Position numbers and translations under genes: made by a program. From the NCBI RefSeq assembly GCF_016907275.1, contig NZ_JAFBBP010000001.1:1-64000 (forward strand): a stretch of 64,000 nucleotides of DNA, written 5' to 3'. This stretch comes from Micromonospora luteifusca. Lineage in GTDB: Bacteria; Actinomycetota; Actinomycetes; Mycobacteriales; Micromonosporaceae. The notes beneath the pieces were generated by a model. That model was not told the origin of the DNA, searched no databases, and saw only the letters and a list, made by a program, of their open reading frames with translations. Numbering within the stretch: position 1 is the first letter of the stretch; each line of letters begins with the position of its first letter. This document shows, piece by piece, positions 1-64,000 of this stretch.

Positions 1-1296
1 GACCGCCCGGCCGGCGACGGCCTCGGCGACGGCGGCGCGGGCCCGCGCCTCCTCCGCGCCCAGTCCGCTGGAGAGCACCCGGGTTCCCGGGCGGAGCAGG
101 TCGCGGACCTGGTCGAGGTACTGGTCGAGGCCGACCACCACGGCGGCGCGACGCAGCTCGGTGACCGCGCGGGGGGTGCGCAGGTCGGCGGCGCCCGGTC
201 CGAGCCCGACGATGGCCAGCCGGCCGCGCGGCGCGTGGCGGGCCACCGCCACGGTGGCCATCGCCGTCGCGGTCTTTCCCACCAGCAGGGTGGCGTCGCC
301 CGGTCGGCCCGCCGGGCCGAGCAGCGCCGCGGCCTCCGCCACGCTCGGCGTGCCGACCGCGGCGCGGACCACCTCGCTGGGGTGCGGCACGTCGACCGTG
401 GCCAGCCGCGTCGCCGGCCAGGTCACCAGGGGTACGCCGATCGCGTCGGCGGTGCTGAGGATGCCCGCCTCGTCGGCCTTGACGTCGGCGCTGGCCAGGC
501 AGCGCAGGCTCGCCGGGCTGAGGCCGGCGTCGGCCAGCACCCGGTGCAGCAGCTCGGTCACCTCGGCGGCGGGTACGCCCCGACTCGCGCCCACGCCGGC
601 GACCAGCGACGGGGGCCGGAGCACGGCGGTCCGCCCGTCCAGCGGCACCACCCGGTCGGTGACCAGCAGCCGGTACCCACTGCCCTGCTCGGCGCCGCGG
701 TCGGCGGCGGGCTCGGGGGTGGCGGCGGACCCGGCGCCGCTGTCGGTGGCGGCGCTGTCGGTAGCGGCGGGTTGGGGGTGGACGTTCGGGGGCAGGGCGG
801 GCAACGGCCAGTCTGCGTCGGCGATCAGCTGGACCGGCTCGCCGTCCAGGATGGCCCGGGACACCGCGGCGACCGCGCCCTGCACGGGCCAGCCGAGGGT
901 GTCCAGCCCCGGCAGGCCGACCGCGTCGGTGGCGGTGGTGATCACCGGTCGGGCGTCCAGTACCGCGCCGATCTGTTCGGCGAGGTCGTTGCCGCCGCCG
1001 GCGTGCCCGCCGAGCAGCGCCACGGCGTGCCGGGCCGCCTCGTCGACGACCACCACGGCCGGGTCGCTGTGCTTGTCGCCGAGCAGCGGCGCGAGGATCC
1101 GCACCACGGCACCGGTGGCCAGGAACGCGACCACGGCGTCACACTCCGCCCAGGCGGTCCGCAGCGCGTCGGCCACGGTCTCCCCCTCCACCGGCCGGGC
1201 GTGCGGCCAGGCGGCGGCGATGGTGTCCGCGTGCCGTCGGCCGGCGGCGGTGGCCGCCACCAGTCCGATGCGAGCGGGCGGGTTCTGGTCGTTCAC
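1..1296 (-). CDS. cobJ: CbiG-CobJ fusion: cobalamin biosynthesis protein / precorrin-3B C17-methyltransferase (3' part beyond window)
   Basis: Partial gene: the 5' end is present and the 3' end lies beyond the left edge. It starts at a GTG whose bases overlap the cobL stop (GTGA). The N-terminal part (about residues 8-155) resembles the CbiG N-terminal domain. After an Ala/Pro/Asp-rich linker, a CbiG C-terminal/CobE-like domain follows, containing VAGVGASRGVP and SADVKADE. A tetrapyrrole methylase domain then begins with the SAM-binding motif LAIVGLGPG. CobJ methylates C17 and contracts the ring, while CbiG opens the delta-lactone in the early-cobalt pathway, so the fusion joins two neighbouring steps. 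It is the last visible member of the cob operon. The family call is firm. Whether the CbiG part is catalytic cannot be judged from sequence. Confidence 0.9.
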   Translation of the reverse strand, partial: MNDQNPPARIGLVAATAAGRRHADTIAAAWPHARPVEGETVADALRTAWAECDAVVAFLATGAVVRILAPLLGDKHSDPAVVVVDEAARHAVALLGGHAGGGNDLAEQIGAVLDARPVITTATDAVGLPGLDTLGWPVQGAVAAVSRAILDGEPVQLIADADWPLPALPPNVHPQPAATDSAATDSGAGSAATPEPAADRGAEQGSGYRLLVTDRVVPLDGRTAVLRPPSLVAGVGASRGVPAAEVTELLHRVLADAGLSPASLRCLASADVKADEAGILSTADAIGVPLVTWPATRLATVDVPHPSEVVRAAVGTPSVAEAAALLGPAGRPGDATLLVGKTATAMATVAVARHAPRGRLAIVGLGPGAADLRTPRAVTELRRAAVVVGLDQYLDQVRDLLRPGTRVLSSGLGAEEARARAAVAEAVAGRAV

Positions 1297-2630
1297 GGGC
1301 GCTCCCCGGTGAGGACGACCACCGGGTTGGTGGCCGCGAGGCGGATCGACCCACCGGGCAGGTCGGCGAGGCGGGCGGCGGAGAGTTGGCTGCCCTCGAC
1401 CGTGTAGCCGGCGGTGCGCAGGAGGCCCACGGCCGGTGCGACCCGGTCGAGTGCGGCCAGGGTGAGCACCACCCGTTCGGGCTGGCGGGCCACCACGGCG
1501 GCGAGGACCTCGGCACCGCCACCGCCGACGAAGACCGCGTCCGGCTCGGGCAGGCCGGCCAGCGCCTGCGGGGCTGGGCCGGTAACGAGTCGGACGGTTA
1601 CGGCGTGCGCGGTGGCGTTGGCCCGGATGGTCGCGCCAGCCTGCGGGTCCTGTTCGACGGCGACCACGGCCGCGCCGAGCAGCGCGCACTCGATGCCGAC
1701 CGAGCCGCTGCCCGCGCCGACGTCCCACACCAGCCGACCGAGCCGGGGGCGCAGTCGGGCGACGACGAGGGCCCGCACCTCCGACTTGGTGATCATGGAG
1801 TCGCGGTGGGCGTACCGGGTCTCCGGCAACGCCCAACCGCCGACCGGAGCGGCAGCCGGCTGGTTGTCCGACCGCATGCCACCGGCCGCGACCAGAGGTG
1901 CGGGGTCGGGTGCGGATTCGGCGGCGTCGGGTGCGGGGTCCGCAGCGTCGGGTGCCGATCCAGTGGCGTCGGGTGCGGATTCGGCGGCGTCAGGTGTGGC
2001 GAGGCTGAGCAGGACGTGCGGGTCGGACCAGGTCTGCGCGGCGGCCTGCTCGGGGGTCACCTCGCGGATCCGTTCGGCGTCGGTGCCCAGGTGCTCGGCG
2101 ACCAGCAGGCGGCGGGACCAGCCGGCCAGGCCGGCGCCCAACTCGGCCGCACCGGCGCCGGGTGCGGTGAGCACCGCGACCAGCGGCAGTGCCCGGCAGG
2201 CGTTCAGGGCCGGTCGCGGGTCGCGCCCGTGCGCGGTGACCACGGCGGCGCCGTCCCAGGGCAGCCCCGCGCGGGCGAAGGCGGCGGCCACACTGGACAC
2301 CGCTGGCACCACCCGCAGTGGCAGCCCGGCCGCGCGCAGCCGCCGGACGATGCCGAAGAACCCGGGGTCCCCGCTGGCCAGCACCACGGCCGGCACCCCG
2401 GCGGCGACCGCCTCGGCCAGCCGGTGCAGGGCCGGGGCGAGCGGCCCGAGGGTGACGGTGTCGGCACCGGCCGGTACGGGCACCGCGGTCAGGTGCCGGG
2501 CGGCCCCGACCACCAGCCCGGCAGCGGCCAGCACCGGAGCGAGAGCGGGGTGTGGCGGGGCGCCCGCGGCGTCCAGACCGACCACGGTCACCGGGGACGG
2601 CACCCGGGTCACCGGGTCCACGCGGGTCAC
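1293..2630 (-). CDS. cobL: Precorrin-6Y C5,15-methyltransferase (decarboxylating), CbiE-CbiT fusion
   Basis: The product is 445 residues, close to other CobL fusions apart from the linker. The N-terminal CbiE-type methylase domain (about 12-205) has LASGDPGFFG. A low-complexity linker (about 212-262) repeats the PDAAESAPDA theme. The C-terminal CbiT-type Rossmann methylase (about 265-445) has VWDVGAGSGSVG as SAM site and YAHRDSMITKSEVR before it. The enzyme methylates C5 and C15 and removes the C12 acetate carboxyl in corrin synthesis. I chose the GTG at 2630 because it overlaps the cbiD stop as GTGA, as at neighbouring junctions. The frame stays open far upstream, but that extension is only the antisense-like reading of cbiD and cobM. 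Confidence 0.93.
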   Translation of the reverse strand: MTRVDPVTRVPSPVTVVGLDAAGAPPHPALAPVLAAAGLVVGAARHLTAVPVPAGADTVTLGPLAPALHRLAEAVAAGVPAVVLASGDPGFFGIVRRLRAAGLPLRVVPAVSSVAAAFARAGLPWDGAAVVTAHGRDPRPALNACRALPLVAVLTAPGAGAAELGAGLAGWSRRLLVAEHLGTDAERIREVTPEQAAAQTWSDPHVLLSLATPDAAESAPDATGSAPDAADPAPDAAESAPDPAPLVAAGGMRSDNQPAAAPVGGWALPETRYAHRDSMITKSEVRALVVARLRPRLGRLVWDVGAGSGSVGIECALLGAAVVAVEQDPQAGATIRANATAHAVTVRLVTGPAPQALAGLPEPDAVFVGGGGAEVLAAVVARQPERVVLTLAALDRVAPAVGLLRTAGYTVEGSQLSAARLADLPGGSIRLAATNPVVVLTGERP

Positions 2631-3778
2631 CGCGGCCACCGGCCGGACGAGGCAACGACGTGCGCTCCGGCGAAGTCGACCATCGCCACGTCCACGGTGA
2701 CCGTCGGCCCGGCGAAGCGTCGCAGCACCTGGCGTACCCGTTGGCAGAGCAGGTCGCCGGCCGGGCCGAGCAGTCCGGCCGCCTCCCACAGCTCGTACGC
2801 GTGCCGCCCGGTGTTCGCCTCGGTCACGGCGTCGACGAGCGCCGGGTCGCCACCGGCTTCGGCGGTCACCGCGCCGAGCAGGGACAGGTCCACCATGGAG
2901 CGGGTGTAGTGGGTCATCAGCACTCCGGCGGCGAGTTTGGCCAGTTTGCCGGCCATGCCGACGAAGACGACGCCGGTCATGCCGTCGCCCACGGCGGCGG
3001 TCACCGCGGCACCGGTGAAGTCGCCGACCTCGACGAAGCAGACCTCGGGAAGGTCGGGCAGGAGCGCGCGGGCGGCCCGCTCGGTTCGCCCGCCGGTGCA
3101 GAGCACCACGGTCCGCTCCCCCTGGGCGGCCATCACGTGCACGGCCTGGACGACGCTGGCCCGCCAGGAGGCGGTGGAGAAGGGACGGACGATCCCGGTG
3201 GTGCCGAGAATCGAGATCCCGCCCAGGATGCCGAGCCGCCGGTTGGTGGTCTTGCGGGCCATGATCTCGCCCCGGGGCACGCTGATCACCACGCGTACGC
3301 CGACTTCGGTGAGGTCGACCACCTCGGCCACCGCCTCGTCGATCATCCGGCGCGGGGTGTCGTTGATCGCGGGGCCGCCGACGGTGAGCCCGAGGCCGGG
3401 CTTGGTGACCATGCCGACACCGGCACCGCCGGCGAGCCGCAGCCCGGGGACGTCGGTCCAGTCCACGGTGGCGGTCAGCTCGGCCCCGTGGGTGACGTCC
3501 GGGTCGTCCCCGGCGTCCTTGACCACGACCGCCTCGGCGCGGGCCGGCGGGGTGCCGGTCACCTCGCAGCGTTCGACCGGGAAACGCACCCGGCGTCCGG
3601 CGGGCAGCCCGATCTCCACCTCCTGTTGGGTCGTGCCGGTGACCAGCGCGGTGACCGCGGCCTTGGCCGCCGCGGTCGCGCAGGCGCCGGTGGTCCAGCC
3701 GGTACGCAGCGCGGTGGGCCGGACCTTCGCGGTTCGCGGCAGGTCCGGCTCGCGCAGCGGCGGCTCGGCGTACGTCAT
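2627..3778 (-). CDS. cbiD: Cobalt-precorrin-5B C1-methyltransferase CbiD
   Basis: The product is 383 residues, beginning MTYAEPPLREPDL, from an ATG that overlaps the cobM stop as ATGA. Family hallmarks are visible: RTGWTTGACATAAAKAA near residue 27, the GLTVGGPAINDTPRRMI segment, MARKTTNRRLGILGG and STASWRASVVQAV. CbiD methylates C1 of the ring after CbiG-type ring opening in the early-cobalt (anaerobic) route; in the late-cobalt route CobF does this step. Finding CbiD in an operon headed by CobN (late-cobalt chelatase) shows the mixed gene set common in actinomycetes. The 3' end overlaps cobL by 4 bases. Confidence 0.94.
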   Translation of the reverse strand: MTYAEPPLREPDLPRTAKVRPTALRTGWTTGACATAAAKAAVTALVTGTTQQEVEIGLPAGRRVRFPVERCEVTGTPPARAEAVVVKDAGDDPDVTHGAELTATVDWTDVPGLRLAGGAGVGMVTKPGLGLTVGGPAINDTPRRMIDEAVAEVVDLTEVGVRVVISVPRGEIMARKTTNRRLGILGGISILGTTGIVRPFSTASWRASVVQAVHVMAAQGERTVVLCTGGRTERAARALLPDLPEVCFVEVGDFTGAAVTAAVGDGMTGVVFVGMAGKLAKLAAGVLMTHYTRSMVDLSLLGAVTAEAGGDPALVDAVTEANTGRHAYELWEAAGLLGPAGDLLCQRVRQVLRRFAGPTVTVDVAMVDFAGAHVVASSGRWPR

Positions 3779-4620
3779 GGTGTGTGCCCCGGGGTGGCTG
3801 TCCCCCCGGTGCGGGCGCCGGCCTGGCGGCGCAGCTCGGCGCGGGCGGCCGGCTCGGCGCGGCGGAAGGTGTGGAAGTGCCCGGGGTGGTAGAGGTGCGA
3901 GCGGGTGCCCTCGGCGGCGAGCGCCGGCCCGACCAGGAACAGGGTGTGCTTCCACAGCTTGTGCTGCTTGACCGTCGCCTCCAGGGTGCCGATCGTGCAG
4001 CGCACCACCAGCTCGTCCGGCCAGGTCGCCTGGTACGCCACGATGGCCGGGGTGTCCTCCGGGTAGCCGCCGGCCAGCAGCTCGACCTGCACCTGCCCCG
4101 AGCGGGCGGCGGAGAGGAACAGCGCCATGGTGGTGCCGTGCCGGGCGAAGTCGCGGACCCGCTCACCGGGCGGCATCGGGGTCTTGCCGCCTTCGAGGCG
4201 GGTGAGGATCACCGACTGGGCCACCTCGGGCACGGTCAGCTCCCGTCCGACGATCGCCGCGACGGCGGTGAACGAGGAGACCCCCGGCACGATCTCGACG
4301 GCCAGGCCGAGCGCCCGGCACAGGTCCAGTTGCTCCTGCACCGCGCCCCACAGCGCCGGGTCACCGGAGTGGATCCGGGCCACGGTCAGCCCCTGCTCGG
4401 CGGCCCGCTCGTAGAGCGGCAGCACGCCCTCGATGGGCAGCTGCGACGAGTCGACGATCTCCGCGCCGGAGCGGGCGTGCTCCAGCACGTCGGCGTGCAC
4501 CAGGCTGGCCGCCCAGATCACGATGTCCGCCTCGGCGATCACCCGGGCGGCCCGCAGGGTCAGCAGGTCCGCCGCACCGGGGCCGGCTCCGACGAACCAC
4601 ACCTTGCCGTCGCTTGTCAC
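3775..4620 (-). CDS. cobM: Precorrin-4 C11-methyltransferase
   Basis: The product is 281 residues and belongs to the SAM-dependent tetrapyrrole methylase family. The N-terminal motif VWFVGAGPGAADLLTLRAAR, the IHSGDPALWGA loop and VPGVSSFTAVAA are typical of CobM/CbiF. The enzyme methylates C11 of precorrin-4. The GTG start at 4620 is preceded by a very strong ribosome site (GAGGAGGAAAA) and overlaps the cobI stop as GTGA. About the last 25 residues are an Arg/Ala/Gly-rich tail past the usual family end. It lies between cobI and cbiD in the operon. Confidence 0.95.
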   Translation of the reverse strand: MTSDGKVWFVGAGPGAADLLTLRAARVIAEADIVIWAASLVHADVLEHARSGAEIVDSSQLPIEGVLPLYERAAEQGLTVARIHSGDPALWGAVQEQLDLCRALGLAVEIVPGVSSFTAVAAIVGRELTVPEVAQSVILTRLEGGKTPMPPGERVRDFARHGTTMALFLSAARSGQVQVELLAGGYPEDTPAIVAYQATWPDELVVRCTIGTLEATVKQHKLWKHTLFLVGPALAAEGTRSHLYHPGHFHTFRRAEPAARAELRRQAGARTGGTATPGHTP

Positions 4621-5435
4621 AGTTTTCCTCCTCGGTGGTCGCGGCGGGCCGGGACCAGCAGTGTCGACAGGTACGGCAGGTCGTGCGTGGTGTCGTCGAC
4701 CGGGCCGATGCGTTCGCCGGGCAGCCCCAGGCTGCTCCCGAGCACCGCGTCGGCGAGCCGGCCCTGTCGGCGCAGCTCGGCGAGCAGCTCCGGGTGCCGC
4801 CGCCAGCCCTTGTAGGCGACCACGGTGCCCGGCCCGGCGAGGGCGTCGGCGAACAGCGCCAGGCCCGCGGTGGCGGGCAGCAGGGTCAGCGGCTCCCGTC
4901 CCTCGCAGAGCGGGGTGCCGCTGCGCGCCGCCAACTCCTGCATGGCGGTGACGCCGGGCACGGTCGCCACCCGCACCGCCGGGCGCAGCGCCCGGACGCT
5001 CTGCGCGAGGTAGCCGAAGGTGGAGTAGACGTTGGGGTCGCCGATGGTGGCGAACGCCAACGACCGCGCGCCCGCGTCGATCGCCTCGACCACCACCCGG
5101 GCCGCGTCGTCCCAGGCCGCCGCGCGGCGGGCGGTCACCCCACCCCGGTCGTCCAGGGCGAACGGCAGCCTGCGCAGGCGGTTCGCCGCGACGTAGGACC
5201 GCACGGTCCGCTCGGCCCGCCCGGCGTCCCCGCCCGGCGGTGTCGGACCGGCGGTCGCGGTGGGCTCGACCCGGTCCGCCATCACGGGTACGAAGACCAC
5301 GTCGGCCTCGCCCAGGACCCGCACCGCCTTGACGGTGAGCAGTTCCGGGTCGCCCGGGCCGACGCCCACCCCGGTCAGCGTGGCGTCGGCCGACCCGGCG
5401 TGCACTCCGGCGGCGGAGCGATCGTCGGCGCTCAT
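4617..5435 (-). CDS. cobI: Precorrin-2 C20-methyltransferase
   Basis: The product is 272 residues, beginning MSADDRSAAGVH. It is a tetrapyrrole methylase with GVGVGPGDPELLTVKAVRVL at about 21-40, FATIGDPNVYSTFGYLAQ and VPGVTAMQELAARSG. It transfers the C20 methyl group to precorrin-2, the committed step to corrins. A Pro/Gly/Ala-rich insertion (about 58-72) lies after the VFVPVMADR segment. The ATG overlaps the cobB stop (ATGA) and the gene ends in a GTGA overlap with cobM, so translation is probably coupled along the operon. Confidence 0.95.
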   Translation of the reverse strand: MSADDRSAAGVHAGSADATLTGVGVGPGDPELLTVKAVRVLGEADVVFVPVMADRVEPTATAGPTPPGGDAGRAERTVRSYVAANRLRRLPFALDDRGGVTARRAAAWDDAARVVVEAIDAGARSLAFATIGDPNVYSTFGYLAQSVRALRPAVRVATVPGVTAMQELAARSGTPLCEGREPLTLLPATAGLALFADALAGPGTVVAYKGWRRHPELLAELRRQGRLADAVLGSSLGLPGERIGPVDDTTHDLPYLSTLLVPARRDHRGGKL

Positions 5436-6793
5436 CGGCACGCCTCGACCAGCCGGCGGGCGGCGGCGGGGTGACCGGCCCAGTGGGTGTGCAGGTAGGA
5501 GGCGTGCACCCGGCCGGCGACGAAGCCGTGCTCCGCGTCGTCCCAGCGCCACGCCGGCGCCTCGCCGTGCTGCGGGTCGGTGGTCGTGCGGTGGAACTCG
5601 TGGCCGCGTACGCCCTCGCCGGCGCGGGCCACCGGGGAGTCGCTGACGGCCACCGCCTCGCGGTAGCCGAGGGTGAGCCGGCCGGTCATCCGGGCGCTCA
5701 GGTCCAGCCGCCCGCACATCGGCACCTCGTCCAGGGACCGTCCGAGGTAGAGCAGCCCGGCGCACTCGGCCACGATCGGCCCGTCGAAGTCGGCCAGCTC
5801 GGCGCGGAGTGCGGCGTTGCCGGCGAGCGCCTCGGCGTACGCCTCGGGGAAGCCGCCGCCGATCACCACCGCGCGCGTGCCGGCGGGCAGCGCCGGGTCG
5901 CGCAGCGGGTCGACGGTGACCACGTCGGCGCCGGCCGCGGCGAGCAGTTCGGCGGTCTCCGCGTACGAGAAGGTGAAAGCCGGACCACCGGCGAGCGCGA
6001 CCAGCGGCCGCTCGGCGCCGGCCGGCCCGCCGACGGCGGCGACCGGGTCCCAGGCCGGGGTGGTCAGTGCCGGGGCGGTACGGGCCAGGTCGAGCACCGC
6101 GTCGAGGTCCACGGTGGCCTCGACCAGCTCGGCGAGCGCGGTGACGATGGCGAGGGACTCGGGTGCCCGCTCGGCGACCGGCACCAACCCGAGGTGCCGG
6201 GCCGGGGCGGCGACCTCGGCGGCGCGGGTGACGGCCCCGAGCACCGGCACGCCCACCTCGGCCAGGGCGTCGCGCAGCAGCGTCTCGTGTCGGGGTGAGC
6301 CGACCCGGTTGAGGATCACCCCGCCGATGCGCACGGCCGGGTCGAACGCGGCCATGCCCAGCGTCAGCGCGGCGGCCGAACGACCCTGGGCGGTGGTGTC
6401 CAGCACCAGCAGCACCGGCGCCTCGATGAGCCGGGCGACGTGCGCGGTGGAGGCGTAGTCGCGGCGGCCGACCGCGCCGTCGTGCAGACCCATGACGCCC
6501 TCCACCACGGCGATGTCGGCGGGCGTGGGCACACTCGCGCCGTGCCGCAGCAGCGGGGCGATCCGCTCGGCCCCGACCAGGAACGGGTCGAGGTTGCGGC
6601 CAGCCCGGCCGGCGGCGAGGGCGTGGTAGCCGGGGTCGATGTAGTCCGGGCCGACCTTGTGCGGGCTGACCGTCAGGCCGCGACGGCGCAGCGCGGCGAG
6701 CAGCCCGGTGGCCACGGTCGTCTTGCCGTGACCACTGGCCGGGGCGGCGACGACCACCCGAGGCAGCGGCCACGGTTCGGTGGGGACGTTCAC
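5432..6793 (-). CDS. cobB: Cobyrinate a,c-diamide synthase
   Basis: The product is about 453 residues. The N-terminal dethiobiotin-synthetase-like domain has the P-loop AAPASGHGKTTVATGLL and HKVGPDYIDPGYH. The C-terminal class-I glutamine amidotransferase domain carries the nucleophile in IVAECAGLLYLG and the histidine region SYLHTHWAGHP. The enzyme amidates the a and c side chains with ATP and glutamine, before cobalt chelation in the late-cobalt pathway. Two GTG codons stand in tandem at 6796 and 6793. I chose the inner one because it forms the GTGA overlap with the cobO stop. The 3' end overlaps cobI by 4 bases. Confidence 0.95.
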   Translation of the reverse strand: MNVPTEPWPLPRVVVAAPASGHGKTTVATGLLAALRRRGLTVSPHKVGPDYIDPGYHALAAGRAGRNLDPFLVGAERIAPLLRHGASVPTPADIAVVEGVMGLHDGAVGRRDYASTAHVARLIEAPVLLVLDTTAQGRSAAALTLGMAAFDPAVRIGGVILNRVGSPRHETLLRDALAEVGVPVLGAVTRAAEVAAPARHLGLVPVAERAPESLAIVTALAELVEATVDLDAVLDLARTAPALTTPAWDPVAAVGGPAGAERPLVALAGGPAFTFSYAETAELLAAAGADVVTVDPLRDPALPAGTRAVVIGGGFPEAYAEALAGNAALRAELADFDGPIVAECAGLLYLGRSLDEVPMCGRLDLSARMTGRLTLGYREAVAVSDSPVARAGEGVRGHEFHRTTTDPQHGEAPAWRWDDAEHGFVAGRVHASYLHTHWAGHPAAARRLVEACR

Positions 6794-7401
6794 CACTCGA
6801 TGCCCTTCTGGCCCTTCTGGCCGGCGTCCATCGGGTGCTTGACCTTGGTCAGCTCGGCCACCAGGTCGGCGGCGGCGACCAGACGCGGGTCGGCGTCGCG
6901 GCCGGTGATGACCACGTGCTGGAAGCCGGGCCGGTCGGCCAGGGTGGCCACCACCTCGTCGACGTCCACCCAGCCCCACTTCATCGGGTAGGTGAACTCG
7001 TCCAGCACGTACAGCCCGTAGCGCTCGGCGGCGAGGTCACGCTGGATCTGCCGCCAGCCCTCCAGGGCGTCGGCGGCGTGGTCGGCGTCGCCGCCGCGCT
7101 GGATCCAGGACCAGCCCTCGCCCATCTTGTGCCAGGCCACCGGTGCGCCCTGACCGGTGCGCTCGTGCACCTCGCCGAGCGCGCGGAAGGCGTTCTCCTC
7201 CCCCACCCGCCACTTGGCGCTCTTGACGAACTGGAACACCCCGACCGGCAGGCCGGCCGTCCAGGCCCGCAACGCCAACCCGAAGGCGGCTGTCGACTTC
7301 CCCTTCATTTGTCCGGTGTGGACGATCAGCAGTGGCCGGTGCCGCCGTTGCCGGGTGGTCAACCCGTCGGCGGGCACGTTGGTCGGCTGTCCCTGCGGCA
7401 T
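6790..7401 (-). CDS. cobO: Cob(I)yrinic acid a,c-diamide adenosyltransferase
   Basis: The product is 203 residues, CobO/BtuR family. The modified P-loop HTGQMKGKST (about 28-37), VFQFVKSAKWRVGEE, YVLDEFTYPMKWGWVD and VVITGRDADPRLV are diagnostic. It adds the 5'-deoxyadenosyl group to cob(I)yrinate diamide. The ATG at 7401 has GGGGAG 8 bases upstream. A TTG two codons earlier is possible but less well placed. There is a 69-base gap to the chelatase gene upstream, the only spacer besides the cobN-chelatase one, and a 4-base overlap with cobB downstream. Confidence 0.95.
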   Translation of the reverse strand: MPQGQPTNVPADGLTTRQRRHRPLLIVHTGQMKGKSTAAFGLALRAWTAGLPVGVFQFVKSAKWRVGEENAFRALGEVHERTGQGAPVAWHKMGEGWSWIQRGGDADHAADALEGWRQIQRDLAAERYGLYVLDEFTYPMKWGWVDVDEVVATLADRPGFQHVVITGRDADPRLVAAADLVAELTKVKHPMDAGQKGQKGIEW

Positions 7402-7470
7402 CAGCAATCTCCCCTGCTCGTCACGCCCACGCCCATTCCTCCCGCGATCTTTCGGTCTGCGATACGTGCA

Positions 7471-9693
7471 TTACGTCCTCTGTGCCGCGACCGGAAGTGC
7501 AAGATCGCGCGAGTGGGGGCTGGGGTGGGTCAGGGCTGTCAGGGGGTGTAGTGGGGCAGTCAGCTGGGTTGCCAGGCGACCTGCCAGGTGCAGGCGTACC
7601 GGGCCGGATTCGCAGTCGATGACCACGCAGGCGGCTCCGGTTGCCGCCAGGACCGCTGCCGCTCCCGCGGAGCGGTCCAGCGGGCGGGTGCCCGCGGTAG
7701 CCCGGCCGTCGGTGACGATGAGAACCAGGGGGCGGCGCTTCGGGTCACGCAACCGCTCCACCCGCAGCAGGTCGGCGGCCGCGAGCAGCCCCTCCGCCAA
7801 CGGCGTACGCCCACCGGTGGGCAACTCGGCCAGCCGGGTCGAGGCGGCCAGCACCGACGAGGTGGCCGGCAGCAACGTCCGAGCGCCGGCACCCCGGAAG
7901 GCGATCACCGCGACCTTGTCCCGCCGCTGGTAGGCGTCGGTGAGCAGAGCGAGCACCGCGTCCTTCACGGCGGTCATCCGCTGCCGGGCACCCATCGAGC
8001 CGCTCGCGTCCACCACGAACAGCACCAGGTTTCCCTCGCGCCCCTCCCGGACCGCCTCGCGCACGTCGTCCGGGCGTAACCGCAGCGGGCCGGTCAGCCG
8101 CCCCCGGGAGGTCTGGTGCGGCGCGGCGGCACGGACCGTCGCCGGCAGGTGCAACGCCCCGACCCGACCCGTCGGCACCCGGGCCCCGGCGGTGCGCCCC
8201 CGGCCGGTGCGGGCACGCGAGCGCCGGCCGGGCACCCCGTCACCCACCCCGGGCGCGGTGAGCACCCGCGCCTTCAGCCCACCCCGGGGTACGGCCACCG
8301 GCTGAGCTTCTCCGCCGCTGCCCCGCCCACGGGTCGAGTCCTCGTCGACGCGGGCCGCAGCTCGACCGCCGGCCGCCCCCGCGTGCTGACCGGGCCCACC
8401 CCGGTCGTCTGTCGGGTGCTGCGGCCGTCCACTGTCGTCCGCCCCGTTCGGCCCCTCGACGTGCCCGTCCGGGCCAGCGCCGTCACGGGCCGGGTGCCCG
8501 GCCGAACCCGGTCCACCCTGGTCGACCCCGTCGGAGCCACTGCCGTCACCACCCTGCGAGCCCTCACCGCCCGCCGGACCGGTGTCGTCGGGGCCACGAT
8601 CGTCCGGGCCACCGCCATCGGGGCCACCGCCATCGGGGCCACGGTCGTCCGGGCCGCTGTCGTCCGGGTCGTCCGGGTGCGCGTCCTGGGCACGTTGCAA
8701 CGCCTCGTCGAGGCGCTTGTCGTCCAACCCGGGGGTGTCGAACGGGTCGCGGCGCCGACGGTGCGGCAGGGCCAGCCGAGCCGCCACCCGGACGTCGTCG
8801 ATGGTGACCCGGTCCCGGCCATGCCAGGCGGCGTGCGCCAACGCGGTACGGGCGGTGACGATGTCGGCGCGCATACCGTCCACGTCGAACGCGGCGCACA
8901 CCTCGGCGATCTGCCGCAACGCCGCGTCCGGAAGTCGTACCCCGGGAAGCCGACGGCGTGCGGCGGCCACCTGGCGGGCGACCTCCGCGTCGGCGTCGGC
9001 CCAACGGGCGGCAAAGCCGGCCGGGTCGGCATCGGCGGCGAGCCGGCGACGGACCACCTCGACCCGGACCTCCGGGTCACGGCTGGCGCCCACCTCGACG
9101 GTGAGCCCGAACCGGTCGAGCAACTGCGGGCGCAACTCCCCCTCCTCCGGGTTCATCGTGCCCACCAGCAGGAACCGGGCGGCATGGCTGACCGAGACGC
9201 CTTCCCGCTCGACGTGGCTGCGGCCCATCGCCGCCGCATCGAGTAGCAGGTCGACGAGGTGGTCGTGCAACAGGTTGACCTCGTCGACATAGAGGACACC
9301 CCGATGCGCGGCGGCGAGCAGACCCGGCTCGAAGGCGCGGACACCCTCGCCGAGGGCCTTCTCCAGATCCAGTGAGCCGACCACCCGGTCCTCGGCGGCA
9401 CCGACCGGCAACTCCACCAGCCGGGCGGGGTGAGTCTCGGCAGCGGCACCGACCGGGTGCGGGCCATCCGGGCAGGCCGGGTCGGGATCGGCCGGGTCAC
9501 AACCAAAACGGCAGCCGGCGACCCGACGGACCGGAGGCAGCAACGCGGCGAGAGCCCGCACCGCAGTGGACTTGGCAGTCCCCTTCTCGCCACGCACCAA
9601 CACCCCGCCGATCGCCGGGGAGACCGCGTTGAGCAGCAACGCCAGTCGCATGTCGGCCATGCCGAGCACGGCACTGAACGGATACGTGGTCAC
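7471..9693 (-). CDS. Magnesium/cobalto-chelatase ATPase-VWA fusion (ChlI/ChlD type), likely partner of CobN
   Basis: The product is 740 residues. The N-terminal AAA+ domain has Walker [10 protein letters not shown] (35-43), Walker [12 protein letters not shown] and a sensor-like [21 protein letters not shown] long Asp/Gly/Pro-rich acidic linker (about 345-470) repeats the [10 protein letters not shown] theme. The C-terminal VWA domain has a MIDAS motif DASGSMG (562-568) and VTDGRAT. This is the fused I and D subunit form used in actinomycetes to power metal chelatases; next to cobN it should drive cobalt insertion into hydrogenobyrinate diamide. The GTG start at 9693 has GGAGG four bases upstream, inside the tandem duplication that separates it from cobN. 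Magnesium chelation is unlikely because no bacteriochlorophyll genes are nearby. Confidence 0.9.
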
Positions 9694-9695
9694 TG

Positions 9696-9807
9696 TGCCT
9701 CCTTGGATCGCGACTGCGGGGCTCGCAAACCCGGCTCACTCCTCGCGCTCACGCTGCCTCCTTGGATCGCGACTGCGGGGCTCGCAAACCCGGCTCACTC
9801 CTCGCGC

Positions 9808-9813
<6 letters not shown>
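9696..9813. repeat. Perfect 59-bp tandem duplication at the cobN/chelatase junction
   Basis: Two identical 59-base copies lie head to tail (9696-9754 and 9755-9813). Read on the operon strand, each unit carries a GCGTGAGCG segment, which in the upstream copy is the cobN stop context, and ends in AAGGAGGCA. In the copy nearest the chelatase gene the latter is its ribosome site. The duplication therefore doubles both the cobN 3' end and a Shine-Dalgarno sequence without altering either protein. Confidence 0.95.
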
Positions 9814-13476
<3,663 letters not shown>

Positions 13477-13596
13477 GGCAGGCTCCGGACAGTGACGTCG
13501 AGGCGCTCGCGGGAGCGACCCGGCATGAGGGATGGGCGCAGGGTTCGGCCTGGTCAGCGGCGCAGGGCCGGAGACGACGGGCGGTGCGGTACGGAC

Positions 13597-13722
13597 TCAG
13601 CGGTGAGCGGAGAGATCGCGCCCGGGAGCCGGTGGGCCGACGATGCTGCCGATCGTGGCGACGGCACGGCAGCCGCACGAGCCACGACGATATCGGTCGA
13701 TGAATGAGACGCCCTGCGTCAT
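13597..13722 (-). CDS. 41-residue leader ORF between B12 riboswitch and cobN
   Basis: A short ORF lies directly behind the riboswitch aptamer. The ATG at 13722 is preceded by GAGGAGG with ideal spacing, better than the cobN start itself. The product begins MTQGVSFIDRYRRG, then has a Cys-Gly-Cys-Arg motif and a short hydrophobic stretch (VATIGSIVGPP). It is followed by 120 bases without another gene before cobN. I recognise no family. It could be a translated leader whose initiation region is sequestered by the riboswitch, a small cobalt-related peptide, or a chance ORF. The strong ribosome site and position argue for translation. Confidence 0.5.
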   Translation of the reverse strand: MTQGVSFIDRYRRGSCGCRAVATIGSIVGPPAPGRDLSAHR

Positions 13723-13757
13723 CGGGTCCTCCTCGGGTGTCCACGCCCTGGGGTACG

Positions 13758-13925
13758 TCCCGACGGCCGAAGTATCCTGGCTTCCGGATCGACGCTCTTC
13801 CCCCGGCCTTCCAACCGCAGACACACGGCCGTGACTCACGAGGGGGGATCGCTCCCCGGTGACAGTGGCGGGACCGCGTCGGATTCGCACCGACTTCCTT
13901 CACTGCCGTCAGGCCGCGAATGCTG
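13758..13925 (-). ncRNA. Cobalamin (B12) riboswitch
   Basis: On the minus strand the region reads GTCGGTGCGAATCCGAC, then GCGGTCCCGCCACTGT (near 13862-13899), the conserved core of the AdoCbl aptamer. A B12-box-like GAAGCCAGGATACTTCGGCC follows at about 13766-13785. The aptamer is followed within about 40 bases by the GAGGAGG ribosome site of the leader ORF, which suits control of translation initiation; a terminator hairpin is not obvious. It should repress the whole cob operon when adenosylcobalamin is plentiful. The 5' boundary is approximate. Confidence 0.9.
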
Positions 13926-13949
13926 CCACACCCTCGCGCCGCCGGTCAA
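13920..13949 (-). promoter_or_regulatory. Candidate vegetative promoter of the cob operon
   Basis: On the minus strand TTGACC (13944-13949) is followed after 18 bases by CAGCAT (13920-13925), which fits the loose actinobacterial housekeeping -35/-10 pattern. Transcription would then begin just before the riboswitch aptamer. This is an inference from motif and position. Confidence 0.35.
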
Positions 13950-14243
13950 CGCAGACCCCGGCACCGCCCCGCCATGCTCACCACATTGACCTGCGGAAAT
14001 ATCGGCGCGCGGGGTTGCCTGATGCACGAGACGACGAGCTGATTGGCCGGTGGCGGCGTGACCCTGCGGAGGGAGCCGACTGTCTGTGTGACTCCCTTGA
14101 AGCTGATGCCGTAGACGCGGAGGTGTTCAGCGATCACTCGCACGTGCGGAACCCGATGGGCGTGCAGGAACATCCCCGGTCTAGCCGGGCATCCTGACGG
14201 AACGGGCGACTGCGCCGCTCGCCATGATCCGCTGCCGCGGGGC
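13950..14243. other. Intergenic region upstream of the cob operon, no recognisable gene
   Basis: About 290 bases between the cob promoter and the next gene. A minus-strand frame of about 76 codons starts near 14177 (MFLHAHRVPHVRVIAEHLRV) and runs out just before the cob promoter. It has no good ribosome site and matches nothing I know. A plus-strand frame overlaps the riboswitch in antisense and is rejected. No repeat or terminator stands out. Confidence 0.4.
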
Positions 14244-14579
14244 TCAGCGGGCGTGGCGTTCCGGGTGGGCTCGGCTCCAGGTCCGCATCCGTTCCGGGTA
14301 GCCGGTGCGGGCCGCCTCGTACAGCGGCACCGCGTGCTTGCGGGCGATGGCCCCCGCCGCGCGTGGCGTGCCGGTACGGCGACGGATCCACTCGCCGTCG
14401 TGGGCGATCGCCACCACGGTGGTGTCCGTCGCGGTCGTCTCCGGCTCCAGGTAGAACTCCACCCCCCGCCGAGAGGCGACGAACGACTCCAGCGCGGCGA
14501 GATCGTCGCGGGTCGCCTCGCGGTCCAGCTTCGTCGGGGTCGCCTCGGCACCCCGTGACCGGCGGTTGAACCAGCTCAT
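14244..14579 (-). CDS. Conserved actinobacterial protein of unknown function
   Basis: The product is 111 residues, beginning MSWFNRRSRGAEATP. The ATG at 14579 has AGAGGGG about 8 bases upstream. The middle part (VEFYLEPETTATDTT, VVAIAHDGEWIRRR) looks like a compact beta-rich fold, followed by an Ala/Arg-rich helix and a Pro-Glu-Arg tail. No catalytic motif, signal peptide or membrane segment is visible. It is divergent from the ECF sigma factor gene, with 159 bases between them. I recall similar short proteins as uncharacterised in actinomycetes; no function can be assigned. Confidence 0.75.
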   Translation of the reverse strand: MSWFNRRSRGAEATPTKLDREATRDDLAALESFVASRRGVEFYLEPETTATDTTVVAIAHDGEWIRRRTGTPRAAGAIARKHAVPLYEAARTGYPERMRTWSRAHPERHAR

Positions 14580-14683
14580 GACCAGCCCCTCTCCTCGACG
14601 CCCTCCAGTGCAGCACCGATTCCTGGCAATACGCTGCACGCCGGGTGGGAGACAGCTGAGCCACTTTTCGAGAACCCGGAGTT

Positions 14684-14709
14684 GGAACCGGCAGCGCGTG
14701 AGCGGTGTC
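14684..14709 (+). promoter_or_regulatory. Candidate ECF-type promoter upstream of the sigma gene
   Basis: GGAACC (14684-14689) is followed after 16 bases by TGTC, resembling the GGAAC-N16/17-GTC pattern of many ECF promoters. This would permit autoregulation of the downstream sigma gene. It is a motif match only. Confidence 0.3.
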
Positions 14710-14738
14710 ATGGGTTGTGACCGGAACGGAGGTTCGCC

Positions 14739-15293
14739 CTGGACGACGACGCACTCGTCACCCGCGCTCGGGCAGGTGACCTGGAGGCGTACGACCTCCT
14801 GGTCGCCCGGCACACCGCGTCCGCGTACCGGACGGCGGTGCTGCTCGGCGCGGGCTCGGACTCCGAGGACGTCACCCAGGAGGCGTTCGTGAAGGCGTAC
14901 CGCAAGCTGTCCCGTTATCGGGGCGAGTCGTCGTTCCGGTCCTGGCTGCTCGCGATCGTCGCCAACGAGACCCGCAACCTGCACCGCTCCCGTGGCCGGC
15001 GCGACGGGCTCGTCCTGCGGGCCGCCGCGGCGAACCCGACGTCGGAGATCGCCGAGGACGGGGCGGTCAGCGCGGTTCTCGCCGGGGAGCGCCGCACCGC
15101 GCTGGTCGAGGCCCTGCGTCAACTGCCGGTACGCGATCGCGAGGTGATCGTCTGCCGGTTCTTCCTCGATCTCACCGAGGAGGAGACGGTGGCGGCGCTG
15201 GGCTGGCCCCGCGGCACGGTGAAGTCGCGTACGTCTCGGGCCCTGACGAAGCTTCGCGGCCTGCTCGACCACGAGGAGGTCCGGTATGGGTGA
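14739..15293 (+). CDS. ECF (sigma-70 family) RNA polymerase sigma factor, apparent CTG start
   Basis: The product is 184 residues if started at the CTG at 14739. Region 2 spans about residues 8-75 (ARAGDLEAYDLLVARHTASA, then EDVTQEAFVKAYRKLSRYRG). Region 4 spans about 120-175 (LVEALRQLPVRDREVIVCRF, then TEEETVAALGWPRGTVKSRT). There is no ATG, GTG or TTG between the in-frame stop at 14718-14720 and the GTG at 14838, and that GTG would remove half of region 2. GGAGG lies 7 bases before the CTG. The gene overlaps the next one by 8 bases, the usual arrangement of a sigma factor with its regulator. The signal sensed is unknown. Confidence 0.9.
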   Translation: MDDDALVTRARAGDLEAYDLLVARHTASAYRTAVLLGAGSDSEDVTQEAFVKAYRKLSRYRGESSFRSWLLAIVANETRNLHRSRGRRDGLVLRAAAANPTSEIAEDGAVSAVLAGERRTALVEALRQLPVRDREVIVCRFFLDLTEEETVAALGWPRGTVKSRTSRALTKLRGLLDHEEVRYG

Positions 15294-15996
15294 CCTCGAA
15301 CGGGAACTGCGCGACCTGTCCACCTGGCTGGAGACACCCGACCCGCCCGACGTGACCGCAGGCGTGCGCGTACGGCTCAGCAGGCCGGCACACCGGTGGC
15401 GTCGGCTCGCCGCGGCGGCGCTCGTCGCGGCCGTCGTGGCGGTGGTGCCGCCGACCCGTGCGGCCGTCGCCGACGCTGTCACAGGGCTGCTGCGCTTCGC
15501 CGGTGTCAGCATCGCCACCACGCCCGCCCGGACGCTGCCCGGCGACAGTCCGTCGCCCTTGCCCAGCCAGCGGTCCATCGCCCTGGACGAGGCCCAACGG
15601 TCGGTACGGTTCCCGATCCGCCTACCGGCGAAGCTGGGTCCGCCCGAGCGGGTGCTGGTCGCCGACCCCGACCCCACGGGCAGCTACCGGGTCGCGACGC
15701 TGCTCTACGACGGGGGTGCGCTGCGCGTCGACGCGTTCGACGGCGGCCTCAATCTGGCCTTCCACAAGGAGGCCACCCCGCCCGGGGTGGACTGGGTCCA
15801 GGTCAACGGGGACTTCGCCGTGTGGGTCGACCGCCCGCACGTGCTGTCGTACGTGGACCGGGCCGGGCAGGTCCGCGAAGAGACCGCCCGGCTGGCCGCC
15901 TCCACCCTGATCTGGGAGGACGACGACGTGAGCTACCGGCTTGAGGGCGCCCTCTCCAAGGCTGAGGCGATCGAGATCGCCCGGTCGCTGCGCTAG
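15286..15996 (+). CDS. Single-pass membrane protein, probable anti-sigma partner
   Basis: The product is 236 residues. A short cytoplasmic N-terminus (MGDLERELRDLSTWLETPDP) is followed by one hydrophobic helix (about 43-62) and an extracytoplasmic domain of about 165 residues. The ATG has GAGGAGG upstream and overlaps the sigma gene by 8 bases. Position, topology and size suit an anti-sigma factor that holds the ECF sigma at the membrane. I see no HxxxCxxC zinc anti-sigma motif, so any binding would use a different cytoplasmic segment. Assignment rests mostly on context. Confidence 0.65.
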   Translation: MGDLERELRDLSTWLETPDPPDVTAGVRVRLSRPAHRWRRLAAAALVAAVVAVVPPTRAAVADAVTGLLRFAGVSIATTPARTLPGDSPSPLPSQRSIALDEAQRSVRFPIRLPAKLGPPERVLVADPDPTGSYRVATLLYDGGALRVDAFDGGLNLAFHKEATPPGVDWVQVNGDFAVWVDRPHVLSYVDRAGQVREETARLAASTLIWEDDDVSYRLEGALSKAEAIEIARSLR

Positions 15997-16097
15997 GGAA
16001 CCGGGCGGGCCCGGCCGGTGTCGTGAAGGTACGACGAGTCGTCGACGCCCGGCCTGCTCCAGACCGGGGTCGCGGCCCGCGTACCGGGAGGGGCGAG

Positions 16098-16646
16098 ATG
16101 GGTGCATGGGGCAGGTTGATGCTGGCGTCGTCGGTGGTCCTGCTGGCGGGGTGCACGACCACGGCCAGCGGCGGGTCGGCCACGCCGACCAGCGCCAGCG
16201 CCAGCGGCGGGCCGGCCGCGCCGACCGGCGCCACCGCCACCACGGCGAGCGCCACGGCGGGTTGCGGTTCGCGGGTCGAGACGGGGTCGCTGCCCGACTG
16301 GGCGGACGCCGGTTTCCACGGGGACGCCCGGGTACCGCACGTGTTCGGCGCCAAAGGTGACATCGTGGCGGTGCTGTTCGCCCACCCGCTGAGGCTGGAC
16401 CGGAAGGACGGGTCGAACAACAAGATCCTGTGGGTGGCCCAAGCCTCCACGACTTCACCCGACCCGACGTCGCCGGCGACCCTGGTGATCACCGCGACAC
16501 TGGACGGCACCGACACCAGGGTGACCCGGGAGGTCGCCGGCGGTCCAGGTCCGTCGATCATCGACATGCCGCAGGCCGGTTGCTGGCACCTCGACCTGCG
16601 TTGGTCGGGGCACACCGACACGATGGACCTGGTCTACGCCCCATGA
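16098..16646 (+). CDS. Putative secreted lipoprotein
   Basis: The product is 182 residues from the ATG at 16098, which has GGGAGGGG 4-5 bases upstream; an earlier in-frame ATG at 16023 would bury the signal peptide. The signal sequence ends in a lipobox LLAGC, so the protein should be lipidated at Cys and anchored outside the membrane. A Ser/Thr/Ala/Gly-rich spacer follows, then a globular domain with two further Cys residues (TAGCGSRVE and QAGCWHLDLRW) that could form a disulfide. The final block GCWHLDLRWSGHTDTMDLVY resembles small beta-sandwich lipoproteins of actinomycetes. Function is unknown. Confidence 0.75.
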   Translation: MGAWGRLMLASSVVLLAGCTTTASGGSATPTSASASGGPAAPTGATATTASATAGCGSRVETGSLPDWADAGFHGDARVPHVFGAKGDIVAVLFAHPLRLDRKDGSNNKILWVAQASTTSPDPTSPATLVITATLDGTDTRVTREVAGGPGPSIIDMPQAGCWHLDLRWSGHTDTMDLVYAP

Positions 16647-16716
16647 GCTGCTGCGACGCCGCCCGTCCCGAGCCGTCGTGCTCAGGTCGATCGGGGCGCG
16701 GCCTAGGCTGCCGGGC

Positions 16717-17385
16717 GTGCTGAAGGACGCACGGGCTGCGGCGGCCCGCAACAACGCCGAATGGTGTGACATCGTCTGCGGCAGCCACGGGCTGACCGGC
16801 CGTACCGACGCCGAAGCCTGGTCGGTCCCCCGCCGCTCGCCACCGTGGTACCCGGACGCGGTCACCCTGCGGCCGGGCGTCGACGCCGAGGCCCTGCTGG
16901 CCCGGATCGACGCGGGACCCGGCGCGTCGGTGAAGGACAGCTTCGCCGACCTCGACCTGTCCGGGTACGGGTTCCGGGTGCTCTTCAACGCCCAGTGGAT
17001 CCACCGCCCTCCGGCGAAGCCACCGGTCGACGCGCCGCTCACCCCGGTCGGCACCCCCGACGAGTTGGCGGCCTGGGCGGCGGCACACGGCGGCGCGGAC
17101 CTGTTCCGCTTCGCGCTCCTGACCGACCCACGGGTACGGGTGCTCGCCCGCCACGACGACCGGGGCGTGCTCACCGGCGGCGCGGTGCTCAGTGGCAACG
17201 ACGGCCGGTACGGCGTCTCCAACCTTTTCACCCACACCGACGACCCTCTGGACATCTGGCACGGAGTCTGCGCCACTGTGCCCGCAGCAGCACTTGTCGG
17301 CTACGAATCCACCCCGGACCTGACCCCAGCCCTGAGCGCAGGCATCACCCCAACAGGCCCCCTCCGAGTCTGGCAAAACGCCTAA
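16717..17385 (+). CDS. Uncharacterised protein, possibly GNAT-acetyltransferase-like
   Basis: The product is 222 residues from the GTG at 16717 (MLKDARAAAARNNAEWCDIV). Conserved-looking blocks include AWSVPRRSPPWYPDAVTL and VSNLFTHTDDPLDIWHGV, with a final LVGYEST. The last third has the order expected of a GNAT fold (RVLARHDDRGVLTGGAVL, then a helix, then VGYE), but I see no clear acetyl-CoA Q/RxxGxG/A loop. It stands alone, convergent with the aldo/keto reductase gene. Substrate and activity cannot be inferred. Confidence 0.65.
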   Translation: MLKDARAAAARNNAEWCDIVCGSHGLTGRTDAEAWSVPRRSPPWYPDAVTLRPGVDAEALLARIDAGPGASVKDSFADLDLSGYGFRVLFNAQWIHRPPAKPPVDAPLTPVGTPDELAAWAAAHGGADLFRFALLTDPRVRVLARHDDRGVLTGGAVLSGNDGRYGVSNLFTHTDDPLDIWHGVCATVPAAALVGYESTPDLTPALSAGITPTGPLRVWQNA

Positions 17386-17454
17386 CCCACCCCGGCCCAC
17401 CCCGGCCCCCACCCAGCCCCGCCCGCCCCCGCCCGCCCCCGCCCGCCCGCCCCC

Positions 17455-17515
17455 GTTGATCATGAGGTTATCGCCCCGACACGCCGGACGGGATGGCAAT
17501 AACCTCATGATCAAC
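17455..17515. terminator. Palindromic repeat element A (bidirectional terminator candidate) at a convergent junction
   Basis: Perfect 17-base arms (17455-17471 and 17499-17515, GTTGATCATGAGGTTAT) enclose a 27-base loop. The element lies between two convergent genes, flanked on the left by a C-run tract (about 17393-17454) and on the right by a G-run tract (about 17516-17556). Its inner sequence is the reverse complement of element B near 41,883, so it is a dispersed repeat as well as a likely transcription stop. Confidence 0.8.
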
Positions 17516-17557
17516 ATGGGAGGGCGGGGGCGGGTGGGGGGCGGGGGTGGGGGTGGG

Positions 17558-18454
17558 TCAGGACAGGTTGGTTAGGTCTTCGGGGGTTAGGCGTAGGGCT
17601 GCGGCCGCAATGTTCTGCTCCAGGTGCTCCGGGTCTGTGGTGCCGGGGATGGCCAACACGTGTGGGCCCTGGTGCAGCGTCCAGGCCAGACGTACCTGCT
17701 GCGGGGTGACGCCGTGGGTGCGGGCCACCGCCTCGACGGCCACGCCCTGCGCGGCGCTCGCGCCCGCCTCCCGGCCGGTGCCGGCCAGCGCGAAGAACGG
17801 CACGTAGGCGATGCCCCGCTCACCGCAGAGCCGGACGAACTCGTCCTGCTCGCGGTAGGCGTCCACCCCGTAGTTGTTCTGCACGCAGACCACCGGCGCG
17901 ATGCCCGCCACCTCGTCCAACTGCGTGGGCCGGGCGTTGGAGAGCCCGAGGTGCCGGATCAGCCCGGCGTCGCGCAACTCCGCGAGGGCGCCGAACCGAT
18001 CGACCAGCGGCACCGGGCCGGGTCCGCGACCGAGGCGCAGGTTCACCACGTCGAGCTGGTCGCGGCCGAGCCGACGCAGGTTCTCCTCCACCTGGGCGCG
18101 CAACTGCGCCGGGGTGAGCGCCTCGGTGAAGCCCGCCTCCGGGTCGTACCCGAAGCCGACCTTGGTGGCGATCACCAGATCCTCCGGGTACGGGGCGAGC
18201 GCCGCGCGGATCAGCTCGGTCGCGTAGCGGGCCGGGCCGGTGCCGACCCGCAGGACGCCCCCGGGTGAGACGTAGAACGCGGCCGTGTCGATGTGGTTGA
18301 CGCCCAGCTCCACGGCCCGGCGCAGCAGGGCGACGGCCCGGTCGCGGTCGGGGTTCGCGGTGATCCGCATGGAGCCGAAGCCCATGCGGTGCACGGTGCG
18401 GTCACCCAGGGTCCAGCTGCCCGCCGCGGCGGCGGTGATCTCGTCGGTTGGCAT
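17558..18454 (-). CDS. Aldo/keto reductase family oxidoreductase
   Basis: The product is 298 residues with a TIM-barrel AKR pattern: GFGSMRI, GVNHIDTAAFY (catalytic Asp and Tyr), DLVIATKVGFG (catalytic Lys) and HLGLSNARPTQLDEV. The position that normally carries the fourth catalytic residue (His in LxxxxHxP) reads LDVVNLRLG, so His is missing. This is seen in some AKR branches. Such enzymes reduce aldehydes or ketones with NADPH; the substrate is unknown. The ATG at 18454 follows the MFS gene stop by 73 bases on the same strand, so the two may be co-transcribed. Confidence 0.88.
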   Translation of the reverse strand: MPTDEITAAAAGSWTLGDRTVHRMGFGSMRITANPDRDRAVALLRRAVELGVNHIDTAAFYVSPGGVLRVGTGPARYATELIRAALAPYPEDLVIATKVGFGYDPEAGFTEALTPAQLRAQVEENLRRLGRDQLDVVNLRLGRGPGPVPLVDRFGALAELRDAGLIRHLGLSNARPTQLDEVAGIAPVVCVQNNYGVDAYREQDEFVRLCGERGIAYVPFFALAGTGREAGASAAQGVAVEAVARTHGVTPQQVRLAWTLHQGPHVLAIPGTTDPEHLEQNIAAAALRLTPEDLTNLS

Positions 18455-18527
18455 TCGGCGACCATAGCCAGCACGGGTACGCGGCGCAGTCGGCCACGTA
18501 CCCGATACCGCTCGGCGACCGCGTGGG

Positions 18528-19790
18528 TTAGTTTTTGTGTGCTGACGGAGCCGTCTCGGCGGCGTGCGGCGGGCGCAGCACCCGCACCAGCAGCAGGGTC
18601 GGCAGCAGCAGCAGAGGCACCACCAGCAGCGCGCGCAGGGTGCCGACCTCGTCGCCGAGCAGCCCCAGCAACGGCGGCCCACCCAGGAACGCGGTGTAGC
18701 CGATCACCGCGACCACGCTCACCCGCACCGGCGCGTGCGCCTCCTCGTCGGCCGCCGCGCTCATCCCGACCGGGAAGCCCAGCGACGCCCCGAGGCCCCA
18801 CAGCGCGACGCCGACGATGGCCACCGGCCCCGACCCGGCCAGCACGGCCAGGCCGGCCCCGACGACGGCGAGCCCGATGGTGCCGGTGAGCACCGGCACG
18901 CGACCCCACCGGTCCAGCGCGATGGTGCCGGCGGTGCGCCCGATGGTCATGCCCACCACGAAGACACCGAAGACCGCCGCGCCGGCGGCCTCGCTCAGGT
19001 CCCGTCCGTCGATGAACGCAACTGCCAGCCAGTCGTTGGCGGCACCCTCGGTGAACGCCGCCACCAGCACGAACAACCCGATCAGCAGGGTGCGCGGCTC
19101 CCGCCAGGCGGCGAGCTGCGCCCGGCGACGGGCAGCCGGGGTGGCGTCCGCCGGGTCGCCGGTGTGATCGCTGGCCACGGGCAGGAACGTCCGGGCGGCG
19201 AGTACGGTGCCGGTCAACACGACAACCGCCACCGCCACGAGATGCGTGCCGACGGGTACGTCGAACCGGGCCGCCAAGGCGCCCAGCCCCGCGCCGGCCA
19301 CCGACCCGAGGCTCCACCCCGCGTGGAAACGGGGCATGATCGTCCGACCCAGCCGCCGTTCCACCGCCGCGCCCTCGACGTTCATCGCCACGTCGCAGGC
19401 GCCGGAGCCGTAGCCGAAGGTGGCCAATCCCAACGCGACGACGACGAACGACCCGGTCATCGTGGCGCCCAGCCCCGCCACGGTCAGGCCGACCGCCACC
19501 AGCACGGTGGCCAGGGTCACCGTGCGGGCCGCGCCGAGTCGCTGGGCGAGCAGGCCGGAGGTGGGCATGGCGAGCAGCGCGCCGACGCTCATCGCCAGCA
19601 GGAGCAACCCGAGCCGGCCGGCGGAGAGGTCCAACGCCTCACGGACCGCCGGCACCCGGGAGAACCAGCTGCCGACGGCCAGCCCGTTGAGGGTGAAGGT
19701 GACAGCGACGCCGTTGCGGGCGAGCAGCACAGCCCGCGAAGGCGGCGGCGCGGTGTCCGGGGCAACGGGTCTACTGGTGGTGGCGCTCAC
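18528..19790 (-). CDS. MFS transporter
   Basis: The product is about 420 residues with some 12 hydrophobic segments and a central loop (about 200-225) rich in Ala and Arg. The loop between helices 2 and 3 (GLLAQRLGAARTVTL) and the DRWGRVPVL segment match the MFS signature. The sequence resembles small-molecule exporter branches (YbjJ-like) more than sugar importers. I chose the GTG at 19790, after AGAGGA. It is divergent from a LacI-family gene, and a LacI-type operator-like palindrome lies 50 bases upstream of its start, so that regulator probably controls it. Substrate unknown. Confidence 0.85.
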   Translation of the reverse strand: MSATTSRPVAPDTAPPPSRAVLLARNGVAVTFTLNGLAVGSWFSRVPAVREALDLSAGRLGLLLLAMSVGALLAMPTSGLLAQRLGAARTVTLATVLVAVGLTVAGLGATMTGSFVVVALGLATFGYGSGACDVAMNVEGAAVERRLGRTIMPRFHAGWSLGSVAGAGLGALAARFDVPVGTHLVAVAVVVLTGTVLAARTFLPVASDHTGDPADATPAARRRAQLAAWREPRTLLIGLFVLVAAFTEGAANDWLAVAFIDGRDLSEAAGAAVFGVFVVGMTIGRTAGTIALDRWGRVPVLTGTIGLAVVGAGLAVLAGSGPVAIVGVALWGLGASLGFPVGMSAAADEEAHAPVRVSVVAVIGYTAFLGGPPLLGLLGDEVGTLRALLVVPLLLLPTLLLVRVLRPPHAAETAPSAHKN

Positions 19791-19838
19791 GGAGACAGGT
19801 CCTCTTTCTCGGGGTGATCTCTTGGGACGATCGCACAC

Positions 19839-19852
19839 CTGAGAGCGCTACC
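19839..19852. promoter_or_regulatory. LacI-type operator-like site
   Basis: CTGAGAGCGCTACC contains GAGAGCGCT, close to the TGAGAGCGCTCTCA class bound by LacI-family repressors, with the central AGCGCT palindrome intact. It lies in the divergent MFS/LacI promoter region, nearer the MFS gene. Confidence 0.5.
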
Positions 19853-19949
19853 ACCACAAGCGGATACGCCCCTTACCGGCGGTGCGCCGGCCGGGGCATG
19901 ATGTGAGCAGGCGTTTGTCCGACCGGACGGGCCGCCGCAGGAGGCGACG

Positions 19950-20939
19950 ATGACGGCAGCGGCACACCGACCGGCCACCCTCGAAGACGTCGCGCGGGTC
20001 GCCGGGGTGTCCCGGTCCACCGCGTCGCGGGTGATCGCCGGCACCGGGTTCGCGTCCCCGGCCGCCCGGCAACAGGTCACGGCCGCCGTCGATCAGCTCG
20101 GTTACGTCCCCAACCCGGCCGCCCGGGCACTGGTCCGTGGTGGCGGCGTGCGACTGGTCGTGGCCGTCCTGGGGACCAGTGCGGCGGTGCTGGAAGACCC
20201 GTACGTCCACCAGGTGGTCGGCTCGGCCGCCCGGGTCTGCACGGCCGCCGGTGTCGGGGTGGCGCTGCACTGGCTGCCACTGGGCGACCCCCGCGGCCTC
20301 GACCAGCTCGGCGGGGATCGCACCGTCTGCGGGGTGATTCTGGTCAACACCACCGAGGACATGCTGGATGCGGTGCCCCGGTCGCTACACGGCCGGGTGG
20401 TCTCGATCGGCATCGGCTCGGCGGCGGTGCCGTCGTTCGACGTCGACAACGGCGCCGGCTCCGAGGCGGTGCTGCGCCACCTGTACGCCACGGGTCGCCG
20501 TCGGATCGCCATGGTGACCGGTCCCCGGTGGCTGCCCTGCGCGCAACGCCCCGTTGAGGCGTACCGCCGCCTCATGCGCCTCGTTGGCCTGCCGGAGCGG
20601 GAGCTACCGGGGGACTTCACCGCGGCGCGCGGCCGGTTGGCCGCCGGTGAGGCGCTGCGCCGCTGGCCGGACGTCGACGCGATCTACGCGATCAGCGACG
20701 ACACCGCGCTCGGGGTGATCGCGGGCCTGCGTGACGCCGGCGTACGCGTGCCGGGCGACGTCGCGGTCGCCGGCTTCGACGACATCCCGCTGGCCGGCAT
20801 GACCGCCCCGGCGCTGACCACCGCGAGCCACCCGGTGGGACGGATCGCCGTCGCCGCGGCCACCGCACTGCTGGACGGGCGTCCCGCCGCGCCAGAGACC
20901 CTGTTCCCTTCCGTCCTGGTGGCCCGCGCCAGCGCCTGA
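19950..20939 (+). CDS. LacI-family transcriptional regulator
   Basis: The product is 329 residues. The N-terminal helix-turn-helix TLEDVARVAGVSRSTASRVI and hinge YVPNPAARALVRG are typical. The periplasmic-binding-protein-like core ends with AVAGFDDIPLAGMTAPALTT. The ATG has AGGAGG 5 bases upstream. It should be a ligand-responsive repressor, probably of the divergent MFS gene. The ligand pocket cannot be read with confidence. Confidence 0.92.
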   Translation: MTAAAHRPATLEDVARVAGVSRSTASRVIAGTGFASPAARQQVTAAVDQLGYVPNPAARALVRGGGVRLVVAVLGTSAAVLEDPYVHQVVGSAARVCTAAGVGVALHWLPLGDPRGLDQLGGDRTVCGVILVNTTEDMLDAVPRSLHGRVVSIGIGSAAVPSFDVDNGAGSEAVLRHLYATGRRRIAMVTGPRWLPCAQRPVEAYRRLMRLVGLPERELPGDFTAARGRLAAGEALRRWPDVDAIYAISDDTALGVIAGLRDAGVRVPGDVAVAGFDDIPLAGMTAPALTTASHPVGRIAVAAATALLDGRPAAPETLFPSVLVARASA

Positions 20940-21002
20940 GCTCCGACGGTCAGAGGGTCACGGCCGCTCCCACCCTGGTGCGCGCGGCATGAAGCGGTGT
21001 TC

Positions 21003-21122
21003 GTGAAGCCGCAGCAGACGGCCGAACTCTTCGCCACGTTCGGGGCTCCACCGACGGACGTGACCGCCGTCGACCTGGCCATCCCGCAGATTCCGGTGTT
21101 CGAGAATGTTCCGCTCGGTTAA
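21003..21122 (+). pseudogene. Small ORF or gene remnant overlapping the OmpA-like gene
   Basis: A 39-codon frame runs from a GTG at 21003, overlapping the next gene by 17 bases. Its product starts VKPQQTAELFATFGAPPTDV and ends in IPVFENVPLG. It has real-protein composition and looks like the C-terminus of a larger exported protein. No matching N-terminal part lies upstream, where only about 60 bases separate it from the LacI stop. Either a remnant or a tiny gene; weakly supported. Confidence 0.3.
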
Positions 21123-21639
21123 CCGTCCACACCGGCCGGTCGCCGTCACGATCGTCGCCGGTTTGGTGCTCCTCGTCCCCGCGCCGGCGGGGGCCGCACC
21201 TGGAGGCACGGCCGGCGCGCCGACGACAGTGGTGGACGGGCCACGGCCGGGAGCCGACGGCGGGCAGGTGACGACTCCGGTGGTCGACGTGGTGGCGCCG
21301 GCGGTGGACGTTTTCGTCGTCACCGGCAGCGTCGAGGGTGACAGCACCGAGGCCGAGAGCTTCGACCGGGTCGAGCTGACCCTCGGCGCCGACGTGCTGT
21401 TCGCGTTCGGCAAGGCCGACCTGTCTCCGGCCGCGCACCAGCGGCTGGCGCAGATCGCCGAACGGATCCGCCAGCAGGCCAAGGGCGTGGTCCGGATCGA
21501 CGGGCACACGGACGCGATCGGCGACCCGGCCGACAACCAGGAGAGCGAGCCGATCGCGACGGAGACCACCCCGGACGGCAGGGACAACCCGGCCGGCCGG
21601 GCGAAGAACCGCCGGGTCGAGATCCGCTTCGACAAATAG
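21106..21639 (+). CDS. Secreted OmpA-family (peptidoglycan-binding) protein with an internally shortened domain
   Basis: The product is 177 residues. A signal peptide (about 1-30, ending PAGAAPGG) is followed by a Pro/Val-rich spacer and an OmpA C-like domain: LGADVLFAFGKADLSPAAHQ, then VVRIDGHTDAIGDPADNQ. In intact domains about 35 residues (the LSERRAxAV helix and following strand) separate DNQ from the ExEPIAxxxTPDGR segment. Here DNQ runs straight into ESEPIATETTPDGRDN, then RAKNRRVEIRF. An in-frame deletion is the simplest reading, and it may abolish peptidoglycan binding. A hairpin terminator follows the stop. Confidence 0.8.
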   Translation: MFRSVNRPHRPVAVTIVAGLVLLVPAPAGAAPGGTAGAPTTVVDGPRPGADGGQVTTPVVDVVAPAVDVFVVTGSVEGDSTEAESFDRVELTLGADVLFAFGKADLSPAAHQRLAQIAERIRQQAKGVVRIDGHTDAIGDPADNQESEPIATETTPDGRDNPAGRAKNRRVEIRFDK

Positions 21640-21643
21640 CGGG

Positions 21644-21667
21644 GTACGTCGGCTGGGGCCGGCGTAC
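21644..21667 (+). terminator. Hairpin terminator after the OmpA-like gene
   Basis: GTACGTCGGC and GCCGGCGTAC form a 10-pair stem (one G-T pair) with a TGGG loop, starting 5 bases after the stop codon. There is no U-tract, which is usual in this kind of genome. Confidence 0.55.
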
Positions 21668-21772
21668 AGATGTCTCCTGCTGCAGTGTCAACCCTGTCAG
21701 CCCTGACGAATAACCCCTGGCGGGCCGGGTAACCGCGTCGGGCACTCCGTCGACCGCGAGGAGGGATGAGCC

Positions 21773-22486
21773 GTGTCCGACTCCTCGCCGTCGCGGCGGG
21801 ACCCCACGCAGGGGCCCCGGCACGGCCGATTGACCACCCGCCGCCACCAGCCGGTGACACAGGCACCCACCGGGCTCGTGCCGATGAACGGCCCAGACGG
21901 TGAGCGGCTGGCGATGGCGTACGCCCCGGAGCCGGCAACCGACGCTTCGGCGTACCGGTTGGTGTTGCTTTTGCACGGTGCGGGCGGTTCGGCGCGGCAA
22001 GGCCTGGACCTGCTGCTGCCCGTCGCGGACGCGCATCACCTGCTGCTGGTTGCCCCACAGTCATCGGCGGCGAGCTGGGACCTGATCGCTGGCGGCTTCG
22101 GGGCGGACGTGGCGCGTATCGACGGACTGCTCGCGACCGCCTTCGACGGCTACCCGGTGCGTGACGTCACGCTGGGCGGCTTCTCCGACGGCGCTTCGTA
22201 CGCGCTGTCGCTGGGCCTGGCCAACGGCGACCTGATCGACGCGCTGCTGGCCTTCTCGCCCGGTTTCGCCGCGCCACCGGCGACTCACGGCCGTCCACGG
22301 ATCTTCGTGTCACACGGTGTGGACGACCGGGTGCTGCCGATCGACGTGTGCAGCCGCCGGCTCGTCCCCCATCTGCACGGCCTCGGCTACGACGTCACCT
22401 ACCAGGAGTTCCAGGGCGGCCACGAGATCCCCACCCCCATCCGCGATACGGCCACCACCTGGCTGACCACCCCACCCCCACCCTGA
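21773..22486 (+). CDS. Alpha/beta hydrolase, phospholipase/carboxylesterase type
   Basis: The product is about 237 residues from the GTG at 21773, 7 bases after GAGGAGGG. An alpha/beta-hydrolase core begins near residue 60: LVLLLHGAGGSARQGLDLLL (oxyanion loop), LGGFSDGASYALSLGLANGD (nucleophile Ser in GxSxG form), ISVSHGVDDRVL-like IFVSHGVDDRVLPID (Asp) and FQGGHEIP (His). It matches the predicted-esterase/phospholipase branch acting on short esters. No signal peptide is visible, so it is probably cytoplasmic. It is convergent with the FUSC-like gene. Confidence 0.85.
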   Translation: MSDSSPSRRDPTQGPRHGRLTTRRHQPVTQAPTGLVPMNGPDGERLAMAYAPEPATDASAYRLVLLLHGAGGSARQGLDLLLPVADAHHLLLVAPQSSAASWDLIAGGFGADVARIDGLLATAFDGYPVRDVTLGGFSDGASYALSLGLANGDLIDALLAFSPGFAAPPATHGRPRIFVSHGVDDRVLPIDVCSRRLVPHLHGLGYDVTYQEFQGGHEIPTPIRDTATTWLTTPPPP

Positions 22487-22545
22487 AAAATAGACCGCCG
22501 GGCACGAGCATCGATGATCGCGGCGCTCGTCGTCAACGCACGACG

Positions 22546-23700
22546 TCAGACTGCGGGAAGGCCCAGGGCTTCGTCGACGCGGGCGAGGACGGCGACGTCG
22601 TCCTCGGGGTTCACGCCTCGTAGCAGGTCGATGGCCGTGGCACGAATCTGCCCGATGATCATGGCCAGTGGGAGGGTCTGCGTGGAGCCGAAAAGCTGCC
22701 CGGCGGTGTGCACGGCGGCCAGGGCGGCTTCGTCGGCCCGGGTGGCGTGCTGATCGGCGGCCTCGTCGTGTCCGTCCAGGTCGGCGGCGAGAGCCGCGCC
22801 GGCCTGCCGGACCGCCTCCGCCAGCGACCGCAGGGCGGCACCCAGCTCGGGCGGCGCAGCCGGGGCACGCAACTCCGACGGCGGAGCCGGGGTTTGCAGC
22901 CGGCTGAGTGTCACGCCGGCCCGGGCCAGCACCCGGACGTTGCGGACCGCATAGTCGATCTGTCGGATCGACTCGTCCACCGACCTCAGTCGACCGATGT
23001 GCTGGCGCCGACGGACGTTGAGCCGCAGCGCCTCACCGGCGGCCAGCACCCCGTTGCGCAGCCCGTCCACCCGGGCGTCCATCCCCCGGGCCTGCGTGAG
23101 CGCGGCGATGGCGGCGGCCTCGTCGCGGTGGTCCAGCGCGTCGGCGATCTCGCCCAGCAGCCCAGCCAACTCGTCGAAGGTTCGTCGTACCTCGGCGACC
23201 AGCGGTGCCAGCGGGTGCCGGGCGTCGACCAGCAGGCTGACGGCGAGGGCGACCGCGCCACCGAGCAGCGCGTCGACGAAGCGGAACGGCACCAGCGACC
23301 CGTCCGGCGGTGCGACCACCACCAGGTAGAGCGCGGAGACCGCGGCCTGCACCAGCGTCACGCCAGTGGCACCGAAGGCCACCGCGAGGAGGACGGTGAG
23401 CAGGATGACGGTGAACACCGTCCAGGTGGTGCCCGGGCCGAGCGCCTGCACCACCAGGTCCGCGACGAGCACCCCGGCGGCGACCCCGAGAACGACCTCG
23501 ACCGCCCGGCGGATGCGCTGCCCCCGGGCCTGGCCGAGAACGATCAGGGCTGCGGCTGGCGCGAAGAAGGGCTGCGGGTGCCCGAGCAACCGGGTGGCCA
23601 GCAGCCAGGCCACCGTCGCGGCGACGGTCGCCTCCAGCACCGGCCGCCAGCCGTGCCGCAGCCGCCCGCCGGCCGTCCGCAGCCCGCCGAACCGCATCAT
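22546..23700 (-). CDS. FUSC-family membrane protein
   Basis: The product is about 384 residues. The N-terminal half has six hydrophobic segments (about 20-165) in the arrangement of FUSC/aromatic-acid exporter-like proteins (VLEATVAATVAWLLATRLLG, ALIVLGQARGQRIRRAVEVV). The C-terminal half is a cytoplasmic helical domain rich in Ala, Arg and Asp. I chose the ATG at 23700, after GGGAGG. Members of this family are linked to efflux of aromatic acids or unknown substrates. It stands downstream of a TetR gene on the same strand, separated by 139 bases. Confidence 0.82.
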   Translation of the reverse strand: MMRFGGLRTAGGRLRHGWRPVLEATVAATVAWLLATRLLGHPQPFFAPAAALIVLGQARGQRIRRAVEVVLGVAAGVLVADLVVQALGPGTTWTVFTVILLTVLLAVAFGATGVTLVQAAVSALYLVVVAPPDGSLVPFRFVDALLGGAVALAVSLLVDARHPLAPLVAEVRRTFDELAGLLGEIADALDHRDEAAAIAALTQARGMDARVDGLRNGVLAAGEALRLNVRRRQHIGRLRSVDESIRQIDYAVRNVRVLARAGVTLSRLQTPAPPSELRAPAAPPELGAALRSLAEAVRQAGAALAADLDGHDEAADQHATRADEAALAAVHTAGQLFGSTQTLPLAMIIGQIRATAIDLLRGVNPEDDVAVLARVDEALGLPAV

Positions 23701-23839
23701 CACCGACCTCCCGTACGCGCGCCTACCGGCCCGCATCCACCAGCACGATCGTCTCCCATCAGGCGGAGGACCTGCTCACCGGGCTGCTCCGCCTCCCTGC
23801 CCGTCGAACCGGTCGCCGCCGGCAGCCGCCTGCTGACGG

Positions 23840-24469
23840 TCAACTCCCGGTCAGGGCCCGCAGCAGCGTACGGACCGCGGCGCTCAGGTCGGCACGGCTG
23901 GCCGCGCTCCCGGGCTGCGGAGCGCTGAGCGCGCCTGCGCCGACGAGCCGATCGAAGAGCAGCCCGTCCACGAATGCGACGAACTGGTCGCCCTGCCGGT
24001 CGGGGTCGGTGGCACCGGCCCGGGTCAGCAGGTCCCGGGCCTGCACCCGAAGGCCGGTGCCGTGTTGCAGGATGCCCCGCAGTTCGGGCCGGTGCACCGC
24101 CTCCAGTAGGCAGGCGTAGCGGGCCAGGGTCCGGCTGCGCCCGGTGCTCAGCCAGCGGTCGAGCACCTCGGCGACGCCGGCGGCGAGCCCGTCGAGGTCG
24201 TTGCCGTCGAGGCGGGGTGCGGGTGTCGGGGGTGGCGGGCCGGTCGGCAGCTCGTATTCCGCCAGGTCGGCCCGGTCCCGTTCGGCGAGCCGTCCCACCA
24301 CGGCCTCGATCAGCGACTGCCGGGTCCGCAGGTACGCGGAGGTGGTGCCGGGCGGCATTCCGGCGCGCCCGTCGACCGCCCGGTGGGTCAGCGCTCGCAT
24401 CCCACCGTCGGCGATCAACTCGATGGCCGCGTCGGTCAGCAACGCGATCCGGTTCGTGCGGGCCGTCAC
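23840..24469 (-). CDS. TetR-family transcriptional regulator
   Basis: The product is 209 residues from the GTG at 24469, which follows AAGGAG; an upstream ATG at 24487 lacks a ribosome site. The N-terminal helix-turn-helix covers NRIALLTDAAIELIADGGMR and ALTHRAVDGRAGMPPGTTSA. A helical ligand domain follows. It is divergent from a FAD monooxygenase gene, and a perfect 16-base palindrome lies between them. By analogy with other TetR pairs it should repress the monooxygenase until a substrate-like ligand binds. Confidence 0.9.
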   Translation of the reverse strand: MTARTNRIALLTDAAIELIADGGMRALTHRAVDGRAGMPPGTTSAYLRTRQSLIEAVVGRLAERDRADLAEYELPTGPPPPTPAPRLDGNDLDGLAAGVAEVLDRWLSTGRSRTLARYACLLEAVHRPELRGILQHGTGLRVQARDLLTRAGATDPDRQGDQFVAFVDGLLFDRLVGAGALSAPQPGSAASRADLSAAVRTLLRALTGS

Positions 24470-24508
24470 GGCACTCCTTCTGTCCATGGTCCGCAGGTAG
24501 TATCACTC

Positions 24509-24524
24509 TTCTACAGGTGTAGAA
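24509..24524. promoter_or_regulatory. TetR-type operator
   Basis: TTCTACAGGTGTAGAA is a 16-base inverted repeat (7-base arms, GG centre) midway between the divergent TetR and FAD-monooxygenase starts. It ends just before the monooxygenase ribosome site (AAAGGTG), so a bound repressor would block that gene directly. Confidence 0.75.
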
Positions 24525-24535
24525 AGGTGATCGAC

Positions 24536-25699
24536 ATGGACGACTCACACGCGGTGGTGGTCGGCGCCGGCATCGGCGGGTTGAGCGCGGCGCTCGCCCT
24601 GCACCGGCGCGGCTGGCGGGTCACCGTGCTGGAACGTGCCGCCCAGGCGCGCGAGGTCGGCGCCGGCCTGACCCTGATGGCCAACGCACTGCGCGGGCTG
24701 GACGCCCTCGGCCTCGGCCCGGCCGTGCGACGGGGTGGGCACGCCGAGGCGCCCGGCGGGATCCGCGACCGGCACGGGCGGTGGCTGTCCCAGGTGGACG
24801 GGGCGGAGATGACCCGACAGTTGGGCACCACGGCGCTTGGCGTCCACCGGACCACGCTGCACCGCATCCTGCGCGAGGCGCTGCCCGCCTCGGTGCTGCG
24901 GACCAGCGCCGACGTGGAGCACGTGGAGTCCGACCCGGACCACGCCGAGGTGCGCTATCGAGGGACGGACGGCCCGCACACCCTCACCGCCGACCTGGTG
25001 GTCGGCGCCGACGGCCTGCGCAGCCGGGTCCGCGCCCAGCTCTGGCCGCGACACCCCGGCCCGGCGTACGCCGGGTCGACGACATGGCGGGCGGCCATCG
25101 CGTTTCCCGAACCGGTTCCGACCGCGATCAGCTGGGGTCCGGGAGCCGAGTTCGGCATGGTGCCGATCGGCGATGGCCAGCTCTACTGGTTCGGCGCACT
25201 CAACGCCCCGCCCGGTGGCCACGCCCCCGACGAGTTGGCCGCCCTGCGGGAGCGCTTCGGGGACTGGCACGCCCCCATCCCGGCGCTACTCGCGGCGACC
25301 CCACCCGGAGTTGTCCTGCGCAACGACATCCACCACCTGGCCGTGCCGCTGCCGTCGTACGTGCGGGGACGGGTGGCGCTGCTCGGTGACGCCGCCCACG
25401 CGATGACACCCAACCTCGGGCAGGGTGCCGGGCAGGCGATCGAGGACGCGGTGGTGCTCGGCGCGGTCTGTGTCGGCGGTGCCGAGGGGGTGCCGGCCGC
25501 CCTGGCGGCGTACGACGAGCAGCGTCGCCCGCGCAGCCAGGCCATCGCCCGGGCCTCCGTCACGGCCGGCCGGTACGGCCAGCAACTGCGCAACCCGCTC
25601 GCCGTCGCGGTGCGGGACACGGCGTTGCGGCTCACTCCGGCCCGGGCTGCCCTGCGCGGTATGGCCCGCTACGCGGACTGGAGGCCTCCGGCGGGCTGA
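24536..25699 (+). CDS. FAD-dependent aromatic-ring monooxygenase (salicylate/kynurenine hydroxylase type)
   Basis: The product is 387 residues, beginning MDDSHAVVVGAGIGGLSAAL with the GxGxxG FAD fold. The middle DG motif LVVGADGLRSRVRAQLWP and the late GDAAHAMTPNLGQGAGQAIEDA complete the class-A flavoprotein monooxygenase pattern. Such enzymes use NAD(P)H and oxygen to hydroxylate an aromatic or similar ring; the substrate here is unknown. Regulation is probably by the divergent TetR protein through the operator that abuts its ribosome site. Its last 31 bases overlap the end of the convergent Nudix gene. Confidence 0.92.
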   Translation: MDDSHAVVVGAGIGGLSAALALHRRGWRVTVLERAAQAREVGAGLTLMANALRGLDALGLGPAVRRGGHAEAPGGIRDRHGRWLSQVDGAEMTRQLGTTALGVHRTTLHRILREALPASVLRTSADVEHVESDPDHAEVRYRGTDGPHTLTADLVVGADGLRSRVRAQLWPRHPGPAYAGSTTWRAAIAFPEPVPTAISWGPGAEFGMVPIGDGQLYWFGALNAPPGGHAPDELAALRERFGDWHAPIPALLAATPPGVVLRNDIHHLAVPLPSYVRGRVALLGDAAHAMTPNLGQGAGQAIEDAVVLGAVCVGGAEGVPAALAAYDEQRRPRSQAIARASVTAGRYGQQLRNPLAVAVRDTALRLTPARAALRGMARYADWRPPAG

Positions 25700-26124
25700 G
25701 TCGGCTCCGCGGGTCGGCCGGCGTCGTACTCGGGTGAGGCGAGAAACCGGGTCAGCACCTCGACAGTGCCCGGGGTCCAGGGGCGACCGTTGAGCACCTC
25801 GTCGCCGGGCACGAAGACCATCGCCGCACCCTCACCGAGCACCACGTCCTCCTGCCGGGCCCGAGTGGAGCCGAGGAAGTAGTGCTTCACCCGTCCCAGC
25901 TCGGGATGCGGCTGCACGGCGATCGGGTGCAGCGGCCCGTCGGCGCGCAGGCCGGTCTCCTCCCACAGCTCCCGCTCGGCAGCCTCCTCCGGCGTCTCCC
26001 CCGCCTCGGCGTGGCCGCCGGGCAGCCCCCACACGCTCGGGTGGTACGGGGCATTGTCGTCGCGCAGTTGCAGCAGCAGCCGCCCGTCGGGATCCACCAG
26101 CAGCACGCACGAGACCACGATCAT
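25669..26124 (-). CDS. Nudix hydrolase
   Basis: The product is 151 residues with a complete Nudix box (GGHAEAGETPEEAAERELWE then ETGL), matching Gx5Ex7REUxEExGU. N-terminal MIVVSCVLLVDPDGRLLLQL and WGLPGGHAE fit the MutT/ADP-sugar branch, but the substrate cannot be deduced. It hydrolyses nucleoside-diphosphate-linked compounds. The stop is 31 bases inside the convergent monooxygenase gene. It starts 4 bases after the adenosine deaminase stop on the same strand, so the two are probably one operon. Confidence 0.93.
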   Translation of the reverse strand: MIVVSCVLLVDPDGRLLLQLRDDNAPYHPSVWGLPGGHAEAGETPEEAAERELWEETGLRADGPLHPIAVQPHPELGRVKHYFLGSTRARQEDVVLGEGAAMVFVPGDEVLNGRPWTPGTVEVLTRFLASPEYDAGRPAEPTQPAGGLQSA

Positions 26125-26128
26125 CGGC

Positions 26129-27115
26129 TCAGCCTAGGGCGGGTGCGCCGCCCTGGTAGGCCCTCTCCCCCAACTCCACCAGTCGGGCGTGGTCGGCTGC
26201 GCTCCCGAGCATGCCGCGCAGGCCGGCGGCATAGGCGGTCGCGCCGTCCACTCCGAGCCGGGCGGCGACCGCGTACTCGTCGGCCAGGGTGATGTCGAAG
26301 ATGGCCGGGTCGTCGGTCGACACCGAGCAGGCAACCCCGCCATCGGTCAGCACCGTCAACGGATGGGGGCGGTCCGCCCGGGCCACCCGGAGGCGCAGGT
26401 TGGAGGTGGGCGTCACGTCCAACACGATGCCCCGCTCGGCCAACTCGGCGACCAGCTCGGGATCGTCCACGGCCCGCACACCGTGCCGGATCCGGACCGC
26501 GCCCATCGCCAGCACCTCGCGGACCGCCTCCGGCCCGGCCGCCTCACCGGCGTGCGGCACGAACGGCAGGCCGCCGTCGCGGGCCACGTCCACCATCCGG
26601 GTGTACGGAATGGTCGGGTGCCGCCCCTCGGCACCGGACAGCCCGAAACCGACCACGCCCCGCCCGGCGAACCGGGTAGCGATGCGGGCTGCGGCCTCGG
26701 TGTAGCCGATGTCGTGACCTCGACAGACCTGCGGGGTCAACCCGATCGAGACGCCGTACGACTCGCGGGCCTCGGCCGCCGCGTCGACCAGAGCGGCGAG
26801 CACGTTCCCCCAGCCGGCCAACCCGAGCCGCTCCTCCGCGTCCACGATCGGTTCCAGGTGGACCGCGCCGTCGCGGGCGGCGTCCTCGGCGTAGGCCAGC
26901 AACGCCCGCCGGTAGTCCTGCGGGGTACGCAGCACCGCCGTCATCGCGTTCCAGGTGGCGATGAAGTCGTACAGGTGGTCGAACGTGCCGGGCGTCTCGG
27001 CCGGCACCGGGAGGCGATGGCCGTGGGCCAGCGCGGCCAGCAGCGCCGGGCGGATGGTCCCCTCCAGATGGACATGCAGTTCGATCTTCGGGGTGTGGCG
27101 CCGCGCCGGCGTCAT
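26129..27115 (-). CDS. add: Adenosine deaminase
   Basis: The product is 328 residues from the ATG at 27115, which has GGAGG 6 bases upstream. Metal-binding and catalytic motifs of the adenosine/AMP deaminase family are present: KIELHVHLEGTIRP, VVGFGLSGAEGRHP, FVPHAGEAAGPEAVRE and ACSVSTDDPAIFDITLADEY. It deaminates adenosine to inosine in purine salvage with a bound zinc ion. It is followed on the same strand by the Nudix gene. Family members acting on other aminopurines (adenine, N6-modified) cannot be excluded from sequence alone. Confidence 0.92.
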   Translation of the reverse strand: MTPARRHTPKIELHVHLEGTIRPALLAALAHGHRLPVPAETPGTFDHLYDFIATWNAMTAVLRTPQDYRRALLAYAEDAARDGAVHLEPIVDAEERLGLAGWGNVLAALVDAAAEARESYGVSIGLTPQVCRGHDIGYTEAAARIATRFAGRGVVGFGLSGAEGRHPTIPYTRMVDVARDGGLPFVPHAGEAAGPEAVREVLAMGAVRIRHGVRAVDDPELVAELAERGIVLDVTPTSNLRLRVARADRPHPLTVLTDGGVACSVSTDDPAIFDITLADEYAVAARLGVDGATAYAAGLRGMLGSAADHARLVELGERAYQGGAPALG

Positions 27116-27351
27116 CGCGGTCCTCCGGGGTGGCCGAACGGGGGCCTCAGCCTGCCCCACCCCGACCCGCGCCGACCTCCCCCGCGGGAGGGATCATCAC
27201 CGTGAAAACGTGCTCGGCCCAAAACTCCAGAGTAGTCAATTGCACCGCCGAGAACCCCGGTCAAATATGACAGTGCGTCGGTACAATCGGCGACTGCGTT
27301 GTGACCGATCGCTGACTGCCCATGGTGAAAGCGATCACACACACTCATCCC

Positions 27352-28128
27352 ATGAACAGGAGAGTCAACCGCGGTAAGGCACTCCGCGTCGCGGTGTGTC
27401 TCCTTCTTCTCGCCGCACTGAGCAGCTGCATGCAACTCAACATGGGGCTCACCGTCAACGCCGACGACACGGTCGACGGGCAATTGCTGCTGACGGCCCA
27501 GAAGTCCCTGCTGAGCTCCCGGAACAAGAACATTCCGGCGGCGTTCGCGGAGCTGCGGCAGAACATTCCCGCCCTTCCGCAGGGCGAGGAGACCGGTTAC
27601 GAGGATGACAAACTCTTCGGCTCCCAGATCAGTTATCACAAGGCGCCGCTGGCAGGTTTCGACACGGAGAGCGTGAAACTGGTCCGGGACGGTGATCTGT
27701 ACCGGTTCACATTGCCGCTCGACCCGTCGAAATACGGCGGTAAGGTTGCGCAGCAGAATCCGCAACAGCAGCAGGCATTCCTCAAGCTGATGTCGTTCGA
27801 GATCTCGGTGACGTTTCCCGGCAGGGTGATCGACAGCAATGGCACCGTCAACGGCCGGTCGGTCAGCTGGCAGGTGGACTCCAACCAGGACAAGCCGACC
27901 GAGCTGCGTGCGGTCGCCGAGGCGCCACCCCGACCGTCCCCCTCGCCGGCCGCCGCCAGCGACGAAGGCGGGTTCGGCTGGCCGCTGGTCGTCGGCGGCG
28001 TACTCCTCCTGCTGCTGCTCGGCGCGGTGGGCGTACTCCTGTTGTTGCGCCGTCGGCACCCCGCGGCGCCGGCGGCGCCCGGCCCGACCCCGCCCGGCCC
28101 ACCCGCCGGCGCCCCGGGGCCCGGCTGA
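27352..28128 (+). CDS. LppM-like lipoprotein with C-terminal membrane anchor
   Basis: The product is 258 residues. A signal peptide ends in a lipobox LSSC (about residue 26), followed by QLNMGLTVNADDTVDGQLLL, the start of an LppM/DUF3153-type domain. The domain runs to about 190, then a Pro-rich spacer, a strong transmembrane helix (about 213-235) and an Arg- and Pro-rich cytoplasmic tail. In mycobacteria LppM is an envelope lipoprotein involved in phagosome effects; its role in free-living actinomycetes is unknown. It lies just upstream of the injection-system operon on the same strand with a 146-base gap, and may or may not belong to it. Confidence 0.75.
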   Translation: MNRRVNRGKALRVAVCLLLLAALSSCMQLNMGLTVNADDTVDGQLLLTAQKSLLSSRNKNIPAAFAELRQNIPALPQGEETGYEDDKLFGSQISYHKAPLAGFDTESVKLVRDGDLYRFTLPLDPSKYGGKVAQQNPQQQQAFLKLMSFEISVTFPGRVIDSNGTVNGRSVSWQVDSNQDKPTELRAVAEAPPRPSPSPAAASDEGGFGWPLVVGGVLLLLLLGAVGVLLLLRRRHPAAPAAPGPTPPGPPAGAPGPG

Positions 28129-28274
28129 TCCACCTGGTGGCCGGCTCAGCCGGCCACGCCCGGCCCCGGCCGCCCCCGAGACGACGGCGACCGGCCACGG
28201 TGCCCCCAGCCGGGAGCGCCGAACCTCACCACCACCACCTTCCGGTCGCACCATCGTAGAAAAGGGGGATCGCC

Positions 28275-28610
28275 ATGGACGATCTCTTCACCTGGGCCGC
28301 CCTGGGCAGCCTCGCCGGCGCGAGCGCCGCCACCCTGTTGGCCACCAACGTCATCGGCGGGCTGATCGGCCCCAGTGGCGACAAGCTCCGCAAGTGGATC
28401 GCCATCGTCATCGCGCTCCTGCTGTCCTACCTGACGGCGGCGTTCGCCGACGAGGCCGGCGGCGAAAAGTGGATCATCGCGTTCTTCAACGCGCTGGTCA
28501 TCTTCTCGGCCGCGCTCGGCGTCAACCAGTTCCCGCCCGGCAACCGGCAGGCGACGCCGACCCAGGTCGCGAGCGGTCGCGAGCCCAAAATCTTCCGCTC
28601 CTGGGTTTGA
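28275..28610 (+). CDS. Small membrane protein at the head of the CIS operon
   Basis: The product is 111 residues with probably three hydrophobic helices (about 6-30, 40-60 and 66-85) and a short polar tail. The ATG has AAAGGGGG upstream. Glycine- and alanine-rich helices (SLAGASAATLLATNVIGGLI) and size recall phage holin-like proteins, but no family motif is clear. It opens the stretch of tightly packed genes that runs into sheath and tube. A role in membrane attachment or release of the particle is an inference from position. Confidence 0.6.
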   Translation: MDDLFTWAALGSLAGASAATLLATNVIGGLIGPSGDKLRKWIAIVIALLLSYLTAAFADEAGGEKWIIAFFNALVIFSAALGVNQFPPGNRQATPTQVASGREPKIFRSWV

Positions 28611-28622
28611 GGCGGTGACGTC

Positions 28623-29231
28623 ATGATCTTCGGAATTCTCAGCGCGGCGGCCCAGGTCATCCTCGGCGCCCTGTTCGGCTTCCTCGCCGGCGGCCCGATC
28701 GGCCTGCTGATCGGCGCCGTCGTGGGCCTGCTGATCGGCGCGGTCTTCGGCTGGGCGGTGACATCCGCCGGGGTGTACGCACCGGACGCCCGCGGCATCT
28801 TCCTCTTCGTCGTCGACCACACCTGGAGCCTGCTCAACACGGTCGTCGGCGCCATCTACCTGACCGTGCACCTGATCTTCGGGCACTCGCTGGACCGGCC
28901 CACCTCGTCCGGCAGCGGCCGGGTCAGCGTGCTGGAGGGAGTCTCGCCCCGCTACGCCACCACCATCGGCACCGTCTGCGCCGGCTCCAGCTCCGGCATC
29001 CAACGGCACGAGGACGTGCACATCTTCCAGGGTCGCCTGCTCGGCCCGCTCTACATCCCGCTGGTGCTGGCGAACTACGTCCTGTTCACCATCGCCCCGG
29101 TGTGGCTGCTCTACCACGACCACACCAACGCGCCGATCAACCGGTTCACCCGGTACTTCGAGATCGGTGTCTACCCGCACGTGTGGAACGAGGCCATCGC
29201 GTACCGGATTCAGGGGACCCCGCCGCGATGA
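28623..29231 (+). CDS. Membrane protein with glycine zipper and HExxH-like motif
   Basis: The product is 202 residues. The N-terminus is a long Gly/Ala/Leu hydrophobic hairpin (LFGFLAGGPIGLLIGAVVGL). One or more further helices follow near 55-80 and 138-158. Between them lies RHEDVHIFQGRLLGPLYIPL, in which HEDVH fits the zinc-metalloprotease HExxH form. Integral membrane proteins with HExxH-then-LGPLY segments are known but poorly characterised. It overlaps the next gene by 4 bases (ATGA). It could process or anchor a CIS component in the membrane; activity is unproven. Confidence 0.6.
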   Translation: MIFGILSAAAQVILGALFGFLAGGPIGLLIGAVVGLLIGAVFGWAVTSAGVYAPDARGIFLFVVDHTWSLLNTVVGAIYLTVHLIFGHSLDRPTSSGSGRVSVLEGVSPRYATTIGTVCAGSSSGIQRHEDVHIFQGRLLGPLYIPLVLANYVLFTIAPVWLLYHDHTNAPINRFTRYFEIGVYPHVWNEAIAYRIQGTPPR

Positions 29232-29926
29232 GCACCGGCGGGCGCGGACCGATCGAGACGGCGACCGCCGAGCTGGCCGCCTGGCTGACCAGCGCGGCGG
29301 GGGAACCCGTCCCGATCGGCCCGCCCCGCGCGTGCGATGACACCACCGGGCTCACCCTCTGGCCACTGGAGCTGCGTCCGGCTCGGCAGACCCGCTCCAG
29401 CGGCGCGGTCCGCGAACCCTACCGGTTCACGGTCCGCTACCTGCTGTGCGTGAGCGGGCCGGGTGGGATGCCCCGGTTGGACCGGGTGCTCACCGCCGCG
29501 ACGAGCGACGGCAGCTACCCGGTCGCCCTGGAGGCCGGCGAGGCCGCACTGTGGACGGCGTTCGGCGCCACACCCCGCCCGGCGCTGCTGATCGACGTAC
29601 CCGCACAGGTGGACCACCCCACCCCGGCCGCACCGCCGGTGCTGCAACCGCTGCGGCTGCGACAACTCGAGGTACGCGCCCTCACCGGCCGGGTGGTCGG
29701 TCCCGAGGACCAGCCACTGGCGGCGATGCGGGTCGAACTGTCCAGCACCGGATCCGCCACCCGCACCGACCCCGAGGGCCGGTTCCTGATCGCCGGCGTT
29801 CCGCACGACCCGGAGCAACCGAGCCCGGTCCGGCTCCGGCTGACCGGCCGTGGGCTCGTCCTCACCGCCGACGTCGACCCCGCCGAACCCGACATCGTCA
29901 TCGTCTGCGCGCCACCGACCCACTGA
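29228..29926 (+). CDS. DUF4255 (Pvc16/Afp16-type) CIS cap protein with C-terminal carboxypeptidase-regulatory-like domain
   Basis: The product is 232 residues. Residues about 5-150 fit the DUF4255 family, which includes the tube/sheath terminator (cap) of contractile injection systems. Residues about 150-232 form a small beta-sandwich like the carboxypeptidase regulatory domain (LTGRVVGPEDQPLAAMRVEL, then TRTDPEGRFLIAGVP). The cap ends tube and sheath growth at the distal end. The added Ig-like domain would sit on the far end of the particle. Its start overlaps the upstream gene (ATGA) and it is followed 24 bases later by the sheath gene. Confidence 0.8.
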   Translation: MSTGGRGPIETATAELAAWLTSAAGEPVPIGPPRACDDTTGLTLWPLELRPARQTRSSGAVREPYRFTVRYLLCVSGPGGMPRLDRVLTAATSDGSYPVALEAGEAALWTAFGATPRPALLIDVPAQVDHPTPAAPPVLQPLRLRQLEVRALTGRVVGPEDQPLAAMRVELSSTGSATRTDPEGRFLIAGVPHDPEQPSPVRLRLTGRGLVLTADVDPAEPDIVIVCAPPTH

Positions 29927-29949
29927 CGCCCACCCGCACAGGAGGACCG

Positions 29950-31194
29950 ATGCCCAGCTACTTCTCCCCCGGCATCTATGTCGAGGAGGTCCCCAGCGGC
30001 GCCCGACCGATCGGCCCGGCGAGCACCAGCATCGCCGCCTTCGTCGGCGTCGCCCCGGACCGCTCCGCCCAACTGGGCAAAGCGGTGCCGGTCAACAACT
30101 GGACGGAGTTCCTGCGGCTCTTCGCCGGCGGGGAACGGGTGGAGAGCACCCCGTTGGCCCGGGCGGTCTTCGGTTTCCTGGACAACGGGGGCGCCCGCTG
30201 CTGGGTGGTCAACGTCGGCGAGGGCGGCGCGATCACCGGCACCGGGCAGCGGCGCGGCGGCCTGCAACTGCTGGAGGCCGTGGACGAGATCTCCATCATC
30301 GCCGCGCCCGGCTTCCACGACGTGGTGTCCCACGAGGCGCTGCTCAGCATGGCCGAGCGCACCCGCACCATGGTCGCGATCTGCGACCCGGCACCGGACA
30401 TCGACGACATCGCCGCACTGACCCGGGTCGCCACGCCGTCCTCCGGCAAACCCCCCAAGCCCGCCGAGGGTACGGGCGCTTCCGGAGGTACGGCCGGGCC
30501 TGGCGGCTCCGGCGGGCACGAGGGGGCGGCCTACCGGCCCCGACAGTCCGAGTTCGGCGCCTTCTACTACCCCTGGCTGCGGGTACGCGACCCGATCAGC
30601 GGCGAGTTGGAACTCACCCCGCCGAGCGGACACCTGGCCGGCATCTGGGCCCGCACCGACGCCCTGCGCGGGGTGCACAAGGCGCCAGCCAACGAACCCG
30701 TTCGTGGCGCCGTCGACCTGGGTTACCTGGTCACCCGACCGGAACACGACGTGCTCAACCCCAAGGGCGTCAACGTGATCCGCTACTTCGCCGGCGAGGG
30801 CATCCGGGTCTGGGGCGCCCGTACGCTCGCCGCCGAGGCCAGCGAGTGGCGCTACCTCAACGTACGGCGACTCAGCATCGCCATCGAACAGGCCATCGCC
30901 AACGGCACCCGGTGGATGGTCTTCGAGCCCAACGACTTCACCCTCTGGCGCTCGATCCGGCGCGACATCGGGGCGTTCCTCACCCGGGTATGGCGCGACG
31001 GTGCCCTGCTCGGGCGCAGTCCCGAGGAGGCGTTCTTCGTCAAGTGCGACGAGGAGACCAACCCGGCGGACGTCCGCGACGCGGGCATGGTGATCGCCCA
31101 CATCGGGATCGCCGTCGTCAAGCCCGCCGAATTCGTGGTGTTCAAGCTGAGCCAGTGGGCCGGCGGCACCGAGACCGAGACGATCGGAGGCTGA
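29950..31194 (+). CDS. Contractile tail sheath protein
   Basis: The product is 414 residues, beginning MPSYFSPGIYVEEVPSGARP, the classic sheath N-terminus. It ends with the conserved C-terminal domain (FVKCDEETNPADVRDAGMVI, then FVVFKLSQ). A Gly/Ser/Lys/Pro-rich insertion (about 163-200) separates two sheath subdomains. The ATG has AGGAGG 4 bases upstream. Sheath subunits contract to drive the inner tube through a membrane. Only one sheath gene is present here, whereas PVC/Afp-type clusters carry two or three. The tube gene starts 2 bases after the stop. Confidence 0.95.
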   Translation: MPSYFSPGIYVEEVPSGARPIGPASTSIAAFVGVAPDRSAQLGKAVPVNNWTEFLRLFAGGERVESTPLARAVFGFLDNGGARCWVVNVGEGGAITGTGQRRGGLQLLEAVDEISIIAAPGFHDVVSHEALLSMAERTRTMVAICDPAPDIDDIAALTRVATPSSGKPPKPAEGTGASGGTAGPGGSGGHEGAAYRPRQSEFGAFYYPWLRVRDPISGELELTPPSGHLAGIWARTDALRGVHKAPANEPVRGAVDLGYLVTRPEHDVLNPKGVNVIRYFAGEGIRVWGARTLAAEASEWRYLNVRRLSIAIEQAIANGTRWMVFEPNDFTLWRSIRRDIGAFLTRVWRDGALLGRSPEEAFFVKCDEETNPADVRDAGMVIAHIGIAVVKPAEFVVFKLSQWAGGTETETIGG

Positions 31195-31195
31195 C

Positions 31196-31678
31196 ATGCC
31201 CACCACAGCCACCCCGCAGCCCGGCGCCCCGGTCGACCCGTACCGGGCGTACAACTTCCGGCTGCTCATCAACGGCGTCACCAACGGCCACTTCACCGAG
31301 ATGACCGGGCTGGAGGTGAACATCCCCGGGCAGCCGTACCGGGAGCACGGCCTCGGTCGGATGCGCATGGTGCCCGGCCAGGCCGAGTACGAGCCGGTGA
31401 CGCTGCACTTCGGCCTCACCGCCTCGCGCGAGCTGTGGGACTGGGTGAACGCCACCGCGCAGGGCACCCTCAACCGTCGCAACGTCTCCGTGGTGCTGCT
31501 CGACTCGGTCGGGACCGCCGAGGTGCTGCGGTGGAACCTGATCGACGCCTGGCCCACCCGGTGGCGGGGCGCGCACCTCAACACGCTCAGCCACGAGATC
31601 GCCATCGCCTCGTTGACCCTGCGCTACGAGGGCCTGGAGCTGGAGACCGGCGGTGCCACCGCGCCGACACCCGCGTAG
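31196..31678 (+). CDS. Tail tube protein (T4 gp19-like)
   Basis: The product is 160 residues. The blocks DPYRAYNFRLLINGVTNGHF, then TEMTGLEVNIPGQPYREHGL and DWVNATAQGTLNRRNVSVVL, match the gp19/Afp1 tube family. Tube subunits stack into hexameric rings inside the sheath. The single copy here contrasts with the separate Afp1 and Afp5 of longer clusters. It starts 2 bases after the sheath stop. The next gene starts inside its last 26 bases in another frame. Confidence 0.95.
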   Translation: MPTTATPQPGAPVDPYRAYNFRLLINGVTNGHFTEMTGLEVNIPGQPYREHGLGRMRMVPGQAEYEPVTLHFGLTASRELWDWVNATAQGTLNRRNVSVVLLDSVGTAEVLRWNLIDAWPTRWRGAHLNTLSHEIAIASLTLRYEGLELETGGATAPTPA

Positions 31679-33158
31679 CTGGCTGGCCGGCCGGTTGCGC
31701 TCGGCGGCCGGTGCGGTGCACCGCCTCGCCGGGCGGGTCGAGGTCGCCGGGCTCCTCCCGGCGAGCCCGCCGTCGGCCCCGCCCACGGCAGCACCGCGCC
31801 GCTTCGGCGAACCTCCGCAGCACTGGCTGGACCTGGTCAGCGCACACGCGCCCGGCCTGCTGCACAACCTGGACCTCCCCGTGTCCCCGGTCAGCGCCGA
31901 CGACGCGACCGCCCACGATGACCGGCCCGGCGAGACGGGTTCGATCGGTCGGCTCGCAGGTGGTGTCGCGGCCCCCGCCCCGGGTACCGCGTCCGACAGC
32001 ACCACCGGCGCGAGCGGCACTGCCGGCGCGAGCGGCACTGCCGGCGCGAGCGGCACTGCCGGCGCGAGCGGCACTGCCGCGGCTGGCCGGCGCGGTGGCC
32101 CGGGTACGAGCCGGTTCGCCGGCACGGACGGGTCGCGCTCGCCGGGCGGGACCAAGCGTTCGGGTCGCAGGTCGGCGACAGGTGACGGACCAGCCGGCGA
32201 AGGCACCGACGACGCAGGCTCACCCGGCGGAGTCGGGCCCGACACATCGGCAGGGCCGTCCGGGTCGGGCACCTCGGCGCGACCGGCGGGATCGGATGCG
32301 TGGGGCGATACCGCAGCGGTCGGCGGGACCGGGGTGCCACGGGCCGGCGAACCCGCTCAACCAGTCCGCCCGCTGATCCGCCCCGCGATCTGGGGTCCAC
32401 CCGCCAGCCACCTGCCGCCCCGGACCGACGACGTCGAATCCACCCGACCCACGGCACGCGCTCCCCGCTCAACCCTTGATCCACTCTGGTCCGGCCCGCC
32501 CTCGACCAGCGGTGACGCCGTCGCCGACCGACTTTCGAGTGGTCACGACCGGCTTCGCGACGACCCGGACGGATCGGGGGACGACCAGACCCGGAGCCGG
32601 GCTGGCCACCCCGGGTTCGCGGGCGGCCACCCCGGGTTCGCGGGCGGCCACCCGGGGTTCGCGGGCGGGCGAGGGGTACCAGGCGGGACACGGCCTTCCG
32701 GGCCAGGCGACGCGGCGACGCGGCGGACACCGGCGGACCCGGACCTGGACGGGGTCGACCGGCCGTGGACCGGTTCGACCGGCGCGACGGTGGCAGCCGA
32801 CGGTGGGGGTTCGACCATCGAGCGGCGTCGCGACCTGGACCACGCCGCGGGCGACTGGCCCTGGCTGGCCCTCCCCGACGAGCCGGCACGACCTCGGCAA
32901 CGGCCCCGGCGAGCAGCCGGGCGGCGGGTCGACGAGACGGGAACGTTCGGCGGCGCGGCGTGGGCCGCCGGATGGGGGCGCGGCGCGACCGGCGGCGGGC
33001 GGTCGACGAACACCGGCCCGCCGTCGTCCACGGTCGAGCTGAGGGTCACCGACCCGTGGCCGGCGCTGCCCGACGACGCGACGCTCTGGACCGTGCCGGC
33101 TGACGCGTTGAACGATGCCCAGCTCAGCCGGTTGGATCACGAACAGGCGGGCGACTGA
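31653..33158 (+). CDS. Low-complexity, probably disordered CIS-locus protein with short tandem repeats
   Basis: The product is 501 residues from a GTG at 31653 that overlaps the tube gene. Only the ends look ordered: an N-terminal segment (FGEPPQHWLDLVSAHAPGLL near 51-70) and a C-terminal one (VELRVTDPWPALPDDATLWT, then DALNDAQLSRLDHEQAGD). The rest is Gly/Ser/Thr/Pro/Asp-rich. It contains four SGTAGA units (18-base repeats near 32,007-32,078) and three HPGFAGG units (21-base repeats near 32,606-32,669). It sits where some clusters have small assembly factors. It shares one base with the next start (TGATG). It could be a linker, chaperone or tape-measure substitute; helices typical of tape measures are absent. 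Confidence 0.75.
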   Translation: MPPRRHPRSWLAGRLRSAAGAVHRLAGRVEVAGLLPASPPSAPPTAAPRRFGEPPQHWLDLVSAHAPGLLHNLDLPVSPVSADDATAHDDRPGETGSIGRLAGGVAAPAPGTASDSTTGASGTAGASGTAGASGTAGASGTAAAGRRGGPGTSRFAGTDGSRSPGGTKRSGRRSATGDGPAGEGTDDAGSPGGVGPDTSAGPSGSGTSARPAGSDAWGDTAAVGGTGVPRAGEPAQPVRPLIRPAIWGPPASHLPPRTDDVESTRPTARAPRSTLDPLWSGPPSTSGDAVADRLSSGHDRLRDDPDGSGDDQTRSRAGHPGFAGGHPGFAGGHPGFAGGRGVPGGTRPSGPGDAATRRTPADPDLDGVDRPWTGSTGATVAADGGGSTIERRRDLDHAAGDWPWLALPDEPARPRQRPRRAAGRRVDETGTFGGAAWAAGWGRGATGGGRSTNTGPPSSTVELRVTDPWPALPDDATLWTVPADALNDAQLSRLDHEQAGD

Positions 33159-34060
33159 TGGAACGCGTCGCCTTCCTCATCGACTCCTCCGGCGAGCGGG
33201 TGGACTGCCTGCTCAACCCGGAGACCGTGCAGGTGACCCGGCTCGCCGGCGTACGCCATCGGGGTGTCGCCGGCGGGCAGCTCACCGGATCCGGGCTGGC
33301 CGACGATCCGCTGGTCTTCACCGGCGGCGGCCGGACCGAACTGGTGCTCGACCTGCTCTTCGACGTCGACTTCGTGGAGGCGCAGGTCCGCCCGGCCGAC
33401 GTACGGGTGCTGACCCGTCCCCTCTGGATGCTGGCGGAGAACTCAACCGCCGAGCATGGCTGGCTGCGACCGCCGCTGGTCCGGTTGGTCTGGGGCAAGA
33501 CCTGGAACGTGCCCGGCGTGATCATCGCGGTGGCGGAACGGTTCGACGCGTTCACCGGCACCGGGTCACCTCGACGCTCCTGGCTGCGGCTGAAGCTGGT
33601 CCGGGCCGCCGAGTCCGCCGACCAGGCCGAGGCCGGCTTCGCCGAGGAGTTGGCCGCGGCGAGCACCCCGACCGCCGCACCGGGCAGCGCGGTCATCGCT
33701 GCCGGCGACGGCGCGGCAGAGCCGGGTCGGTCCGGGGTGCGCTTCGACCTGCTGGCCAACGACGCCCTCGGCTCTCCGCTGCGCTGGCGCCTCCTGGCCG
33801 AACACAACCGGATCACCGATCCGCTGGCGGTGCCCGCCGGCACCACCCTCGCCGTCCCGCCAGCCGCCGGCATCCGGGCCGGCGGCACGCCGGGGAGCGG
33901 ATCGACGTTTGCCGGTGCGGTTGCGGGGATGGCGCGGACGATGGCCGGCGCGGTGAGCGCAGGAGCATCGTTCGTGGGCGCCTCGATCGCCGGCAGCACC
34001 GGGCCAGGCAACCCCGGGCCAAGCAGCACCGGGCCAGGCAGCACCGGGGGTACGCCGTGA
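33158..34060 (+). CDS. CIS tube/baseplate adaptor (Afp7/Pvc7-like) with LysM-like domain
   Basis: The product is 300 residues. Residues about 1-150 match the CIS tube-adaptor family (MERVAFLIDSSGERVDCLLN, PLWMLAENS, RPPLVRLVWGKTWNVPGVII). Residues about 195-240 look like a LysM fold (RWRLLAEHNRITDPLAVPAG). The tail (about 250-300) is Gly/Ser/Ala-rich with SSTGPGSTGG-like repeats. These adaptors connect tube to spike. The ATG overlaps the previous stop (TGATG) and the gene ends in a GTGA overlap with the spike gene. Confidence 0.85.
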   Translation: MERVAFLIDSSGERVDCLLNPETVQVTRLAGVRHRGVAGGQLTGSGLADDPLVFTGGGRTELVLDLLFDVDFVEAQVRPADVRVLTRPLWMLAENSTAEHGWLRPPLVRLVWGKTWNVPGVIIAVAERFDAFTGTGSPRRSWLRLKLVRAAESADQAEAGFAEELAAASTPTAAPGSAVIAAGDGAAEPGRSGVRFDLLANDALGSPLRWRLLAEHNRITDPLAVPAGTTLAVPPAAGIRAGGTPGSGSTFAGAVAGMARTMAGAVSAGASFVGASIAGSTGPGNPGPSSTGPGSTGGTP

Positions 34061-35649
34061 CCAGCGTGGCGCCCCGGGCGTTGATCGTCCTGCTCGACGG
34101 TGCCGAGCTGACCGGTGCGGCCCGTCAGCGGATTCGCTCACTGCGGGTGGCGGCTCGGCTCGACCAGCCCACGCAGGCGGAGCTGGTGCTCGCCACCACT
34201 GCCGGCCCGGGCGCGCTCGACCCGGCGGTACGCCCCGGCACGACACTCGACGTACGGCTCGCCGACCATGCCGACGTCCTGTTCAGCGGTGAGGTCACCG
34301 CGGTGGAGGTCGAATACGCCGCGGACGGAGCGGCGGTGCTGCGGCTGCGGGCGTACGACCCGCTGCATCGGCTGCGTAAGCGGCAGGGGTTGCGGGTCTT
34401 CACCTCGGTGACCGCCGTCGAGCTGGCCCGGGAGCTGTGCGGCGAGGTGGGGCTGGACGTGACCGCCGAGGTCGACGGGCCACGGCTGGAACGGCTGCTG
34501 CAACACCGGCACAGCGATCTGGAGCTGCTCCGCGAGGTGGCCGGCCGGGCCGGGCTGCACCTGGCCACCGACGGCGACGGGCTCCGGCTGATCACTCTGG
34601 CCGGCTACGGCGAGCCGATCGCGTTGACCCTCGGCGCGGGCGTGCACACCCTGCGGCTGTCCACCAACGCCGACCAGTCCAGCGGTGCCAGCGCGGCGCT
34701 GGGCTGGCACCCGCAGCGGGCCGAGGTGATCAGCCAGCAGGCCGACGAGGCGCGCTGTGGCCGACCCGCCCGCGATCGCCCGGACCCGGCCGACGTGGGT
34801 GCCGACGGGGTACGCACCGTCGTCGACCAGCCCGGCCGCAGCGACGACGAGTTGGCGGCGCTGGCCCAGGCGCGACTGGACACCCGCGCGGCGGCGCTGG
34901 TCACCGCCGAGGGGGTGGCCGAGGGTGACCCGGCACTGCGGCCCGGCCGACGGGTCGACCTGAGCGGTGTGCCCGACCCGGTCGCCGGGGCGTACGTGTT
35001 GACCGAGGTGGTGCACACCGTGGACGGCAACGGCCACCTGACGCGGTTCTCCACCGTGCCGCCGGCCACCCCGTCGGCGCCGACCGCCGGCGCGGTGGTC
35101 ACCCTCGGGACCGTCACCGACGTCGCCGACCCGGACGGGTTGGGCCGGGTCCGTCTGACCCTGCCGGCGTACGGGGACCTGGACGCCGGCTGGCTCGCGG
35201 TGCTCTGCCCCGGTGCCGGGCGCGGCAAGGGTCTGGTGGCGCTCCCCGATCCGGACGACACCGTGCTGGTGGTGCTGCCCGGTGGCGAGCCGGCCTCGGG
35301 CATCGTGCTCGGTTCGCTGTTCGGCGCTGTCGAGCCGTACGACGCGGGCATCGACGACGGGAAGGCGCGTCGCTGGACGCTGCGCACCGCCGGCGGGCAG
35401 TCGATCGTCGTCGACGACGTGCGGCGCAGTCTGCGGCTCGGCACCGAGGGTGGCAGCTTTCTGGAACTGACCCCCGATCTGGCCACTCTGCACGCGGCGT
35501 CCGACCTGGTGATCTCCGCACCCGGCCGGGCCATGGTGGTGCGCGCCCGCAGCGTGGACTTCCTGCACGCCGACTCGACCGAGGACTCGACGACCGCGGC
35601 GCGGCAGGCCCGTTCGCTCGCCCGCGCCCACCACGAAGGAGGCGGCTGA
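34057..35649 (+). CDS. VgrG/gpD-gpV-like baseplate spike protein (Afp8/Pvc8)
   Basis: The product is 530 residues from a GTG that overlaps the upstream stop. The N-terminal gpD-like part (about 1-330) has SVTAVELARELCGEVGLDVT, then LLQHRHSDLELLREVAGRAG. An OB-fold gp5/gpV domain (about 350-430) has LGTVTDVADPDGLGRVRLTL, then WLAVLCPGAGRGKG. A beta-helical-like stretch then carries TAGGQSIVVDDVRRSLRLGT. Trimers form the central spike hub under the tube. It overlaps the tip gene by one base. Confidence 0.92.
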   Translation: MTSVAPRALIVLLDGAELTGAARQRIRSLRVAARLDQPTQAELVLATTAGPGALDPAVRPGTTLDVRLADHADVLFSGEVTAVEVEYAADGAAVLRLRAYDPLHRLRKRQGLRVFTSVTAVELARELCGEVGLDVTAEVDGPRLERLLQHRHSDLELLREVAGRAGLHLATDGDGLRLITLAGYGEPIALTLGAGVHTLRLSTNADQSSGASAALGWHPQRAEVISQQADEARCGRPARDRPDPADVGADGVRTVVDQPGRSDDELAALAQARLDTRAAALVTAEGVAEGDPALRPGRRVDLSGVPDPVAGAYVLTEVVHTVDGNGHLTRFSTVPPATPSAPTAGAVVTLGTVTDVADPDGLGRVRLTLPAYGDLDAGWLAVLCPGAGRGKGLVALPDPDDTVLVVLPGGEPASGIVLGSLFGAVEPYDAGIDDGKARRWTLRTAGGQSIVVDDVRRSLRLGTEGGSFLELTPDLATLHAASDLVISAPGRAMVVRARSVDFLHADSTEDSTTAARQARSLARAHHEGGG

Positions 35650-35987
35650 TGCGCTGGATCCACCGTGACTCCGTGATCACCTGCGATCACGACGGCCGGG
35701 TCGAGAACCGACCCTCGCGGCAGTGGGTGACCGTCACCGGCGTGCCCGTGCTGGTGGACGACGACCCGGAGGGCCGCACGATCGTCGCCTGCCCGAACTA
35801 CGGCCCGACCATCAAGCCGTGCACGACGACCCTGACCGTCCGAGTCGGCTACAGCGACTGGGTCCGCGTCGACGGACACCGGGTGGTGCTGTCGCACCTG
35901 GAGGGGTTCACGAACGGCACGCCGCCGGGGCTGGTCAAGCACACGGTGCGTGACCCGCGCCAGCAGTTCCTGGGGTCGGACCGATGA
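35649..35987 (+). CDS. PAAR-like spike tip protein of the CIS
   Basis: The product is 112 residues, directly after the spike gene with a TGATG overlap. It has CPNYGPTIKPCTTTLTVRVG and SHLEGFTNGTPPGLVKHTVR, a pattern seen in small eCIS proteins that occupy the PAAR/Afp10 position. Three cysteines (TCDHD, ACPNY, KPCTT) could bind a metal as in PAAR tips. It would sharpen the spike. The link rests on operon position and small size more than on a classical PAAR motif. Confidence 0.7.
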   Translation: MRWIHRDSVITCDHDGRVENRPSRQWVTVTGVPVLVDDDPEGRTIVACPNYGPTIKPCTTTLTVRVGYSDWVRVDGHRVVLSHLEGFTNGTPPGLVKHTVRDPRQQFLGSDR

Positions 35988-36418
35988 GGGCCTTCCGCTT
36001 CGTCGGTGCCGGCTTCGACGCCGGTCGTACCGGTGGCCTGGCGCTCACCGCGGCCGGCGGCCTGGCGATGACCGAGGGCGACGAGAGCGTACGACAGGCG
36101 CTGTTCCTGCTCCTGTCGACCACACCGGGCGAGCGGCTGATGCGACCCGGGTACGGGTCCCGGTTGCACCGGCTCGTCTTCGCGCCCAACGACGACACCA
36201 CCGCTGGCCTGGCCATCCACTACGTCCGGCAGGCCATCACCCGCTGGGAGCCACGGGTTGAGGTGATCGACGTCGACGCCGGTCCGGACCCGGACGACGC
36301 GTGGCAGCTGGTGATCCGGTTGGACTACCGGGTGCGGGCCAGCCTGACGCCCGGGCAACTGGTCTTCTCCGTCGACCTGCTCCCGGCCGACGAGCCCGCG
36401 CAGGGAGGCGCGTCATGA
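35984..36418 (+). CDS. GPW/gp25-family baseplate wedge protein
   Basis: The product is 144 residues. LAMTEGDESVRQALFLLLST, then TPGERLMRPGYGSRLHRLVF, is the gp25/Afp9 signature, including the EPR-like wedge contact region replaced here by PGERLMRPGYG. gp25 links baseplate to the first sheath ring and triggers contraction. It overlaps the previous and next genes by 4 bases each (ATGA). Confidence 0.92.
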   Translation: MRAFRFVGAGFDAGRTGGLALTAAGGLAMTEGDESVRQALFLLLSTTPGERLMRPGYGSRLHRLVFAPNDDTTAGLAIHYVRQAITRWEPRVEVIDVDAGPDPDDAWQLVIRLDYRVRASLTPGQLVFSVDLLPADEPAQGGAS

Positions 36419-39147
36419 CACTGCCCGTGCCGCACCTGGACGACCGCGGCTTCCTCGACCTGGTCACCGAGGCCCGGGAACGGATCCGGCAGTCCTGCCC
36501 GGGCTGGACCGACCTGTCGGCGCACGACCCCGGCATGGCGCTGGTGGAGGCGTTCGCGCACCTGACCGAGGTGATGATCTACCGGCTGAACCAGTTGCCG
36601 GAGAAGGCGTACGTCTCGTTCCTGAACCTCCTCGGGATCTCCCGGCACGCGCCCACCGCGGCCTGGGCGGACGTCCGGTTCACCCGCAGCGGCACCGACA
36701 GCGCCGCGGTGCGGATCCCGGCCGGTCTGCGGGTCGCGGCGGCCCGTGGCGCGGATCCCCGGCCGGTCATGTTCGTCACCACCGAACCGGCCCTGCTGCC
36801 CGCCGGTGAGGCGTCGGTGACGGTCCGGATGCACCACTGTGAACCGGTCGAGGCGGAGCTGCTCGGCGTGGGCACCGGCCAGCCCGGGCAGGTGCTGCGG
36901 GCCGCCCACGCCCCGCTGGCGCACACCGCCGAACCGTTGGATCTGCTGCTCGGGGTGGAGGTGCCGGCCGGCACGGTCGAGTTGGGTGCGGCGGCCCGCG
37001 AGCACGACGGCCGCACGTTCGAGATCTGGCCGCCGGTGGACAGCTTCGCGGGGATCGGGCCGCAGGCCAAGGCGTACCTGATCGATCGCTGTTCGGGCAC
37101 CGTCACCTTCGCCCCGGCCCTCGACCTGCGACCGCCCGCCGGGACGACCCCGGCCACGTCCGGCGACCCCGAAGCAGCCGCGACAGGCGGCCCGACGGTG
37201 GCGGCGGTGCCGCCGGCCGGGCGACAGGTCCGGCTCTGGTACCGGGCCGGCGGCGGACCCACCGGCAACGTGGCGGCGGGCACGCTCACCAGCCTGCGCG
37301 ACCCACTACCCGGGGTACGCGTCGACAACCCCGCGCCGGCAGCCGGCGGCCGGGAGATGGAGGCGCTGGAGTCGGTGTTGCTGCGCGGTCCGTACGAGTT
37401 CTTCGCTCAGCAGCGGGCGGTCACCGCGCGTGACTTCGAGGTCCTCGCCACCAGTTCCGGCGCGGTGGCGCGGGCGCGGGCGTTCACCCGCGCCGCGGTG
37501 TACAGCTTCGCCCGGCCCGGTGAGGTCGAGGTGGTGCTGGTGCCGTACGTGCCACCGGCGGCCCGCCCCGGTGGCCGGCTGCCGGTGGCGGTGCTGCGTG
37601 AGCACGAGGTGCCCGAGGCGCGGCGCCGGGTGGAGGCGGACCTGGAGGAACGGCGGATGGTCGGCATCCGGTCCCGGGCGACCTGGGCCCGGTTCAAGGC
37701 GGTGTCGGTACGCGCCCGGGTGGTGGTCCGCCGGGAGGAGGACGTGGACGCGGTCCGGCGCCGGATCCACGACCGGCTGCACCAGACGTTGAGCCCGCTG
37801 CCGACCGCGCTCAACCCGACCGGCTGGCCGTTCGGCGAGCCCCTGCGGGCATCCAACGTGTACCGGCTGCTGGAGCACGCCGAGCCGGGTGTGCGCTACG
37901 TCGAGTCGGTCCGGTTCGTCGTCGACGAGGCGCCCGACGCCGGGGTACGCGCGCTCGCCGTCGACCAGTACCAGCCGCGCACCTGGTACGCCGGGCGCGG
38001 CCCGGTGCTGTTTCGCTCCAGCAACGGCGGTGCGGGTTGGGAGCCGGCCGGCCGGTTCGACGACGAGACCGTGCTGCGGGTGGCGCCCGCCCCCGCACCG
38101 GTACGGCCCGGCATCGTCGCGCGTCCCGGCTCGGTGGCGGTGGTGACGCTGCGCGCCTCCGGCGGTTCCCGGGTGCACCTGAGCACCGACCTGGGCGAGA
38201 CGTGGTCACTGCTCACCGACCTGGATTCGCGGATCTCCGACGTGGCCTGGCTGGACCGCGACGGAGCGGGCGCGCTGCTGGTGGCCACCGACACCGGCCT
38301 GTACGAGGTGTCGCTGCTGCCCGGGGCGGTGCCGCTGCAGATTCTGGTCGACCCGTCCGACGCCGACCGGGGGTTCTACGCGGTGCGCGCGTTCGTCTCG
38401 GAGCGGGGCGCGCCGGGCGTGGCGGTGGCTGCGCAGGCCAGCTTCGGGGTGTACCTGTCGACCGCTGGCGGCCGGCCCGGCAGCTTCACGCACGTCGGTC
38501 TCTCCAACGTGGACAACCGAGTCCTCGCGGTGCAGTACGACGGCCCGGCGACCCTGCTGTGGAGTGGCGCGGGTGAGCCGGACCCGAGGAAGCCCGGCCA
38601 GGGTTGTCACCGCACCCGGCTGTTCGAATCCGACGTGAAGTGGCAGTCGGTGCAGGCCGGCTGGATCGGCGGCACCTGCCGGGATCTCGCGTTCGCCGGG
38701 CCGCAGGCGGTGGCGGCCACGCAGAGCGGCGGGGTGTTGCGGCTGGACACCCTGGCCGCCCAGCCACAGTGGCAGTCGGTGTCGGTCAACTGCGGTCTGC
38801 CGCTGCGGGACCGGACCCGCTTCGTGCCGGTCGACGCCATCGCCGTGAGCGGCGGCTCCGGCTCGGCCGGTCCCGCGACCGGCGGCTCCGGCGGCTCCGG
38901 CGGTGCTGGCGGTGCTGGCGGTGCTGGCGGAACCATCGGGGCTGGCGGGGCCGGCGGAGCCGCCGCGGAGCGGTTGATCCTGGCCGGCGGTGAGCGCGGC
39001 GTGCACCGCAGCGCCGACGCCGTCGACTGGACACCCAGCGCCAACCAGGCCACCGCCGACGTGGTGACCGTCCCGGATACCTGGCTGCTCTGCTCCGGCG
39101 AGCACGACATCGAGGTGGTGCGCCAGGATGCGACGTTCGGCGATTGA
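36415..39147 (+). CDS. Baseplate J-like protein (Afp11/gp6) with C-terminal BNR/beta-propeller-like domain
   Basis: The product is 910 residues. The N-terminus (about 1-60: WTDLSAHDPGMALVEAFAHL, TEVMIYRLNQLPEKAYVSFL) and the middle part with FFAQQRAVTARDFEVLATSS match gpJ wedge proteins. From about residue 530 a new domain follows with sialidase-type Asp-box motifs (FRSSNGGAGWEP, LSTDLGETWSLL, HRSADAVDWTP), suggesting a beta-propeller of several blades. A Gly-rich insert (GGSGGAGGAGG) lies near 825-850. Propellers of this type bind ligands or proteins, so this could be a docking module on the baseplate periphery. It overlaps the next gene by 20 bases. Confidence 0.88.
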   Translation: MTLPVPHLDDRGFLDLVTEARERIRQSCPGWTDLSAHDPGMALVEAFAHLTEVMIYRLNQLPEKAYVSFLNLLGISRHAPTAAWADVRFTRSGTDSAAVRIPAGLRVAAARGADPRPVMFVTTEPALLPAGEASVTVRMHHCEPVEAELLGVGTGQPGQVLRAAHAPLAHTAEPLDLLLGVEVPAGTVELGAAAREHDGRTFEIWPPVDSFAGIGPQAKAYLIDRCSGTVTFAPALDLRPPAGTTPATSGDPEAAATGGPTVAAVPPAGRQVRLWYRAGGGPTGNVAAGTLTSLRDPLPGVRVDNPAPAAGGREMEALESVLLRGPYEFFAQQRAVTARDFEVLATSSGAVARARAFTRAAVYSFARPGEVEVVLVPYVPPAARPGGRLPVAVLREHEVPEARRRVEADLEERRMVGIRSRATWARFKAVSVRARVVVRREEDVDAVRRRIHDRLHQTLSPLPTALNPTGWPFGEPLRASNVYRLLEHAEPGVRYVESVRFVVDEAPDAGVRALAVDQYQPRTWYAGRGPVLFRSSNGGAGWEPAGRFDDETVLRVAPAPAPVRPGIVARPGSVAVVTLRASGGSRVHLSTDLGETWSLLTDLDSRISDVAWLDRDGAGALLVATDTGLYEVSLLPGAVPLQILVDPSDADRGFYAVRAFVSERGAPGVAVAAQASFGVYLSTAGGRPGSFTHVGLSNVDNRVLAVQYDGPATLLWSGAGEPDPRKPGQGCHRTRLFESDVKWQSVQAGWIGGTCRDLAFAGPQAVAATQSGGVLRLDTLAAQPQWQSVSVNCGLPLRDRTRFVPVDAIAVSGGSGSAGPATGGSGGSGGAGGAGGAGGTIGAGGAGGAAAERLILAGGERGVHRSADAVDWTPSANQATADVVTVPDTWLLCSGEHDIEVVRQDATFGD

Positions 39148-39643
39148 ACGGCTGCTGCCCGCCGCCTATCAGCGGGCCTGCGTGCCTGGCAGCGTGCTCT
39201 GGGCGCTGCTCGACGTGATGGAAGGGCTGCACGCCCCGGACGAGGCGATCCTCGCCGAGGTGGACGCCCTGTTCGACCCGTACCGGGCGCCGGACGGGCT
39301 GGTCGTGCGGTTGACCCGCTGGGTGGCGATGGACCACGTGGTGGCCTCGCACCGACCGGACGCCCCGCTGCCGCTGCCGGTGGGCCGGCTGCGCGACCTG
39401 GTGGCCAACGCCGCGCTGTTGGCCCGGTGGCGTGGCACCCCGTACGGAATGCGCAGAGCCCTGGAGTTGGCCACCGGGCTGCCGGGCTTCGCGATCGACG
39501 AGCCCGCCGAGCAGCCCTTCCACGTCGTGGTGCGGGTGCCGGCCGCCGCCGCCGGCCAGCTCGCCGTGATCACCCGCATCGTCGAGGCGGAGAAACCCGC
39601 CTCGACCACCGTCGAGATCGTCCTGGAAGAGGAGTCGTCATGA
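39128..39643 (+). CDS. Phage tail protein I-like (Afp12-type) baseplate protein
   Basis: The product is 171 residues. RRSAIERLLPAAYQRACVPG, then LLDVMEGLHAPDEAILAEVD and WRGTPYGMRRALELATGLPG, match the Tail_P2_I/phage-tail family that connects gpJ wedges to receptor-binding parts. It overlaps gpJ by 20 bases and the next gene by 4 (ATGA). No tail-fibre gene follows it, unlike in Afp/PVC clusters. Confidence 0.88.
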   Translation: MRRSAIERLLPAAYQRACVPGSVLWALLDVMEGLHAPDEAILAEVDALFDPYRAPDGLVVRLTRWVAMDHVVASHRPDAPLPLPVGRLRDLVANAALLARWRGTPYGMRRALELATGLPGFAIDEPAEQPFHVVVRVPAAAAGQLAVITRIVEAEKPASTTVEIVLEEESS

Positions 39644-40569
39644 CCACCGAGTGGGCGGTCGTCGCCGCCGCCGAGCAGTTCACCCTCGACCCGCGCAACA
39701 GCGGCGAGCTGACCTTCACCGTCTCCAACCCGGGAAACGCACCGGACACGGTGGTGTTCGACGTGGCACCCGGCGACGGCTCCCAGCGGGCGTGGTTCAC
39801 CGTCGCCGAACCACAGCGGGTGGTACCCGGCCAGGGCTCAGTGTCGTTCCTGGTCAAGCTGGCCGTGCCGGCGGGCACCCCGCCTCGGCGCTACGACATG
39901 ACCGGGTTCGCGTACTCGGCGAACACGGCCCCGGAGGAGAGCTCCCGTTCCAGCGGCCGGGTCACGTACGAGGTGCGGGCGGTCGCGCCACCACGGCGTA
40001 CCCCGTGGTTGTGGATCGCCGCCGCGGCGGCGTTGGTGCTGGTGGTGGTGACCGTGGGGGTGGTGCTGCTGACCCGCGACGGCGAGCCGGCCCCCGGCGA
40101 GCCCCGCGTGGTCACCGTCGAGGCGGAGAGCCTGGTGGAGGGCGCAGCCGTCGAGTCGCCGCGCAAGAGCGGCGCGGTCGTGGTGGCGCAGCCCAACTGC
40201 TGCGGGGTGACCTGGTCCGGCGACAAGCAGCTGTTCTTCCAGGGGTTGGCCATCGGTGACCAGGTCACCGTGACGGTGCAGATCCCAGCCGACGGCACGT
40301 GGCGTTTCGCCGCCGTGCGCACGACCTCGTTCGACTACGCCAACACGGTCTTCACCATCGACGGCGCCCAGGTCGGCGGCGCGTTCCTCGGTTTCAGTCA
40401 GACCGTGAAGAAGACCGAGTTCCTGGACGTGGGCACGGTCCGGCTGACCAAGGGCCCGCACCGGGTCACCCTGGCGGTGGTGGGCAAGACGCAGGGCACC
40501 AACCGCTACTTCGCGGGCGTGGACGAGATCCGGTTGACCGAGATCGTGGCGCAGGCCGTGGCGCGATGA
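39640..40569 (+). CDS. Single-pass membrane protein: Ig-like domain, TM helix, carbohydrate-binding-like domain
   Basis: The product is 309 residues. The N-terminal Ig-like domain (about 10-115; FTLDPRNSGELTFTVSNPGN, RVVPGQGSVSFLVKLAVPAG) has no signal peptide. It is followed by Arg-Arg and one TM helix (about 123-144). The C-terminal part (about 155-305) resembles a CBM6/35 jelly roll (VTVEAESLVEGAAVESPRKS, YFAGVDEIRLTE) with a CC pair. By the positive-inside rule the Ig domain is cytoplasmic and the CBM-like domain faces the wall. It is coupled to its neighbours by ATGA overlaps. It is a natural candidate for anchoring a cytoplasmic CIS baseplate to the membrane and wall; this is inference. 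Confidence 0.75.
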   Translation: MTTEWAVVAAAEQFTLDPRNSGELTFTVSNPGNAPDTVVFDVAPGDGSQRAWFTVAEPQRVVPGQGSVSFLVKLAVPAGTPPRRYDMTGFAYSANTAPEESSRSSGRVTYEVRAVAPPRRTPWLWIAAAAALVLVVVTVGVVLLTRDGEPAPGEPRVVTVEAESLVEGAAVESPRKSGAVVVAQPNCCGVTWSGDKQLFFQGLAIGDQVTVTVQIPADGTWRFAAVRTTSFDYANTVFTIDGAQVGGAFLGFSQTVKKTEFLDVGTVRLTKGPHRVTLAVVGKTQGTNRYFAGVDEIRLTEIVAQAVAR

Positions 40570-41027
40570 GTGGCCGGCAGAAGGCGCTGCTCGGGCTGCT
40601 CGCCGTGCTGCTGGTGGCGCTGTTCGTGGTCGCCGTCGGCGCGGGCCGGGACGACCCGGGTGATCCGGGCGCCCGGCATGGGTTCGTCGACCGGCTGGGT
40701 GCGCTCGGGGGCGAGCGTTCCACGGTGGACCCGTCGACGGTCAGCGCCGACTGCGCGGATGGGACCGGCCGGTTGGTGTTCTCCGGCAGCTGCGTGGTGC
40801 GGGTCGCCGACCCGGGCGGGCTGCGCACCCTGGTACTGCGCAGCGCGGCGCGGTTCACGGTCGTCGCGTCGGCGCCCGGCGACGCCGAGCTCACCATCCG
40901 CGACGAGGTCGAGCCGGCGTCCGACGGCTCCGGCGCGGTGGCGAAGGTCGCCGTCGACCAGGCCACCGAGGTGGGCCTGACCTGCCCCGGCCTGGGTAGC
41001 TGCACAGTCCTCGTGGCCACGTCCTGA
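40566..41027 (+). CDS. Small single-pass membrane protein with extracytoplasmic domain, CIS operon
   Basis: The product is 153 residues. The N-terminal MSGRQKALLGLLAVLLVALF forms a signal anchor (about 7-27). The rest is a compact beta-rich domain with four Cys in two close pairs (SADCADG ... GSCVV and LTCPGLGSCTV), likely disulfides outside the cell. It overlaps the previous gene by 4 bases. A short tandem repeat follows the stop. No family recognised. Its position next to the Ig-TM-CBM protein suggests they act together. Confidence 0.65.
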   Translation: MSGRQKALLGLLAVLLVALFVVAVGAGRDDPGDPGARHGFVDRLGALGGERSTVDPSTVSADCADGTGRLVFSGSCVVRVADPGGLRTLVLRSAARFTVVASAPGDAELTIRDEVEPASDGSGAVAKVAVDQATEVGLTCPGLGSCTVLVATS

Positions 41028-41028
41028 C

Positions 41029-41078
41029 CTGATCGTCGTGGTCACGTCCCGAGCTGATCGTCGTGGTCACGTCCTGAC
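41029..41078. repeat. 25-bp tandem repeat, two copies, in the CIS operon
   Basis: CTGATCGTCGTGGTCACGTC-type units begin at 41029 and 41054 with period 25. The preceding coding end (TCGTGGCCACGTCCTGAC, to 41028) looks like a third, diverged copy, so the repeat appears to have arisen by duplicating the 3' end of the upstream gene. It separates that gene from the last CIS membrane protein. Confidence 0.85.
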
Positions 41079-41097
41079 CTGAGAGGAAGGTGCCGCC

Positions 41098-41874
41098 GTG
41101 GGTGACCTGCGTAAGCCGTTCCTGCTGCTGGCCATGCTCGCGATCGTCCTGGCGATCGGGGTGGAGCTGGGTGCCGAGCTGCTGCTGGGCGGCGCCGACG
41201 CCGGCGCGGCGCTCGCCGACAGCGCCGGCGCGCTGGACGTGGAGCTCGACGACGCGTCCGGGGTCAGCGAGCCGTCCGGTCGAGGCACCGGCTACCTGGC
41301 GTTGATCGACGCAGTGGCGGTGTGGAGCACCGGGCTCTTCTGCCTGGGCCTGCTGCTGCCCGAACGCGTCCAGGGCCGTGTGCAGGGCGTGGCCAGCCTG
41401 ATCTTCTCGATCATCCTGATCATCGTCGGGCTGGTCGCGCTGATCGTCGCGTTCGTGGAACTCATGATCATGGTGTCGCTGTTCCTGGCCGTCCCGTTCG
41501 GCACGCTGGCGTACCTGGCGCTGTGGGGGTTCTTCCCGGTCGGCGAGGCGGCGGTGCTGCTCGGGCTGGTGCTCCTGCTCAAGCTGGTGTGGGCCGGGCT
41601 GCTGGTGCTGGCCCAGCCGCGCTTCCTACAGAACAAGGGCCTCGTCCTGTTGATCGTCACCACCCTGCTCTGCACGGTCGTGCTGGAGTTCCTGCACAAC
41701 CTGGTGCCGGTGATCCTGGTCAGCATCGTCGACGACGTGGCGGCGCTGATCTTCGCGGTGATCGCGATCATCTGGGGGCTGGTGCTGCTGATCGGCTCGA
41801 TCCCAGCGATAGCCAAGGCCATCCGGGTCACCGCAGCCCTGCCCGCCCGGGCCGGAGCGCACCCTTCCCGCTGA
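41098..41874 (+). CDS. Polytopic membrane protein, last gene of the CIS operon
   Basis: The product is 258 residues from a GTG with GAGAGGAAGG upstream. There is one helix near residues 7-32, an acidic loop (about 36-62), then five or six strongly hydrophobic helices from 66 to 245 (LIFSIILIIVGLVALIVAFV and similar), and a basic tail. No transporter motif is visible. Together with the other membrane proteins it makes the operon unusually membrane-rich for a CIS. It ends just before palindrome element B. Confidence 0.7.
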   Translation: MGDLRKPFLLLAMLAIVLAIGVELGAELLLGGADAGAALADSAGALDVELDDASGVSEPSGRGTGYLALIDAVAVWSTGLFCLGLLLPERVQGRVQGVASLIFSIILIIVGLVALIVAFVELMIMVSLFLAVPFGTLAYLALWGFFPVGEAAVLLGLVLLLKLVWAGLLVLAQPRFLQNKGLVLLIVTTLLCTVVLEFLHNLVPVILVSIVDDVAALIFAVIAIIWGLVLLIGSIPAIAKAIRVTAALPARAGAHPSR

Positions 41875-41882
41875 ACCCCGGT

Positions 41883-41937
41883 GATCATGAGGTTATTGCC
41901 ATCCCGGCCGGCGTGTCGTGGCAACAACCTCATGATC
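41883..41937. terminator. Palindromic repeat element B (bidirectional terminator candidate)
   Basis: Arms of 19 bases (41883-41901 and 41919-41937; GATCATGAGGTTATTGCCA with one mismatch) enclose a 17-base loop. It lies between the convergent CIS operon and cupin gene, with a run of GGGC repeats to its right (about 41956-41993). It is the inverted-orientation relative of element A. Confidence 0.8.
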
Positions 41938-41994
41938 GACCCGGCCCTGGCCGGCCGGGGGCGGGCGGGCGGGCGGGCGGGCGGGCGGGCGGGG

Positions 41995-42369
41995 TCAGTC
42001 CACCTTGGTTAGGAGGGGTTTGCCTTTTTCCACCACGTAGGTGGCCAACTCGACCGCGATGCCGTCGCCGACGTTGCGGGCCTGGTGGTGGACGCCGTAG
42101 GGCACCGTCAGCGCATCACCGACATTGCACACCACCGGTGGCTGACCCTCGAGCGTGTATTCCAGAGTTCCCTGCAGAACGCAGATGATCTCTTCGCCGG
42201 GATGGAAGTGCTTGAACGGCGGTGAGTCCGGCGTGAATTCCACGCGACTCTGGATGACCTCACGTCCGGGAATGCTGAGATCGTGTTTCTGCAGATCGAC
42301 ACGCCACACTCCCGGCGCTCCCTCGACCGCCGCCGGACTGATGCCCTTGGGCCGATCCTGTCCGCTCAC
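41995..42369 (-). CDS. Cupin-domain protein
   Basis: The product is about 124 residues. The cupin motif 1 region is SPPFKHFHPGEEIICVLQGT, then EYTLEGQ; motif 2 is VGDALTVPYGVHHQARNVGD. His and Glu positions suit a metal site. I chose the GTG at 42369, 5 bases after AGGAGG; the GTG one codon earlier is also possible. Small cupins include dioxygenases, isomerases and regulators, so no reaction is assigned. It is separated from the sugar operon upstream on the same strand by about 270 bases without a recognisable gene. Confidence 0.85.
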   Translation of the reverse strand: MSGQDRPKGISPAAVEGAPGVWRVDLQKHDLSIPGREVIQSRVEFTPDSPPFKHFHPGEEIICVLQGTLEYTLEGQPPVVCNVGDALTVPYGVHHQARNVGDGIAVELATYVVEKGKPLLTKVD

Positions 42370-42640
42370 CACGGCCTCCTATGAGCCGTCGCGCAGACGG
42401 CGCCCGTTCCCGTTGACATCCGCTCGAGGATAAGGGGCCGCAGACCCCTCCGGGGCAGGGATGACTGACAAGCAGACCCACGACGCGACGCGCATCGTGG
42501 GCTGCCGAGCCCGGTCACTGACGAGCGGATTCCCACCACGCCAGATTGGCGGTCGCCTGCGCCGCCGGTTCGATGAGCTCCCACCTACCCGGCAGACCCG
42601 GAGAGCGCCACCAACTTCACAAAGTAGTACCCCTGTCCGG

Positions 42641-43504
42641 TCACCGGACGGAGGCGCTGACCGCCAGGGCGGCGGCAGCGGCGGCGTCCAGTGCGCCGTC
42701 GGCGACGACCACCGCGTGCCGGCCCCGCCGCTTCGCGCCGGCCGCGATGGTGACCGGCCGCTCGAACGCGAACGCCACCCCCACACCCGGATACATCGCG
42801 GTCCGCGTGAACCACCGGTCGCCGTCGCCGAGACCGCTGAAGACCAGGGTGTACGCCCGCCCGTCCGGCCCGGTGCCGGCGAGGGCGACCCACGCCTCGG
42901 CGGAGCCGTTGACCGCCTTCTCCCCCGTCGCCGACGCGCTGAACACCGACGCGGGCTCGGTCGAGACCGCCCGCCAGAAGAACCCGCCGTAGCCAGCACC
43001 GTCGGGACGGCCGTTGGTGGCCGGGCTGCCCAGCCGTACGTCCTGCCCGTCCGGGGCCCGCAGCGTGTAGTCCACGTCCAGCCGCCAGGCCGACACGTCC
43101 CCGGTCAACGGCGTGGCGGTGAGCCGACGGTCTTCGGTGAGCAGCACCGCCGCGTGCGGGTCGCGCCACTCGAGCCGGTGGGCGAGATGGTCGGCGGACC
43201 GCTCCGACCAGCCGGTGTGCGCGATCCGCCCGTGGTCGTCGCGCCAGGTGTAACCGACGTCGCGGACGTAGGTGCGCCCGCCCCAGAGGTTGCTGCCGTT
43301 GACGTCCTGCACGGCCAGGGACGCGCCGAGGTGCCACACGTGGTCGGCGGGCAGCGCGTCGGTGACCACCGTGCCGCCCAGGGTGCGGACCGGATGCAGG
43401 TACGGCCGCGGTCCGTGCCGCGCGTCCAACGCCGGGTCGACCACGTACCGGGCCACCTCCGTTCCGTCGACCACCAACCGCGCCGACTCCTGCGCGGCGT
43501 TCAC
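42641..43504 (-). CDS. DUF6807 (PmoA-like) family protein
   Basis: The product is 287 residues. RPYLHPVRTLGGTVVTDALP, then ADHVWHLGASLAVQDVNGSN, is the hallmark of the PmoA-like/DUF6807 family, found in polysaccharide and sugar utilisation loci next to Gfo/Idh oxidoreductases and ABC importers. No signal peptide, so probably cytoplasmic. Its biochemical role is not established. The GTG at 43504 overlaps the upstream DUF624 stop (GTGA). It is the last gene of the leftward sugar operon. Confidence 0.85.
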   Translation of the reverse strand: MNAAQESARLVVDGTEVARYVVDPALDARHGPRPYLHPVRTLGGTVVTDALPADHVWHLGASLAVQDVNGSNLWGGRTYVRDVGYTWRDDHGRIAHTGWSERSADHLAHRLEWRDPHAAVLLTEDRRLTATPLTGDVSAWRLDVDYTLRAPDGQDVRLGSPATNGRPDGAGYGGFFWRAVSTEPASVFSASATGEKAVNGSAEAWVALAGTGPDGRAYTLVFSGLGDGDRWFTRTAMYPGVGVAFAFERPVTIAAGAKRRGRHAVVVADGALDAAAAAALAVSASVR

Positions 43505-44280
43505 GGCAACTCGGCGTGGGCGGGGAGCGACCCGCGGCCGGCGATGTGAGCGGGGACCGACCTTCGGCCGGCTGCGTGGGCGGGGACCGGCCCGCGGCCG
43601 GCTGCGTGGGCGGGGACCGGCCCGCGGCCGGCTGCGGGAGTGGGGACCGGCCCGCGGCCGGCGACGTGAGCGGGGACCGACCTGCGGCCGGCGACGGCGT
43701 GCAGGGCGGCCACGGTGTAGCCGGCGAGGATCGGCACCGCGACCGGGGTGACCAGGACGGCGAGCAGCCCGGCCAGCGCGGCGACCCCGGTGAGCGCCGC
43801 CCAGCGGGCGGGCGCGTCGAGGCAGGCGCGGGCGGCGGACCGGGCTGCCGCCCGCCACCGCCCGCCCCCGTTGCCGCCCACCTCGACGACGACCAGCCCG
43901 GCGTACCCGATCAGGCCGGCCGTGATCAGTGCGGTCACCAGCAGCGCTGGCGGGCCGCCCGGCACCCGGCCGGTGGCGAGCGCCGCCAGGTCGGCGGCGA
44001 GCAGCCCGACCACGGCGAGCGCGAGCAGGCTGACCGGTACGCCGGGCAGCACCGAACGGACGAACCGGCGCAGGGTGGCCCGCGCCGATGGCCAACTGCC
44101 GGTACGCGTCCAGTCGTGCACCGCCGCGCTGGCCGTCCCGGCCGCCGCCGCCGCGGTGAGCAGGGGCGCTGCCGCCAGCGTCAGCAGGATGCCGAGCAGT
44201 GCCAGGTCGGCGGCGTCGCGGGCGACGTCGCGCCAGTCCCGCCGCCCGGCGGTGTCCGTCGGCTCAGCCCTTGATGCCAC
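43501..44280 (-). CDS. DUF624/YesL-type membrane protein with repetitive C-terminal tail
   Basis: The product is about 259 residues. Five hydrophobic helices (DLALLGILLTLAAAPLLTAA, LPGVPVSLLALAVVGLLAAD and others) fit the YesL/DUF624 family often found beside sugar ABC importers of polysaccharide loci. The last 60 residues are six decapeptide repeats (AGRGPVPAHA type) and are surely outside the fold. The GTG at 44280 overlaps the permease end by 17 bases. Its role is unknown; it is likely linked to transport. Confidence 0.75.
   Translation of the reverse strand: MASRAEPTDTAGRRDWRDVARDAADLALLGILLTLAAAPLLTAAAAAGTASAAVHDWTRTGSWPSARATLRRFVRSVLPGVPVSLLALAVVGLLAADLAALATGRVPGGPPALLVTALITAGLIGYAGLVVVEVGGNGGGRWRAAARSAARACLDAPARWAALTGVAALAGLLAVLVTPVAVPILAGYTVAALHAVAGRRSVPAHVAGRGPVPTPAAGRGPVPAHAAGRGPVPAHAAGRRSVPAHIAGRGSLPAHAELP
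43515..43694. repeat. Six 30-bp in-frame tandem repeats in the DUF624 gene
   Basis: A 30-base unit (GTGGGCGGGGACCGGCCCGC then GGCCGGCTGC) is repeated about six times without spacers, with small substitutions. It encodes the decapeptide AGRGPVPAHA and variants at the C-terminus of the DUF624 protein. Confidence 0.9.
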
Positions 44281-45163
44281 TGGTGTTGATCCCCTCGACG
44301 AGCATCCGCTGGAACGCGACGAAGAACAGGAAGACCGGCAGCAGCGACAGCACCGACATGGCGAACATCGGCCCGACCGCGCTCTGGCTGGTCGAGTCGA
44401 TGAACAGGGTCAACGCGACCGGGACGGTGTAGTCCTCCAGTTGGGACAGGAAGACCAGCTGCCGGAAGAAGTCGTTCCAGGTCCAGATGAACGAGAAGAT
44501 CGCGGTGGTGACCAGCGCGGGGCGGCTGAGCGGCAGAATGATGTGCCGGAAGATTCCGTACGGGCCGGCGCCGTCGATCCGGGCCGCCTCGTCCAGCTCG
44601 CGTGGGACGCCCCGCATGAACTGCACCATCAGGAAGACGAAGAACGCCTCGGTGGCCAGGAACTGCGGGATGAGCAGCGGCAGGTACGGCCATTCGCCGC
44701 CGACCAGGCTCAGCGTCCGGAACAGGATGTACTGCGGCACGATCAGCACGTGTTGGGGTAGCAGCAGGGTGCCGATCATGACGGCGAACCACATCCCGCG
44801 CAGCCGGAACCGCAGCCGGGCGAAGGCGTACGCGGCCAGCAGGCAGGAGAGGCCGTTGCCGACCACGGTGAGCAGGCTGACCATGGCGCTGTTGAGGAAG
44901 AACCGGCCGAAGCTGACGTCGAAGTTGGACCACCCGGCGGTGTAGTTGCCCGGGGTGAACCGCTCGGGCAGCAGCCCCACGTTGTTGACGATCTCCTCCT
45001 GGGACTTCACCGAGGTGCCGATCATCCAGATCAGTGGGTAGAGCACCACGGCGACGATCGCCACCAGGATCAGCAGTCGCAGCACCGGTCGGCCGCCGGG
45101 CCGGCGGGGTGTGGTCGGCGCTGGTGTGGTCGGCGCGTCGGCCGTCGGGGTCACCGTCACCAT
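44264..45163 (-). CDS. Carbohydrate ABC transporter permease (MalG type)
   Basis: The product is 299 residues with six TM helices. The EAA loop reads ELDEAARIDGAGPYGIFRHI, then ILPLSRPAL, and the C-terminus ends VEGINTSGIKG, typical of CUT1 MalG/LacG proteins. It forms the membrane channel with the MalF-like partner. The ATG overlaps the partner stop by one base (TGATG). No ATPase gene is visible, so a shared MsiK-type ATPase elsewhere is likely, as usual for CUT1 systems of actinomycetes. Confidence 0.95.
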   Translation of the reverse strand: MVTVTPTADAPTTPAPTTPRRPGGRPVLRLLILVAIVAVVLYPLIWMIGTSVKSQEEIVNNVGLLPERFTPGNYTAGWSNFDVSFGRFFLNSAMVSLLTVVGNGLSCLLAAYAFARLRFRLRGMWFAVMIGTLLLPQHVLIVPQYILFRTLSLVGGEWPYLPLLIPQFLATEAFFVFLMVQFMRGVPRELDEAARIDGAGPYGIFRHIILPLSRPALVTTAIFSFIWTWNDFFRQLVFLSQLEDYTVPVALTLFIDSTSQSAVGPMFAMSVLSLLPVFLFFVAFQRMLVEGINTSGIKG

Positions 45164-46146
45164 CACCGGTCCTCCCCGTCGGAGTAGTGCACCCAGAACC
45201 GTCCGGTGCTGAAGAAGATCGCGGTGATCACCGCGATGGCGAGCAGGAACACCCAGGCCATCGCCGAGGCGTAGCCCATCTCGAGGTCGGTGAAGCCGGT
45301 GATGTAGAGGTTCAGCGTGTACATCAGGGTGGAGTCGACCGGGCCGCCGAGGCCGTTGCTGAGCACGAACGCGGCGGTGAAGCCCTGGAACCCGTTGATC
45401 GTCTCCAGCACCAGGTTGAAGAAGATGACCGGGGAGAGCATCGGCAGGGTGACGTTGCGGAACTGGCGGAACCGGCCGGCCCCGTCGACCGACGCGGCCT
45501 CGTACAGCTCGGTGGGCACCTGCTTGAGCCCGGCCAGGAAGATCACCATCGGTGCGCCGAACTGCCAGATGGCCAGCACCATCAACGTCTCCAGGGCCCA
45601 GTCCGGGTCGTTGACCCACGGTTTGCCCTGGATGCCGACGAGGCTCAGCAGCGAGTTGAATGCGCCGTCGCGGTTGAACATGTTGACCCAGACGATGGCC
45701 AGCGCGACGCTGCCACCGAGCAGCGACGGCAGGTAGAACAGCCCGCGGAAGAGCCCGACCCCGCGCCAGGCGCGGTTGAGCAGCAGCGCCACGCCGAGCG
45801 CCGCGGCCAACTTCAGGGGTACGGCGATCAGCGCGAAGGTCAGGGTCACCCGCACCGAGTGCCAGTACGACGGGTCGGCGGTGAACATCCGTTCGTAGTT
45901 GGCCAGCCCCACCCATTCCACCTCGGAGAAGGGGGTGAGGATGTCGTAGTTGGTGAAGCTCAGGTAGAGCGACAGCAGCATGGGGATCGCCGTGATACCC
46001 ATCAGGCCGATGAGCCACGGCGACAGGAAGACGTACCCCGCCAGGCCTTCGCTGTCCCGGAAGCGTCCGGGCCCACGCCGCTCTGCGTGGACCCGGACGG
46101 ATCCGGGATCAGGTCGGGTCGGGTCGGGTGCCGTGGTCAACGCCAC
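45163..46146 (-). CDS. Carbohydrate ABC transporter permease (MalF type)
   Basis: The product is about 327 residues from the GTG at 46146, with GAGGAG upstream. There are six TM helices and the EAA loop (ELYEAASVDGAGRFRQFRNV, then TLPMLSPVIFF). VFLSPWLIGLMGITAIPMLL is the usual first helix of CUT1 permeases. It partners the downstream MalG-type gene and takes sugar from the upstream binding protein. A strong hairpin lies between it and the binding-protein gene. Confidence 0.95.
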   Translation of the reverse strand: MALTTAPDPTRPDPGSVRVHAERRGPGRFRDSEGLAGYVFLSPWLIGLMGITAIPMLLSLYLSFTNYDILTPFSEVEWVGLANYERMFTADPSYWHSVRVTLTFALIAVPLKLAAALGVALLLNRAWRGVGLFRGLFYLPSLLGGSVALAIVWVNMFNRDGAFNSLLSLVGIQGKPWVNDPDWALETLMVLAIWQFGAPMVIFLAGLKQVPTELYEAASVDGAGRFRQFRNVTLPMLSPVIFFNLVLETINGFQGFTAAFVLSNGLGGPVDSTLMYTLNLYITGFTDLEMGYASAMAWVFLLAIAVITAIFFSTGRFWVHYSDGEDR

Positions 46147-46170
46147 GAACAGCTCCTCTCCTCGCGCAGG

Positions 46171-46210
46171 GTCTGCGTCGAAGTCCCCGGCCAGGGACTT
46201 CGACACAGAC
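46171..46210 (-). promoter_or_regulatory. Intercistronic hairpin between binding-protein and permease genes
   Basis: Arms at 46171-46187 and 46194-46210 pair over 17 bases with one mismatch and a 6-base loop (GTCTGCGTCGAAGTCCC type). It lies 12 bases after the binding-protein stop and 24 before the permease start. Such hairpins usually protect or partly terminate mRNA so that more binding protein than permease is made. Confidence 0.7.
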
Positions 46211-46222
46211 CATGGGGGGCGG

Positions 46223-47572
46223 TCAGGCGATGGCGGCCTTGCACGCCTCGATGAACTGGGCGGCGGCCTGGGCGGGGGTGGCGCGGCCGTACTGTGCGTT
46301 CTCGGCGGCCTTGGTCAGCTCGGAACGCACCTTGCTGTGCCCCTTGATCGGCACCTGTGGCGACGGGCCGAACTTCTGGGTCAGCTCCGCCTCCACGGCG
46401 AGGGACTGCTTCATGGCCGGGTCGGTGGTGTCGTCGCTGACCACGCGACGCAGGTCCTGATTGGATGGCAGGCCCCGGTCGGTGCCGAGCAGTTTGACCG
46501 CCTCCAGGTCGTTGTTCAGGAAGTTGATCACGTCGACGGCGACGTCCTTGTTCTTGCTGCCCTTGAACACCGACCAGTACATCGAGGCCCGGGCCCACTG
46601 TGCGCTGGGGTCACCGGGGTAGGCGATCACGCCCAGCTCGTCCTTGGTGTTCTTCTTCAGATCGGGCATCTGGTTGGCCCAGACCCAACTGGTGCCGGCC
46701 TTGCCGGTGACCACCAGCTGCTTGGTGATGTCGGTGGCGTTGCCCTCGTGGATGACGTCGGCGGTCGGGGTGGCCTTGCGGTCCCGGGCGCCCTTCCACA
46801 GCTCGAACCACTTGGTCACGTCCTCGGCGGTGAAGCCCAGCTCGGAGCCCTTGTAGAGGTCCTTGCCCTGCTGGCGCAGCCAGACCCAGAGCGCCTTGTA
46901 GTCGGCGCTCGGGTCCTGGGTGCCGGGTACGCCGGTCTTCTTCGACACCTCCTCGGCCCAGGCGATGTGCTGCTCCCAGGTCATTCCGGTGGTGGGCTCG
47001 GGCAGGTTGTTCTTGGTCAACAGCGTCTTGTTGTAGACCAGGCCCTGGGTGTTCTCCCCGGCGGCCAGGCCGACGAGCTTGCCGTCGACCACGCCGTACT
47101 GCCAGAGGCTCTCGGGAAACTTGGAGGTGTCCAGCTTCCCGGACTTCTGGTACGAGGTCAGGTCGAGCGTGGTGTTGCGGGCCGCGTACTCGGCCAGGAA
47201 GTTGTCGTCGATCTGGAACAGGTCCGGCGGGTTGCCGCCGGCGGTGAGCGTGGCCAGCTTGTCGAAGTAGCCCTGGTTGGCCTGCCAGGTCTTCTCGAAG
47301 GTCACGTTCGGGTGCTTGCTGGTGTAGAGGGCCAGCGCGTCCTCGGTCAGCTTGGCCCGGGCGTCGCCACCCCACCAGAAGATGGAGAGCTTGACTGGGG
47401 CGTTCGGGTCGGCGGCGCCGCCGTCGTCGTCTCCGCAGGCGGCGGCCCCGAACATCAGCGGCGCGGCGACCGTCACGGCGAGCAGGCCACGCAGCAGGCG
47501 CCGCCGAGGCAGCGGGGTACGGTGATTGCGCCCGACAGGCGCGTTGGTGGTGGGGGGCGTTGCGGGGTGCAT
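46223..47572 (-). CDS. Sugar ABC transporter substrate-binding lipoprotein (family 1)
   Basis: The product is 449 residues. The N-terminus has PRRRLLRGLLAV followed by a hydrophobic stretch and a lipobox AAAC, so export with lipid anchoring is expected, possibly by the Tat route. Family-1 binding-protein segments include VKLSIFWWGGDARAKLTEDA, FDKLATLTAGGNPPDLFQID and YKALWVWLRQQGKDLYKGSE. Aromatic residues (WWGGD, WVWANQ) suit stacking on sugar rings. Context with uronate genes and pectate lyase suggests a pectin-derived oligouronide or uronate as ligand. It is 19 bases after the LacI stop. Confidence 0.93.
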   Translation of the reverse strand: MHPATPPTTNAPVGRNHRTPLPRRRLLRGLLAVTVAAPLMFGAAACGDDDGGAADPNAPVKLSIFWWGGDARAKLTEDALALYTSKHPNVTFEKTWQANQGYFDKLATLTAGGNPPDLFQIDDNFLAEYAARNTTLDLTSYQKSGKLDTSKFPESLWQYGVVDGKLVGLAAGENTQGLVYNKTLLTKNNLPEPTTGMTWEQHIAWAEEVSKKTGVPGTQDPSADYKALWVWLRQQGKDLYKGSELGFTAEDVTKWFELWKGARDRKATPTADVIHEGNATDITKQLVVTGKAGTSWVWANQMPDLKKNTKDELGVIAYPGDPSAQWARASMYWSVFKGSKNKDVAVDVINFLNNDLEAVKLLGTDRGLPSNQDLRRVVSDDTTDPAMKQSLAVEAELTQKFGPSPQVPIKGHSKVRSELTKAAENAQYGRATPAQAAAQFIEACKAAIA

Positions 47573-47591
47573 GTGCGCTCACTCCTCGGCA

Positions 47592-48722
47592 TTAGGAGGC
47601 GACGGCGTCACCGGTGACCGCGGTCGGGATGCCCGGGCCCGCAGGGCAATGCGGGTCCGGGCCAAGCGGTGCGGCCAGGGGACGTGCCGGTCGGGCGTGC
47701 GGGCCCGGGCCGGTCGAGTCGCGGATGACCAGGTCGGTCTGGAGCATTACCTGTGCGGTCGTACGACGGACGCCGAGCGCCGTGCCGGCACCGGACCCCC
47801 GCGCGGCGCGCGGTGACTCGATGTCCTGTTGCAGCAGCATGTCGACGGCCGTCCGGCCGGCGGCCCCGGTGGGTGTGGCCACCGTCGTCAGTTTGGGGCG
47901 GGTGAGCCGGCTCAGGGTGATGTCGTCGACCCCGACGACGCTCACCTCCTGCGGCACCCGGATCCCGAGCGCGTGCAGCCCCTCGATGAGGCCGATCGCC
48001 ATCAGGTCGTTGTAGGCGAGCACGGCCGACACACCGCTGCGCCGCACCTGCTCGGCGACGGCGGAGCCGCCGGTCTCGGTGGGCGCGTTCGGGCCGAGCA
48101 GGGTCAGCTCGGCCCCGCCGGATCGGGCGGCCGTGCCGGCGGCTCGGCGCATCTCCCGGTTGGTCCACGAGCTGCGCGGGCCGCCGAGCAGCGCGATGCT
48201 GCGGTGGCCCAGGCCGATCAGGTGCTCGATCGCCGCCCGAGCGCCCTGCCCGACGTCCATCAGCACGCAGGGCAGGCCGGTCACCTGGCGGTTCACGACC
48301 ACCAGAGGCACCTCACGGCTGAGCTGCTCGATCAGGCTGTTGCTCATCCGAGGGCTGCACAGCAGCACACCGTCCACCTGCTTGGCCAGCGCGTGGACCA
48401 ATTCCTCCTCGGCGGTGGGGTCCTCGTTGGTGTCGGCCACGAAGACGTGGTAGTCGCGGTGCCGGGCCTGACTCTCCGCTGCCTTTATCAGCGGCGGGAA
48501 GAACGGGTTCGCGATGTCCGCGATGATCAGCCCGATGTTGTGCGTACGGCCGGTGATCAGGGCGCGGGCGGCCCGGTTCGGCCGGTAGCCCAGATCCTCC
48601 GCGCACGCGAGCACCCGGACCCGGGTCTCCGGGTTGACCAGGTGCGGAGCGGAGAAGGTGCGGGACACGGTGGAGATGTGCACACCGGACGCCCGGGCGA
48701 CGTCCCGGATGGTGACTGGCAC
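47592..48722 (-). CDS. LacI-family transcriptional regulator of the pectin/uronate region
   Basis: The product is about 376 residues from the GTG at 48722, with AAGGGG upstream; an earlier in-frame GTG at 48755 is possible but lacks a ribosome site. Helix-turn-helix VTIRDVARASGVHISTVSRT and hinge YRPNRAARALITGRTHNIGL are clear. The core contains VVGVDDITLSRLTRPKLTTV. A long Pro/Gly/Ala-rich tail follows (last ~45 residues). Two TGCAAA-type palindromes lie between it and the divergent Gfo/Idh gene. It likely represses both arms of the locus until a uronate-type inducer appears. Confidence 0.93.
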   Translation of the reverse strand: MPVTIRDVARASGVHISTVSRTFSAPHLVNPETRVRVLACAEDLGYRPNRAARALITGRTHNIGLIIADIANPFFPPLIKAAESQARHRDYHVFVADTNEDPTAEEELVHALAKQVDGVLLCSPRMSNSLIEQLSREVPLVVVNRQVTGLPCVLMDVGQGARAAIEHLIGLGHRSIALLGGPRSSWTNREMRRAAGTAARSGGAELTLLGPNAPTETGGSAVAEQVRRSGVSAVLAYNDLMAIGLIEGLHALGIRVPQEVSVVGVDDITLSRLTRPKLTTVATPTGAAGRTAVDMLLQQDIESPRAARGSGAGTALGVRRTTAQVMLQTDLVIRDSTGPGPHARPARPLAAPLGPDPHCPAGPGIPTAVTGDAVAS

Positions 48723-48772
48723 GGCGGCCCCTTCGTCCGATGTGGCGGCGGTCACGCGGTGTGGCTCATTAA

Positions 48773-48786
48773 TGCAAACGGTTGCG
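48773..48786. promoter_or_regulatory. LacI-type operator, copy 1
   Basis: TGCAAACGGTTGCG is an imperfect palindrome of the TGCAAA-type bound by LacI-family repressors, 51 bases before the LacI gene start. It would control the leftward importer operon, including the repressor itself. Confidence 0.7.
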
Positions 48787-48923
48787 CCAGTGTCAACGGT
48801 CAATGGTTACGGCTTAGTTGCACCGAGGCTCCCCTTGGTGACTGACAGCCCCGCAAACACTGATAAATACCGCCGATTGTGTCGCCGTCGTTGACGCGAT
48901 CGGATCGATCGTGATTACTTCAC

Positions 48924-48937
48924 TGCAAACCTTTGCA
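48924..48937. promoter_or_regulatory. LacI-type operator, copy 2
   Basis: TGCAAACCTTTGCA is a perfect 14-base palindrome 22 bases upstream of the first Gfo/Idh gene. It shares the half-site of copy 1, so one repressor should bind both and control the rightward catabolic operon. Confidence 0.8.
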
Positions 48938-48959
48938 GGATCACTGGGGAGGCGACCCA

Positions 48960-50288
48960 ATGACACGGAGAGTCGACGGCCGGGTCCGGTACGCCGTCGT
49001 GGGCACCGGCGCACGGGCCGAGATGTTCGTCCGGGCCCTGGTGCTCGACCACCCCGACGCCACCGAGCTGGTCGCCTTCGCCGACGTCAACCAGGCCCGG
49101 ATGGACGCGCACAACCGCTGGCTGGCCGAGCTGGGCCACCGCCCGGTGCCCACGTACCCGGCGGGTGACTTCGCGGGAATGCTGGACAAAGAGCGCGTCG
49201 ACGTCGTCCTGGTCACCAGCGTGGACGTCACCCACGACGAGTACGTGGTGGCCGCGTTGCGCGCCGGCCGGGAGGTCATCACCGAGAAGCCGATGACCGT
49301 GGACGCGCCCCGCTGCCGGCGCATCCTGGACACGGTGTTCGAGACCGGCGGCCGGGTGACCGTCGCGTTCAACTATCGCTACAACCCGTTGCACGAACAG
49401 GTCCACCGGCTGCTCGCCGAGGGTGCGGTCGGCGAGATCGGCTCGGTGCACTTCGAGTGGCTGCTCGACGTCCGCCACGGCGCCGACTACTTCCGCCGCT
49501 GGCACCGCGACAAGGCCACGTCCGGTGGGCTGATGGTGCACAAGGCCAGCCACCACTTCGACCTGGTCAACTGGTGGTTGGCCGCCACCCCCGTCGAGGT
49601 GTACGCGGCCGGCCGGCTCTTCTTCTACGGCGCGGACGGCCGCCGGCACGGCTACGCCCGCGACTACGAACGGGCACATGGCTCCCCCGCCGCGGTCGAC
49701 GATCCGTTCGCGCTGCGGCTGGACGCGCACCCGCGGCTACGCGAGCTGTATCTCGACGCCGAGGCCGAGGACGGCTACCAGCGCGACCGCAACGTCTTCG
49801 CCCCGGGCGTGAGCATCGAGGACGACATGGCGGTGCTGGCCCGCTACTCCACCGGCGCCACGATGACCTACCACCTCACCGCCTACGCACCCTGGGAGGG
49901 CTACCGGGTGATGGTCAACGGCAGCCGGGGCCGGCTGGAGCTGGAGGTCACCGAGAACGACTTCGTCGACCGGGGCACCGCCGGTGCGGTCAAGGGCGCC
50001 GCCCTGCACGGCACCGAGGCACCGGCCGAGGGCGGCGGTGCGACACTCACCCTGCGCCCGTTCTGGGAACCGCCCCAGCAGATCCCGATCGCGGACCGGC
50101 CCCGACACGGGCACGGCGGAGCGGACGCCCGGATGACCGGGGTGCTCCTCGGCGGCCAACCCGACCCGCTGGGCCGCGCCGCCACCGCCGACGACGGCGC
50201 GTTGGCCCTGCTCACCGGCCTGGCCGCCAACCGGTCCTTCGAGACCGGCCAGCCCGTCCGTGTCGCCGACCTGCTCACCCCCCGCTGA
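48960..50288 (+). CDS. Gfo/Idh/MocA-family oxidoreductase
   Basis: The product is 442 residues. NAD-binding Rossmann fold RYAVVGTGARAEMFVRALVL, the EKP signature VITEKPMTVDAPRC, and the C-terminal dehydrogenase domain with SGGLMVHKASHHFDLVNWWL. Members oxidise or reduce sugar hydroxyls with NAD(P). The ATG at 48960 has GGGGAGG upstream. It heads the rightward operon and is followed 22 bases later by the uronate isomerase. The exact sugar is unknown; the context favours uronates or their derivatives. Confidence 0.92.
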   Translation: MTRRVDGRVRYAVVGTGARAEMFVRALVLDHPDATELVAFADVNQARMDAHNRWLAELGHRPVPTYPAGDFAGMLDKERVDVVLVTSVDVTHDEYVVAALRAGREVITEKPMTVDAPRCRRILDTVFETGGRVTVAFNYRYNPLHEQVHRLLAEGAVGEIGSVHFEWLLDVRHGADYFRRWHRDKATSGGLMVHKASHHFDLVNWWLAATPVEVYAAGRLFFYGADGRRHGYARDYERAHGSPAAVDDPFALRLDAHPRLRELYLDAEAEDGYQRDRNVFAPGVSIEDDMAVLARYSTGATMTYHLTAYAPWEGYRVMVNGSRGRLELEVTENDFVDRGTAGAVKGAALHGTEAPAEGGGATLTLRPFWEPPQQIPIADRPRHGHGGADARMTGVLLGGQPDPLGRAATADDGALALLTGLAANRSFETGQPVRVADLLTPR

Positions 50289-50310
50289 CCCAGACGAGGA
50301 GCCCATCCCC

Positions 50311-51744
50311 GTGCCGACGTTCGACCACAACGACCTGCTCCTTCCGCCCGAACCCGGCCAACGCGCGCTGGCCCGGGAGCTGTACGCCCTCGCGGCGGAG
50401 CAACCCATCATCTCGCCACACGGGCACGTCGACCCAGCCCTGCTCGCCGAGGACCTGCCCTTCCCCGACCCGGCGCAGCTGCTCATCGTGCCCGACCACT
50501 ACCTGACGAGGATGCTGCTCAGTCAGGGCGTACCCCCGGCGGATCTGGGCGTGCCCACCAGCGACGGCAGCCCGGTGGAGACCGACGGCCGGGTGATCTG
50601 GCGGCGCTTCGCCGCGCACTGGCACCTGTTCCGGGGCACCCCGTCGCGGCTCTGGCTGGAGCAGACCTTCCGCACCGTGTTCGGGGTGCACACCCGGTTC
50701 GGCCCGGCCACCGCCGACGAGATCTACGACGAGGTCGCGGCCCGGCTCGCCGAGGCGGACTTCCGGCCCCGGGCGCTGTTCGAGCGGTTCGGCATCGAGG
50801 TGCTGGCCACCACCGAGTCCCCACTGGACGACCTGGGCCGGCACGCCAAGCTGGCCGCCGACGGATGGGGCGGGCCGGGCGGTCGGGTGGTCACCACCTT
50901 CCGCCCGGACGACGTGGTGGACATGGAGTTCGAGGGCTGGTCGAAGAACGTGGACCGCCTCGGCGAGCTGGCCGGCGAGGACACCGGCACGTACACCGGC
51001 TACCTGGCCGCGCTGCGGGCCCGGCGCGCCGCGTTCATCGCCGCCGGGGCGACCTCCTCCGACCACGGCCACCCCACCGCGCGCACGCTGGACCTGGCGC
51101 CGGCCGAGGCCGAGCGGCTGTACGACCGGGGCCGGCGCGGCGAGGCCGACGCCGCCGACGCGGAAGCGTTCCGGGCGCACATGCTTGTGGAGTTCGCCCG
51201 GATGTCGCTCGACGACGGACTGGTCATGCAGTTGCACCCCGGTGCGGTGCGCAACCACAACCGCTGGCTGTACGACCGGCACGGCCGCGACGTCGGCGGA
51301 GACATCCCGCAGGCCACCGAGTACGTGCACGCGCTCGCCCCGCTGCTGGAACGTTACGGCAACGACTCACGCCTGCGCGTGGTGCTCTACACCCTCGACG
51401 AGGACACCTTCACCCGCGAGCTGGCGCCCCTCGCGGGTGGGTACGCCGCGCTGCTGCTCGGGGCGCCCTGGTGGTTCCTGGACTCCCCCGAGGTGCTGCG
51501 CCGCTTCCGGGAGACGGTCACCGAGAGCGCAGGTTTCTACAACACCACCGGGTTCGTCGACGACACCCGCGCGTTCTGCTCGATCCCGGTCCGCCACGAC
51601 GTGGCCCGCCGGGTGGACGCCGGATTCCTGGCCCGGCTGGTCGCCGAGCACCGGCTGCCGATGGACGAGGCGGCCGAGACCATCGTCGACCTGGCGTACC
51701 GGCTGCCGAAGCGGGTCTTCAACTTCGGAGGACACCAGCAATGA
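50311..51744 (+). CDS. uxaC: Uronate (glucuronate/galacturonate) isomerase
   Basis: The product is 477 residues, near the 470 of characterised UxaC. N-terminal QPIISPHGHVDPALLAEDLP carries the metal-binding His pair. The middle has GIEVLATTESPLDDLGRHAK, then RVVTTFRPDDVVD, and late GAPWWFLDSPEVLRRFRETV, with SIPVRHDVARRVDAGFLARL at the end. It interconverts D-galacturonate with D-tagaturonate or D-glucuronate with D-fructuronate, the entry reaction for imported uronates. The GTG has CGAGGAG upstream. It overlaps the next gene by 4 bases (ATGA). Confidence 0.96.
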   Translation: MPTFDHNDLLLPPEPGQRALARELYALAAEQPIISPHGHVDPALLAEDLPFPDPAQLLIVPDHYLTRMLLSQGVPPADLGVPTSDGSPVETDGRVIWRRFAAHWHLFRGTPSRLWLEQTFRTVFGVHTRFGPATADEIYDEVAARLAEADFRPRALFERFGIEVLATTESPLDDLGRHAKLAADGWGGPGGRVVTTFRPDDVVDMEFEGWSKNVDRLGELAGEDTGTYTGYLAALRARRAAFIAAGATSSDHGHPTARTLDLAPAEAERLYDRGRRGEADAADAEAFRAHMLVEFARMSLDDGLVMQLHPGAVRNHNRWLYDRHGRDVGGDIPQATEYVHALAPLLERYGNDSRLRVVLYTLDEDTFTRELAPLAGGYAALLLGAPWWFLDSPEVLRRFRETVTESAGFYNTTGFVDDTRAFCSIPVRHDVARRVDAGFLARLVAEHRLPMDEAAETIVDLAYRLPKRVFNFGGHQQ

Positions 51745-53045
51745 CGGTCACCATCACCTCCGTCGATGTGCACGACGTGCGGTTTCCGACCGCCGCCAAG
51801 GGCGACGGCTCCGACGCGATCAATCGCGGCGACTACTCGGCGACGTACGTGCAGCTGGGCACCGACGCCGGGCCGGCCGGCGCGGGGTTCACCTTCACCA
51901 ACGGTCGGGGCAACGAGATCACCTGCGCGGCGGTCCGCGCGCTGGCCCACCACGTACGCGGGCGCACGATCGAGGAGATCGCCGCCGATCCGGTGGCGTT
52001 CTGGCGCTCGCTCAGCGCCGACGTGCAGCTGCGCTGGCTGGGCCCCGAGAAGGGCGTCATCCACATGGCGACCGGCGCGCTTGTCAACGCGGTCTGGGAC
52101 CTGCGGGCGACCCTGGCCGGCAGGCCGATGTGGCGGTTCCTCGCCGAGCTGCCCACTGACGAGTTGGTCGCCAGCATCGACTTCCGGCACATCACCGACG
52201 CGCTCACACCGGACGAGGCAGCGGCCATCCTCGACAAGGGCCGCGACGGGTTGGCCGACCGGTTGGCCACCCTGGAACGTGACGGCTTCCCGTCGTACAC
52301 CACCTCGGTCGGCTGGCTGGGCTATCCCGACGACAAGGTGCGGGCGCTGACCCGGGCGGCGTACTCCGACGGTTGGCGGGCGATGAAGATGAAGGTCGGC
52401 GGCCCGCTCGCCGACGACCTGCGTCGGGCTCGGATCATCCGCGAGGAGATCGGCCCGGACGCGCTGTTGATGATGGACGCCAACCAGGTCTGGGACGTCG
52501 ACGAGGCGATCACCGCGATGGCCACGCTGGCCGAGGTCGACCCGTACTGGATCGAGGAGCCGACCCACGCCGACGACATCCTGGGCCACGCCCGGATCGC
52601 CCGCGCGGTGACCGAGTTGACCGATGGCCGGTGCCGGGTGGCGACCGGTGAGGTGGCCGCCAACCGGGTGGTCTTCAAGCAGTTGTTGCAGGCCGAGGCG
52701 ATCGGTGTGATGCAGGTCGACGCGTGCCGTGTCGGTGGCGTCAACGAGGTGCTCGCCGAACTGCTGCTGGCGGCGAAGTTCGGGGTGCCGGTGTGCCCGC
52801 ACGCCGGTGGTGTCGGCCTCTGCGAGTACGTCCAGCACCTGGCGATCTTCGACTACCTGCGGGTGGGCACCGGCCTGGACGGTCGGATGATCGAGTACGT
52901 CGACCACCTGCATGAGCACTTCGTCGACCCGGTGCGCACCCGCGGCGGCCGGTACCTGCTGCCCGACCGGCCCGGCTACAGCGCCACCATGAAACCGGCG
53001 TCGATCGCCGAGTTCCGCTTCCCGGACGGCCCGGCATGGCGGTGA
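51741..53045 (+). CDS. Enolase-superfamily dehydratase, L-fuconate dehydratase-like
   Basis: The product is 434 residues. Mandelate-racemase-type motifs are complete: KMKVGG (catalytic Lys), LLMMDANQVWDVDEAI and YWIEEPTHADD (metal ligands), VATGEVAANRV, and PHAGGVGLCEYVQHL (catalytic His). MATGALVNAVWDLRATLAGR and SYTTSVGWLGYPDDK match the fuconate-dehydratase branch rather than galactarate or gluconate dehydratases. It should convert an aldonate such as L-fuconate to a 2-keto-3-deoxy acid. L-fucose is a minor pectin sugar, but the real substrate may be another aldonate made by the adjacent oxidoreductases. Confidence 0.88.
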   Translation: MTVTITSVDVHDVRFPTAAKGDGSDAINRGDYSATYVQLGTDAGPAGAGFTFTNGRGNEITCAAVRALAHHVRGRTIEEIAADPVAFWRSLSADVQLRWLGPEKGVIHMATGALVNAVWDLRATLAGRPMWRFLAELPTDELVASIDFRHITDALTPDEAAAILDKGRDGLADRLATLERDGFPSYTTSVGWLGYPDDKVRALTRAAYSDGWRAMKMKVGGPLADDLRRARIIREEIGPDALLMMDANQVWDVDEAITAMATLAEVDPYWIEEPTHADDILGHARIARAVTELTDGRCRVATGEVAANRVVFKQLLQAEAIGVMQVDACRVGGVNEVLAELLLAAKFGVPVCPHAGGVGLCEYVQHLAIFDYLRVGTGLDGRMIEYVDHLHEHFVDPVRTRGGRYLLPDRPGYSATMKPASIAEFRFPDGPAWR

Positions 53046-54526
53046 CTGTCAGCGCTTCCCGGCTCGGCCTGGGCATGCTGCGCCGGTTGCCCGCCGAGGC
53101 TCGTCCCCTGGTCCGGCCGGGCACTGTGCCGACCGGCATCGTGCACCTGGGGCTGGGCGCGTTCCATCGGGCGCACCAGGCCGTCTACACCGAGGCGGCG
53201 ATCGGTGCGGCCGGCGGCGACTGGGGCATCGTCGCCGTCGCCCCGCGCAGCACCGCCATGGTCGAGGCGCTCGCCGCGCAGGACAACCTGTTCAGCGTCA
53301 GCACCCTCTCCGCCGCCGGCAACGCCACGCGGGTGGTGGGCGCCCTGAGCGGCGTACGGCACGCGCCCAGCGACCCGGAGGCCGTGGTGGCGCTGCTCGC
53401 CGACCCGGCGGTACGCGTCGTGACGTTGACCGTCACCGAGAAGGCGTACCAGCTCGATCCGGTGACCGGCCAGTTGTCCCCCGACTCGGCGCTCGCCGCG
53501 GACCTGGCCGGCGGTCACCCGCCGAGCACGGTGCCAGGGCTGCTGCTGCGTGGGCTGGCCGCCCGGGCCGCCGCGGACGCCGGGCCGGTGGCCCTGGTCA
53601 GCTGTGACAACCTGCCGGCCAACGGCCGACGTCTGCGCGGCATGCTCGACCAGGCGGTCAACCGTGCCGTCGGGGTGCCCGGGCTGGTCGAGTGGGTCAC
53701 CGGCAACGTCACCTGCCCGGGCACCATGGTGGACCGGATCGTGCCGGCCAGCACACCGGAGACGATCGAGATGGCCCGCCGGGCGCTCGGCGTGACCGAC
53801 CTGGCCGCGGTGGCCGCCGAGCCGTACGCGCAGTGGGTGATCGAGGACGACTTTCCCGGCGGCCGGCCGGGCTGGGAACACGCCGGAGCGGTGCTCACCG
53901 GTGACGCTGGCCCGTGGGAACGATTGAAGTTGCGCACCCTCAACGGCGTGCACTCGGCCGCGGCGTACCTCGGCGCGCTGGCCGGTCGGGAGACGATCGC
54001 CGACGCGCTGGAGATCCCGCACCTGGCCGACGTGCTGCGACGGCTGATCGCCGAGGACGTCGCGGCCAGCTTCACCCCACCCGACGGGGTCCGGGTGGTC
54101 GACTACGGCGAGCAGGTCCTCGCCCGGTTCGGCAACGCGGCGATCCGACACCGCACTCTGCAGGTGGCGATGGACGGCTCGCAGAAGCTGCCCCAGCGGG
54201 TCCTGCACACCATCGCCGACCTGCGCGCGGCCAACCGGTCCGCGCGCTGGGGCGCGCTGGTCGTGGCGTCCTGGCTGCGCTTCGCGCTCGGGTACGCCGA
54301 CGACGGCCGGCCGTTGCCGTTCCAGGACCCGTTGGCCGGGCCGATCCGCGCAGCGCTGGTCGCCGGCGCGCAGAGCCCCGAGGGCGCCGTCGACGCGGTC
54401 TTCGCGCTGCGCGAGGTCGTCCCGGTCGAGGTGGCCGAGGACGACGAGGTCCGCACCGACGTGATCACGTGGCTGACCGCGCTGCAACGGCATGGTGTCG
54501 AGGCCACTCTGGCCGGTGCCCGATGA
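53036..54526 (+). CDS. Mannitol-dehydrogenase-family oxidoreductase (fructuronate/tagaturonate reductase type)
   Basis: The product is 496 residues. N-terminal IVHLGLGAFHRAHQAVYTEA binds NAD. VTLTVTEKAYQLDPVTGQL, CDNLPANGRRLRGMLDQAVN and the catalytic KLRTLNGVHSAAAYLG (Lys...Asn..His) are family hallmarks. In uronate pathways these enzymes reduce fructuronate to mannonate (UxuB) or tagaturonate to altronate. The uxaC neighbour supports that role over mannitol oxidation. It overlaps the upstream gene by 10 bases. Confidence 0.93.
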   Translation: MAVTVSASRLGLGMLRRLPAEARPLVRPGTVPTGIVHLGLGAFHRAHQAVYTEAAIGAAGGDWGIVAVAPRSTAMVEALAAQDNLFSVSTLSAAGNATRVVGALSGVRHAPSDPEAVVALLADPAVRVVTLTVTEKAYQLDPVTGQLSPDSALAADLAGGHPPSTVPGLLLRGLAARAAADAGPVALVSCDNLPANGRRLRGMLDQAVNRAVGVPGLVEWVTGNVTCPGTMVDRIVPASTPETIEMARRALGVTDLAAVAAEPYAQWVIEDDFPGGRPGWEHAGAVLTGDAGPWERLKLRTLNGVHSAAAYLGALAGRETIADALEIPHLADVLRRLIAEDVAASFTPPDGVRVVDYGEQVLARFGNAAIRHRTLQVAMDGSQKLPQRVLHTIADLRAANRSARWGALVVASWLRFALGYADDGRPLPFQDPLAGPIRAALVAGAQSPEGAVDAVFALREVVPVEVAEDDEVRTDVITWLTALQRHGVEATLAGAR

Positions 54527-54560
54527 TCGGGCTGACACTGGCCGGTGGGGGGTGAACGGG

Positions 54561-55730
54561 ATGCCACCGCCGCCCCGGGTGGCGGTGATCGGGGCGAACG
54601 GGCACGGCCGGTCGCACCGGCGCGTCATCGCGCCGCTGCACGACGCGGGTCGACTACGGCTGGTGGCCCTGGTCGACGTCCGGCCGGTGGAGGACGATCC
54701 GGCCGCGCCGGTGCCACCCGGCGTCGGGGTCTTCACCGACCACCGGGCGATGCTCGCCGCCGCCCGGCCCGAGGTGGTGGTGATCTGCACTCCGCCACAC
54801 ACCCACCTGGCGATCGCCCGCGACGCTCTGGCCACCGGCGCGGACCTGCTGCTGGAGAAGCCGCCGGTGCTGTCGATGGCCGAGCACGAGGAGCTGACCT
54901 GGGCTCTCGCCGCCGCCGGCCGGGTGGCGCAGGTCGGTTTCCAGGCACTCGGTTCGGCGGCGCTCACCGCGCTGACCGACGCGCTGGCCGCAGGCCGGCT
55001 GGGCACGGTCACCGGCATCTCCACCATCGCCGCGTGGCAACGACCGGACGACTACTACGCCCGCTCCCCCTGGGCGGGTCGCCGGAGCCTGAACGGCCGG
55101 CCGGTGCTCGACGGCGCACTGGCCAACCCGCTCGCACACGCGGTGATGCAGTGCCTGGCGATCGCCGAGGCGCTCGGCGGGGCGACGCCCTGGCCGGTCA
55201 CGATCGAGGTGGAACGCTACCGGGTACGGCCGATCGAGGTGGAGGACACCGCCGTGCTGCGGGTCCTGTTCCGCGCCGGCCCGCCCGTCCTGGCGGCGGT
55301 GACCCTGGCCGCCGAGGAGTTCGTGGCGGGCGAGGTGGTGGTGACCGGTACGGCGGGACAGGCGGTGCTGGAGTACCCGACCGACCGGTTGCGGCTGCCC
55401 GGGGACGTGGTCACCCGCCGCGTCCCGGGACGACAGGGCCTGCTGGAGAACCTGCTCGCGCACCGGGTCGACCCGTCGGGGGTGCCGCTGATCGCTCCGC
55501 TGGCCCGTACCGCGCCGTTCACCGCACTGCTGGACGCGTTGCGGGCCGCGCCGGAGCCGCGGCTGCTCGACGGCGACCTGGTGACCGCGGTGGGCGACGG
55601 TGGGCAGCGGGTCCGCCACCTGCGGGGCGTGGTCGACGTGCTGCGTCGGGCGGCCGAGCGGGGGGCGCTGCCGAGCGAGTTGGCGGTGCCGTGGGCAGCC
55701 GCCGCGTACCGCGCCGAGTTGGCGGGATAG
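54561..55730 (+). CDS. Gfo/Idh/MocA-family oxidoreductase, second copy
   Basis: The product is about 389 residues from the ATG at 54561, with a G-run ribosome site about 8 bases upstream; a GTG at 54552 is an alternative. Rossmann motif RVAVIGANGHGRSHRRVIAP, the variant signature LLEKPPVLSMAEHEE, and the C-terminal segment RPVLDGALANPLAHAVMQCL match the PmoA/DUF6807-associated Gfo/Idh branch. It is distinct from the first copy and probably acts on another sugar or face of the pathway. It ends the rightward operon. Confidence 0.88.
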   Translation: MPPPPRVAVIGANGHGRSHRRVIAPLHDAGRLRLVALVDVRPVEDDPAAPVPPGVGVFTDHRAMLAAARPEVVVICTPPHTHLAIARDALATGADLLLEKPPVLSMAEHEELTWALAAAGRVAQVGFQALGSAALTALTDALAAGRLGTVTGISTIAAWQRPDDYYARSPWAGRRSLNGRPVLDGALANPLAHAVMQCLAIAEALGGATPWPVTIEVERYRVRPIEVEDTAVLRVLFRAGPPVLAAVTLAAEEFVAGEVVVTGTAGQAVLEYPTDRLRLPGDVVTRRVPGRQGLLENLLAHRVDPSGVPLIAPLARTAPFTALLDALRAAPEPRLLDGDLVTAVGDGGQRVRHLRGVVDVLRRAAERGALPSELAVPWAAAAYRAELAG

Positions 55731-55943
55731 GGGGCGACGGCAACCCGAGTGCAAACATCGCCCGGATTCTGACGGGCCACATGGGACAGATCCCCGGATA
55801 TCCTGCCGGCAACGGTCGGGGCAATTCCGGTTGAGCCCGGCAACTGCAACATTTCTGCACACACTACATATTGACCCGCATAAAACTGCGAATCTACCGT
55901 TCCTGGTGACTGCCCTACCGCCACCATCGAATGGGAAGAGTCG
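55731..55943 (+). promoter_or_regulatory. Upstream region of the pectate lyase gene with possible LacI half-site and promoter
   Basis: This AT-richer stretch has a TGCAAACATCGCCC half-site at 55750-55763 matching the operator halves near 48.8-48.9 kb, and TGCAACATTTCTGCA (near 55,844-55,858), an imperfect palindrome of the same type. TTGACC near 55,872 could be a -35 element. The GGAAGAG before the lyase ATG is its ribosome site. These suggest the lyase has its own promoter under the same repressor. Confidence 0.45.
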
Positions 55944-57293
55944 ATGCGCAGAATCCTCGCCGGCGCCACCGTGATCGCCCTCCTGCTCGGTGCCTCCCCG
56001 GCCGGCGCCGCCGCACCACCCGCCGACACCGATCGGCTCTCCTGGTCGGCCCGTCACCTCGGCCGGCAGGCCCTGCCCGAGCGCGATGGCTGGGCGGCCG
56101 AGGGCGCCGGCACCACCGGCGGCTCGGCGGCCACCCCCGAACGGACCCGGGTGGTCCGCAGTCGGGCCGAGCTGGTCGCCGCGCTCGGCGGCGACAACGC
56201 CAGCAACGCCACCGATGCCACGCCGAAGCTCATCTACGTCGACGGCACCGTCGACGGCTTCGAGGGGCCCGACGGTACGCCGCTGAGCTGCGCCGAGCTG
56301 GCCGATCCGTCGTACCGGCTGGACGCCTACCTGGCCGCGTACGACCCGGCGGTGTGGGGCCGGGTGCCGCCGACCGGGCCACTGGAGGAGGCGCGGGTCC
56401 GCTCGGTGACCAACCAGACCCGGCAGACCCAGATCAACGTCGGCCCGAACACCAGCATCGTCGGGCTGCGCGGGGCCCGGTTGACCGGGCTCACCCTCAT
56501 GATCGACCGGGCGTCGAACGTCATCGTCCGCAACCTGACCCTCGTCGACGCCCGCGACTGCTTCCCCGCCTGGTCGCCGACCGACGGCGAGGCCGGCAAC
56601 TGGAACAGTCAGTACGACCAGATCTCGGTGCGCCGCAGCGACAACGTCTGGGTCGACCACAACACCTTCAGCGACGGCGACAACCCGGACAGCGCCCAGC
56701 CGGTCCACTTCGGGCGGCCGTACCAGGTGCACGACGGGTCGTTGGACGTCACGCACACCGCGAGTCTGGTAACCGCCTCCTGGAACCGCTTTGTCGGGCG
56801 AGACAAGCTGATGCTGATCGGCTCGTCCAACATCGTGGGTCCCGACGTGGGCCGGCTGAAGGTCACCCTGCACCACAACCTCTTCGACAGCGTCCTGCAA
56901 CGGCTGCCCCGGGTGCGCTTCGGCCAGGTCGACGTCTACAACAACCACTACCGGCTCGGTGGGGACGACTTCCAGTACGCGCTCGGCGTCGGCGTCCAGT
57001 CGGCGATCTACGTGCAGAACAACTTCTTCACCCTGGACGCGACGGTCGACCCGGGCGACCTGCTCTACGGCTGGGGCGGCACCGCGCTGACCGAGCGGGG
57101 CTCGTGGGTGCGCCGAGGCAGCGGCCCGGCGCGACCGGTCGACCTGCTGGCGGCGTACAACGCGGCGCAGGACCCCGACCTGGGCTCCGACGCGGGCTGG
57201 ACCCCGACGTTACGCCGCGACCCGGTCCTGCCGGCCCCACTGGTCCCCCTCCTGGTCGGCCCTCTCGCCGGCGCCGACCGGCTGCCGATCTGA
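55944..57293 (+). CDS. Secreted pectate lyase (polysaccharide lyase family 1-like)
   Basis: The product is 449 residues. A signal peptide (MRRILAGATVIALLLGASPA) ends near residue 23. The beta-helix core shows VIVRNLTLVDARDCFPAWSP, SDNVWVDHNTFSDGDNPDSA, LKVTLHHNLFDSVLQRLPRV and RFGQVDVYNNHYRLGG, which together match PL1 lyases with the catalytic Arg in the RLPRVRFG block. It cleaves polygalacturonate by beta-elimination outside the cell, with calcium. The operon upstream would then import and degrade the products. It stands as its own transcription unit, followed by a strong palindrome. Confidence 0.93.
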   Translation: MRRILAGATVIALLLGASPAGAAAPPADTDRLSWSARHLGRQALPERDGWAAEGAGTTGGSAATPERTRVVRSRAELVAALGGDNASNATDATPKLIYVDGTVDGFEGPDGTPLSCAELADPSYRLDAYLAAYDPAVWGRVPPTGPLEEARVRSVTNQTRQTQINVGPNTSIVGLRGARLTGLTLMIDRASNVIVRNLTLVDARDCFPAWSPTDGEAGNWNSQYDQISVRRSDNVWVDHNTFSDGDNPDSAQPVHFGRPYQVHDGSLDVTHTASLVTASWNRFVGRDKLMLIGSSNIVGPDVGRLKVTLHHNLFDSVLQRLPRVRFGQVDVYNNHYRLGGDDFQYALGVGVQSAIYVQNNFFTLDATVDPGDLLYGWGGTALTERGSWVRRGSGPARPVDLLAAYNAAQDPDLGSDAGWTPTLRRDPVLPAPLVPLLVGPLAGADRLPI

Positions 57294-57345
57294 GCAGCGT
57301 CATTGCGGACCGAGAGGCGTTGATCAACTCCAGGTCGCCGATATC

Positions 57346-57371
57346 GGGGTGTCCGGGCGCCCGGACACCCC
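57346..57371 (+). terminator. 26-bp perfect palindrome after the pectate lyase gene
   Basis: GGGGTGTCCGGGC is followed directly by its reverse complement, a 13-pair hairpin about 50 bases after the stop. It lies inside a longer segment (GTTGATCAACTCCAGG...) that looks like an intergenic repeat in this genome type, though only one copy is seen here. Confidence 0.6.
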
Positions 57372-57492
57372 AACGTCGGCGAAACGGTGTCGATCACTGG
57401 AGCATCGCCCACGGCGTTCGCCGCCGAATCTCATGGTCGGGTCGACGACGAACGGGCTCATCGATGTCGTGAAGATCGGCTATAAGTGACGC

Positions 57493-58221
57493 ATGGACTT
57501 CCCGCCACATCTGGGCAGCATGCCGATGCACGCGATCACCGAGATCCACGGCGAACCGGGCCTGCTGGAGCGTTTCCGGTTGGAGGTCCTGCGGTTCGAC
57601 GACGGCGCCCGGGCCCGGCTGACCGCCGCGCTCGACCTCGCCGCCGAGCTGCACCGCGACGACCGACGCGTCCGCGAGCCGTACCTCAATCACCTGCTGC
57701 GGGTGGCGATCCGGTTGATGCACCACTACCAGGTCCGTGACGTGGACGTGATCGTCGCGGGTCTGCTGCACGACGCGGTCGAGGACCACCCTGGCGAACT
57801 GGCCGACGGTGACCCGGGGAGCGACCCGACCGAGGCTGCGTTGGCCGCGCTCGCCGCGCGCTTCGGCCCGCGGGTGGCCACCCTGGTCGCCGCCGTCACC
57901 AACCCGCTGTACGACCCGAAGCGGGACCGCAACGCGCAGTACCGGGAGCACCTGGCGGTCAGTCTGGACCGGGAGCCCTGGGCCCGGGTGATCAAGGTGT
58001 CGGACTTCACCGACAACGGCGTGGGGGTGATCCACACGGTCGGGCCGAAGGTCGTGTCGTCAGCCCGCAAGTACCGGCCGCTGGTGCCGCTCTTCCGGGA
58101 TCTGATCGGCCGGCCGGACACACCGTTGTCACCGGCGGTGAAGCGGCACATCTTCGACCAGCTCTCCCTGGCCGAGGAGCGGTTCAGCGCCATCCTGGAT
58201 CAGCCCGCCCACTCGAACTGA
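57493..58221 (+). CDS. HD-domain hydrolase, RelA/SpoT-hydrolase-like
   Basis: The product is 242 residues. REPYLNHLLRVAIRLMHHYQ, then VIVAGLLHDAVEDHPGE, gives the HD signature (His...HD...ED), and FGPRVATLVAAVTNPLYDPK with ARVIKVSDFTDN continues the pattern of the ppGpp-hydrolase HD domain, as in small alarmone hydrolases. No synthetase or TGS/ACT domains are present. It could hydrolyse ppGpp or a related nucleotide. The ATG lacks a good ribosome site; an internal ATG (MPMHAITEIHGEP) is possible. It stands alone. Confidence 0.8.
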   Translation: MDFPPHLGSMPMHAITEIHGEPGLLERFRLEVLRFDDGARARLTAALDLAAELHRDDRRVREPYLNHLLRVAIRLMHHYQVRDVDVIVAGLLHDAVEDHPGELADGDPGSDPTEAALAALAARFGPRVATLVAAVTNPLYDPKRDRNAQYREHLAVSLDREPWARVIKVSDFTDNGVGVIHTVGPKVVSSARKYRPLVPLFRDLIGRPDTPLSPAVKRHIFDQLSLAEERFSAILDQPAHSN

Positions 58222-58372
58222 CCAGGCTCGGGCATCACCCGACCGGGTTCCGCGACAAGTTCTCGGATCTTCGACGAACCCTCTCGCATTACGGTGGTTT
58301 TGCGCCAGATGGGAGGCAAATGCCCTCTCGGTCGAATTTTCTGGCGATACGCCGATCGAGAGGAACCCGACC

Positions 58373-59866
58373 ATGCGCGACCTTTCTCGTCGCGACCTGC
58401 TCAAGGCGACGGCCGTCGGTGCCGGAGCGGTCGCTCTCCCGGGCATGATCGCCGGCAGTTCGGCGATCGCAGCCGACGGCCCCGCCCCGTCCTTCGGTGA
58501 CAAGTTCCCGCTGGCTGAGCTGACCGGCCGGATCGTCCGCCCCCAGAGCCCCGACTACGCGGACGCGAGCATCGGCTGGGACGAGCTCTTCGTCCACTAC
58601 CCGCTGGTCATCGTCTTCGCCCAGGAGACCCGGGACGTGGTCAACGCCCTCACGTGGGCGCGGCAGAACGACGTCGCCCTGCGGGTCCGCAGCGGCCGGC
58701 ACAACCTGGAGGGCTGGTCGAACGTCGACAACGGCATCGTGATCGACGTCAGCGAGCTGAAGGACACCCACATCGACACCGCCAGTCGCACCGCACGGGT
58801 CGGCGCCGGGCTCAACCAGTCCGAGGCCATCACCGCGCTCGGGGAGTACGACTTGGCGGCGACGACGGGAACGGAGGGCACCGTGGGCCTGTCCGGTGCG
58901 ACTCTCGGCGGCGGCTTCGGCTTCCTCACCCGCTATCTCGGGATGGCGTGCGACAACCTGATCGGGGCCGAGATCGTCGTCGCGGCGGGTGCCGACGGCG
59001 CGAAGGTGCTCGAGGTGGACCCGTGGCACCACCCGGACCTGCTCTGGGCGTTGCGCGGAGCGGGCAACGGCAACTTCGGGATCGTCACCTCGCTGACCTA
59101 CAAGGTGGCGCCGCTCAAGAGCGTCGCCTACGTCCAGGCGACCTGGGAGGGCCTCGACGACCTGCACGGAGTCTTCGACTCCTGGCAGCGCAGCGCACCG
59201 TTCGCCGACCCCCGCCTCGGCAGCCAGCTCGAGGTCCACCCGACCGAGATCCTGCTGTTCGGGGTTCTCGCCGAAGGATCAGAGGCCGAGGCGAGGAAGC
59301 TGCTGGCGCCGATCCTCTCGGTCGGCAACCCCACGGTGACCGTGCAGATCGGAGGCTGGAGCGAGACCTATGCCGGCTTCCAGATTCCGACCGAGGACGA
59401 GCCCGCCAACTGGAAGTTCTTCTCACAGTTCACCATGGAGCCGTTCCCGAAGAAGGCGATCAGCATCATCCGCGCGTTCATGGAGGACTCCCCCTCCCCC
59501 GACAGCAACTTCTTCACGCAGGCCTTCGGCACCGGGGCGCAACGGCAGGAACCCTTCGGTGGCGCGGCCTTCCCGCACCGCGACGCGCTCTTCTACTCCG
59601 AGCCCGGTGCCGGCTGGGGCACTCGCGGGGAGCCGGACAGCGGCGACGCCATCACCCCGATCGCCCAGACCTGGATCGCCGAGTTCAGCCAGGCACTGCG
59701 GCCCTACGTGGACGGCGCCTACGTCAACGTGCCGAACATCGGGATGGCGGAGTGGGAAACCGCCTATTGGGGACGCAACTTCGAGCGGCTACGCAAGATC
59801 AAGGCGCAGTACGACCCGCGCAACGTCTTCCAGTACGAGCAGAGCATCCCGCCCGCGACACACTGA
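58373..59866 (+). CDS. Tat-exported FAD-linked oxidase, berberine-bridge-enzyme type
   Basis: The product is 497 residues. The signal peptide has a clear twin-arginine motif (LSRRDLLKATAVGAGAVALP). The PCMH FAD-binding domain shows VALRVRSGRHNLEGWSNVDN, whose His is the expected 8-alpha flavin link, and GATLGGGFGFLTRYLGMACD. The C-terminal BBE segment is KAQYDPRNVFQYEQSIPP. The second covalent residue of bicovalent enzymes (Cys of the GTC motif) is replaced: TTGTEGTVGLSG has Glu. Such enzymes oxidise sugars or natural products with oxygen. A terminator hairpin follows. Confidence 0.92.
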   Translation: MRDLSRRDLLKATAVGAGAVALPGMIAGSSAIAADGPAPSFGDKFPLAELTGRIVRPQSPDYADASIGWDELFVHYPLVIVFAQETRDVVNALTWARQNDVALRVRSGRHNLEGWSNVDNGIVIDVSELKDTHIDTASRTARVGAGLNQSEAITALGEYDLAATTGTEGTVGLSGATLGGGFGFLTRYLGMACDNLIGAEIVVAAGADGAKVLEVDPWHHPDLLWALRGAGNGNFGIVTSLTYKVAPLKSVAYVQATWEGLDDLHGVFDSWQRSAPFADPRLGSQLEVHPTEILLFGVLAEGSEAEARKLLAPILSVGNPTVTVQIGGWSETYAGFQIPTEDEPANWKFFSQFTMEPFPKKAISIIRAFMEDSPSPDSNFFTQAFGTGAQRQEPFGGAAFPHRDALFYSEPGAGWGTRGEPDSGDAITPIAQTWIAEFSQALRPYVDGAYVNVPNIGMAEWETAYWGRNFERLRKIKAQYDPRNVFQYEQSIPPATH

Positions 59867-59876
59867 CCCGCAGGAC

Positions 59877-59908
59877 GGGCGGTGCGGGTCCCGCCACCCG
59901 CACCGCCC
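59877..59908 (+). terminator. Hairpin terminator after the FAD oxidase gene
   Basis: GGGCGGTGCGGGT and ACCCGCACCGCCC form a perfect 13-pair stem with a CCCGCC loop, 10 bases after the stop codon. Confidence 0.75.
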
Positions 59909-60091
59909 CGCGCAGCCGTGACCGGTCGACGACCGGGCCCGCGCCGCCCGCCTGACCGGCATACGCCGCCCGACGATCAACAAGCGACGGCGCGGTGTCG
60001 GTGTCGGGTGCGGCGGTGACGGCGTGGCGACGGGCATATCGGTCACCGGTTGTTAGCGTGAAACGCGGATCCGTGACCGTGGAGGGGTGCC

Positions 60092-60919
60092 ATGACGGAC
60101 GCCCCCGACGGGAGGCCGAGGCCTGCGGACCAATGGCGGCACCGGGGCATTCGCGGGCTGACCATCGCCCGTGACGCGAGTGTCCGCGGTTGGCGGTGGT
60201 GGGCACGTACCTGGGATCGGCTGGTCGCCGCACTACAGGACGAGGCGCCCGTCGGGTCCGCGGCAGCACCGTCACCGTCCGGCCCGCTCGTCGAACAGCG
60301 CGACGCGCCCCGGCTGATCGCGGTGCCCGCACGCGGATACGTGTACTCGTTCTACATCCGCGCCACCTTCGCCTGGTCGTCACCGGCGAGTCTGCGGGCC
60401 GAGGTGCTGAGCTGGTACGTGCAGTACTTCCAGCCCAACGCGATCCAGCGGCTGACGCGGATCGCCGCCGACGCCGCCCGGGACCTACCGCCGCACCGCG
60501 CCGGGGACCTCGAACTGGCGTTGCAGCAGGCGCTCGCCGAGGACCCCGAGTGGCACTACCAACGGGGTGACATCGTCATCACCTGCCGCCCCGACGCGGC
60601 CGTCCGCCTCGACGAGCGGATCATGCCGGCGCTCCAGCCGCACGTCGACCGGCTCGTCGAGCTCGAGTACCAGTTCGACGAGCAGCTTCGCAAGGCCCGG
60701 TACGCCGAGGAGCTGAGCCGCCAGTGGGCGACGCTTCTCGACGCCCACGCCGAGGACCAGGACATCGCCGACGCCCGCGACCACATGCTCACCGCGCAGA
60801 AGGAAGCCGCTCGCTGGATCACCGAACTCCTCCGCCGCCACGCCGAACACCCGACAGACCCGGTGACCGCGCCGCTCATCCCGCCCCAACAAACCCACCC
60901 CAACGCCGCAAACCCCTAA
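60092..60919 (+). CDS. Uncharacterised protein with helical C-terminal half
   Basis: The product is 275 residues. The N-terminus is basic and tryptophan-rich (DASVRGWRWWARTWDRLVAA). A middle part (RGYVYSFYIRATFAWSSPAS, then LRAEVLSWYVQYFQPNAIQR) and a long charged helix (LVELEYQFDEQLRKARYAEE, then LSRQWATLLDAHAEDQDIAD) suggest a coiled-coil. A Pro-rich tail follows. I know similar proteins only as conserved hypotheticals of actinomycetes, sometimes with SPFH-like features, but the family is not certain. ATG at 60092 with GGAGG upstream. Confidence 0.65.
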   Translation: MTDAPDGRPRPADQWRHRGIRGLTIARDASVRGWRWWARTWDRLVAALQDEAPVGSAAAPSPSGPLVEQRDAPRLIAVPARGYVYSFYIRATFAWSSPASLRAEVLSWYVQYFQPNAIQRLTRIAADAARDLPPHRAGDLELALQQALAEDPEWHYQRGDIVITCRPDAAVRLDERIMPALQPHVDRLVELEYQFDEQLRKARYAEELSRQWATLLDAHAEDQDIADARDHMLTAQKEAARWITELLRRHAEHPTDPVTAPLIPPQQTHPNAANP

Positions 60920-60976
60920 CAGCACTCCGCCACCCCACCCCACCCCACCCCGCCCCGCCCCGCCCCGCCCCGCCTT

Positions 60977-61042
60977 CATGATCAATTGATGAAAAGTAGG
61001 TCTGGGTGGCTCTTGGCGCCTACTTTCCATCAATTGATCATG
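60977..61042. terminator. Palindromic element C at a convergent junction
   Basis: Arms of 24 bases (60977-61000 and 61019-61042; CATGATCAATTGATG... with one mismatch) enclose an 18-base loop. The right arm overlaps the last codons of the convergent DUF559 gene. A tract of CCCC(A/G) repeats lies to the left (about 60,931-60,972). It is analogous to elements A and B but differs in arm sequence. Confidence 0.8.
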
Positions 61043-61992
61043 GGACTAGCGCGGCGGCGGGCGGCGAGGATGGCGAGGGTCTCCTGGCGGACCTGCAGCG
61101 GGTCTGCCGTGAGGCGGCGGTGGGTGAAGCGGACGACGAGGATACCGATGGTGGCGAGCAGGGCGTCGCGCCGAAGGTCGATCTCACGCTCGGCCGGTTT
61201 GCCGTGGCTGGCAGCCCCGTCCAACTCAATGTCGACCCGCTCCGCCTCGGCGAACATGTCGAGGTAGATGGTTCGGCCGCTGACCTGCACCCGCGTCTGC
61301 CGGCCGAACGTCGGCATACCTGGGCCGATGAACACGTGGTCGTGGCCCCAGATCTCCAACGGGCTTCGGCAACCAGCGACAAGCCGGTCCAGCAAGAGGC
61401 GCAGCGCCTCGCGACCCGTCGTCCTCGGCACCCCGGCGAGCGCGGCGACGAGGCGTTGCGGGGTGGTCAGCCGGTCGTTGACCGCGCGGATGAGCAGGCC
61501 CGTTCGGTCGACCGGCGGCAACAGCGGCCAGCAGTCCACCAGGGTCCGGTCGAGCCGGGTAACCGGCAAGCCTTCGCGTACCACCGCGTGCGGCGGCGCA
61601 ACCGTGAAACCGGAGCGATGGCGCACAACGAGATGTGGCCGGTCACGCAAGCCCGATCCGATGGGTAGGTCGAGGTGCACCGGCTCCCCCGGTAGTTGGC
61701 GGCGCAGGCCCCACACGTCGAGCGCGGTCAGCCGACTGAGCGCCGCACGCCCGTCGGCGTAAGCCAGCGCAGCACGTCGGGCGACGTCCCGCTCGACTCG
61801 GGCCAGCGGCGGCAGGTCCGCGCTGGTGTGACGGATCAACGCAACGTCACCGTAGATCCCGGGGAGTAGCCGAACCAGCCGACCGGCCCGACATGCGCCC
61901 TGGAGTGTCCACGGCGGCGCCACGCGGAGGACGTCCTGTCGGGTAGCCAGGCCGCCGCATCGGTCGAGGATGGATTGAAGGCGCGCGTCCAC
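61030..61992 (-). CDS. DUF559 endonuclease-like protein with N-terminal AbiEi-like region
   Basis: The product is about 320 residues from a GTG at 61992; upstream in-frame codons are possible. The N-terminal half (LQSILDRCGGLATRQDVLRV, RAGRLVRLLPGIYGDVAL, AALSRLTALDVWGLRRQLPG) resembles the AbiEi/wHTH type. The C-terminal part (YLDMFAEAERVDIELDGAAS, then RRDALLATIGILVVRFTHRR) fits DUF559, a Vsr-like PD-(D/E)xK nuclease fold. Genes of this shape are common and variable in actinomycetes. A defence or DNA-repair role is conceivable but unproven. Its 3' end lies in palindrome C. Confidence 0.75.
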   Translation of the reverse strand: MDARLQSILDRCGGLATRQDVLRVAPPWTLQGACRAGRLVRLLPGIYGDVALIRHTSADLPPLARVERDVARRAALAYADGRAALSRLTALDVWGLRRQLPGEPVHLDLPIGSGLRDRPHLVVRHRSGFTVAPPHAVVREGLPVTRLDRTLVDCWPLLPPVDRTGLLIRAVNDRLTTPQRLVAALAGVPRTTGREALRLLLDRLVAGCRSPLEIWGHDHVFIGPGMPTFGRQTRVQVSGRTIYLDMFAEAERVDIELDGAASHGKPAEREIDLRRDALLATIGILVVRFTHRRLTADPLQVRQETLAILAARRRASPMIN

Positions 61993-62102
61993 GAACCCAA
62001 CCTGCCGTCGAACACTGTCCTCGCGGGGGGTGCTGTGGACAGCGAAAGCACCTGTGGACAGGGGCCCGAACCCTACCCGCCTGTGGTAAAGCACCCGTGC
62101 CG

Positions 62103-62342
62103 CTACGGCTCCCGCATCCAGGACTTGGGGTCGGTAATGAAGATGCCTTTGCCCTGATGGCGTCGGATGACACGCAGGGCTTCGAGTCGCACGTAGACCA
62201 TCTGGATGGTGGACGTGCCGACCTGGTAGTCCGTTGCCATCTGCGCGATCGGCGGCAACTTGTCCTCAGGCTTGAGCCTCTTCGCCTTGACCCCAGCGAT
62301 GATGTCATCAGCGATGCGGATGTAGTCAGGTGTTGTAGGCAT
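62103..62342 (-). CDS. Short GntR-family regulator (DNA-binding domain only)
   Basis: The product is 79 residues from the ATG at 62342, with AAGGAG upstream. It consists of one winged-helix domain (YIRIADDIIAGVKAKRLKPE, then YQVGTSTIQMVYVRLEALRV, GKGIFITDP). No effector domain follows, so it resembles the small GntR proteins of plasmids and integrative elements of actinomycetes. It is divergent from a DivIVA-like gene and may regulate it. Confidence 0.85.
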   Translation of the reverse strand: MPTTPDYIRIADDIIAGVKAKRLKPEDKLPPIAQMATDYQVGTSTIQMVYVRLEALRVIRRHQGKGIFITDPKSWMREP

Positions 62343-62405
62343 GGCGCTCCTTGCGTGGCTCGCCAATTCGATCACGAACCGCCCGCGAACGACAACACCC
62401 CGTGG

Positions 62406-62433
62406 TTGACTTAAACGAATAGGTCGTTACTCT
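62406..62433 (+). promoter_or_regulatory. Candidate promoter in the GntR/DivIVA-like divergent region
   Basis: TTGACT (62406-62411) and TACTCT (62428-62433) are spaced 16 bases apart. The segment between them (TAAACGAATAGGTCGT) is AT-rich against its surroundings and could hold the GntR operator. The remainder of the 318-base region between the two genes shows a GC-rich inverted repeat near 62,566-62,583 and nothing else recognisable. Confidence 0.4.
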
Positions 62434-62660
62434 TGAGCCTGAGCTGCTCCTCGCGTGGCAACGAGTTCGGCTCATCCCCTGGTCGGGGCGGGTGCGTGTG
62501 CCCGTCCCGACCCACCGGACTGCTCTGCTGTCGTACCGCTGAATTGGGCTGCGGTGGCGGAGCGGGCGGGTCGCCCGCGGCCCCCGCCGCGGACGGCCCG
62601 CCCTTCCAGACCCACCACAAGGACCTTCCGCGCTCCCGCCTGCCCTCAGAGAGGATCGTC

Positions 62661-62948
62661 GTGGCTCAGGTGTATCGAGGTGGCCAGCCCTACCCTGCCG
62701 GCTACCCGGCCCGGTTGACACCGCACGAGGTGCGGACCCGCGAGTTCGCCGCGTGCCGGCGCGGCGTCGACCCCGTTGAGGTACGCGAGTTCCAGGTCCG
62801 GGTGGCCGACGAACTGGCCATGCTCAACGAGACGGTACGGCTGCTCGGCCAAGAGAACGACCGGATCAGGCGGGCGCTGCGTGACTGGCAGACCATGCAC
62901 GCCCGCGAGTGCCCGCCGACGCAGCGCCCCAACTCCGGCCACTGGTGA
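62661..62948 (+). CDS. DivIVA-domain-like small protein
   Basis: The product is 95 residues from a GTG with AGAGGA upstream. LTPHEVRTREFAACRRGVDP, then VEVREFQVRVADELAMLNET, matches the DivIVA N-terminal pattern (VRxxxFxxxRRGxDPxEVxxF). A short coiled-coil (VRLLGQENDRIRRALRDWQT) follows. In actinomycetes similar short proteins accompany GntR regulators on mobile elements. It overlaps the next frame by GTGA. Confidence 0.8.
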   Translation: MAQVYRGGQPYPAGYPARLTPHEVRTREFAACRRGVDPVEVREFQVRVADELAMLNETVRLLGQENDRIRRALRDWQTMHARECPPTQRPNSGHW

Positions 62949-63117
62949 CCGCGCGGCCCTCCCCCGGCGAACTGCTCACCATCGACGGCCGGCGTCGGTG
63001 CAGTTCGCCGGGGATCGTCGCCTCCAGATCTTCCCTGCCACCAATGGAACATCCCTGCTGCGTCCGAGGCCCGAGCAGACGGCCCTGCTGAACCTGTTCG
63101 GCGCACACGTCATTTAA
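62945..63117 (+). pseudogene. Frameshifted, truncated gene behind the DivIVA-like gene
   Basis: A GTG overlapping the DivIVA-like stop opens VTARPSPGELLTIDG. The likely continuation ASVQFAGDRRLQI lies in another frame after about 15 codons, and after that the reading runs into unrelated sequence to a stop at 63115-63117. I recall short actinobacterial proteins of the form GELLxxDGxASVQFxGxRxLxFRV next to such DivIVA-like genes, so this looks like a remnant with a frameshift near 62,990 and a lost 3' part. No gene is seen between it and 63,219. Confidence 0.4.
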
Positions 63118-63218
63118 TCCGTCTCGGTCGGGCGTCGTGCGGCGAACGCAACCTCCTGGATAAGTTCGCGCTCGCCCGCGGGCGCTCGGACAGCCTGGCC
63201 GGTGCGTTTTCGCGCGGG

Positions 63219-63788
63219 CTAGCCGCCGAAGCTCAGCGCCTGCCGCAGATTCACGTCGAGGCTCTCGCTGTACTGGGGATCGGGCTCGGCCCTAGCAGCG
63301 CTGAGGACGGTGCTGAAGAAGCATCTCGCGCCAACGGCAAGGATCACGCGGAAGATTTCCGTGTCATCGAGGCCGTGACTGCGCAGGTCCACGATGTCGG
63401 CCTCGATGACTGAGGTCGCATCGGCCGCCACCTTGCCGGCGAAGTTGACGACTGCGACCTCCTGCGCGGAGAGACTGGCGCTGCCGTGGTCTGACGCGAT
63501 GGCGACGACGGTCGGCGCATCGAAGAACTTGTCTCGCAGGACCTTCCCGTGCGCCAGGCCGCAGTAGGAGGATTTCAGTGCCCGGGCTGCGGCGAGGGTC
63601 GCCAACTCATACCGGCGCAGCTCCATCCCGGCCTTCACCGCACCGTTGAGCTGCTGCCATGCCAGATACGCTGCCGGGCTGTGAGCGAACAGCCTGGTGT
63701 AGTTGGGCAGGTAGCCCATCGCCTTCGTGTCCGTATCGAACATCCGCTCGGTGTCTGGTGACTGCTCAGCCTGCTGCAGAAGACTCAT
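63219..63788 (-). CDS. Carboxymuconolactone decarboxylase (AhpD-like) family protein
   Basis: The product is 189 residues. TRLFAHSPAAYLAWQQLNGA, then VKAGMELRRYELATLAAARA and LKSSYCGLAHGKVLRDKF, fit the peroxidase-related branch of the CMD/AhpD fold, in which Cys and His of the SSYCGLAHG motif are catalytic. The usual CxxC pair is reduced to one Cys. Function may be a peroxidase-like or redox role. It starts at the ATG at 63788, with GGGAGGAG upstream, inside the 3' end of the DUF3024 gene. Confidence 0.85.
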   Translation of the reverse strand: MSLLQQAEQSPDTERMFDTDTKAMGYLPNYTRLFAHSPAAYLAWQQLNGAVKAGMELRRYELATLAAARALKSSYCGLAHGKVLRDKFFDAPTVVAIASDHGSASLSAQEVAVVNFAGKVAADATSVIEADIVDLRSHGLDDTEIFRVILAVGARCFFSTVLSAARAEPDPQYSESLDVNLRQALSFGG

Positions 63789-64000
63789 CCGACTCCTCCC
63801 AATTCTTGGCCCGGACGGTACGCCGCTGGGACTGCGGATGCTGTCGGGAAATCGGCCGCAGCGGGATCAGGTCGTACCGATGGAGCCGGAGGTTGCGGTC
63901 TCGGTAGTACAGCGTCCAGGTGCCGGTGTTCCTGGTGTAGCCGAGGCGCGCGACGGGAAGCGTTCGACCAGGCTGACCGCGACCGGCAACGTGGGCGGGA
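63766..64000 (-). CDS. DUF3024-domain protein (5' part beyond window)
   Basis: The 3' end of a minus-strand gene enters from the right edge and has no start in the window. Its last 77 codons read GRTLPVARLGYTRNTGTWTL, then YYRDRNLRLHRYDL, the DUF3024 hallmark (small basic beta domain, function unknown). It stops at 63766-63768, overlapping the start of the CMD gene by 23 bases, so the two are probably co-transcribed. Confidence 0.75.
   Translation of the reverse strand, partial: PAHVAGRGQPGRTLPVARLGYTRNTGTWTLYYRDRNLRLHRYDLIPLRPISRQHPQSQRRTVRAKNWEESDESSAAG

Follow-up and report, generated by a model that had tools for sequence, protein, structure and literature searches.

The plus-strand gene cluster at positions 28275-41874 of the window, the 64,000-nucleotide stretch of Micromonospora luteifusca DNA analysed here, encodes a complete contractile injection system (CIS). 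Comparison with related sequences assigns it to a distinct CIS lineage, and our genome searches support the absence of the CIS ATPase marker as a trait of that lineage and not of a single genome. We lean towards reading the cluster as an ATPase-less member of this lineage that works at the membrane of the producing cell itself. It consists of 15 tightly spaced open reading frames (ORFs), rather than the 14 genes counted in the initial annotation, and neighbouring genes overlap at 10 of the 14 junctions (previously 9 of 13): six by 4 bases, two by 1, one by 20 and one by 26, the last hinging on the GTG at 31653 as the chosen start. The overlap sizes reported earlier (1, 4 and 20-26 bases) are all present on recount. 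Membrane segments in the following list were called by hydropathy, a crude method that also flags one segment in the sheath.

28275..28610, plus strand: A, small membrane protein with three hydrophobic segments (hydropathy)
28623..29231, plus strand: B, "glycine zipper family" membrane protein with three hydrophobic segments (hydropathy, alignment)
29228..29926, plus strand: candidate cap or tail terminator (position, syntenic homologues; CarboxypepD_reg below cut-off only)
29950..31194, plus strand: sheath, short form, 414 aa (PF04984, 5.2e-15; PF17482, 9.1e-15)
31196..31678, plus strand: inner tube, single copy (PF06841, 5.9e-31)
31653..33158, plus strand: X, disordered, end motifs conserved, 501 aa (slot between tube and adaptor)
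33158..34060, plus strand: adaptor or tube initiator, CIS_tube family (PF19266, 4.2e-11)
34057..35649, plus strand: VgrG-like spike with hub and OB domain (PF05954, 1.6e-19; PF04717, 6.3e-18)
35649..35987, plus strand: candidate spike tip, PAAR-like by position (syntenic homologues)
35984..36418, plus strand: baseplate wedge gp25 (PF04965, 1.3e-24)
36415..39147, plus strand: baseplate J, extended at the C-terminus by a BNR/Asp-box-like domain (PF04865, 1.9e-12)
39128..39643, plus strand: baseplate I, Cis12-like (PF09684, 2.7e-7)
39640..40569, plus strand: M1, one transmembrane helix between an Ig-like N-terminal part and an outer module (alignment, hydropathy)
40566..41027, plus strand: M2, N-terminal transmembrane helix and an outer domain (hydropathy)
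41098..41874, plus strand: M3, seven-helix membrane protein and lineage marker (seven hydropathy segments, genome searches)

The eCIS parts sheath, tube, spike, gp25 and J are all present by Pfam, which bears out the homologues of sheath, tube, adaptor, spike, gp25, gpJ and gpI named in the initial annotation, whereas its cap and tip are placed by position and synteny only. The cap candidate does not match the tail terminator family PF14065 at E 0.01 (Pfam, sequence level), and the tip ORF has zero Pfam matches at E 0.01; baseplate I additionally reaches TIGR02242 (9e-11) and CIS12_fam (1.2e-4), each below cut-off. A tip homologue adjoins the M3 homologue in locus L157. As had been stated, the sheath gene is single, being the one PF04984 match in the whole 7.16 Mb genome, and so is the tube gene; the 80 named relative loci likewise have one tube match each.

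The order cap-sheath-tube-X-adaptor-spike-tip-gp25-J-I-M1 is repeated in relatives of several families and three phyla, which rules out a chance clustering of phage-tail genes. Gaps in this order are a missing cap match in three Arthrobacter loci (L100, L102 and L110), with an ORF occupying the cap slot of L100, and a missing tip match in L105; long N-terminal extensions of open frames were left in place in some relatives. Our phylogenetic analysis of the sheath places 45 lineage rows on one side of a branch with an SH-aLRT of 99, against 15 other family sheaths, in an unrooted tree made by a quick method, with long branches flagged and without a named IId reference. The lineage was found in Actinomycetota, Chloroflexota and one Acidobacteriota MAG. 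Of 394 genomes in a wide class sample, 2 had its sheath (E 1e-120), each a member of the window's genus, and the lineage is therefore patchy. Baseplate J carries a further mark: its best PDB match, 9gtp_1K, covers residues 119-499 only, and the BNR/Asp-box-like domain spans about residues 500-910, is alignable in 11 of 11 rows and as a profile matches the BNR-repeat structure 3b7f (4.6e-8). As judged by alignment, this fusion is a trait of the lineage.

An AAA+ ATPase is described as "invariably" found in eCIS regions in the available text of PMC10020575, and the parts available of PMC10020575 and PMC11495950 report that it is required for function or cargo loading, though particles form without it. 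The winged-helix domain (WHD) of CIS ATPases, PF22977, has no match in the complete 7.16 Mb genome, in agreement with the ATPase absence that the initial annotation had claimed. A standard cluster elsewhere in the genome, which would have refuted its reading, is rejected on the single sheath match and the lack of any WHD match. Among the matches listed for 150 family genomes, the marker occurs in 0 of 18 genomes with this CIS alone versus 44 of 55 with other sheath types alone; it is missing in 11 of those 55, and is therefore an imperfect sign of the ATPase. Genomes were sorted by hand into lineage and other types from the matches listed, each of the 18 lineage-only genomes having one sheath match; three 150-genome samples with agreeing handles were treated as one set, and Fisher p-values on genome counts and on sheath-M3 pairs ignore relatedness.

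A second ATPase profile (A2) found no match in the 80 named loci, 49 of which reach 8 kb upstream and 9 kb downstream of the sheath; its reach is limited, since among nine ATPase-type stretches it recovers only its own four source loci. Walker-type ORFs occur in lineage loci L057 and L058, at the locus edge in both, and in L096 and L097. Neither of the latter was retained as a CIS ATPase, the one in L096 being a LuxR-type AAA_16 regulator and the one in L097 having a start and a neighbour that suggest an ABC transporter gene. The genome-wide search covered the WHD-bearing type, and a different AAA+ protein of the cell could work with the CIS. DUF4157 (eCIS_core) had no match in the genome, but the control likewise matched nowhere. 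Our literature search, with most subscription papers and bioRxiv preprints outside its scope, found no ATPase-less CIS lineage of this kind.

All five proteins described as membrane proteins in the initial annotation have hydropathy segments; membership in the CIS lineage holds for 39640, 40566 and 41098 and fails for 28275 and 28623. Protein B (28623) overlaps the cap gene by 4 bases and carries an invariant HExxH with a distal E (H129, E130, H133 and E190 kept in 14 of 14 aligned rows). It is ruled out as a CIS part by G134 and G147, which keep its gene neighbourhood and have no sheath match, and by its distance from the CIS in G009, G016 and G125. Homologues of A (28275) adjoin the cap in L095 (42%) and L101 (37%); among the loci examined, only those of Micromonospora and Actinopolymorpha have A next to the cap, which rules it out as lineage core. 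In the CIS-less loci L137 and L138 no homologue of A was found, nor a simple empty site, as the part of the stretch that follows 28623 yielded none of the right-flank genes. The description "membrane-rich" therefore drops from five proteins to three.

The strongest association among these three is that of M3, which has no Pfam family; PHROGs and NCBIfam yielded no name for the membrane proteins. Among the matches listed for the 150 family genomes, M3 is present in 26 of 27 genomes with the lineage and in 0 of 123 others. Sheath and M3 lie on one contig, 9,848-11,433 bases apart, in 25 of 27 pairs, the other two being in fragmented assemblies. Distant hosts have one M3 per genome (12 of 12), with CIS genes on the same contig in 11; M3 is unlinked, or its linkage unseen, in G551, and in the Acidobacteriota MAG it lies about 15 kb from M1. 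Two lineage clusters have no M3 match, the one in G112 and the second one in G042. Co-transcription, proposed earlier as a refuting test, fails in that role, because the M3 homologue lies on the opposite strand in Chloroflexota and Arthrobacter and is still linked. This linkage looks as it would for a dedicated membrane partner.

M1 combines an inner part that remains alignable among relatives with an outer module that varies. Ten distant M1 proteins scanned with Pfam carry PASTA (8), Kelch (1) or META (1) modules. PASTA domains bind peptidoglycan. The module encoded here is perhaps carbohydrate-binding (CBM)-like, a label taken from source names and weak matches. A one-pass M1 that keeps its inner part and exchanges its outer module is, from these alignments, a trait of the lineage. 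Homologues or positional equivalents of M2 are found in Catellatospora, Microlunatus, Arthrobacter and Ktedonobacter.

Protein X belongs to no family in three libraries and has no transmembrane helix. ORFs with X-like end motifs fill the same slot in at least 8 loci, L109 and L103 included, and an X-type protein with conserved ends occurs in Chloroflexota too; the slot in L105 is 176 bases, too short for X. Since X is disordered, conserved at its ends and shared with Chloroflexota, the earlier claim that there is no recognisable tape measure may not hold, and X is a candidate tube-lumen, ruler or cargo-holder protein.

Gene linkage suggests docking of the CIS at the membrane, and the membrane-docked version put forward in the initial annotation retains in its favour the M3 linkage and an ATPase marker missing throughout the lineage, with 28275 and 28623 lost as membrane partners. 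The sheath, tube and baseplate, judging from the parts, would assemble in the cytoplasm, and M3 with the one-pass M1 and M2 would form a membrane platform. Contact may be made between the inner domain of M1, which is constant, and the Asp-box domains of baseplate J, while the outer M1 module, be it PASTA, carbohydrate-binding-like, Kelch or META, may sense or grip the cell wall. Wall damage or contact with a neighbour would then trigger firing outward through the membrane; without a loading ATPase, cargo could be bound to the tip or spike or carried by X; alternatively, the effect could be the membrane lesion itself. In its fullest form, which we offer tentatively, this would be a membrane-anchored, outward-firing, ATPase-free machine of single-membrane bacteria that reached a T6SS-like mode independently, with M3 as its base and interchangeable M1 wall sensors informing the baseplate of the position of the wall or of its failure. 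No TssJLM or other T6SS families were seen among the ORFs scanned.

Membrane genes are, however, no proof of docking, since the S. coelicolor CIS also depends on a membrane protein and is nevertheless unattached until it fires; the available text of PMC12237407 reports that CisA is needed for firing, with Cis11 as its predicted partner. The cluster could accordingly encode a Streptomyces-like CIS that is free in the cytoplasm, reaches the membrane only under stress, through a CisA-like M1, and kills its producer, with M3 as a protective or lysis-aiding accessory, a reading we consider rather unlikely. The closest solved sheath is that of S. coelicolor (8bky, 1.8e-104), J matches 9gtp best, and M1, with one helix and an outer domain, sits in the slot that CisA occupies after the baseplate genes as described in the part of PMC12237407 at hand. 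TPR-CHAT caspase-like genes adjoining the cap in Catellatospora-type and Actinopolymorpha loci would fit cell death, but they occur in just 12 of the 80 named loci and are absent around the window's cluster. Moreover, a lineage-wide lack of the ATPase marker with near-perfect M3 linkage is not described for the Streptomyces system in the portions of the literature available.

It is improbable that M1 is an injected effector like Sco4256, with M3 as its immunity protein. According to the accessible text of PMC10020575, Sco4256 is a proposed putative toxin with an Ig-like domain, a helix and a variable C-terminal domain, reported in purified particles. In the ATPase-type locus L118, the M1 inner-domain profile picks up an ORF with an Ig part and a helix that lies upstream of the sheath (E 2.2e-5 over profile positions 8-92); L115 is matched as well (2.3e-3), and M1 occurs in tandem copies in L161, L162 and L080. 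These matches are weak, as LppM proteins reach similar E-values through the helix alone; the outer modules are of binding type (PASTA, Kelch, META), none matching a toxin family, and variation in M3 does not follow the M1 module. A degenerate prophage tail or R-type tailocin, to which the phage-tail homology of every structural part might point, is scarcely credible given ORFs free of internal stops, a gene order kept across three phyla, dedicated membrane genes and 25 flanking ORFs scanned without capsid, terminase or integrase, as the initial annotation had noted.

A natural ATPase-less lineage over three phyla makes the role of the ATPase in CIS testable, and M3, a protein without a Pfam family, and M1 are concrete candidates for how CIS reach the membrane of single-membrane cells. 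The best solved relatives of the cluster's sheath and J are those of the Type IId eCIS (CIS-Sc) of Streptomyces coelicolor, with which the cluster shares the lack of a classic tail fibre and a one-helix membrane protein after the baseplate genes, like CisA by slot and helix. Unlike CIS-Sc, it has no WHD-type ATPase, a single tube, a short 414-aa sheath, a J with an extra C-terminal domain and the M3 partner. The S. davawensis CIS (tme group), as presented in the available part of PMC11126660, similarly forms a clade across distant phyla including Chloroflexota, and its cluster ends with a peptidoglycan-binding protein; the group is defined by a large Tme effector with an N-terminal DUF4157 and several helices, whereas the helix-less X (501 aa) occupies the tube-spike slot here. 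Thylakoid-anchored cyanobacterial CIS are held in situ by baseplate extensions, according to the text at hand of PMC12237407, and the corresponding sheath match, 7b5h (4e-47), is weaker than 8bky. In the haloarchaeal membrane-bound T6SS (clade IIa, Hbor_38620), too, a multi-helix membrane protein marks a clade thought to be anchored; as far as the available text of PMC11566945 describes it, its cluster legend lists an ATPase, and its putative anchor, compared with M3 by description, is a six-helix protein whose cytoplasmic domain comprises ~150 residues.

The cluster at 28275-41874 belongs to a contractile injection system (CIS) lineage, defined by its sheath type, that is real and conserved, lacks the ATPase marker and is almost inseparable from a membrane protein, M3. 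Reading the frames gave 15 plus-strand ORFs free of internal stops, with overlaps at 10 of the 14 junctions; the initial annotation had the tight packing and the strand right, while its counts (14 genes, 9 of 13 overlaps) are replaced. Pfam supports its names for sheath, tube, adaptor (CIS_tube), spike, gp25 and baseplate proteins J and I, cap and tip being calls by position. The features needed here are:

27322-28128, LppM-domain gene in the left flank, immediately upstream of the cluster
28623-29231, plus strand, membrane protein, "glycine zipper family protein" in NCBI
31653-33158, plus strand, X, between tube and adaptor; disordered, with motifs conserved at both ends and variable length
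36415-39147, plus strand, J, with an extra C-terminal domain
39640-40569, plus strand, M1
40566-41027, plus strand, M2
41098-41874, plus strand, M3, 258 aa with seven hydrophobic segments by hydropathy

The left flank also holds adenosine deaminase and NUDIX genes; genes for sugar transport and LacI genes follow on the right. X, which has a counterpart in the same slot of relatives L109 and L103, is possibly a ruler or cargo holder.

Scanning genome contigs with the sheath yielded 219 relatives, the best 80 of which were kept as named loci. The closest are from Micromonospora, with a sheath 98% identical in M. arborensis. Among these best 80 of 219, wherever contigs extend far enough, the order cap-sheath-tube-X-adaptor-spike-tip-gp25-J-I-M1 is repeated in actinomycetes (Micromonospora, Hamadaea, Catellatospora, Allorhizocola, Rhizocola, Actinopolymorpha, Microlunatus, Arthrobacter and an Actinomycetales MAG), in Chloroflexota (Ktedonobacteria, Anaerolineae, Caldilineaceae) and in one Thermoanaerobaculia MAG (Acidobacteriota). 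A few matches are missing from it: the cap in Arthrobacter loci L100, L102 and L110, and the tip in L105. In a quick tree of 60 sheaths, unrooted and subject to a long-branch warning, a branch with SH-aLRT 99 parts 45 lineage rows from 15 other same-family sheaths. The lineage was rare in a sample drawn from the whole class (2 of 394 genomes at E 1e-120). One Catellatospora tritici assembly carries the cluster twice in near-identical form (L086, L087), and genome G136 has two lineage clusters (C34, C43).

ATPases from four loci of Micromonosporaceae with other sheath types combine an AAA domain with a winged-helix domain, PF22977 (two were scanned with Pfam, and all four were aligned). PF22977 had no match anywhere in the host genome, which is complete in one contig of 7.16 Mb. 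The earlier claim that the cluster lacks an ATPase thus holds for the PF22977 type of AAA+ protein, the type searched genome-wide, and none of that type lies elsewhere in the genome. Across 150 family genomes, the domain is absent from all 18 with lineage sheaths only and from all 68 without a sheath match, and present in 7 of the 9 that hold both kinds and in 44 of the 55 that hold other types only (Fisher p 6e-10, kinship ignored); the marker is imperfect, as 11 of those 55 also lack it. A profile of the four ATPases retrieved only its source loci and matched none of the named loci (best 80 of 219), 49 of which include 8 kb or more before the sheath and 9 kb or more after it. Two studies describe PVC particles without their ATPase as assembling but lacking payload (PMC11495950), and the corresponding S. 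coelicolor particles as normal in appearance but non-functional (PMC10020575). Given these roles, an ATPase-less lineage would hold its cargo otherwise or need none.

M3, which matched no Pfam family, was found in 26 of the 27 family genomes that have a lineage sheath and in none of the 123 others that make up the 150. Two lineage clusters have no M3 match: the one in G112, with its split sheath match, and the second cluster of G042. Sheath and M3 share a contig in 25 of 27 pairs, separated by 9,848-11,433 bases. Each of 12 distant-host genomes has one M3 match, 11 of them, as judged from coordinates and the lengths of contigs, on contigs with CIS genes and the last (G551) on a 5.3-kb contig with no other matches. 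The M3 strand is opposite in Chloroflexota and Arthrobacter. In the Acidobacteriota MAG, a tip homologue adjoins M3 (L157:2125-4097) about 15 kb beyond M1 and is absent from the main cluster.

Of five membrane proteins assigned to the system by the initial annotation, M1 and M2 (one helix each) and M3 are retained; 28275 and 28623 are not. A 28275 homologue adjoins cap in Actinopolymorpha too, and is missing from that position in most other groups. Seven of the 12 genomes searched have a homologue of 28623. Two of these seven lack a sheath match and keep the left neighbours seen in the window, and three more have the gene far from the CIS, which rules it out as a CIS part. Its HExxH motif and distal E are invariant in 14 of 14 aligned rows, and its product, which we take to be gluzincin-like, looks from sequence like a membrane-embedded, CIS-independent protein. 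In Micromonospora and one Hamadaea the cluster is immediately preceded by the LppM-domain gene, which was not found in the two genomes keeping 28623 without a CIS.

What M1 proteins have in common is a beta-rich N-terminal region of about 120 residues and a single helix. The outer modules beyond the helix are dissimilar: of 10 distant members scanned, 8 have PASTA, 1 has Kelch and 1 has META. PASTA binds peptidoglycan. The window's M1 had no Pfam match; source names and weak matches suggest a carbohydrate-binding module. Tandem M1 copies occur in L161, L162 and L080 (Arthrobacter, an Actinomycetales MAG and a Hamadaea MAG). M2 combines its helix with an outer domain. Over its C-terminal 400 residues, J could be aligned in all 11 members compared (mean column identity 54%), and the profile of this part matches BNR-repeat proteins (3b7f, 4.6e-8), pointing to a predicted propeller fold.

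Gene linkage makes membrane docking of this CIS likely. In the working model we infer from it, M3, with M1 and M2, would bring the particle to the membrane, J would contact the inner part of M1, and the outer part of M1 would read the wall. A cytoplasmic CIS is kept alive as a rival by caspase-like CHAT genes upstream of the CIS, which are compatible with regulated death in some lineage members. They occur in 12 of the 80 named loci (best 80 of 219; examples are L084:6449-9079, L095:5988-8693 and L105:1789-4905). Nine loci of the Catellatospora type and two from Actinopolymorpha have a TPR-CHAT gene upstream of cap, the Acidobacteriota MAG has an upstream CHAT gene, and sigma-70 and S8 protease genes lie near 11 of the 12; none was present among the window ORFs scanned. 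In Microlunatus, a LuxR-type regulator with an AAA_16 domain (L096:5682-8567) occupies the slot upstream of cap that holds CHAT genes in other hosts.

Membrane docking, the likelier reading, has precedents in CisA and Cis11 of S. coelicolor (PMC12237407) and in a multi-helix anchor in haloarchaea (PMC11566945), and the S. davawensis cluster is described as ending with a peptidoglycan-binding protein (PMC11126660). The J chain of S. coelicolor, 652 aa long, differs in matching just residues 119-499 of the J studied here.
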